NCBI GenBank assembly: GCA_030041985.1
Contig: JASIAM010000235.1
Coordinates: 1-36,139 of the forward strand
Source: Bryobacteraceae bacterium
GTDB taxonomy: Bacteria > Acidobacteriota > Terriglobia > Bryobacterales > Bryobacteraceae
Reading direction: 5' to 3'
Length of the DNA: 36,139 nt
In this document: piece after piece, positions 1 through 36,139 of the stretch
Layout of the letters: every line of letters starts with the position of its first letter
How positions within the stretch are numbered: the first letter of the stretch is position 1
The notes under the pieces: model-generated
Seen by the model: only the letters and a program-made list of their open reading frames with translations
Database searches by the model: none
What the model was told of the DNA's origin: nothing
Made by a program: the position numbers and the translations under genes

Positions 1-959
1 GGGGCTTCGGGGGAAAGGCGCAGGAATTCGCGCTCCATAGCGCCGGCGACATAGGCCTGGGCTCCGTTAGCCATCATGGCGCGCACCAGGAGCGAGCGCG
101 TAAGCAGGCCAGTTACAGTTTGCCCATGCATTACGGGGAAATCGGCTTGCGAAGTGGCGAGCAGCAGGTTGCCGGCATCGCGGACGGTATCGCCGTGCTG
201 GAGCGTGCGGAAATCGGTAATCATGGCGGCACGAACCGGAAACCCCGCGCTAAGAAGACGGCCGCGCGCGGCTGCCCCTTCCTGAGACGCCCCAAGATAC
301 ACAAAGAGGGCCACGAACACCAGCATGAAATTGCTGAGCAGCAAGCCGGCAAGCCCGATCATGGCCGCCAGCGCCCGCCCGAAGAGCGCCGCCACGCGAG
401 TGCCCTCTTCCATGGACCGGTGGTGAGCCAACAGCGAACGCAGAATCCGGCCCCCATCCATGGGCAGCGCAGGCAGCAGATTAAACGCGCAAAGGATGAG
501 ATTTCCGATAGCAATGCGTTCGGCGAGATTGGCGTCGGTTGGCTGGCGAAGGCCGTCGAGCGAAACAAAGCCCTGCCGGGCAGCTAAGCCGAACCAAAGG
601 GCGACACCAACTACCAGATTGACTATCGGGCCGGCCAGGGCAATCCAGAGTTCTTCGCGGGCTTTGGGGGCGCGTTCGGAACGCGATACGCCGCCGATGG
701 GAAACATTACAATTTCGATAGTGGCGATGCCGTAGTGCTTGGCCATCACCGCATGGCCTGCTTCATGGAGCAGCACGGAACCGAAGAGGGCGAGCACGTA
801 CAAAACTGTGAACGCCCCCGATTGCTGATCCCCGATGCCGATAAACACCAGGAAAATCAGCAGCAGCACGAAGGTGAAGTGCAGGCGCACGGGCACGCCG
901 AAAATGCGGAGAGTGCCCAAGCTGCCTGGGGTTGGCTTGCTGCTCTTGCCGGGAGACAC
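1..959 (-). CDS. Site-2 protease-like M50 zinc metallopeptidase with C-terminal CBS domain (3' end cut by window)
   Basis: This is an intramembrane zinc protease of the M50 (Rip3/SpoIVFB-like) type, which cleaves membrane-bound regulators such as anti-sigma factors. I translated it by hand because the frame stays open to the window edge. Near the N-terminus is a GVPVRLHF segment and a hydrophobic stretch, then the zinc motif HEAGH at about residues 65-69. The second signature, NLLPALPMDGGRILR, with the metal-binding Asp, lies at about 160-174. The last ~85 residues before the edge look like a CBS domain (AAMITDF, DFPVMHG). No ATG exists in frame. I chose GTG at 957-959 because it follows the upstream microprotein stop by 5 bases and overlaps an AGAGGAA purine stretch, though the spacing is short; TTG at 918-920 is an alternative. 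The upstream neighbours are a membrane microprotein and HU. Family call is firm, start uncertain, substrate unknown. Confidence 0.88.
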   Translation of the reverse strand, partial: MSPGKSSKPTPGSLGTLRIFGVPVRLHFTFVLLLIFLVFIGIGDQQSGAFTVLYVLALFGSVLLHEAGHAVMAKHYGIATIEIVMFPIGGVSRSERAPKAREELWIALAGPIVNLVVGVALWFGLAARQGFVSLDGLRQPTDANLAERIAIGNLILCAFNLLPALPMDGGRILRSLLAHHRSMEEGTRVAALFGRALAAMIGLAGLLLSNFMLVFVALFVYLGASQEGAAARGRLLSAGFPVRAAMITDFRTLQHGDTVRDAGNLLLATSQADFPVMHGQTVTGLLTRSLLVRAMMANGAQAYVAGAMEREFLRLSPEA

Positions 960-964
960 TTCCT

Positions 965-1120
965 CTATTTTGCCCGATATGGGATCAAAACAGCGATGGC
1001 CAATACGGCTCCGGCCACGGCGAAGATCGCCAGTTCCCTCCGGTAACGATAAACCTTTCTCCCTCTCCAAAGCAGACGCCGGTATTTGCAAGCCAATTTG
1101 ATTTTGGTAGCCGTTTTCAT
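965..1120 (-). CDS. 51-residue single-pass membrane microprotein upstream of the M50 protease
   Basis: This small reading frame starts with ATG and runs 51 codons to TAG. The N-terminal half is very basic (MKTATKIKLACKYRRLLWRG and further Arg/Lys/Tyr). It is followed by one hydrophobic helix, ELAIFAVAGAVLAIAVLIPY, at about residues 29-48, and a short RAK tail. The composition fits a small N-in membrane protein. Its stop lies 5 bases before the proposed GTG start of the M50 protease, so the two are probably cotranslated. It could be a substrate, chaperone or regulator of the protease, but that is inference from position only. I do not recognise a family. The ribosome site is weak (GGCGGAT about 5-10 bases upstream). 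Confidence 0.5.
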   Translation of the reverse strand: MKTATKIKLACKYRRLLWRGRKVYRYRRELAIFAVAGAVLAIAVLIPYRAK

Positions 1121-1166
1121 AAGCGATCCGCCCGCCGAACGGGCAGTTTACACGCCAGTGGGGAAA

Positions 1167-1460
1167 TCAGCACGGTTCCGCCTTGCCGTTTTGGATCGCG
1201 GAGCGCAGCTCGTTGCCGGGAGCAAAACGCGGCACGCGGCGGGCGGCAATCTCCATGGCTTTGCCGTCCCTGGGATTGCGGAGCGTGCGCGGTTTGCGAT
1301 GCGACACTCCAAAAGTTCCAAACCCGGAAATGGTTACGCGGTCTCCACGGACCAATCCAGCACGAATTCCTTCGAGGCACGCAGTGAGCGCGCGGGCCGC
1401 CTGCGTCCTCGTCAAATCCGCATCCGAAGCAATTTTACCAATCAGATCTTTCCTGTTCAC
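1167..1460 (-). CDS. HU/IHF-family nucleoid DNA-binding protein
   Basis: This is a 97-aa histone-like protein that binds and bends DNA as a dimer. The whole chain aligns by eye with HU: an N-terminal helical part (NRKDLIGKIASDADLTRTQA), the dimer core with the motif TISGFGTFGVS, the DNA-binding arm with RNPRDGK, and the end of the arm VPRFAPGNELRSAI. The frame extends 29 codons further upstream, but that part is non-homologous, so I place the start at GTG 1458-1460, giving MNRKDL as usual for HU. A recognisable promoter lies just upstream at 1482-1508. The gene sits directly downstream of a SET-domain methyltransferase on the same strand. The arm is rich in Lys and Arg (SHRKPRTLRNPRDGK). The last residue is Cys, which is uncommon. 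Confidence 0.93.
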   Translation of the reverse strand: MNRKDLIGKIASDADLTRTQAARALTACLEGIRAGLVRGDRVTISGFGTFGVSHRKPRTLRNPRDGKAMEIAARRVPRFAPGNELRSAIQNGKAEPC

Positions 1461-1481
1461 GAGGCACCGATGCCCGCGATA

Positions 1482-1508
1482 ATTATCAAGATCAGGGGCC
1501 GGTGTCAA
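1482..1508 (-). promoter_or_regulatory. Probable sigma70-type promoter of the HU gene
   Basis: On the minus strand a perfect -35 hexamer TTGACA (1503-1508) is followed after 15 bp by GATAAT (1482-1487), one mismatch from the -10 consensus. Transcription would begin near 1475, leaving a leader of only about 15 bases before the GTG at 1460. The 15-bp spacer is shorter than ideal. This allows HU to be transcribed apart from the SET gene upstream. Confidence 0.5.
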
Positions 1509-1510
1509 TA

Positions 1511-1529
1511 GGGGACATAGGGGACAGGG
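1511..1529. repeat. Short tandem GGGGACA motif beside the HU promoter
   Basis: Two copies of GGGGACA lie in a row (GGGGACATA then GGGGACAGGG). Read on the minus strand they are TGTCCCC repeats directly upstream of the HU -35 box. They could be a remnant of a dispersed palindromic element or a regulator site. An 11-base word next to them, GGTGTCAATAG (1501-1511), recurs at 2101-2111 upstream of the SET gene. Confidence 0.3.
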
Positions 1530-1568
1530 CAAGCATTGAGGCATCAAAACGGAAAATGCGAAACAACT

Positions 1569-2021
1569 CTACTCTTTTACATTGATCGTGCCACGGCAGC
1601 CACGTGCGCCGCAGCGGCAGGGCACCGGATCGAGCTTGTCGGAAAAGCGGTAATCCACAGTTAACTCCTCCCCACGGCGGATGTCGCGCTTGCTCATGTA
1701 CAGAATGTGGCCGCGCACGATGCGGGTGTAGAGATTGGGTTCGCAACTATGGTTGATGATTTCCGCGCCGCTGCCCCCTATCGCTCCATCGATTGTCCAG
1801 TAGTCATCCAGGGTGAACAAATATGTGATGGATCCCTGGCCCCTGCGCTTGGTTTCCCGGCGGCTGATGCGCTCCCCGGTGTACTCGATCACTTTCCGCC
1901 CCTTGGGGATCGGTTCCAGCGCATAAACGCCGCGGCGGTGGATTCTCGATTCCCGGATGGCGAGCCGGAAACAAGCGTATTGGGGTTGGATAGCAGGAGA
2001 TTTCACCAAGGCAGTGGCCAT
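1569..2021 (-). CDS. SET-domain protein lysine methyltransferase
   Basis: This compact 150-aa protein is almost only a SET domain, which transfers a methyl group from S-adenosylmethionine to protein lysine. Visible signatures are the start of the domain (ESRIHRRGVYALEPIPKG), the pseudoknot motif INHSCEPN (seen as EIINHSCEPNLYT), the ELTVDYRFSD segment, and a post-SET cysteine cluster CRCGARGC near the C-terminus that would bind zinc with the NHSCEPN Cys. The frame allows a GTG start at 2066, but ATG at 2021 (MATALVKSP) leaves a normal SET N-terminus. Neither start has a strong ribosome site. The gene is 108 bp upstream of HU on the same strand, which makes HU a candidate substrate by position. 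Family call is strong. Target is unknown. Confidence 0.9.
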   Translation of the reverse strand: MATALVKSPAIQPQYACFRLAIRESRIHRRGVYALEPIPKGRKVIEYTGERISRRETKRRGQGSITYLFTLDDYWTIDGAIGGSGAEIINHSCEPNLYTRIVRGHILYMSKRDIRRGEELTVDYRFSDKLDPVPCRCGARGCRGTINVKE

Positions 2022-2190
2022 TGATCCGCATTGTAGCGGAGTCTCCCGCTTCTTGACGCCAACCACTCAACGGTTGTGCTCACCAATCAAATTTTTCAAT
2101 GGTGTCAATAGAAAGGTTCCGCTTTGAGGGCTTTAGGTCGGCATAAGAGAATAAAGGCGTTACCCATCGCCCTGTCTGCGAAGGAAGAGA

Positions 2191-3582
2191 ATGAAACGAT
2201 TTTGGAAATGGCTTCTCCCCGCCCTGTTTGCGTTCCCGCTATCCGTTTTCGCCCAGACTGGCCAGGATATTCAGGCCAGGCTCACGGCACTGGAAGCGGC
2301 CACGAAGTCCGCACAAAGCGCGGGTGACAACGCCTGGATGCTCACCAGCGCCGCGCTGGTTTTGATGATGACCGGACCCGGTCTCGCACTGTTCTACGGA
2401 GGCCTCGTCCGCAGGAAAAACGTGCTTTCAACGATGATGCACAGCTTCATCCTGATGGCGGTAGTTACGGTGATTTGGGCAGTCGTGGGGTACAGTCTGG
2501 CTTTCGGCGGCGATTCGCCTTTTATTGGAGACCTGCGATTCGCGTTCCTGCACAACGTGGGAAGCGCGCCCAACGCGGATTACGCGCCCACCATTCCGCA
2601 GCAGACGTTCATGGTGTACCAGCTCATGTTCGCTATCATCACGCCGGCGCTCATCTCGGGGGCTTTTGCGGAGCGAATGAAATTCAGCGCCATGCTGCTC
2701 TTCATGACGCTATGGTCGCTGATCGTCTACTTCCCCATGGCCCACATGGTATGGGGCAAAGGAGGGCTGCTGAGTGCCTCGCTGGGCGGCAAAATCCCGT
2801 GTTTAGATTTCGCCGGAGGAACGGTGGTGCACATCACCTCGGGTATCTCGGCCCTGGTATGTGCGCGGTATCTGGGCAAACGGATTGGCTATCCGAGCGA
2901 CGCCATGAAGCCGCACAACCTGGTGATCAGCGTGATTGGCGCCTGCCTGTTGTGGGTGGGCTGGTTCGGCTTCAATGCGGGTAGCGCGCTCGCGGCTTCC
3001 GGGCTCGCTTCGAGCGCTTTTGTGGCCACGCACTTCGGAGCCGCAGCGGCGGCTTTGGGATGGGTGCTGGCGGAATGGGTGCGCAATGGCAAACCCAGCG
3101 TGCTGGGCGCCATCTCGGGGTGTGTGGCGGGCCTGGTGGCCATCACGCCGGCATCTGGTTTTGTTCAACCCTTTCCCGCCCTGCTGATCGGGTTTGCGGC
3201 CGGCGTGGTGTGCTTTTTCATGGTCTCTGCCGTAAAGCGGAAGTTCCGATACGACGACGCGCTCGATGCCTTTGGCGTGCATGGCATCGGAGGGACCTTG
3301 GGCGCGCTGCTCACCGGCGTTTTCGCCACCAATGCGGTGAATGATAGTTTCAAAGATAGCGCCGGCCACGTTCTGCCGCTGGGTTTAGCCGATGGCCACG
3401 CGTCCCAGATTCTGAACCAAGCTTTAGGTTGTGCGATTTCCTGGGGCCTGGCGATTGTAGGGACTCTGATCGTCCTCAAAATTTGCGATGCGATCCTGGG
3501 AGTTCGTGTGCGCAAGGAAAGCGAGGTAGAAGGGCTGGACGTTGCCTTACATGGTGAAGAAGGGTATATCTTCGAGTCGTAA
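2191..3582 (+). CDS. amtB: Ammonium transporter (Amt/MEP family)
   Basis: This 463-aa inner-membrane trimeric channel takes up ammonium. An N-terminal signal peptide (MKRFWKWLLPALFAFPLSVFA) is followed by the mature start and eleven likely membrane helices. Recognisable Amt motifs are GPGLALFYGGLVRRKNVLST, DFAGGTVVHITSGISAL with the first pore histidine, and DAFGVHGIGGTLGALLTG with the second. A good ribosome site, GAAGGAAGAGA, precedes the ATG. It lies 46 bp upstream of a PII gene, the standard amtB-glnK arrangement in which PII blocks the channel when nitrogen is plentiful. A weak promoter (TTGAGG, 17 bp, GAGAAT, about 2124-2152) is possible. I saw no clear sigma54 site. Confidence 0.97.
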   Translation: MKRFWKWLLPALFAFPLSVFAQTGQDIQARLTALEAATKSAQSAGDNAWMLTSAALVLMMTGPGLALFYGGLVRRKNVLSTMMHSFILMAVVTVIWAVVGYSLAFGGDSPFIGDLRFAFLHNVGSAPNADYAPTIPQQTFMVYQLMFAIITPALISGAFAERMKFSAMLLFMTLWSLIVYFPMAHMVWGKGGLLSASLGGKIPCLDFAGGTVVHITSGISALVCARYLGKRIGYPSDAMKPHNLVISVIGACLLWVGWFGFNAGSALAASGLASSAFVATHFGAAAAALGWVLAEWVRNGKPSVLGAISGCVAGLVAITPASGFVQPFPALLIGFAAGVVCFFMVSAVKRKFRYDDALDAFGVHGIGGTLGALLTGVFATNAVNDSFKDSAGHVLPLGLADGHASQILNQALGCAISWGLAIVGTLIVLKICDAILGVRVRKESEVEGLDVALHGEEGYIFES

Positions 3583-3598
3583 CTTCAGTGGCACATGA

Positions 3599-6434
<2,836 letters not shown>

Positions 6435-6477
6435 GGCTCTCGCCTGCCTGGTATGCCGGCGAAGATAAGAACAGAAG

Positions 6478-7524
6478 ATGCCCTTGCCTACCCTCGACGC
6501 GCTTGAAAGCGCGGCCCGAATCGTTCACCGGGTAATCCCACCCACGCCGCAGATCCGCTGGCCGCTGGTCTGCGCGCGGGCAGGTGCGGAAGTCTGGATT
6601 AAGCACGAAAATCACACGGAAGTTGGCGCATTTAAACTCCGGGGAGGTCTTGTCTACATGGATAGGCTTCGCCGGCGGGAACCGGCCATAACCGGTGTGA
6701 TTGCGGCTACGCGCGGCAATCACGGGCAAAGCGTCGCCTTTGCAGCGGCGGCCGCGGGGTTACGCGCCACGATTGTAGTTCCCCACGGAAACAGCCGTGA
6801 GAAAAATGCGGCCATGCGCGCGCTCGGCGCAGAATTACTCGAATACGGCCGCGATTTCCAGGAGGCCTACGAACATGCAACCTGCCTGGCAGAAGCCCAA
6901 CATCTGCACCTGGTGCGATCCTTTGATGAATCGCTGGTTTGCGGCGTCGCCAGCTACGCCTTGGAACTATTTGGCGCGGTGCGCGATCTAGACGCCGTTT
7001 ACGTTCCGATTGGCATGGGTTCCGGCATTTGCGGTGTGATTGCGGCGCGCAACGCCCTGGGACTGAAGACGGAGGTGATCGGTGTGGTTGCCGCGCGAGC
7101 GCCCGCCTATGCCCTCTCATTTGCAGCCAGGCAGCCAGTTTCCGCGCCGGTGGGAGATACCATTGCCGATGGGATGGCTTGTCGCGTGCCCGACCCGGCG
7201 GCGCTCGCAGTCATAGGGGAAGGCGCGGCCCGCGTGGTCACGGTCGAGGACGAGGAAATCGAGGCGGCCATGCGCGGCCTCTTCTCGGATACGCACAATG
7301 TCGCGGAAGGCGCTGGAGCCGCTCCGCTGGCCGCCCTCCTTCAGGAACGCAGCCGGATGAACGGTAGTCGCGTGGCGCTCATTCTAAGCGGCGGCAACGT
7401 CGATCGCGATGTTTTGCCAGAGTGTTGGCCGGGTGAATGTCTCACTGCACCTTCATCACGAATAACGTCTGGTCGTCGAAGGCATGAATGGCGAATTTGT
7501 CCAGGTCGCGGAAGATCTCGGTGA
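6478..7524 (+). CDS. PLP-dependent threonine/serine dehydratase-like enzyme
   Basis: This 348-aa fold-type II PLP enzyme probably deaminates threonine or serine to a 2-oxo acid. The Schiff-base lysine is K53 in GAFKLRGG. The PLP-contact segment TRGNHGQSVA, the phosphate-binding loop GMGSGICG and the terminal LSGGNVD are present. There is no C-terminal ACT regulatory domain, so it resembles the short catabolic or broad-specificity dehydratases rather than biosynthetic IlvA. Paralogues acting on other hydroxyamino acids cannot be excluded. The gene starts 43 bp after glnD and may share its transcript. The last ~27 codons (after about residue 320) are Arg- and Ser-rich, look non-homologous and are antisense to the end of the SpoIIE gene, so the original stop codon may have been lost. 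Confidence 0.88.
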   Translation: MPLPTLDALESAARIVHRVIPPTPQIRWPLVCARAGAEVWIKHENHTEVGAFKLRGGLVYMDRLRRREPAITGVIAATRGNHGQSVAFAAAAAGLRATIVVPHGNSREKNAAMRALGAELLEYGRDFQEAYEHATCLAEAQHLHLVRSFDESLVCGVASYALELFGAVRDLDAVYVPIGMGSGICGVIAARNALGLKTEVIGVVAARAPAYALSFAARQPVSAPVGDTIADGMACRVPDPAALAVIGEGAARVVTVEDEEIEAAMRGLFSDTHNVAEGAGAAPLAALLQERSRMNGSRVALILSGGNVDRDVLPECWPGECLTAPSSRITSGRRRHEWRICPGRGRSR

Positions 7525-9196
7525 TGATCTGCGCTGGTGATTTTGGGCACTGCGCGCGCACCAGAGCAGCCAGCCGGGCCCTGCCGTATTCCACTCCTTC
7601 CGTATTGATTTGGTCGGTGATCCCATCCGAATACAGAACTATCACGTCTCCGCTCTCGGCCTGGAACGGCACTTCTTCGTATTCGCGCGAATCCAGCAGG
7701 CCCAGGGGAACGCCTTCCACCCTCATCCGCAGGATTTCATCTCCGCGGCAAATCAGCGGTGGGAGCGCTCCGGCATTGGCCATGATCACCTGGCGCGCTG
7801 TTGGATCCCAGAGCAGCACGCAAAGGGTTACATAGCGGGCCTCTACCTTGCGCTCAATCAGGGCATCATTCAAAGCGCGCAACAATTGCGCGGGACGGCG
7901 CCAGCGCGGAGCCAGAGTACGCAGCAGGCCGCTCATCAGGCCGCCGTACAAAGCGGCGGCGGCTCCCTTGCCGCTCACGTCGCCGAAGGTGATTACGGTT
8001 TGCCCGTCGCGGTGTTCGTAGATATCGTAGATGTCTCCGCTGATGAGCCGCGCGGGTCGAAGCTGCACCGCGGACGCCAGTCCTTCGATCAGCGGACATT
8101 CACTGGGCAGCAGGACGCGCTGCAATTCCTTAGCGGCTTGCAAATCGTCCTCCATGCGCCGTTCCCGCGCCGCCAGTTCCTCGTACAATCGGGCGTTTTC
8201 TATGCTGGTGGCGATCTGCGGAGAGAGCAGCGCCAGCGTGCGCGCGTGCTCATCGGTGAAGTAGGCCACGCGTTCGCTCTCCAGATCCATTACACCGATC
8301 ACACGATCCTGCAAGACGAGCGGCACCGCCAGTTCGGAGCGAATATCCGGGTGTGATGCAATGTAGCGCGGGTCCTTTTCGGTATCGTCCACGCGAATCA
8401 CTTCGCGCGATTCCGCGGCCGCGCCCGTGATTCCTTTACCCAAAGCGATGTTATCGATATTCACGCGCTGGTCGTAGCGGATGCTGAAGCGGTGGCGCAG
8501 CGCGTGTGCCTGCGCGTCCACCAGCAATATGCTGAATGCGTCGTAGTTGATCAGGTCGCGCATGGTGCTGGCGATTTTGCGCAGTAGTTCGTTCAGATCC
8601 AGGATGGAGGAAAACTCGCGCGAAAGCTGCGCCAGTGTCCGCAGAGTGCGATTGTGGCGCTCCACGCGCCGGTACAAGCGGGCGTTTTCGATAGCAATAC
8701 TGACACGCCCGGCGATGAGGCGCAGCAGCGCCCGATCGTACTCGTTATAGGCGTTGACACGCGTGGACTGCAAGTCGATGACACCCACCAGCTTGCCACG
8801 CGCGGTCATGGGAACCGCCAGCTCGGTGCGCACGGCATCCACGCTGTTCAGGTACCGGGGATCGCTGCGCACGTCGCCCACCAGAACAGGCTCGCGGCGC
8901 GCTGCCGCCACGCCGGTGATGCCTTCACCCAACGTGAGCGACAGATTGGTGACTATTTCTTCGCGATGGCCGACGGCATAGCGGATGCGCAACTGCTGCT
9001 GGCGCTCGCTGTAGAGAAGAATGGCGAACAGGTCGTACGGCAGAACCTTGTGGATAATGCGCGCGACGTTGCTCAACAGTTGATCCAGATCCAGCGTGGA
9101 TGCGGTAGCGGCGGACACCTCCAGCAGGAAATCGAGCAGTTCGGATCGCTCGCGGAAGCGGATGGTAGGTTTGCGTGCTGGGACAGGCTCAGGCAT
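7442..9196 (-). CDS. GAF-GAF-SpoIIE (PP2C-type) serine phosphatase
   Basis: This 584-aa cytoplasmic signalling protein has two GAF sensor domains (about residues 15-170 and 190-345), a charged helical linker containing [20 protein letters not shown], and a SpoIIE/RsbU-type phosphatase domain to the end. Phosphatase metal motifs are all visible: [36 protein letters not shown] and [11 protein letters not shown]. Such enzymes dephosphorylate anti-sigma-factor antagonists. I see no partner antagonist or anti-sigma gene in the window. ATG 9196 (MPEPVPARK) overlaps the deoC stop by 8 bp, so it is the third gene of an rpiB-deoC operon. The 3' end overlaps the convergent dehydratase by 83 bp. Confidence 0.93.
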
Positions 9197-10100
9197 GGAG
9201 ATGGGCAGACGGGGCGCCGGCGCCGGTGGCCTCCACAATTTTCACACTGGCACTGGCTCCGATGCGCGTGGCGCCCGCGGCGGTCATAGCCTTCAAATCT
9301 TCCAAGGTGCGGATGCCGCCGGAGGCCTTCACACCCATTTCCGGGCCGACCACGGCACGCATCAGGGCCACATCGTGCGCGCTCGCTCCCGCTGGCCCAA
9401 AACCCGTGGAGGTCTTCACAAAATCGGCGCCCGCCAGTTTGGCCAGGCTACAGGCCACAGCCTTCTGATGATCATCGAGCAGGGCCGTTTCGAGAATTAC
9501 CTTCACGATAGCGCCCGCTTGATGGGCCGCTTTCACAACCGCCTGAATATCGAGCTTCACCGCTTCGTGGCCGCCCGACCGCAAAGCGCCGATGTTGATC
9601 ACCATATCGAGTTCCGTAGCTCCTGCCCGCAAGCAAATTTCGGCCTCGGCCACCTTGGCTTCCGTGCTGGTGGCGCCCAGAGGGAAGCCGATCACCGTGC
9701 AGACTTTGACCGGCGATCCTGCCAGTTCCGCGCGCACCATGGGCACCCAATAGGGATTCACACACACACTGGCGAAGCCGTACTGCCGCGCTTCGCGGCA
9801 CACCTTGAGCACATCCGTGCGCGTGGCTTCGGGCTTGAGGATGGTGTGGTCGATGAGAGCCGCAATCGCCGGATCGATTTTCGTCAGCCGCTCGCTGGCG
9901 GAAACGCGATCAGCGCCCGCTGCTACGATTTCTTTCGTATTGCGGACGCACGTCTGCGGGCAGCGCTGCTGGCACCCGGGACAAGACTGGTCCGGCAGGT
10001 TGAGACCTTCGCCCTTCCTTGCAGGCAGGCCCCCTCCGATGCGTGCCAGAATCTCTTCACCGATCTGCGCTACCAGACTGTCCAGCTCCGCCGGCGTCAC
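9189..10100 (-). CDS. deoC: Deoxyribose-5-phosphate aldolase with an N-terminal helix and four-cysteine extension
   Basis: This TIM-barrel aldolase splits 2-deoxyribose-5-phosphate into acetaldehyde and glyceraldehyde-3-phosphate. In the 303-aa chain the Schiff-base lysine is K229 ([12 protein letters not shown]), and the relay residues are D165 (ELDMVINIG) and K258 (VKASGGIRT). The catalytic core begins only near residue 75. Before it are an amphipathic helix ([18 protein letters not shown], residues 5-22), a Gly/Lys linker, and a cluster C40-x2-C43-x3-C47-x3-C51. Helix plus linker is the layout of encapsulation peptides that direct enzymes into bacterial microcompartments. The Cys cluster might bind metal. 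It starts with GTG, overlaps the rpiB stop by 4 bp and overlaps the phosphatase start by 8 bp. Aldolase function is firm, targeting is inference. Confidence 0.93.
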
Positions 10101-10717
10101 CGGGAGGCCCCTTTCCGGTAGCGCTGCTCGATGTCGTGAATCTTCTGCACTCTTGCCTGGTGGCGTCCCCCCGCGAACGGCGTAGCCAGCCAGGTGCGCA
10201 GCACATCTTCCGCCTGAGTAGCGGTTAGGAGGCGCGCGCCCAGCGTGAGCACGTTGGCGTCGTTGTGTTCCCGGCTATTGCGCGCAGAGGGCTGATCGTA
10301 GCAGAGGGCGGCGCGAATTCCCGGAACCTTGTTGGCGGCGATGGCCGAGCCGATGCCCGCGCCATCGATCAAAACGCCCCGCGCCGCCGCGCCGGAGGCC
10401 ACCAGCTCAGCCACCAGGACCGCCACATCCGGATAATCCGCCGGCTTCTCCTCATGCACGCCGACATCGCGAATAGCCAGGCCGAGGGCTTCGAGCACCG
10501 GTTTGAGGCCTTCCTTGAGCCGGTAGCCGCCATGATCAGCGCCCAATGCTAGGGTTTTCTCTGGCGGCGCAGCGGGCATTTCTTCGGCAGATACTTCCAG
10601 CAGATGCACGCCCCGGGCTGCCATCAGTTCGCGCGCTACTGCCGTTACAATCGCGCCCCGCAGCACCTTCAGCTCGCCAGTGGCCGGAACATCCTGGGCT
10701 GTGATCACCTGCTTCAT
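10097..10717 (-). CDS. RpiB/LacA-family sugar-phosphate isomerase with EutQ-like N-terminal extension
   Basis: The RpiB fold runs from about residue 55 of this 206-aa protein: [14 protein letters not shown] (D61, H62), [42 protein letters not shown]. In classical E. coli-type RpiB the base is a cysteine in LICGTGIG. Here that position is Asp118 (LIDGAGIG), so the substrate or chemistry may differ from ribose-5-phosphate. The first ~45 residues ([14 protein letters not shown], then [20 protein letters not shown]) are extra. They resemble the N-terminal segment of EutQ and other microcompartment-locus proteins. The frame extends further upstream, but ATG 10717 (MKQVITAQ) starts the recognisable part. 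It is the first gene of an operon with deoC and the phosphatase. The 26-bp gap to the divergent NicO gene holds both control regions. Confidence 0.85.
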
Positions 10718-10743
10718 AACGCTATACAATAAGGACCATTGTA

Positions 10744-11667
10744 ATGAAACGCTGCCTGGCACTGTCTGTTTTTCTGGCCGAGGCGTTACGGGCGCAAACC
10801 GCGCCTGCTCCGCAAACCGATTACCTGGCGCGCCTGCTCCACCAGGGCGAGCTCGGCTGGACCACGATTGCTATCGGCATGGTGGTAGCGTTCGGCCTGG
10901 GCGCAATTCATGCGCTTTCGCCCGGACACGGCAAAACCATCGTTGCGGCCTATCTGGTCGGCACGCGCGGCACGCCGGCCCACGCCGTGTTCCTCGGCGC
11001 GATGGTCACGTTCACCCACACCATCAGTGTGTTTCTTCTCGGTATCACTACGCTTTTCCTTTCCCGTTTCGTGCTCCCGGAGAAGATTTACCCGGTGCTG
11101 GGAGTCATCTCGGGAGTTTCCATCGTGTGGATTGGCGCGATCCTGCTCCACCAGCGGATTCGTACGGCGCGCCAGATCACCCCGCATCACCATCACGGGC
11201 ATACACATGATCATGAGCACGACCATGCGCATGCCCACGCCCACGATCACCACCAGTCTTCAATCCCTAGTCCCCAGCCCCTGGTTCACGATCATAACGA
11301 TGGCCATGTCCATAGCCACGTGCCGGACAATGTCAGCCTGGGCAGCCTGATTGCGTTGGGCGCGAGCGGAGGTTTGGTGCCGTGTCCTTCTGCGCTGGTG
11401 GTGCTGCTGAGCGCTATTGCGCTCGGCCGCGTGGGCCTCGGCTTGATCCTGCTGGTGGCCTTCAGCCTGGGTTTGGCGGGCGTGCTAATGGCTATCGGTC
11501 TCGCGGTGCTCTACGCCAAGCACCTGTTGCCGGACAGTAAGAAAAGCCCGGCTCATCCTGTGTTCCGCCTGGTCCCCGTATTTTCGGCGGCCATCATCGT
11601 TTGCGTCGGCATTATCATGACGGCCGCATCTTTGGGCGTGATTCGCGGCCCGCTAGCGGGCGTGTAA
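10744..11667 (+). CDS. NicO/RcnA-family nickel-cobalt efflux permease
   Basis: This 307-aa inner-membrane protein probably exports Ni2+ or Co2+. A signal-like N-terminus (MKRCLALSVFLAEALRAQ) precedes the conserved HALSPGHGKT motif at residues 56-65. A long cytoplasmic or periplasmic loop at about 148-192 is extraordinarily His-rich (runs such as HHHHGHTHDHEHDHAHAHAH), as in RcnA. The second half has the GGLVPCPSALVVLL motif and three further membrane helices. The ribosome site AAGGA lies 8 bases before ATG 10744. The gene is divergent from rpiB with only 26 bp between start codons, so their promoters overlap each other's coding sequence. No RcnR-like repressor is seen nearby. Confidence 0.9.
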   Translation: MKRCLALSVFLAEALRAQTAPAPQTDYLARLLHQGELGWTTIAIGMVVAFGLGAIHALSPGHGKTIVAAYLVGTRGTPAHAVFLGAMVTFTHTISVFLLGITTLFLSRFVLPEKIYPVLGVISGVSIVWIGAILLHQRIRTARQITPHHHHGHTHDHEHDHAHAHAHDHHQSSIPSPQPLVHDHNDGHVHSHVPDNVSLGSLIALGASGGLVPCPSALVVLLSAIALGRVGLGLILLVAFSLGLAGVLMAIGLAVLYAKHLLPDSKKSPAHPVFRLVPVFSAAIIVCVGIIMTAASLGVIRGPLAGV

Positions 11668-11758
11668 CCGCCGGCGTGGATTAAAGCTGCCACCTTTTGG
11701 ATGCGCGGGCGCGGATCGCTTCCGTAACCGGATTCTGGAATCAGTGAGGAGGCGATTC

Positions 11759-12844
11759 CTACAAATGCAATACGCTGGCGCCGGCCAGGATCAATCCCAA
11801 GGTTAGTCCCGCGATGGCAAACTCACCGATAGCGCCGACAACGAATGGGCGAAGGCCCTGACGCCGCATGGCCCGAAGGTCCGTCTGCAGCCCAACGCCC
11901 GCAAAAGTCAACAGGAATGCCCAGCGGGAGAGATTCGCCAGACTGCCAATTTGGGCCTTGCTGAAAAAGCCGATGGTGGCCAATCCCGAGATCAGCAGAA
12001 AGCCGAGCACGAATTTCGGAAATTTGTTCCACAGAAACGCGCCCTTTCTCGCGATGTGGCGAGCCTGGCTCTTGCGCGCCCAGTAAATGGCGTAGGCCAG
12101 GACCACGAATCCAATGGTGGCGTTGCGCGCGGTTTTCGCGAGGACGGCGAACTTCCCCGCGGCGTCTGAAAACAGCGCCCCGGCCGCGGTAGCCTCGGCG
12201 GTGTTGTCCACGCCCAAACCAGCCCACAGGCCGTACGCGCGGTCGCTCATTCCCAGCGCATGGCCAATTAACGGAAACGCAAAGAGGCTGAAGGCGCCAA
12301 GCGTAAGAATGGCGGCGATCGCGTAGGAGACTTCTTCGTCTTCGGCGTCAATCGCGCCCCGCGCGGCTATGATTGCGGAGACGCCGCAAATTGAGGAACC
12401 AATCGCCAGAAGGCTGGTCAACTTCGGTGTCAACTGGAAGCGCTTTCCCAGCCAAGTCATCAGCGCAATCGATATCCCCAACTCAATTGCGACCAGCACC
12501 AGGCTCATACCGCCTAACTTCAAGACGTCCCCCAGCACGAATCGCGCTCCTAACAGAACAATACCCGCCTTAAGCCAGAATTCGTAGGTCGCCACACCCG
12601 GCCGGAAAACTCCGGGAATTCCGACTACGTTGGAAATGAGCAATCCGTAAAGTATTGCCCATAGAACGTATTCGATGTTCGGTAAAGCAATGTGGTGTGA
12701 GGCTCCGTAAGCTGCGATCGACTGCTCGGTAACCTTCCCGGCGAAGCCTATCACTCCCAGGAGAAGTACCCCCGGGATCAACTCGAGGAAACCGGTAGGC
12801 CTAACTTCGACCCGAACCGCCTGCTGCGCTGCTCCCTGGCTCAT
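11759..12844 (-). CDS. YeiH/UPF0324-family putative sulfate exporter
   Basis: This 361-aa polytopic membrane protein with about ten hydrophobic helices belongs to the YeiH (UPF0324, 'putative sulfate exporter') family. Typical pieces are GVATYEFWLKAGIVLLGARF, LLAIGSSICGVSAIIAARGAI with the following acidic DAEDEEVSYAIA, GVDNTAEATAAGALFSDAAGK, and the C-terminal GLQTDLRAMRRQGLRPFVVG. Transport substrate is not proven for most members. ATG 12844 is preceded by a good ribosome site, AAAAAAGGAC, 8 bases away, and the longer frame start at 12871 is therefore rejected. It follows a 34-aa membrane microprotein by 28 bp, both under the strong promoter at 13026-13054. Confidence 0.92.
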   Translation of the reverse strand: MSQGAAQQAVRVEVRPTGFLELIPGVLLLGVIGFAGKVTEQSIAAYGASHHIALPNIEYVLWAILYGLLISNVVGIPGVFRPGVATYEFWLKAGIVLLGARFVLGDVLKLGGMSLVLVAIELGISIALMTWLGKRFQLTPKLTSLLAIGSSICGVSAIIAARGAIDAEDEEVSYAIAAILTLGAFSLFAFPLIGHALGMSDRAYGLWAGLGVDNTAEATAAGALFSDAAGKFAVLAKTARNATIGFVVLAYAIYWARKSQARHIARKGAFLWNKFPKFVLGFLLISGLATIGFFSKAQIGSLANLSRWAFLLTFAGVGLQTDLRAMRRQGLRPFVVGAIGEFAIAGLTLGLILAGASVLHL

Positions 12845-12872
12845 GATTGATGTCCTTTTTTGGCGCTCCAAC

Positions 12873-12977
12873 TCACCACGGAATTCGTGTAATCACGCCG
12901 GCCTTGATCAGAATGGCTGCCGCGGCGGAGGCTATGACCGACCACCAATCCATAGAGATTCTTGGTAAGTTACTCAT
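12873..12977 (-). CDS. 34-residue membrane microprotein upstream of the YeiH-type exporter
   Basis: Read on the minus strand, ATG 12977 opens 34 codons ending in TGA. The peptide has a short polar N-terminus (MSNLPRIS), then one hydrophobic helix (WWSVIASAAAAILIKAGVI, residues 11-29) and a TRIPW tail. The helix followed by a positively charged residue and Ile-Pro-Trp looks like a real small membrane subunit. It is the first frame after a consensus promoter and lies 28 bp before the exporter gene. No strong ribosome site precedes ATG 12977, and an internal ATG at residue 9 is possible. A role as a small partner of the exporter is inference from position. From memory, comparable short frames occur before other yeiH-like genes. 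Confidence 0.55.
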   Translation of the reverse strand: MSNLPRISMDWWSVIASAAAAILIKAGVITRIPW

Positions 12978-13025
12978 TTTTCGTGCCGACTTAACACTAA
13001 AATACAATCACAACTATTTCGATCG

Positions 13026-13054
13026 ATTATATGGTAAACGTTTGGATGTGTCAA
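13026..13054 (-). promoter_or_regulatory. Perfect-consensus sigma70 promoter of the microprotein-yeiH operon
   Basis: On the minus strand TTGACA (13049-13054) and TATAAT (13026-13031) are separated by exactly 17 bp, matching the consensus at all twelve positions. Transcription should begin near 13019, leaving a leader of about 42 bases before the microprotein ATG at 12977. Such a promoter would be strong unless repressed. The spacer contains AAACGTTT, a small palindrome that could be an operator. Confidence 0.8.
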
Positions 13055-13169
13055 GGCAACGGCTCGTCGAGTGGAAAAACGATAGTCACTAGATTTGTTG
13101 CGCCAGCGGGAAACATCTGCTACTCTTCTAATCCTCGCCGTACGAAATCGAACTTTCGAGGGAGGGATA

Positions 13170-14762
13170 ATGAGTGCAAGAATCGCTGTTTTTGCCGGCG
13201 CGTTTCTGTTCCTTCTGTCTGGAAACGGAGCGGCGCAGGGCCCGCCGAACGTGTCACAGGTGCTGGTTTATTCTGCCATTAACCCGGCGAATGCAGCGGG
13301 CGGGTCTGGCCAGGCGTTTCCGAGTATTTTCAGCGAAACGAAGCAGACGGCGGATCTGGGGCCAGTACTACAGTATTTGAACGGGGCTGCCTCATGTGGT
13401 GCGGCCTGTGCGGCGGCGGTGAATACCATTGGCACCGCCGGCAATTACACGGTCAACCAGAGTTTTGGAAGTTTGCTGGGCGCCTTAAATGGGAGCATCG
13501 CGACCGCGCTCTCCATCGTCCCCTTGGCGTCGCCGGCATCCGGTGTAATCCTGAGAAAAGATCCGGTGACAGGCCTGCAGTTGGATGAAAGCGCCACCCT
13601 CGGCCCGATATTTACGGAACGCGCAGAGACCCTTGGCAAAGGCAGATTCTATATCGGGTTCTCCAACCAGGATTTTCACTTCACTCATTTCAATGGAGCT
13701 TCCCTCAACGGACTGAGTGTCTTCTATGGCGGCGGCCAGTCAACCGCACTGAACGTGAACGGAACGGCATTGGGAACCGTCCCTGCGCTTGCGAGAGTCG
13801 GTATGGATGTGAGGCTCTCCCAGGATATTACCTTTCTCACTTACGGAGTCACCGACCGCTTCGACTTGTCCGTAGGAATTCCCGTTGTCCATTCCGCCGT
13901 CGCGGCACGGACCTACGGCGGCGTGATCTACGCCGGAAACGGCTATGGCAGCCCCACCTGCTGGTGCACAAGCACCTTTACGCCCGGAGCCCCGACCTTG
14001 CTCGAACCGCAAATCGGCCAAGCCAGTTACGGCAAGACGGGTTTTGGCGACTTGCTCGTCCGGGGAAAAGTAACCGTCTTCAGAAGCAAAGGCTCGCACA
14101 CAGTAGTCGGACTCGGATCCGACCTGCGCTTCGCAACCGGTGATGTGAACAACTATCTCGGTGTGGGAACCACAAGCGTCAAACCCTTCGCTGCAGTATC
14201 TTTCTTTTCGAAACCCTTCCACAATGGCGTGGTGGTTTCGCCGCATCTGGATGCGGGATGGCAATTCTCAGGGAAGAGCATTCTCGCCGGACAGTTAGAA
14301 GGCACGTCACTATCAACCAGTGGAATCGTAGGGGCACCGTTTTCCTTTTCCAAGGCGTATCTCCCCGACGTGTTCTCCTGGTCCACTGGTGCGGAAATCG
14401 CGTTGGGTAACCGCAGCACGATTGTCGCCGATGTCCTCGGCAACCAGATCGGCTGGATTCACGGAATTCAGAACACCAAGACACTCACTCTTAACAACCT
14501 GTCGTATCCCACCGGTCCCAATGGAAGTCTTCCTTTCAATCCGGATGGAAGCGCCGGACCCACGCCGGCCACTGTTTCCGCCAGTGGCTTAGTAGCCACC
14601 GGCAGGGTTTCCTATGGCCAGTACAATGCGTCATTCGGATATAAGGCGCGCGTGGCAGGCAACCTGATTGCTTATTTCGATGCCCTGATTCGACTCGATA
14701 ACAACGGGCTCACCGCTCGCTTTTCACCCTTATTCGGTATCGGCTACAGCTTTTCTCAGTAG
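13170..14762 (+). CDS. Probable outer-membrane beta-barrel protein (phenol MetA-pathway/transporter-like)
   Basis: This 530-aa protein has a cleavable signal peptide (MSARIAVFAGAFLFLLSGNGAAQ). The remainder alternates short amphipathic strands with turns rich in Gly, Asn and Ser. Segments such as FLTYGVTDRFDLSVGIPVV, YGKTGFGDLLVRGKVTVF and GSDLRFATGDVNNYLGVGTT resemble the family annotated as 'MetA-pathway of phenol degradation' outer-membrane proteins. The chain ends FGIGYSFSQ, close to a barrel-terminal strand. The ATG at 13170 has a strong site, GAGGGAGGG. The longer frame from 13095 lacks a signal peptide and is rejected. There are two short Cys pairs, CGAAC and CWC. The transported solute is unknown, and its 3' end is 20 bp from the convergent kinase gene. 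Confidence 0.75.
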   Translation: MSARIAVFAGAFLFLLSGNGAAQGPPNVSQVLVYSAINPANAAGGSGQAFPSIFSETKQTADLGPVLQYLNGAASCGAACAAAVNTIGTAGNYTVNQSFGSLLGALNGSIATALSIVPLASPASGVILRKDPVTGLQLDESATLGPIFTERAETLGKGRFYIGFSNQDFHFTHFNGASLNGLSVFYGGGQSTALNVNGTALGTVPALARVGMDVRLSQDITFLTYGVTDRFDLSVGIPVVHSAVAARTYGGVIYAGNGYGSPTCWCTSTFTPGAPTLLEPQIGQASYGKTGFGDLLVRGKVTVFRSKGSHTVVGLGSDLRFATGDVNNYLGVGTTSVKPFAAVSFFSKPFHNGVVVSPHLDAGWQFSGKSILAGQLEGTSLSTSGIVGAPFSFSKAYLPDVFSWSTGAEIALGNRSTIVADVLGNQIGWIHGIQNTKTLTLNNLSYPTGPNGSLPFNPDGSAGPTPATVSASGLVATGRVSYGQYNASFGYKARVAGNLIAYFDALIRLDNNGLTARFSPLFGIGYSFSQ

Positions 14763-14782
14763 CCTTCCGCTTCGCTGGTACT

Positions 14783-17700
14783 CTACTGCGGGGTTCTGAT
14801 CCGTTCGATCATCCAGGCCCCGCCCGCCTCTCGAAGTTCGACCACCACGGTGTCGACTTTGTTGGTCAGCGCCATTGTCATCGTACAGCGCACGATAGCG
14901 GTCGTGTCGCTTTGGATGTTTGGGGGCTCCTGAATGGTAAAGCTGATCTGCTCAGCCGCATGATTCAAGTTGTCCAGAATAATTTTCTCGCTCCGGTCTT
15001 TACCAGTCCAAATCCCTTTCAGATCGCTTTCCTTGATGGGTTTCTTCTTGATGGCCTGATTAAAACGCTGTATGGTCTCCCGCACCAGCTTGCGAAAGAG
15101 TTCCTGCTTGGTATCGAACGCGTCGAGCATCCGCTGCGCGGCCCGCAAATGGGCGCTGTTGGGGTATGTTTCCGCAAACTTGCGGACCTGTTCGATGTTG
15201 TTTGGATCAATTGCCTTCCATAGCAGGTCGTCAGCTTCCGATGCGTGTAGGCCTTTAGGAAAGTCTGTGAGGTATCCTCTTAGCGCGTTCGCGTCGTCCT
15301 TCTGATTATTTCTGGACCAGGCCCGCTCATCCAGACGATCGATCGCGTTCTGCACATCCTTCTGGTGCTTGCCGCCGGGATATTGCACAACGAATGCACG
15401 CAACTGCGCCAGGTCGGCACGATCTACTTTCTGCCAATCGCTTTCTTCTATTTCTTCCGGCGTAGGTCCTTTCTTCACGGCCGGTGGTGCAGGGCTGGTT
15501 TGCGTGTTGCCCTTTGGGGAAACGGTTGGCGGCGCGGGCGGCTGTACCGGGGCTGTCACGGTTGGCGGAGCGGCCGGCACAACCCGCTCCACTCGCGCCA
15601 ATTCCTGCTTCATCTGGAATCTGAGGGTGCGCTGTCCGCCGGCCGGAATCGTGGCGCGTTGCGCCGGCGGTTTCTCGTATCCGTCACGCTCGACACGCAC
15701 CTCGTGATCCCTGGCTTCCAGGGAGAGCGTTGCGGATCCGGATTGGTTGGTGCGCGTGCGTTGCCTGATGTTATCGACATACACGGCCACATCCGGCACA
15801 CCCGCCTGCACGACCAGCGTGCCAGTAGTCACGGTTGCGGGTATGGGTTCGGACGGCTGAGGCGCCACAGCCACGGGATTAAGTGTCATACTGACGAGCC
15901 GGTTCGACGAGTCAAACCGTATCGATTGTTGGCGGGGATCATAGCCCTTCAGTTCCGCGAGAACCTGGTAGTCCCCGGGGGCGAGATCCAAGCGGCAGTT
16001 GGGCGTAACGCAGGAGCGATCCGCCACATGCACCGAAGCGCCCGGCGGATCGGTGCGAATCTCAACGGCAATCAAGGCATCCGGAGTGGGTGCGGAGGGC
16101 TCTGATGGTCTTTTGCGATCGCCCGTATGATTCCGGATAACCAAAACTAACACCACAGCCGCCACTGCTGTTCCTATGCCGGCCCCGATGAGCGTCCGCG
16201 GAAGAGGCTTGACGGGTTGGCTCGTTTTCACCGCAGCCAGCGCGTGGATTCGATTGGCTGCGGCCGCTATCTCGGGATCGTTCGGGCAGGCTTCCGCAAG
16301 GCGCTGGGCTTCGCGGTCCAGTGCGCCCCGTTTCCGCTGGCGCGGCTCGGCTGCGGCCTGCTGCTCGATGGCCAACAGCCGGTCGCGGCTCTGGCGGCGC
16401 TTGTCCACCTCAGCCTGATGTAGAAGCAGCGATTCCAATGACTCGATTTCGGCTTGCAGCCCATTCCACAGCGGCGCCTCCGGATGTTTCCGCCGGGCTG
16501 TATCCAGCCCCGCGCGCGCCGTCTGAGTGTCCTGTTGCTTCAATGCTTCCCGAACACGTCCTTCGAATTCCGCTACGGATGCCTGCTCGAGTGCTTGTTG
16601 ACGGCGCCGCACGAGTTCCGCTGCGAAGAGGTTCCAGAACGGTTCATCCGGGTAACTGGCACGAGCTGCGGTGAGCTGCGTTTCGGCTTCCAGGAATTCA
16701 CCGCGTTCCATCTCTTGGCTGAGGCGCTCGGCAATCTCGGCTTCCGCATCGAGGAATGCCCACCGCGCGTCTATTTCGGCTCGCAACGTCCCCCACAAAC
16801 TTTCTCCGGGATGCCGCGCGCGCGCGCCATCCAATTCCTTCTGCGCCTGCAGCACATCTTCCCGGCATCTGCCGAGCAGGAGATTGGCGTTTGCCGGAAA
16901 GGAAAGTTGCAGAGTGGCTGCCGGAGCCTCGCGATGCAGGCATTGCTGGATGTTGCGAGCGGCGGTTTCGATTTCCGCCTGCCGTTTCAGGAGATCTTCC
17001 CGAGCCTGGATCTTGGCTTCTAACGCGGCCCACTGAGGCTCGCCCGGAAACTTTTCGCGCGCTGCCCTCAATGCAGCACGGGCCTGCTGAATGCCGTCGC
17101 GATTGAGCGCTTGCACGATCGCCGCTTCGGCCGAGGCAAGTTCCGTTTGCCGCCGCAGTATCTCCTGTTGCTTGTCCAATTCCGGCTGCAAGTCACTCCA
17201 AAGACTCTCGCCGGGATACCGGGCGCGGGCCGCGGCCAGCAGCAGGGCGGCTTGTGCCGGATTATTCTGTTGGAGGCATTCGCGGATTTCGCCGGCTTTC
17301 CGTGTGATTTCCTGCTGGCGTAGCGCTTCGGAATCTTTTATCTGGATCGCGTTGGCAATCTCCTGGTTCAGGGCCTGCCACCGCGGATCCTTAGCATAGA
17401 TCGTGCGGGTTTGCCGCTCCTCCAGGTTCGCTTGTGCTTGCACGAGGTTGTGGTCGGCACGGTTCTGATTCACGCGGGCGGCCAATTCCCACCAGCCCTC
17501 CTCATAGAGACCGGCTTGCACTTGTTCGCTCAGGTCGTCAAAAGCGTTGTCACCGGGAAATTCGACTCGCGCCTGAAGCAATAGGGCTTCCGCTTGTTTC
17601 CATTGGCCGGCATCGATGGCGGCCCGAATCGCCGCGCGGTGTTGGGCGATCACGGAGCGCCGCCGTTCCATTTCCACCCAATCACGCAGACGCAATGCCC

Positions 17701-19987
17701 GCTGGCGCAGAGTGGCGTTGTGAGGATATCGCTCCAGTCCCCGCTTCACGGTGTCGAGGGCTTCGTTCCAGTTCCCGCCGGATTGAAGGTCCGTGGAGGC
17801 GGCCAGGATCTCCTCCACAAACTGCCGTTCCTGCTCGATGGCCACAGCCGCACGGGCCGAATCCAGCAATGCCCGAATCTCGAGTTCACCCACAAATTCT
17901 GTGGCGCCGGAAAGGAGACTGACTGCCTCGGAATACCGGTTCGCGGCCAGCAGGGCACGCCCGCCGGCGAGCAGTTTATTGAGGCCGGCGCTATACCGCT
18001 GCTGCTCGATTTCCATTTCGAGCTGGCGCGCCAACTGCATCAATACGGCATCGTCGCCCAGGACTTTGCGTCCGGTTACAATCGCATCGCGTGCGCCCTC
18101 CAAATCGCCGGCGTCCCGTTTCGCAGCCGCTTCCTTCACCAGTGCCGCAATAGCTTCGGAGCGCTCATGCGCCCGATAGGCGTCCTGCGCTAAATCATGT
18201 AAGCGCGCGAGGCCACTGTCATCGGGGAATTTATGCCGCGCCTCGGCCAGCAGGTCCAACGCTTCCTGGAATTGCTCCTGCTTCAAAAGATCCCGCGTGT
18301 TTTGCTGGTATCGGGCGATCTCTCGAGCTTGGATTAAGGTGTCCAGGCGCTGCTGCCATTCGCGAACAATTGCCGCTGCTCCGGGTTCGGAAGCGAAGTT
18401 TGCAGCGAGTTCGTTTATCAGCAGCCGGGTGCGTTCGATATCCCCGGCTTGCAACGCCTCACGCGTCTTTTCGAGCGCCAGATTGAACTGTTCCGCCCGG
18501 GCGCGGCTGGCCTCCTCCTGCTGCTTCTCCAGGATCATCTGGCGCAGCTCGGCTACACCCTCGGCTCCGGGCAACGCCTGTTCGATGCCGTTCAATACGG
18601 CCAGCGCCTCGGCGAATCGCAGGGCTGCCAAATGCTCGCGGGCGGTGCGAATCGCCTGCTGCCGCAACTGCTCGATCTCTCGCTGCCGCAGATCCTTCTG
18701 GATCCGCTCGCTCAAACGCTTGGCCTCGGTATGTTCCGGGTTGATGCTGAGCGCCTGCCCCAAGCATCGGTTCGCCTCGGTAAGGAGGCCTTGCTGCTGA
18801 TGGAGACGGGCTTCGGAAACCAAGCGATTGGCCTTGACATAATCGCCCAGAAATTCCTTAGCCCGTTGCAAGCTATCGGCAATGACGACGTTCTTGGTAT
18901 CCAGTTTGCTTGCTAATTCCAGGCTTTGTACCGCTTCGGCGTAGCGCTTTTGACTCATCAGCCGTTCGGCTTCCGCCTGCAACTCCGTGACGCGGCGCTG
19001 GTTTTGGGACTCCCGGATGAGCAGGTTGATTTCCTCGCGCCACCGGCGAACCTCCCGGTTCCCCGGCTCCAACTGATAGGCTTGGCGAATTTTGCTCTCC
19101 GCTGTTTCGAGATTGCCCGATTGCACGAGGCCTGGGATGTCCCGCAGGATTGCCGCGGCTCCTTCATGTTTCAGATCAACCAGGATCGCTTCGCTATCCA
19201 GTTGGATCTCGTCGAATTTCTGATAACGAAGCTCCGGCTGTTTCGCCAGCGTGCGGTGCACCAGTGTCTCGAGCGATTCCGGACAGCCGGGCGCCAATTC
19301 GGCAAGCGAGCGCGGTTCGTAGCTCAGAATTGCGAGCTGCAGGGACTTCCAATCGTTCTTGTACTCAACGAAAGGATGGACTCCCGTGAGCAGCTCGTAA
19401 TACACATTCCCATAAGAGAAGATATCCGTCTGTTCGTTAGCCTTATAGCCTTCGATCTGTTCCGGGGCAAAGTAGAGTGGAGTGCCAATGAGGCCTCCAG
19501 TCTGAGTCACTTTTGTATTTCGTTCGGGGCCGAGCGCGATCCCGAAGTCCATAATCTTTACGCCGTCGTCCGGCAACAACATGATGTTCTCGGGCTTCAC
19601 ATCCCGATGCACCACACCTTTGGAATGAGCATAGGCCAAGCCATCAGCGACCTGCGTCATGATGCGAACCTTCTCCAGCAGGGTGAGAGGACGCTGCTCT
19701 TGAATGACTTGTTTCAGCGTCTGGCCTTCTAGAAACTCCATCACGAGATATGGATCGCCCGCTTCCTGGCCGCTGGCGTGAATCGTGACGATGTTTTTGT
19801 GCCGAAGACTGGCGGTGGTGCGGATCTCCAACTGGAAGCGTTTGAGCAAATCAGGATCGCCTTCAGCCCGCAGCCTTTTGATCGCCACAGGCTGGCCGAC
19901 ATCGGGGTCAATGGCGAGGTAGACGATCCCAAAGCCGCCATGACCCACTTCCTTCTCGACCGTGTACTTTCCAATCCGGGTTATCAT
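14783..19987 (-). CDS. Giant transmembrane Ser/Thr kinase with helical repeats and two PEGA domains
   Basis: This 1734-aa Hanks-type kinase has all catalytic elements: glycine loop GHGGFG (15-20), K37 in VAIKRL, HRDVKPEN with D129, DFG D147 and GTPLYFAPEQ. After about residue 265 come roughly 1000 residues of degenerate helical repeats of ~70 aa, each with a pattern like 'A...L..AR..FPGE..W..L..E', plus TPR-like parts. One membrane helix (GAGIGTAVAAVVLVLVI) lies at about 1262-1284. Outside it are two PEGA-type domains (about 1306-1372 and 1386-1456), a Pro-rich linker, further helical repeats with LRGYLTDFPKG, and a small alpha/beta C-terminal domain ending at residue 1734. The external part likely senses an envelope signal. 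Substrates are unknown. It stands alone after a 251-bp gap following the zinc-finger gene. Confidence 0.94.
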   Translation of the reverse strand: MITRIGKYTVEKEVGHGGFGIVYLAIDPDVGQPVAIKRLRAEGDPDLLKRFQLEIRTTASLRHKNIVTIHASGQEAGDPYLVMEFLEGQTLKQVIQEQRPLTLLEKVRIMTQVADGLAYAHSKGVVHRDVKPENIMLLPDDGVKIMDFGIALGPERNTKVTQTGGLIGTPLYFAPEQIEGYKANEQTDIFSYGNVYYELLTGVHPFVEYKNDWKSLQLAILSYEPRSLAELAPGCPESLETLVHRTLAKQPELRYQKFDEIQLDSEAILVDLKHEGAAAILRDIPGLVQSGNLETAESKIRQAYQLEPGNREVRRWREEINLLIRESQNQRRVTELQAEAERLMSQKRYAEAVQSLELASKLDTKNVVIADSLQRAKEFLGDYVKANRLVSEARLHQQQGLLTEANRCLGQALSINPEHTEAKRLSERIQKDLRQREIEQLRQQAIRTAREHLAALRFAEALAVLNGIEQALPGAEGVAELRQMILEKQQEEASRARAEQFNLALEKTREALQAGDIERTRLLINELAANFASEPGAAAIVREWQQRLDTLIQAREIARYQQNTRDLLKQEQFQEALDLLAEARHKFPDDSGLARLHDLAQDAYRAHERSEAIAALVKEAAAKRDAGDLEGARDAIVTGRKVLGDDAVLMQLARQLEMEIEQQRYSAGLNKLLAGGRALLAANRYSEAVSLLSGATEFVGELEIRALLDSARAAVAIEQERQFVEEILAASTDLQSGGNWNEALDTVKRGLERYPHNATLRQRALRLRDWVEMERRRSVIAQHRAAIRAAIDAGQWKQAEALLLQARVEFPGDNAFDDLSEQVQAGLYEEGWWELAARVNQNRADHNLVQAQANLEERQTRTIYAKDPRWQALNQEIANAIQIKDSEALRQQEITRKAGEIRECLQQNNPAQAALLLAAARARYPGESLWSDLQPELDKQQEILRRQTELASAEAAIVQALNRDGIQQARAALRAAREKFPGEPQWAALEAKIQAREDLLKRQAEIETAARNIQQCLHREAPAATLQLSFPANANLLLGRCREDVLQAQKELDGARARHPGESLWGTLRAEIDARWAFLDAEAEIAERLSQEMERGEFLEAETQLTAARASYPDEPFWNLFAAELVRRRQQALEQASVAEFEGRVREALKQQDTQTARAGLDTARRKHPEAPLWNGLQAEIESLESLLLHQAEVDKRRQSRDRLLAIEQQAAAEPRQRKRGALDREAQRLAEACPNDPEIAAAANRIHALAAVKTSQPVKPLPRTLIGAGIGTAVAAVVLVLVIRNHTGDRKRPSEPSAPTPDALIAVEIRTDPPGASVHVADRSCVTPNCRLDLAPGDYQVLAELKGYDPRQQSIRFDSSNRLVSMTLNPVAVAPQPSEPIPATVTTGTLVVQAGVPDVAVYVDNIRQRTRTNQSGSATLSLEARDHEVRVERDGYEKPPAQRATIPAGGQRTLRFQMKQELARVERVVPAAPPTVTAPVQPPAPPTVSPKGNTQTSPAPPAVKKGPTPEEIEESDWQKVDRADLAQLRAFVVQYPGGKHQKDVQNAIDRLDERAWSRNNQKDDANALRGYLTDFPKGLHASEADDLLWKAIDPNNIEQVRKFAETYPNSAHLRAAQRMLDAFDTKQELFRKLVRETIQRFNQAIKKKPIKESDLKGIWTGKDRSEKIILDNLNHAAEQISFTIQEPPNIQSDTTAIVRCTMTMALTNKVDTVVVELREAGGAWMIERIRTPQ

Positions 19988-20238
19988 CTGGCTCGATAGA
20001 TCATCTGTGCCGCGGCATATCCTATAAAAGAAATCAGCGGGAAAATGCCCGAAGTCCTAGTCTTACGAATGCCGCGGATTCAGCAGGACGCCTTTGGTCC
20101 GGCGGCAGCTTCCAGTCTCATCTCGAATCAACAGTATCAAAAACCCGGCATGAGTTTCCTCCGGCAGGGCCGGACCCCTGACGGGACCCAGAAAAGAAGA
20201 GGAATCGAAACAGAAGCTATCGCCAGGCCGCCGATACG

Positions 20239-20469
20239 CTAGAAGCGCACCGTCTTTGCAATCGACTTGCGCAAACGGCGGGGCGCCAAATGATAGGGAG
20301 CGAACGATCGAATCAATCTGTTCTGATTGCGAATTTGCATGCACGCTTCCGAACAAATCGGGCATGCCGCAATGTGATTCCAAGGTGTGGCCGGGGGGAA
20401 ATGCTCGCGTTCCCCATCTACATAAGCGCTGAGTATTTCCCAGGAGAGCGGACAACTGAGGTTCAACAT
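20239..20469 (-). CDS. Small zinc-finger anti-sigma-like protein (76 aa)
   Basis: This 76-aa protein begins MLNLSCPLSWEILSAYVDGE and then has NHIAACPICSEAC. The YVDGE helix and the HxxxCxxC arrangement are those of the zinc-binding anti-sigma (ZAS) domain. It has no membrane helix or sensor domain and ends in a basic tail (HLAPRRLRKSIAKTVRF). No sigma-factor gene is adjacent, so it may be a free-standing zinc-binding regulator or a degenerate anti-sigma factor. The ATG lies inside the end of the TPR gene (7-bp overlap), so the two are translationally coupled. An upstream extension of the frame to 20565 is rejected because it only shadows the TPR gene. Confidence 0.62.
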   Translation of the reverse strand: MLNLSCPLSWEILSAYVDGEREHFPPATPWNHIAACPICSEACMQIRNQNRLIRSFAPYHLAPRRLRKSIAKTVRF

Positions 20470-21137
20470 GTGGCCGCCTCTGCCCAGTGTACGCGGCGCT
20501 CCAGCAGGTTTCGAATGGCGTTCTGGTCGGGATCCAAGCAAGATGGTTCCGCGACCAGGAGCCATACCAATTCACTGATGATGCTTTGGGCGGAATCCGA
20601 GTCTCCCCCGCGCTCACAGCTCATGGCGCGATTCCAGGCCAGAACGCAGGTTACGGGATGAGTCTTGCCGAGGTATTTCCGCGCCCCCTCCCATGCTTCG
20701 TGCTCAAGCCGGCTCGCTTCCTCGTCCCGGCCCATTTCGTAGAGCATGGCCGCCAAGTCACTCTTAGCCTCCAGAGAAGCTGCGTGATTCGGTCCCCCGT
20801 CCCGAATGCGATATTCCAGCACTTCTCGTTGAATCGCATGGGCTTGGTCCAGATGGCGTTGTTCGAACAGGATTTCGCCGAGCGTGCTCAGCAGATCGGC
20901 TCGCATCCGGTGTTCCCGTGCCGGAGTTGCGGTCAGGAAATTGAGAGCCTGGTCCAGTAAGGCGATCGCCCGGTCCGTGTAGCCGGCAAGCCAAAACGCA
21001 GTGGCAAGCGTTTTCGCTGCCATGAGAGTCCGTGGATGGGACGGCCCCAACTGCCTGGTGCAAGACCGCAGCGCCGCTACGTGCCGTTCGATCTCGTCGG
21101 AATTTCCAAGGCCGTACTCGGGTCTGAGGTCCGGCAT
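20463..21137 (-). CDS. Tetratricopeptide-repeat protein
   Basis: This 224-aa protein consists of TPR units of the type LGPSHPRTLMAAKTLATAFWLAGYTDRA, followed by QRHLDQAHAIQREVLEYRIRDGGPNHAASLEAKSDLAAMLYEMGRDEEA and LGKTHPVTCVLAWNRA. This G-x-x-H-P-x-T pattern is common in bacterial TPR scaffolds linked to kinases and regulators. No signal peptide is seen, so it is probably cytoplasmic. It starts 12 bp after the msrB stop, in the same frame as msrB, and overlaps the zinc-finger gene by 7 bp. Cotranscription with msrAB is likely. Function unknown. Confidence 0.75.
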   Translation of the reverse strand: MPDLRPEYGLGNSDEIERHVAALRSCTRQLGPSHPRTLMAAKTLATAFWLAGYTDRAIALLDQALNFLTATPAREHRMRADLLSTLGEILFEQRHLDQAHAIQREVLEYRIRDGGPNHAASLEAKSDLAAMLYEMGRDEEASRLEHEAWEGARKYLGKTHPVTCVLAWNRAMSCERGGDSDSAQSIISELVWLLVAEPSCLDPDQNAIRNLLERRVHWAEAATC

Positions 21138-21149
21138 GACTGATACATC

Positions 21150-21737
21150 TCAGGAAGGTTTTGATCCCGATTTTGCCCGCTGCGTAAAGAGCAAGGCCGC
21201 TGAGTTCATGCAGTAGCGCAAACCCGTGGGGGGCGGGCCATCGTCGAATACATGGCCGAGATGGGCTTCGCAGCGAGTGCAGAGAACTTCTGTTCTATGC
21301 ATCCCGAGAGAGTCGTCAGACCGCAACCTGACATTCTCTTTGGCAATGGGTTGCCAAAAGCTGGGCCAACCCGTGCCGGATTCGAATTTGGTCTTGGAGT
21401 CGAATAAGGAGGTGTTGCAGCAGACGCAGTGATAAAGGCCGTCGGCGTGGTTGTTGGCATAGCGGCCGGTGAAGGGACGCTCGGTCGCGGCGCGGCGGGT
21501 GACTTCGAAGTCCTCCGGGGCTAGTTGCTTTTTCCATTCGGCCAGAGGCTTCTCGACCTTCTCCACCTCGACCACGCCGGTACGGACTCCCGCCGCGTCA
21601 AACTCCACGATCTTGACAAGGCCCTTCCCATTGGTCGCGGCGGACGACGCCCGGATACTGAATGCGGCCGGCAGGCCAGCACCCAAAACTTTTAGAAAGA
21701 ACCGCCGCTGCGGTCTCGAAAAATGGTTCCCGGTCAT
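21150..21737 (-). CDS. msrB: Exported peptide-methionine (R)-S-oxide reductase MsrB
   Basis: This 195-aa enzyme reduces the R-epimer of methionine sulfoxide. The catalytic cysteine is C176 in [10 protein letters not shown]. The structural zinc is held by C104/C107 (CVCC) and C153/C156 (CTRC). GTGWPSFW and [10 protein letters not shown] are the other family signatures. The N-terminus [15 protein letters not shown] with a hydrophobic stretch looks like a Tat signal, so the enzyme acts outside the cytoplasm. The ATG overlaps the msrA stop (ATGA). Electrons could come from the DipZ-type protein encoded divergently. Confidence 0.95.
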
Positions 21738-22426
21738 AGGCTGCCTCCCTTCACTAGTTGGGGGAACTGCTGACGGAAGTTCGCCACCTTCGGTATGTCG
21801 TACCGGTAGACGTAACCTTTATTCGTACACAAGGGCGAGTTCTGCTCGCAATGAAGTACGTACTTCTGGTGATAATCCTCTGCGCGGTAGAAGGCCTGCA
21901 GAGGGGCCACCTTCGTCACGATGCGGCTCGGAAAGACCTTGGCTGCGCTGAGCTGCTGAATGTACGCTTCGGCAACGCTCTTTTGCTCCGGCGTTGTGTA
22001 AAAAATTTCCGAACGGTATTGAGTGCCGTCATCCGGGTCCTGGCGATTCAGTTGCGTTGGATCGTGCACCGAGAAATAGACCTTTAACAATTGGCCAAAG
22101 GAGACTTGCGATGGGTCAAAGGTAACCTGAACCGACTCCGCGTGGCCGGTGGTGCCCGTGCTTACGATCTCGTAGTGAGCGTTCGACTTGCTCCCTCCCG
22201 CATATCCCGCGACTGCGTCCGATACACCTTTCACCTGATCAAACACTGCTTCGATGCCCCAGAAGCATCCCCCGGCGAACACCGCAGTTTCCGACTTTAC
22301 CTGGGGTTTGTTTTGGTCAACGGCGGGATTCGGAAGACTGGCCGCGCAAAGCATAGCCGTGGCGGTCATGCTGATGAAACCTGCCTGAAAAATGGCTCGC
22401 ATGACGGACGTTGTAGGTTTCTGCAT
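21734..22426 (-). CDS. msrA: Exported peptide-methionine (S)-S-oxide reductase MsrA
   Basis: This 230-aa enzyme reduces the S-epimer of methionine sulfoxide. The catalytic motif is [10 protein letters not shown] with C54. [35 protein letters not shown] and AEDYHQKY are all present. The first ~30 residues (basic, then [18 protein letters not shown]) look like a secretion signal. The start could be M1 or M9, and neither has a strong ribosome site. It overlaps msrB by 4 bp. The 71-bp divergent region to dipZ must hold both promoters; a TATGAT box at 22432-22437 would start transcription almost at the msrA ATG. Confidence 0.95.
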
Positions 22427-22497
22427 GCCCAGATCATATCACTTCATTCCTCCGAATGCCATGTATACTGGACGAGGTAATATAAAAAAGACGAGCA

Positions 22498-24237
22498 ATG
22501 GCGATACTGCTACTTGCCTTCCTGGGCGGTATTCTGACGATCATCAGCCCGTGCATCCTGCCTGTGCTGCCGTTCGTGTTTGCGCGGGCGGATCAACCCT
22601 TTCGGAGAACCGGATTGCCGCTCTTGGCGGGCATGGCGGTGACGTTCGCAGCCGTGGCGGGAGCGGCGACTGCCGGCGGCGGGTGGGTCGTGCGCGCCAA
22701 TCAATACGGACGGATCGCGGCGCTGATTGGGGTCGGTTTACTCGGTCTCACGCTGGTCTGGCCGGGTTTGGCCGCGTGGCTAACAAGGCCCCTGGTGCGC
22801 TTGGGAAGCAGCCTTGCCCAATCCGCTGGTCCCGATTCGCGTCCTGGCGTCTGGCGCTCCGTATTATTGGGTGTTGGAACCGGGTTGCTGTGGGCCCCCT
22901 GCGCAGGCCCGATTTTGGGCCTGGTGCTGACCGGGGCGGCGCTCGAAGGCGCCCGGGTTCGCACGGTGTTTCTGCTGCTGGCATACGCCGCCGGAGCCTG
23001 TGTTTCATTGGCTGTAGCGTTACTGGCTGGTGGCCGCTTGCTGGTTGGACTCAAGCGGTCGTTGCACGCGGAAGCCTGGGTTCGCACTATCCTCGGGCTC
23101 GCGGTGCTCGCGGGCGTGGGCGCGATTGCGTTTGGTTTGGACCGTGGCGTACTGACGCGAGTCTCGCTGACGAGCACGTCGGAGCTGGAGCAATCGCTTG
23201 TAGACAGCGTGCAACCGCCCGCCAAGTCTGATCATTCCGGCGCCATGATGATGATGTCTTCAACCTCCGCGAGCAACGCTCCGGGGCCGCAGACGATGCC
23301 GGAACTGACGGCGGACGCGTGGCTGAATTCTACGCCGCTCGGCCCGAGCGCGCTGCGGGGGCATGTCGTCCTCATCGATTTCTGGACCTACTCCTGTATC
23401 AACTGCCTGCGCACGCTGCCTTACATTCGAGCATGGGCAGATAAATACAGATCCAACGGCTTCGTGGTGATCGGTGTCCACACGCCAGAGTTTCCGTTCG
23501 AAAAGGATCTGGATAATGTGCGCCGCGCGGTGAAAGAGCTGCAGGTCACCTATCCGGTCGCAATTGACAACGGCTACCGGATCTGGAAGGCGTTCCACAA
23601 TTCGTACTGGCCGGCGGATTATCTCATCGACAGCATGGGCCGCATCCGCTACCATCATTTCGGCGAAGGCAAATACGATGAATCGGAACGGCAGATCCAG
23701 GCGCTGCTCCAAGAGCAAGGTGGATCGGCTGCAAGCGGCTTTGTCCAGGTCTCGGGGACCGGCGCGGAAGCGCCTCCGGATAATGATGTGGAATCGCCCG
23801 AGACATATATCGGGTACGATCGTGCCGACAGCTTCATGCCCCCCGGCGGCCTACAGCAGGACAGCTCCCATGTGTATTCCGCGCCTGCACATTTGGAACT
23901 GAATCAATGGGGACTCTCCGGCAAGTGGACTGACCGGGCCCAATCGGCGCACCTCGACTCCGCGCCCGGCCGGATCGTGTTTCGTTTTCATGCGCGGGAC
24001 CTGCATCTCGTTCTCGGCCCTCCGCCGGATGGCAAGACGATTCGCTTCCGGGTCAAAATTGACGGCAAGGCTCCGGGGCCAAACCACGGCGTAGACACCG
24101 ACGCGCAGGGGAACGGGAAGATCACCGAACAACGGCTATACCAACTGATCCGCCAGAAGGACACCCTCGAAGACCGCACATTCGAAATCGAGTTTTTGGA
24201 CGCTGGCGCGGAGGCGTTCTCATTCACGTTTGGCTAA
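22498..24237 (+). CDS. DipZ-type membrane thiol reductase: CcdA-like domain + thioredoxin domain + C-terminal beta domain
   Basis: This 579-aa fusion carries electrons across the membrane to extracytoplasmic thiol enzymes. Residues 1-215 form a CcdA/DsbD-beta-like membrane domain with the two redox cysteines C19 (ISPCILPVLP) and C135 (LLWAPCAGPILG). After a Ser/Met-rich linker (MMMMSS) a thioredoxin-like domain carries C300-I-N-C303 in DFWTYSCINCLRTLPYI. The C-terminal ~170 residues contain GYDRADSF, VYSAPAHLELNQWGLSGKW and FEIEFLDAGAEAFSFTFG, matching the carbohydrate-binding-like C-terminus of mycobacterial DipZ. It is divergent from msrAB, which suggests it supplies reductant for exported methionine-sulfoxide repair. 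That link is inferred from context. Confidence 0.92.
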   Translation: MAILLLAFLGGILTIISPCILPVLPFVFARADQPFRRTGLPLLAGMAVTFAAVAGAATAGGGWVVRANQYGRIAALIGVGLLGLTLVWPGLAAWLTRPLVRLGSSLAQSAGPDSRPGVWRSVLLGVGTGLLWAPCAGPILGLVLTGAALEGARVRTVFLLLAYAAGACVSLAVALLAGGRLLVGLKRSLHAEAWVRTILGLAVLAGVGAIAFGLDRGVLTRVSLTSTSELEQSLVDSVQPPAKSDHSGAMMMMSSTSASNAPGPQTMPELTADAWLNSTPLGPSALRGHVVLIDFWTYSCINCLRTLPYIRAWADKYRSNGFVVIGVHTPEFPFEKDLDNVRRAVKELQVTYPVAIDNGYRIWKAFHNSYWPADYLIDSMGRIRYHHFGEGKYDESERQIQALLQEQGGSAASGFVQVSGTGAEAPPDNDVESPETYIGYDRADSFMPPGGLQQDSSHVYSAPAHLELNQWGLSGKWTDRAQSAHLDSAPGRIVFRFHARDLHLVLGPPPDGKTIRFRVKIDGKAPGPNHGVDTDAQGNGKITEQRLYQLIRQKDTLEDRTFEIEFLDAGAEAFSFTFG

Positions 24238-24299
24238 AAGACCCCCGCGCAGGCAACAAATCCGTAGCGCCTGTGGTATAAAGCACGGGTGGAGGAAAT

Positions 24300-25598
24300 A
24301 TGACGGCGGTCACTCATTTGCGCGTCAGTCATTCCCGGATTTGCGCCCTGCTGCTCGCTTGCGCATCCGTTACATTCGCCCAGGAGCATTGGGTAGCCAC
24401 GTGGGCGGCCTCGCCACAGGAAACGCGTGCGTTCGCGCCTCGGCCCAATGCGGCGGCCCCTGCGCCGAACGGCCGCGGCCAGCAGGATGCTGCGCCCGCG
24501 CCGCCGATTACCAGTTTTCACGATCAGACAGTGCGCATGATCGTGCGCACCAGTATCGGTGGGCGGCGTGTGCGCGTGGAGTTATCGAACGCGTTCGGCG
24601 CCCAGCCGCTGATGGTGGGGGCCGCGCACGTGGCGTTGCGGGAAAAGGACTCGGCCATCGTGGCCGCGAGCGATCGGGCACTGGCATTCAGCGGCCAGCC
24701 CTCCTGCACAATTCCGCCGGGAGCGGAGATGCTCAGCGACCCGGTGGATCTGGATGTGCCGCAACTGGGTGACCTGGTGATCAGCCTGTACCTGCCCGGG
24801 GAGACCGGCCCTCCGACAGAGCATGCCACGGGGCTGCACACCACTTATATCGGGACGGGCAATCTCACCGGCGCTCCCAATCTCATGGACGCGAGGACCT
24901 CGCGCTCTTGGTATTTTCTATCGGGCATCGATGTAGCGGCCCCGCCGGACACGGGCGTGATCGTGGCTTTCGGCGATTCCATCACGGATGGCACAACTTC
25001 CACGGTGGACGCCGACCGAAGCTGGCCTAGCCTGCTGGCGCGGAGAGTGCTCGCGAATCCGGCTACGGCGAATTGGGCGGTAGTGAATGAAGGCATTTCG
25101 GGCAATCGGGTTTTACGGGACGTGGCGGGGACGAACGCCCTGGCGCGGCTCGACCGCGACGTCTTCAGCGTTCCGGGCGTGCGGTGGATGGCGGTAATGG
25201 AAGGCATTAACGACATCGGTAGAGGCGCGCAGAACGCGGCGCAGGCGAGCGATCGAGTGACCGCGGAGGATGTGATTGCGGGTCTGCGGCAGATTGTAGA
25301 CCGCGCGCATCTGCACGGCATCAAAGTGCTCGGAGCTACGCTGACACCTTATGAGGGCGCTGCTTATTACAGCGAGGCAGGCGAGGTTCTGCGGGAAGCG
25401 GTGAATCGCTGGATCCTCACGGGCGGCGCCTTCGATGCGGCGGTGGATTTCGACGCTGTGGTGCGAGATGCCGCCAATCCCAAGCAGATCCGGGCGGATT
25501 TCAACATCCGTGATCACCTGCACCCCAATGACGTGGGCTACCAGGCGATGGCCGACGCGATCGATCTGGCGATTTTCTCCGGTAAGCGTCCCAGGTAG
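24300..25598 (+). CDS. Secreted SGNH/GDSL hydrolase (esterase)
   Basis: This 432-aa exported esterase probably removes acetyl or similar ester groups from carbohydrate or lipid substrates. A signal peptide ([15 protein letters not shown]) is followed by a ~190-residue beta-rich N-terminal domain and an SGNH catalytic domain. The four blocks are FGDSITDG (about 223-229, nucleophile Ser), NEGISGNR (Gly), MEGINDIG (Asn) and DHLHPND (Asp/His, about 404-410). A strong ribosome site, GGAGGAAAT, precedes ATG 24300. The longest relatives I recall are annotated SGNH/GDSL hydrolase without known substrate. Confidence 0.92.
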
Positions 25599-25608
25599 AC
25601 ATTGGCCA

Positions 25609-25650
25609 CCGCTCCCTGACGGTCGCGGCTCCGAGTTGGGCTCGGCTCGA
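25609..25650 (+). repeat. PLPDGRGS-type dispersed repeat with hairpin
   Basis: Just after the esterase stop, the stretch beginning CCGCTCCCTGACGGTCGCGG would encode [11 protein letters not shown] in one plus frame. From memory, this PLPDGRGS word turns up in many spurious ORFs of acidobacterial and other genomes as an intergenic repeat. Its second half forms a hairpin (CCGAG, TTGGG loop, CTCGG) that may end the upstream transcript. Only one copy is in the window. Confidence 0.45.
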
Positions 25651-25707
25651 TTATCTTTCTAAGATTTTTCGGAACAAAACCAGCCGTCAAACGTATGATC
25701 GTTGTGC

Positions 25708-25732
25708 ACTCCAGTCGATCATCGAGTGGAGT
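25708..25732. promoter_or_regulatory. 25-bp near-perfect palindrome, probable PadR operator
   Basis: Two 12-base arms (ACTCCAGTCGAT and ATCGAGTGGAGT) surround a central C at 25720 and pair at all but one position. The palindrome ends on the first base of the padR -10 box, so a bound dimer would block RNA polymerase. PadR regulators usually repress their own operon, so self-binding is the simplest reading, but the binding is not shown by sequence alone. Confidence 0.6.
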
Positions 25733-25744
25733 ATACTGACGCCT
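25732..25744 (+). promoter_or_regulatory. padR -10 box with leaderless start
   Basis: TATACT (25732-25737) is one mismatch from TATAAT and lies 7 bases before ATG 25745. Transcription would begin at or next to the A of the start codon, and no ribosome site is present (only GACGCCT intervenes). The padR mRNA is therefore probably leaderless. No good -35 is visible; the palindrome occupies that area. Confidence 0.45.
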
Positions 25745-26095
25745 ATGCCAAGACGGGAATCCCCTCTCGAAAGCGAGATGCTGCAAGGAACGCTGGATAT
25801 GCTGATTCTGCGGACGCTGGTTCTGGGTCCTGCGCACGGGCACACCATCGCTTATGCCATTGAGCACGGCTCGCAGGAGGTTTTGCAGGTAGAACATGGA
25901 TCGCTGTACCCGGCGCTACATCGCCTGGAAGGGCGCGGCTGGATTGCATCCTTTTGGGGAACTTCGGAAAACAATCGCAAGGCGAAATACTACCGGCTCA
26001 CGCCCGCGGGCCGCAAGCAGTTGCATGCGCAGACCACGCGCTGGCAGCAGGTAGTGGAGGCGATCGGCCGCATTCTCAAACCAGCCGAAGAATGA
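25745..26095 (+). CDS. PadR-family transcriptional regulator
   Basis: This 116-aa winged-helix repressor has the PadR opening [29 protein letters not shown], the recognition region [21 protein letters not shown], and the wing with [19 protein letters not shown]. It lacks the long C-terminal dimerisation helices of large PadR members but has the usual length for the short type. A 25-bp palindrome sits on its promoter. It is coupled to the following permease gene through ATGA overlap, the arrangement typical of acidobacterial ADOP permeases, and probably controls that permease. Confidence 0.94.
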
Positions 26096-28815
26096 ACATG
26101 CCCTTCCGCTATTTCTTTCGACGCGCGCAATGGGACCGGGAGCGGGCAGCGGAAATCGAATCGCACCTGCAAATGGAGACCGACGACAACATCGCACGCG
26201 GCATGCCTCCCGGTGAGGCACACGCCGTCGCGCGCCGCAAATTGGGAAACACCACGCTGCTGCGAGAGGAGATCTACCGCATGAATACGGTTGCGTTTCT
26301 GGATACGCTGGGCCACGATGTGCGCTACGGAATGCGCGCCCTGCGGCACAATCCCACGTTTACCACGGTTGCGTTGTTAACGCTTGCCATCGGAATCGGC
26401 GCGAACACGGCGGTGTTCAGCGTGGTGAACAGCGTGCTGCTGAACCCCTTACCGTATCCCAAACCGGGGGAACTGGTGGCGCTGCGGCAGATCGCGCCCG
26501 GGGCGGCGGGCCTCGCCAGTTTCCGCGATAGCCTGCTGCTCTCGCCTTCCATGTATTTCACTTACTCCGAGCACAACCGCTCGTTTCAATCGATGGGGGT
26601 CTGGCAAGCCGCCACCGTGAGCGTGACCGGACTCGCCGAGCCGGAACAAGTACGCACCCTTTATATCAGCGGCGGCGTGCTCGAAACGCTGGGAGTTCCG
26701 CCCGCGCTCGGCCGCTGGCTTTCCCCCGCCGATCAGATTCCGATCGCCCGCGAGCCCATCGGCTTCAACGGCCGTTCCAACAAAGTGATGCTGAGTTATG
26801 GGTACTGGCAGCGGCGCTTCGGCCGAAGCCGTTCGGTGATCGGACGCAACATTACGGTGGATTCGCGCCCCCGAGAGATTGTGGGCGTGATGCCTCAAGG
26901 CTTCCGCGTGGTGGATACGGAGTTCGACCTGATCCTGCCGCAGGCATTCGATCGCGGCCGGATCATTCTCGCGGGCTTCGGTCTTAACGGGATTGCCCGC
27001 CTGAAGCCGGGAGTTACGATTGCGCAAGCCAACGCCGACCTCACCCGCCTGCTTCCCGTCTGGATGGATTCCTGGACGAATGGCCCTGGCTCCCATGGGC
27101 ACATTTATGAGACATGGCGCATCACGCCCGCCATCCGCCCTCTCAAGGAAGAGGTAGTCGGAGAGGTGAGCGATGTCTTGTGGGTGGTCATGGGAACCAT
27201 CGGCCTGGTGATGCTCATCGCGTGCGCCAATGTGACCAATCTGTTGCTGGTGCGCGCGGAAGCACGCCAGCATGAATTGGCGTTGCGAGCGGCGCTGGGC
27301 GCAGGCGCGGCTCGGATCGTCGGAGCGATGCTGGTGGAAAGCGTGATGCTGGGCCTCGCAGGCGGTGTGCTTGGTGTCGGGGTGGCCTATGGGGGCCTGC
27401 GGCTGCTGGTGGGGCTCGGTCCGGCAAATCTGCCGCGCCTCAATGAAATCTCTATCGATCCGCGGGCGCTGGCCTTCGCGGGGGTGGTTTCACTGGCCTC
27501 GGGACTCGTGTTGGGATTGATCCCGGCGCTCAAATATGCGGGTCCGCGCACGGCCCTCGCCCTTCGCGGCGCGGGACGATCTGCGAGCCTTAGCCGCGAG
27601 CGGCATCGTGCCCGCAATACTCTGGTAGTTGTACAGGTCGCGCTCGCGCTGGTGTTGCTGGTGAGCGCCGGGCTGATGATCCGCACGTTCCAATCGCTGC
27701 GCAACGTCGACCCCGGATTTACCGGCGCCAAGCATTTGCAAACCATGCAGATCTATATTCCACCGTCGCTGATCGCGGAACCGGAGCGGGTCGTTCGCAC
27801 GCAGAACGAAATACTGGATAAGCTGGCCGCAATTCCGGGTGTGAGTTCGGTTGGGTTCGCTGCTTCGCTGCCGATGGAAGGTCTGGAGGCCAACTGGGAC
27901 GTCATCATGGCGGAGGACAAGAATTATCGGGCCGATGAAATTCCGCCCCTACGCTTGTACCAATATGTTTCGCCGGGATTCTTTCACACCATGGGAACGC
28001 GCATTATCGCTGGCCGGGACTTGACATGGACCGAATTATACGGTCTGCGCCATATCGCCATGATTTCGGAGAGCCTGGCGCGCGAGCTGTGGGGATCGCC
28101 TTCCGCCGCGTTGGGCAAGCGCATTCGCGAGGGACCCTTCATGGGGTGGTATGAAGTCATCGGCGTGGTGCAGGACGTGCGGCAGCGCGGCGTGCAGGAG
28201 AAAACACCCGAAATGGTTTACTGGCCGACGATGATGAGCGATATGTATGGGATTGGCGGGCCGACGAGCTGGCGTGCGGTCACCTTCGCCATCCGCAGCG
28301 ACCGCGCGGGCACCGAAAGCTTCCTCAACCAGGTGCGGCAGGCTGTATGGTCGGTGAACGCCAGTCTGCCTGTGGCTTTGATGAGGACCATGCAGGAAAT
28401 CTACGATCGCTCGCTCGGCCGGACTTCCTTCACCCTGGTGATGCTGGCCATCGCGGGTTCGATGGCGCTGGTGCTGGGTCTGGTAGGGATTTACGGAGTG
28501 ATCGCCTATGCGGTTTCCCAACGGCGGCGGGAAATCGGCATTCGCGTGGCGCTGGGCGCGCAGCGAGGCGAATTGCAGTGCATGTTCGTCCGCCACGCGG
28601 TTGGGCTGGCGGGAATCGGCGTGGTGGTGGGCCTCGCGGCGGCTTGTGGGTTGATGCAGCTCATGAAGTCACTGCTGTTTGGAATCAGCCCGCTCGATCC
28701 GCTCACTTACATAGCGGTGCCCGGCGTTCTGGTGGCTGCCGCGATCATCGCGAGCTATCTCCCGGCGCGGCGCGCAGCAGCGGTCGACCCGGTGGAAGCA
28801 CTGAAGGCGGAATGA
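26092..28815 (+). CDS. ADOP-type (duplicated MacB/FtsX) ABC permease without ATPase
   Basis: This 907-aa membrane protein contains two MacB-type periplasmic core plus FtsX units. Residues 1-70 form a soluble N-terminal part ([27 protein letters not shown]). The first unit begins with [25 protein letters not shown]. Central FtsX helices include [34 protein letters not shown]. The second unit starts at [30 protein letters not shown] and ends with [22 protein letters not shown] and VEALKAE. This duplicated layout is the acidobacterial ADOP family. No ATP-binding subunit is encoded nearby. Start ATG 26092 overlaps padR by 4 bp; the open frame extends further upstream but only shadows padR. Confidence 0.93.
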
Positions 28816-28856
28816 AGGTGCGTGTGGCAATATGGACCTAGCAGGAGGCCACACGA

Positions 28857-29768
28857 ATGTCGCTTCGTCCCGTAAAACGCCTGATCAAGTCGAAACCAAC
28901 CATCGAAGGCGCCGGCGTACACCTGCGGCGCGCGTTCGGCTTCGGCACTACCACCGATTTCGATCCGTTTCTTCTGCTGGATGATTTTCGCAATGACGTT
29001 CCGCAGGATTATCTTGCCGGATTCCCGTGGCATCCGCACCGCGGCATCGAGACGATCACTTACGTCCTGGCGGGCACGGTGGAACATGGCGATAGCATGG
29101 GCAACCGCGGCGCGATCGCGGCTGGCGACGTGCAGTGGATGACCGCCGGGCGCGGCATCATTCACCAGGAGATGCCCAAGGGCGATCCGGCCGGGCGCAT
29201 GCACGGCTTCCAGTTGTGGGCGAATCTGCCGGCTTCTCTCAAGATGACGGAGCCTCGGTACCAGGAAATAAAAGCGGGCGACATTCCAGAAGTGCAGGAT
29301 GATGACGGCACCAAGGTGCGCGTGGTTTGCGGCAAATTCTGGGGTGTGTCCGGACCGGTGGATGGCATCGCCGCCGACCCTATGTATATTGATGTATCGG
29401 TGCCGCCGGGCCGCCGCAAAACGCTGCCCATCGAGACTACGCGGCACGCATTCGCTTACGTGTTCGGCGGCTCGGGCAATTTTTGCAACGCTTCGGGTCC
29501 GCTTGCCGTGCCTACAGAACCGGTAGGATGGGCAGAGACCACGCCTCCCGCACACGTGGATAACCGCTCGCTGGTGCTGTTTGACCGGGGCGACGAACTC
29601 ACCGTGCAGGCCGGCGAGGATGGCATCCGTTTCCTGCTGGTATCGGGGCAGCCGCTGCAAGAGCCGGTGGCCTGGTACGGACCGATTGTGATGAACACGC
29701 AGGAGCAACTGCGGCAGGCGTTTCAGGAACTGGAGCGAGGGACGTTCTTGAAGGCGGACGGGGCGTGA
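28857..29768 (+). CDS. Pirin-family cupin protein
   Basis: This 303-aa bicupin has the iron ligands of pirin at H59 and H61 (WHPHRGIETITYV) and at H103 and E105 (GRGIIHQEMP). The second cupin includes AFAYVFGGSG and FDRGDELTVQAG. Bacterial pirins are iron-dependent quercetinase-like enzymes or redox-sensing partners; the exact role here is not known. The ribosome site is excellent (AGGAGG about 9 bases before ATG 28857). It lies 41 bp after the ADOP gene and may be read through from it. Confidence 0.94.
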   Translation: MSLRPVKRLIKSKPTIEGAGVHLRRAFGFGTTTDFDPFLLLDDFRNDVPQDYLAGFPWHPHRGIETITYVLAGTVEHGDSMGNRGAIAAGDVQWMTAGRGIIHQEMPKGDPAGRMHGFQLWANLPASLKMTEPRYQEIKAGDIPEVQDDDGTKVRVVCGKFWGVSGPVDGIAADPMYIDVSVPPGRRKTLPIETTRHAFAYVFGGSGNFCNASGPLAVPTEPVGWAETTPPAHVDNRSLVLFDRGDELTVQAGEDGIRFLLVSGQPLQEPVAWYGPIVMNTQEQLRQAFQELERGTFLKADGA

Positions 29769-29848
29769 ACGGGATTGAGACGCGCTCGGACGCTGCTTTA
29801 GCCGGCATAGAGGAGCGTTCGCAGTTTTGACATCAGCAAAGGCTGGCA

Positions 29849-30070
29849 TCAGGAGACGGCTGGGAGTTCCAATGTAGCCAGAATCGTCGGATCGGGAGAC
29901 AGCCCCATTTCGGCAAGGTCCTCCCCTTCCAGATGGAGGGCTATTGCCTCACGGATGTTCTGGGCAAGCTCATCCAGGGTGTCTGCTTGCGTGACCACAG
30001 GCAAATCGAGGCACTCGGCCACAAATTTTCGATCACCTCGGAAGATACGGACTTGAATCGTGCGCTTCAT
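29849..30070 (-). CDS. Orphan HicB-like antitoxin-type protein
   Basis: This 73-aa protein has the HicB partial RNase-H-like fold pattern: TIQVRIFRGDRKFVAECLDL, then VVTQADTLDELAQNIREAI and a short acidic tail, with no DNA-binding domain appended. HicB normally neutralises the HicA mRNA nuclease encoded next to it, but no HicA frame lies on either side: glpK ends 7 bp upstream and the 80 bp downstream encode nothing convincing. It may be a solitary regulator or a remnant. ATG 30070 is the natural start; the longer frame shadows glpK. Confidence 0.72.
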   Translation of the reverse strand: MKRTIQVRIFRGDRKFVAECLDLPVVTQADTLDELAQNIREAIALHLEGEDLAEMGLSPDPTILATLELPAVS

Positions 30071-30077
30071 ATTTCCT

Positions 30078-31565
<1,488 letters not shown>

Positions 31566-31575
31566 GAAAACAAGA

Positions 31576-31607
31576 ATACCGGACCGCATGGGGCAGCGGC
31601 CCGGTAT
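31576..31607 (-). promoter_or_regulatory. Hairpin in the glpK leader
   Basis: The arms ATACCGG-a-CCGC and GCGG-c-CCGGTAT pair over 11 bp with one mismatch and enclose an 8-base loop. The hairpin ends about 10 bases before the glpK start codon, where a ribosome site would be, and no clear ribosome site is present. It could modulate translation or be a protein site. Confidence 0.45.
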
Positions 31608-31809
31608 TCAGGATCTCAGCAATGAGAGGAGGTGTGTAAACACCTTTTGATTGGATTTCCGATCACGGGGATAGTTGGTTCGGTTTTTTTCGCGGCTGAC
31701 ACCCGGAAAAATTCGGATCGCGGCACAGTTTTGGGAAGAGTACTAGAAAGGCGCGCACCGCCCAATTGTGGTGCTTTCTATGTAAATCTCTGTAAATTAT
31801 TCTTGCCGC

Positions 31810-31839
31810 TTGACTTCAGCTCTTTGTTCCGGCTATACT
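31810..31839 (+). promoter_or_regulatory. Sigma70-type promoter of the DksA-like gene
   Basis: TTGACT (31810-31815) and TATACT (31834-31839) are separated by 18 bp; each differs from consensus by one base. Transcription would begin near 31846, leaving a leader of about 85 bases that includes the inverted repeat at 31903-31917. Confidence 0.6.
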
Positions 31840-31902
31840 GCAACGATTTACCGCTTCCCGGAGTTTGCAACTTTCGGGGGGGAGTCAGTGTCTTATTTAT
31901 CT

Positions 31903-31917
31903 GATCCGATACGGATC
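31903..31917. promoter_or_regulatory. Perfect inverted repeat upstream of the DksA-like start
   Basis: GATCCG, ATA, CGGATC forms a perfect 6-bp stem with 3-base loop 14 bases before ATG 31932 and directly next to the alternative GTG 31920. It may be an operator or an RNA hairpin affecting start choice. Confidence 0.4.
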
Positions 31918-31931
31918 GGGTGCATTACGAA

Positions 31932-32339
31932 ATGGTGAAAACAATGAAAAACGGACTCAAGTTCGATAATTACCGGAAGATGCTCGAGAAGAAGGCAGAT
32001 GAAGTCCGTCGGAGTATGTCCGCCCAGAAGGCGGCGCAGGTGGTTTCGCGGTTGGACGTCCCCTCCGACGAGGGCGATCTGAGCCAGCAGCATCACGAAG
32101 AGTGGATTTTCCTGAACCGCAATACGATCGATATCAAACTGCTGCGCGAGATTGCGGACGCGCTCGAGCGCATCGAGCACGGCACTTATGGCGTCTGCCT
32201 GGAATGCGACGAGCCGATTTCAGCCAAGCGCCTGGAAGCCGTGCCATGGGCGCGCTATTGCGTTAGCTGCCAGGAAAATATCGCGGCCCGGGCCGCTCTC
32301 GGCGAACCGGTGGATGAGTACGAGGAAGCCGATCGATGA
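31932..32339 (+). CDS. DksA/TraR C4-type zinc-finger protein
   Basis: This 135-aa protein has the DksA/TraR layout: an N-terminal helical hairpin (FDNYRKMLEKKADEVRRSM through IDIKLLREIADALERIEHGTYG) and a C4 zinc finger formed by CLEC and CVSC in YGVCLECDEPISAKRLEAVPWARYCVSCQ. Such proteins bind the secondary channel of RNA polymerase and tune transcription, often with ppGpp. The DxxDxA coiled-coil tip of E. coli DksA is not evident, so its mechanism may differ. Possible starts are GTG 31920, ATG 31932 and ATG 31944; none has a strong ribosome site. It overlaps the next gene by 4 bp. Confidence 0.9.
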   Translation: MVKTMKNGLKFDNYRKMLEKKADEVRRSMSAQKAAQVVSRLDVPSDEGDLSQQHHEEWIFLNRNTIDIKLLREIADALERIEHGTYGVCLECDEPISAKRLEAVPWARYCVSCQENIAARAALGEPVDEYEEADR

Positions 32340-32641
32340 AGCTGGCGGACCTCCGCAAGCTCTCCGTTCGCCAGAACCTGAAGATACGGTTCCAGCTCCC
32401 CAACGGGTTGGAGTGTGTGATCACGGAGCACGGCATAGCGCAGGTTCCGGCGTTGCGCCGTACGCCGGATTTCAACCTGGAGCAGGAGCTGGCATCGATT
32501 GGGGAGTTTGTGCTGGAGCCGGCGGCGGAACCCGCATCTGATAAAAAGCACGCCCCGATGACCCGGCGCCTGAGCCGCGAAGAGCTGGCTACTCTGGCAG
32601 CCCCGGCCGCGGCTGCGGGGAGCGATCACGAAGACGAGTAA
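32336..32641 (+). CDS. Conserved-type small hypothetical protein coupled to the DksA-like gene
   Basis: This 101-aa protein has a compact N-terminal half (MKLADLRKLSVRQNLKIRFQ, LPNGLECVITEHGIAQVPAL) that could form a small beta-sheet, then a low-complexity Ala/Glu/Asp tail ending SDHEDE. I do not recognise a family. The ATGA overlap with the DksA-like gene implies coupled translation and perhaps a shared role, such as a partner of that polymerase-binding factor. Confidence 0.75.
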   Translation: MKLADLRKLSVRQNLKIRFQLPNGLECVITEHGIAQVPALRRTPDFNLEQELASIGEFVLEPAAEPASDKKHAPMTRRLSREELATLAAPAAAAGSDHEDE

Positions 32642-32710
32642 GTTCACTTTCCTGCGTGTTTAACTGTGTTCTCCCCAGTTGCGGCGTGAGAAACGGATTG
32701 CCCAGCCGGA

Positions 32711-34615
32711 TTACGGCCGCCGGTCGCTCGATGGCGGCACTTTTTTCTCCAGCCAGTCGCGGAGAACGGTGAAGACTTCGTGGTTGTTCTTTTCGAGCAG
32801 CATCAGGTTGCCGTTGCCGAGGACGCCGTAATCGCGTAAGCGGATCATTTCGGCGTCGCAGCCCACTTGCTTGAGGAAGGCGACATTGGCTACAGGGGAA
32901 CCGCCGCCGCCGAACTCGCTGGTGAGCCAGCCGATGGGGATGCCGCGCAAGTTTTTCCACTTGCGCGCGGGCTCAACCTGCAACTTATAAGAAGCCGGGA
33001 CAGGGCGGGGCGAATCGGGCGGTTCGGTGTGGTCGGCGAGGGTGAACTGGGAGGGGTCGGTAACGGGCGGATCGTAGGTCATGGGGCCAGCGGTCAGGCC
33101 CCAGCGGAGCTGTGCGGCGAAGGGGTTGCCGTTGATTTCCATGCACAGGATGGCTTTCACCAGGCTGGGCCGGCGATCGGCCACGCCCCAGGCGAAGAAT
33201 CCTCCAAAGGCATGCACAAATAGAATGGAAGGGCCGATGCGGTCGAGCAGTTCGGCGCCGCCGCGCCAGACGAGGTCGCTGTGAAAGGCTTCGTCGGATA
33301 CGTTGCCCTGTTCGCAGGCCATGAACTGATCGACGATGGGATCGTTCATGCCGCCCGGCCCCGGCCACTGGGCGGTGTTGAAGACGGCGGGCGATTGGAT
33401 GAGGCCTTCGAAGGGGGGCACGTTGGGGAGATGGCTGGGGCCGAGGGCATCCGGGTGGTAGGGCGAGCGGCCATAACTGGGGCGGTCCAGCCAATACACG
33501 CTATAGCCGGCCTGAACGAAATAATGCACCCAGCCGGGGCGGCCGCCGATGCCCATCATGTGGGTTCCCTGGCCGCCGCCGCCGTGCACCATGACGACGG
33601 GGTACGGATGCCGCTTTTGCGCGGGGATCATATACTGGACATACATTTGTCCGAGCGCGATGGTTCCGTAGGACATGGGCTTGCGCTGAACGCCTACCCA
33701 GAAGCACCCCTGATCGGCCAATTGGAGGGCAGTCGATTCGGTGTTGCGATTGGGATCGGCGCCGGTGGTGGTTGGGGAAGGGGCTTTGGTGATGCTGCTG
33801 TCCATCCATTGCAGTACGGCCGGAAACGCATCGTTATCGTTCTTTTCCAGGATGAGTGATGGGATCGTGGCCAGACGCGCTCTCCGCTCCGGAGGCTGTC
33901 TTTCGAGAGCTTGGGCCGGGGCCTGGAGTGTCGCGATGCCTTTCACCAGCGCGGGGCGTTCGTCGGCGGCAAGCCAGGCGAAGAAACAGCCGTCGGCGTC
34001 GGTGACGAGAATGGCGGGGCCGATTTTGTCCAAGAGCATGGCGCCGCGCGAGCGCCAGACGCTTTGTGTGATGGGGTTGTTGGCCATGGGCTGGCCGAGG
34101 GTGGCGAGGGTCTGCGCAATTTCGCGTTCGCTCGCGCCCGGGATGCCGGCGGCGACGCGCTCGAAGGTGGGCGCCTGGCGGTCGAAATTTCCGTGGACCC
34201 AGGGATGATAGGGACAGCGCCCCTGGCCGGGGCGGTCGAGCACGTACACCTTGTAACCCTGCTCCAAAAGCAGCGAAGCCCAACCGCGGCGGCCATCGGG
34301 GTTGCTGATCCATTGGCTGCCCTGGCTGTAACCTCCATGGATCAGCACAACGGGATAGGGGTGGCGTAGTTGCGCGGGAACCCAGTGCTCCACGTAAATC
34401 TGCATGCCGTTGCACATGGTGCCGCGGGCCAGGGTGGCATGCTCAACGCCGATCCAGGAATAACTCCACTCGGCGATCTCGAGCGGAGGATTGGCCGTGG
34501 CGCCCTGGGCTATGAGCGGATCGGGAAGGGTAAGCGCGCTTGCCGCCAATGCAGTAGCGCCTGCGGCTAGAGAAGTAAACTCGCGGCGGCGGAGTTGGTT
34601 TGCGGTTGAGTCCAC
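32711..34615 (-). CDS. Secreted tandem alpha/beta-hydrolase fold protein with both catalytic serines replaced
   Basis: This 634-aa protein is an internal duplication. Residues 45-275 and 300-630 each carry YPVV(L/M)(I/V)HGG, a GW-x(5)-QAGY-like segment, LDRP-x-x-GR-x-PYHP, LLD(K/R)IGP, and P-x-LVK. The nucleophile elbow, usually THSQGG or similar in this family, reads VTDADG (Ala207) in the first half and VHAFGG (Ala469) in the second, so both serines are lost. The first half also lacks the catalytic His that the second keeps (LEKNNHEVF). A Tat-type signal (RRREFTSLAAGA) marks export. GTG 34615 has a GAGG site 8 bases upstream. The last nine residues come from the 29-bp repeat at 32712-32740. 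It may bind rather than hydrolyse substrates. Confidence 0.88.
   Translation of the reverse strand: MDSTANQLRRREFTSLAAGATALAASALTLPDPLIAQGATANPPLEIAEWSYSWIGVEHATLARGTMCNGMQIYVEHWVPAQLRHPYPVVLIHGGYSQGSQWISNPDGRRGWASLLLEQGYKVYVLDRPGQGRCPYHPWVHGNFDRQAPTFERVAAGIPGASEREIAQTLATLGQPMANNPITQSVWRSRGAMLLDKIGPAILVTDADGCFFAWLAADERPALVKGIATLQAPAQALERQPPERRARLATIPSLILEKNDNDAFPAVLQWMDSSITKAPSPTTTGADPNRNTESTALQLADQGCFWVGVQRKPMSYGTIALGQMYVQYMIPAQKRHPYPVVMVHGGGGQGTHMMGIGGRPGWVHYFVQAGYSVYWLDRPSYGRSPYHPDALGPSHLPNVPPFEGLIQSPAVFNTAQWPGPGGMNDPIVDQFMACEQGNVSDEAFHSDLVWRGGAELLDRIGPSILFVHAFGGFFAWGVADRRPSLVKAILCMEINGNPFAAQLRWGLTAGPMTYDPPVTDPSQFTLADHTEPPDSPRPVPASYKLQVEPARKWKNLRGIPIGWLTSEFGGGGSPVANVAFLKQVGCDAEMIRLRDYGVLGNGNLMLLEKNNHEVFTVLRDWLEKKVPPSSDRRP
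32712..32740 (-). repeat. 29-bp dispersed repeat, copy 1, at the 3' end of the tandem hydrolase gene
   Basis: This stretch is identical to 35691-35719. In minus-strand translation both copies give PPSSDRRP followed by a stop, so each supplies the C-terminus of an unrelated gene. The stop codons differ only in the base outside the repeat (TAA here, TAG in copy 2). Confidence 0.85.
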
Positions 34616-34673
34616 ACCTGTACCTCTTTCCGCTACAATACTGCGTTAACTTATAGCACAGGCAAACACCAGC

Positions 34674-35375
34674 ATGCGTGTCTTTGTGGCTTACGGTTAC
34701 CACGAGCGTGACCGGTGGGTGGAAGATTGCGTTCTTCCTCTGATCGCGGCATTCGGATGTGAGGCCGTACATGGAAGAGTGGTTTACGGCGGGGTGTTGC
34801 CGGATGAAGTGATGAAGGCCATCCGGTCGTCGGATGCTCTACTGGGCTTCACCACGCGCCGCGAATCCATCGGCGAGGGCCAGTACCGGACGCATGATTG
34901 GGTGGTGCAGGAACTGTTGATAGCCCACGCCCAGGAGCCGCAGATTCCGTGGGTAGAGATTCGGGAACAGGGCGTGGTTTCTCCAGGCGGGATCCTGGAA
35001 TCGGCAAACGCCCAGCGGATCGATTACCGGGAGGAAGATCTGGCCGGATGTCTTGTGAAGATTGCTCATGCCTTGAGGCGGCTACGTGAGATGACCGAGG
35101 TAATCACGGTACGGCTGGGGCCGCCGGGGGCGGTGGATGAGGTCAGCGTGTTATTGGACGATCCGTCATTCGTTTGTACCTGGCAAACGCTTCGTGGTGT
35201 TGCGGAATCGGCTCCGCGGCGAATTCCTGTGTTTCCTATTGGAGGCCGCCTATTTGTTCGAATTCGGGGCCTCGCGCAGAGAGAACTGGTCCGGATCGCT
35301 ATTTCCGTCCGCGGGCGCACGTGGCGGTCCGACTACGAATTGTTGGATACTGTGGCTATACATATAAAGGAATAA
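34674..35375 (+). CDS. TIR-like domain protein with C-terminal beta-rich domain
   Basis: This 233-aa cytoplasmic protein begins MRVFVAYGYHERDRWV, a TIR-like first strand and helix. It continues with GGVLPDEVMKAIRSSDALLGFTTRRE and THDWVVQELLIAHA, where E80 sits in a W-x-x-x-E helix at the place of the TIR NAD-glycohydrolase glutamate. PWVEIREQGV and IDYREEDL complete the domain at about residue 140. The remaining 90 residues (VITVRLGPPGAVDEVSVLL through DYELLDTVAIHIKE) are beta-rich and unfamiliar. The next gene, encoding a YEATS-like domain, starts 3 bases after the stop. TIR proteins act in bacterial immunity by NAD cleavage or as signal-producing enzymes. Activity here is inference; a non-catalytic role is possible. 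Confidence 0.72.
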   Translation: MRVFVAYGYHERDRWVEDCVLPLIAAFGCEAVHGRVVYGGVLPDEVMKAIRSSDALLGFTTRRESIGEGQYRTHDWVVQELLIAHAQEPQIPWVEIREQGVVSPGGILESANAQRIDYREEDLAGCLVKIAHALRRLREMTEVITVRLGPPGAVDEVSVLLDDPSFVCTWQTLRGVAESAPRRIPVFPIGGRLFVRIRGLAQRELVRIAISVRGRTWRSDYELLDTVAIHIKE

Positions 35376-35377
35376 CG

Positions 35378-35677
35378 GTGGCGCTCTCCATTCAAGAAAA
35401 TCAACGATACCGGGGCACCTCTTGGGACTGGTCGGTATGGATCGATGGTTCCGCGGAAGAACTGGATTCGATCGACCATGTCATGTACATCCTAGACTGG
35501 ACCTTTGACCATCCGGTCCGCGAGGTTAGCGACCGTGCGACCAATTTTCGCCTAGACGATTTTACTTTTGGAACGTTCAGCTTTTACGCCAAAATCATAC
35601 ACCGCGACGGCCATGAAACGGTGCTTACCCATGAGTTAATCGTCCGCTATCCGGATGGCAGACCTGCCGCCGCGTAG
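35378..35677 (+). CDS. Prokaryotic YEATS-like (pYEATS) small protein
   Basis: This 99-aa single-domain protein has the immunoglobulin-like YEATS pattern: WDWSVWIDGSAEELDSIDHV, MYILDWTFDHPVREVSDRAT, NFRLDDFTFGTFSFYAKI, then DGHETVLTHELIV. The L-(H/D)-x-TF-x-x-P and (W/F)G-x-F elements are those of prokaryotic YEATS domains, which often sit beside TIR or effector domains. The Trp of the usual GWGxF is Phe here. Start is GTG 35378, preceded by AAAGGA at 35366-35371. It follows the TIR-like gene by 2 bases and is certainly cotranscribed. Eukaryotic YEATS domains read acylated lysines; the ligand here is unknown. Confidence 0.72.
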   Translation: MALSIQENQRYRGTSWDWSVWIDGSAEELDSIDHVMYILDWTFDHPVREVSDRATNFRLDDFTFGTFSFYAKIIHRDGHETVLTHELIVRYPDGRPAAA

Positions 35678-35689
35678 ACATCGTCTTGC

Positions 35690-36139
35690 CTACGGCCGCC
35701 GGTCGCTCGATGGCGGCACGATTCCTTTAATCCGCAAGAACGCCACCATGTTTCCGTACATTTCGTTATCGTGCTGGAGGTTGAAATTGAGCACGCCCAG
35801 CTTGGTCATCTCGCGGCCGAACATTTTTACCTTGGTGGCGGCATTGGCGTCGGTCATGGAGTTGTAGACTCCATCGCAGTAATCAAAAGACTCTTTCAGG
35901 TAAGCGCTGGCGGCCGCCTTGGTTTTTTCCGCGGGCGCCTTCATCTGCTTTTGCTCTCCATTCGCCAGACCGCACAGCATGAACTGGACGTCCGCAATGT
36001 GCGTGATCATTTCGCCATAGGTGCGAACCTCGGGAACGGTTTTGAAGGAGTAATTCTCAGCCGGCATTTTATCGGCCGCGCGAATTAAGGTGTTCTTGAT
36101 TCCGTTATAAGACTGCTTCGCATCCGCGCTGAACGGATT
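35690..36139 (-). CDS. DinB/DUF664-like protein (5' end outside the window)
   Basis: The reading frame runs to the right edge without a start that can be fixed; ATG 36065 is internal, because the frame continues with NPFSADAKQSYNGIKNTLIRAADKMP upstream and this belongs to the fold. Helices such as TYGEMITHIADVQFMLCGLANGE and KMFGREMTKLGVLNFNLQHDNEMYGNMVAFLR fit the four-helix bundle of DinB-family metalloproteins, with His at HIADVQ and at LQHDNEMYG as the metal ligands. Function in this family is often thiol-dependent transfer and is unknown here. The last residues PPSSDRRP are encoded by the 29-bp repeat copy 2. Confidence 0.78.
   Translation of the reverse strand, partial: NPFSADAKQSYNGIKNTLIRAADKMPAENYSFKTVPEVRTYGEMITHIADVQFMLCGLANGEQKQMKAPAEKTKAAASAYLKESFDYCDGVYNSMTDANAATKVKMFGREMTKLGVLNFNLQHDNEMYGNMVAFLRIKGIVPPSSDRRP
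35691..35719 (-). repeat. 29-bp dispersed repeat, copy 2, at the 3' end of the DinB-like gene
   Basis: This copy is identical to 32712-32740 and contributes the last codons of the DinB-like gene. The two copies bracket the TIR-like/YEATS-like operon and part of the pseudo-hydrolase gene, about 3 kb apart in the same orientation. Confidence 0.85.

Follow-up and report, generated by a model that had tools for sequence, protein, structure and literature searches.

A distal rpiB–deoC operon with microcompartment-type N-terminal extensions, a probable cargo operon of an acidobacterial metabolosome

In this study, we analysed a 36,139-nt window, by which we mean the whole stretch of DNA taken from contig JASIAM010000235.1 (assembly GCA_030041985.1) of Bryobacteraceae bacterium, a soil acidobacterium. 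We think it quite probable that the rpiB and deoC genes of this window form a distal (satellite) cargo operon, similar to the gene pair of sugar phosphate utilisation (SPU) microcompartments, which belongs to an ACI/PVM-like metabolosome with shell genes on other contigs of the genome and whose products would be encapsulated. Judging from related genomes, the tags that RpiB and DeoC carry probably load the two enzymes into this protein-shelled organelle. The conclusion is based on computed homologies, on the co-occurrence of the extensions with shell genes, on an anatomy shared with SPU loci and on the shell and acetaldehyde-type aldehyde dehydrogenase (AldDH) genes of the genome itself.

Two extensions of different kinds

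The start of deoC overlaps the stop of rpiB by 4 bases, and the third gene of the run encodes a phosphatase (Table 1), whose translation more likely begins at an ATG near 9196 than at the TTG of position 9238. Both PF01791 (DeoC) and PF02502 (RpiB) were matched in the window, as in SPU loci. An earlier note on this DNA had claimed that both enzymes are extended at the N-terminus, and this was borne out: the NCBIfam deoC model covers residues 79–289 of 303, which leaves about 78 additional residues, and the RpiB models cover residues 55–198 of 206, which leaves about 54. The two extensions are of different kinds, a helix in DeoC and a folded EutQ-type module in RpiB. The helix start and the linker motif of DeoC and the module columns of RpiB are among the conserved columns across many genera.

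Table 1. Coordinates of the genes in the run and of their parts
Feature	Coordinates	Strand	Remarks
rpiB, RpiB/LacAB-family sugar-phosphate isomerase	10097..10717	-	206 aa, ATG at 10717; longest frame opens at 10762; same start Met in relatives
RpiB N-terminal module, residues 1-46	10580..10717	-	homologous to EutQ 1-50 and to the AldDH C-terminal tail
RpiB catalytic domain, residues 57-198	10124..10549	-	Asp118 where ordinary RpiB has Cys
deoC, deoxyribose-phosphate aldolase	9189..10100	-	303 aa, GTG start
DeoC N-terminal helix, residues 3-20	10041..10094	-	encapsulation-peptide-like
DeoC Cys-x2-Cys-x3-Cys-x3-Cys, residues 40-51, in linker	9948..9983	-	invariant in 19 aligned rows
DeoC aldolase domain, residues 79-289	9234..9866	-	NCBIfam deoC model
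GAF-GAF-SpoIIE phosphatase, third gene of run	7442..9238 (longest frame)	-	

In the AlphaFold model of DeoC, a helix (residues 3–20) is followed by a low-confidence linker and then by the barrel. This predicted structure matches the anatomy of encapsulation peptides, a terminal helix of about 15–20 residues with a flexible linker, and the extension therefore resembles an encapsulation peptide with a putative targeting role. The earlier note had described an amphipathic helix plus linker; helix and linker were recovered in the model, while the word amphipathic was not confirmed, as the hydrophobic moment of residues 3–20 was equalled or exceeded in 5464 of 20000 shuffles in a test that is powerless here because its positive control, the E. 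coli EutE peptide, was also silent (5947 of 20000). Among the solved structures searched, none matched the DeoC extension. The Cys motif is present in 30 of 37 helix-bearing DeoCs, and the helix is the constant part of the extension, since the seven proteins without the motif (G008, G001, G092, G189, G219, G029 and G207) still have it. This count was made on loci found with the whole DeoC and not on the 80 named loci discussed below, where the reasoning would be circular, the motif itself having served as the scan pattern. In G029 (VTRAELQFLV) and G092 (LTRSELETIV), the DeoC helix is similar to the tail of the class II aldolase of the window's genome (VTRSELIALV), a likeness to be expected if both enzymes enter one shell.

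The RpiB extension is of another nature. AlphaFold models residues 1–50 with confidence (pLDDT 84–97 per ten-residue block) and folds the module of about 45 residues into strands and one helix. The earlier note had likened this segment to EutQ, and hhalign agrees: in a single comparison, the profile of the RpiB extension aligned with E. coli EutQ over 44 columns at 41% identity (probability 94, E 1.5e-7). The N-terminus of E. coli EutT (35 columns, E 2.1e-7 in a profile alignment) and the C-terminal tails of AldDHs (31 columns, E 3.5e-9) have the module too. When the module profile was run over the 15,951 reading frames of 126 loci, 110 frames matched at E up to 0.3, comprising AldDH tails, EutQ, EutT, one frame with the module joined to DeoC, and RpiBs or pieces of RpiB (two of which are DeoC fusions or lie in broken frames); the next three frames, at E 0.41–0.8, were unrelated. 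A combined-module profile matched in 92 of 121 genomes of the family, and the sizes of the frames listed fit RpiB, the AldDH tail or pieces of them. In addition, a class II aldolase that belongs to a different type of shell starts with the module (L273, L274 and L275), and a DeoC without an RpiB domain bears it in G079 (L117) and G293 (L251). EutA was considered as a further carrier on account of a match of EutQ to the NCBIfam EutA model and was rejected, the module profile finding none in E. coli EutA. The best structure match of the module, the E3-binding domain of pyruvate dehydrogenase E2 (2eq9, E 0.025), is weak and was taken as chance or convergence; its echo in Pfam falls below the Pfam cut-off.

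The catalytic domain of RpiB also departs from the ordinary enzyme. Asp was found at position 118 in all 32 aligned microcompartment-linked RpiBs (16 of the class, four SPU, nine distal ones from outside the class and three of families f4 and f8), and Cys in its place in 3/3 ordinary RpiBs, namely E. coli RpiB and the two others of the window's genome. We take this Cys to be catalytic. The matches of those two other RpiBs begin at query residues 44 and 56, so that they lack the extension. DeoC, on the other hand, gave one match in the whole genome, the copy in the window; any cytosolic need would thus also fall on the tagged enzyme, which counts against the cargo reading.

What the module may do is indicated by published work on Salmonella EutQ. 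According to the available text of that study (PMC12487888), EutQ without residues 9–41 (H1/H2) stays with the cargo while the shell is parted from it, EutQ without residues 62–99 stays with the shell, residues 62–99 contact cargo peptides, and EutQ 1–99 brings sfGFP to the compartment. RpiB residues 1–46 align with residues 1–50 of E. coli EutQ, which by position hold the shell-binding H1/H2, whereas the H3/H4 part that binds cargo peptides has no counterpart in RpiB. Also in contrast to EutQ, the module sits here on an isomerase, and at the C-terminus in AldDH. By position, then, the RpiB module would correspond to the shell-binding half of EutQ, a binding published for the Salmonella protein only.

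Shell genes and the distribution of the extensions

The genome assembly (355 contigs, 98% complete) encodes two BMC-H proteins (C62:17937-18164 and C260:41430-41657) and three BMC-P proteins (C62:17029-17854), and the window contains no shell gene. The earlier note's statement that shell genes are missing thus holds for the window and fails for the genome, and its proposal of cargo enzymes with shell genes elsewhere gains support, both from the search for shell proteins which it had suggested and which found BMC-H and the BMC-P triplet on other contigs, and from the like anatomy of SPU-type DeoCs. At the end of C62 the gene order is class II aldolase, BMC-H and three BMC-P, the aldolase being truncated by the contig end; at the end of C260 a BMC-H is followed by AldDH. 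The end of contig C61 holds an AldDH C-terminal tail which overlaps the C260 piece at 92–94% identity only, and therefore the assembly probably mixes strains. The BMC-H of C62 scores above the NCBIfam EutM cut-off, and the best NCBIfam model for the AldDH is acetylating acetaldehyde dehydrogenase, at 550 bits and thus below the cut-off of 620. No PduL, through which CoA could be recycled, was found in the genome, which counts against the cargo reading.

Shell type was judged from the same genes. The genome shares with ACI loci a BMC-P triplet with at least one BMC-H, and a class II aldolase with a C-terminal tail in the main locus; this tail may target the aldolase to the shell. As in ACI, the AldDH lies on a satellite locus, and the loci are also separate in G109 and G198, where a 19 kb shell locus has no match to the class II aldolase. 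A hydroxyacid dehydrogenase, which ACI main loci also carry, was absent from 10 frames of two relatives' loci (L108 and L222), the locus of the window's genome breaking off where its contig ends.

The extensions follow the shell in related genomes, for which we used a class sample of 220 genomes and a phylum sample of 347. The search with PF00936 covered just the genome from which the window comes, and therefore 'without shell' means for the relatives that neither BMC-P nor AldDH of the studied type was found. BMC-P is present in 87 of the 220 class genomes and this AldDH in 78 (E 1e-139 or better). DeoC matches begin at query residue 1–35 in at least 40 class genomes (listed to about E 2e-52), and the other matches listed begin mostly near residue 60–82. 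Reading of loci, which leaves out G125, G173 and G185, added four helix-bearing DeoCs (G189, G219, G029 and G207). Among the matches listed, BMC-P and AldDH each occur in all 42 class genomes with an extended DeoC (the 40 plus G189 and G219), and G029 and G207, whose helix was seen later, have both as well. RpiB was scored as extended when its match began no later than query residue 15, which holds for 46 of the 220 genomes, with AldDH in 46/46 and BMC-P in 45/46, the exception, G034, being 88% complete. Fisher p for the co-occurrence of extensions with shell or AldDH lies between 5e-21 and 1e-26 with relatedness ignored. In the phylum sample, the DeoC-extension profile matched 64 genomes, 60 of which have BMC-P, against 140 of 347 overall; the exceptions are a genome that is 75% complete (G293), a Cys-rich piece in a frame without helix (G466), a 100-residue frame that is not DeoC (G385) and, by its 100-residue frame, another of the same kind (G523). 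The extensions are thus not general in acidobacteria without shells, the observation which the earlier note had named as fatal to its reading. The converse does not hold: in G047, where AldDH and BMC-P are both present, DeoC is untagged, and of the 78 AldDH genomes 36 were not scored as extension-bearing (G029 and G207 among them), so that the RpiB–DeoC pair appears to be an optional cargo. Genomes with another shell type, whose AldDH lies beside BMC-P and is about 27% identical (for example G105, G213 and G084), were kept apart; in G105 and G213 deoC is untagged and beside the phosphatase, as in genomes without BMC-P.

A scan with the DeoC extension gave 80 named loci, acidobacterial by title except for three that are apparently misassigned. 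The phosphatase is present in 77 of them and rpiB adjoins deoC in 79, and shell, AldDH or class II aldolase genes were seen in none within the up to 10 kb, often less, available on each side. In G109, G021, G198 and G153, where DeoC and BMC-P share a contig, the distance between them exceeds 1 Mb. Such constant partnership, with the two enzymes fused in G116 (L119) and a Cys motif that looks metal-binding, could also be understood if the extensions joined RpiB and DeoC in a free cytosolic complex, the Cys motif perhaps holding a metal, and shells were present in the same lineages by chance. We regard this explanation as unlikely, because the motif is absent from 7 of the 37 helix-bearing DeoCs, the RpiB module is homologous to a part of EutQ for which shell binding is described in the available text of PMC12487888, the deoC that stays where BMC-P is absent is untagged, and the tags and AldDH change together about nine times on the DeoC tree.

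A natural control is provided by genomes that lack both BMC-P and the studied AldDH. We read deoC in 20 of them (G137, G133, G013, G177, G085, G145, G117, G093, G165, G101, G075, G193, G081, G098, G057, G063, G204, G181, G201 and G005), and in all 20 it adjoins the phosphatase, the frame upstream of the DeoC catalytic domain has neither helix nor Cys motif, and the stretch around deoC gave no rpiB match. The phosphatase is therefore tied to deoC, whereas rpiB and the tags accompany the shell. The tie to the phosphatase proposed in the earlier note is a real conserved gene order; being kept in 20/20 genomes without BMC-P, it is no evidence for encapsulation. The same control bears on the idea that the pair descended from an SPU locus and that both enzymes, now cytosolic, carry vestigial tags. 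An RpiB of SPU type with Asp118 and an SPU-like DeoC extension, found far from shell genes, would fit this idea; vestigial tags, however, should persist in shell-less genomes too and are absent from all 20, and those observed are conserved across many genera, which makes it very improbable that the tags are vestigial and the enzymes cytosolic.

On a tree of 60 DeoC cores, with E. coli DeoC added, the states of helix and AldDH coincide in 59 of 60 rows (37 with both, 22 with neither and G047 with AldDH only). Nine state changes fall on the best tree, and three when only starred branches are counted. An independent-pairs test found three usable pairs on well-supported branches, in which AldDH changed in step with the helix in 2.9 of 3 on average and in no case against it; with only three pairs the test was unable to reach significance (p 0.25). 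This leaves some room for clade-specific N-termini that have no targeting role and match the shell through phylogenetic hitch-hiking, an account that we likewise consider highly improbable in view of switches within one genus (G098 has neither helix nor AldDH, G102 and G126 have both), of the homology of the RpiB tag with EutQ, EutT and the AldDH tail, and of the resemblance of the DeoC tag to the class II aldolase tail.

Known compartments and a proposed role for the operon

A DeoC and RpiB pair is characteristic of SPU microcompartments, as described in the available text of two surveys (Axen 2014, PMC4207490; Sutter 2021, PMC8217296). We found four SPU-type loci within the phylum but outside the class (L243, L244, L245 and L248) with DeoC and RpiB among shell genes, and an AldDH in the first three. 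The earlier note had proposed to compare the extensions with those of SPU loci, and the two enzymes gave different answers: a helix-like stretch and a Cys-rich linker precede DeoC in three of the four loci (L243, L244 and L245, with the same Cys spacing in L244) and neither was seen in the stretch of L248 inspected, whereas none of the four RpiBs has the module at E 0.05, a difference that counts against the cargo reading. The gene pair, the anatomy of the DeoC extension and the Asp-for-Cys exchange in RpiB are therefore alike in both systems. In contrast to the SPU arrangement, the pair in the window lies far from any shell gene and beside a phosphatase, its RpiB has the module, and the shell locus of the genome has a class II aldolase. 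Distal tagged DeoCs are already known for HO microcompartments: Sutter 2021 (PMC8217296) describes members of the DeoC family encoded elsewhere in the genome, some of them extended at the N-terminus in the manner of encapsulation peptides, but the available text names no RpiB partner or EutQ-type module.

The layout of the genome's shell genes fits ACI (Sutter 2021) and two PVM-like loci of Candidatus Solibacter (Axen 2014), as far as the available text of these surveys goes, in having a class II aldolase with a C-terminal extension, a BMC-P triplet, BMC-H and a satellite AldDH; DeoC and RpiB are not reported there as cargo. For ACI, the available text of Sutter 2021 (PMC8217296) notes an encoded AldDH and no obvious signature enzyme making its aldehyde. 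Among open-licence papers, taken without their supplements, we found none that joins DeoC or RpiB to ACI shells or that places the module on RpiB or AldDH.

Based on these comparisons, we infer encapsulation, shell binding by RpiB's copy of the module, the substrate and the flux as follows. RpiB and DeoC would process sugar phosphates, plausibly from the breakdown of DNA or nucleosides. DeoC would be recruited through its encapsulation-peptide-like N-terminal helix and release glyceraldehyde-3-phosphate and acetaldehyde inside the shell, where the EutE-like AldDH would oxidise the acetaldehyde to acetyl-CoA. RpiB may be anchored at the shell by its EutQ-type module, since this module binds the shell in Salmonella EutQ, as may the AldDH with the same module in its tail, and a shell-anchored RpiB may help to hold DeoC there. 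A wider reading, on which we are evenly divided, would make the module of about 45 residues an unnamed portable shell-docking domain of otherwise unrelated microcompartment enzymes (EutQ, EutT, some DeoCs, RpiB, AldDH with its tail, and the class II aldolase of the other shell type) and would give RpiB of these acidobacteria a second role, as an adaptor like EutQ by which the DeoC pathway is held to a distant shell; one shell would then be served by two aldehyde-making aldolases, and ACI would gain the aldehyde-producing signature enzyme that its loci seem to lack.

A conserved distal DeoC–RpiB operon with shell-type tags is thus a candidate source of acetaldehyde for the ACI-type compartment. 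Through its RpiB module the pair is linked to the mechanism of EutQ assembly that was published in 2025, and shell binding is predicted to belong to a domain that occurs beyond EutQ alone. Cargo genes of this sort can escape surveys that look at shell loci, and the tags may be used to find them. The pair suggests what the organelle does and how enzymes are recruited to it, and with it the function of the compartment becomes testable in a phylum that is common in soil.

The EutQ-type module and DeoC in other proteins

The EutQ-type module, the N-terminal domain of about 45 residues in RpiB that is homologous to the first 50 residues of EutQ, is matched by the N terminus of EutT of E. coli K-12. 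In another microcompartment type it is borne by the N terminus of a class II aldolase, which has a helix-like tail at its other end; the AldDH (acetaldehyde-type aldehyde dehydrogenase) of this type shows about 27% identity to that of the window's own genome. Two proteins have the module joined straight to DeoC with the RpiB domain absent, and a third combines RpiB and DeoC in a single chain.

Features in the window and a relative (L134), and proteins at compared loci (L-numbers; G-numbers are genomes)
Feature	Position	Genome
GAF-GAF-SpoIIE phosphatase	window 7442-9238	
DeoC four-cysteine motif	window 9948-9983	
RpiB Asp118	window 10364-10366	
Truncated extra copy of rpiB start	L134:8485-8694	
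EutT	L120:9506-10306	E. coli K-12
Class II aldolase with module	L273:11435-12562	G105
Class II aldolase with module	L274	G213
Class II aldolase with module	L275	G084
Module-DeoC	L117:6593-7687	G079
Module-DeoC	L251:6465-7616	G293
RpiB-DeoC	L119:2117-3835	G116

Assembly and gene copies

The AldDH gene of the window's own genome is broken across the ends of contigs C260 and C61 (loci L007 and L211), whose overlap is only 92-94% identical, a sign of mixed strains in this assembly. In the relative (L134), the truncated extra copy of the rpiB start is found upstream of rpiB itself, at a distance of about 0.9 kb.

RpiB, DeoC and the neighbouring phosphatase

At the site of Asp118, all microcompartment-linked RpiBs aligned have Asp, whereas ordinary RpiBs have Cys, a difference that could reflect another substrate or another mechanism. 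The four-cysteine motif in the DeoC linker is present in 30 of the 37 helix-bearing DeoCs; a metal, an iron-sulphur cluster or a redox role are guesses at its function. Because the phosphatase gene still adjoins deoC in all 20 genomes read that lack the shell protein BMC-P, an older link, functional or regulatory, may connect these two genes.
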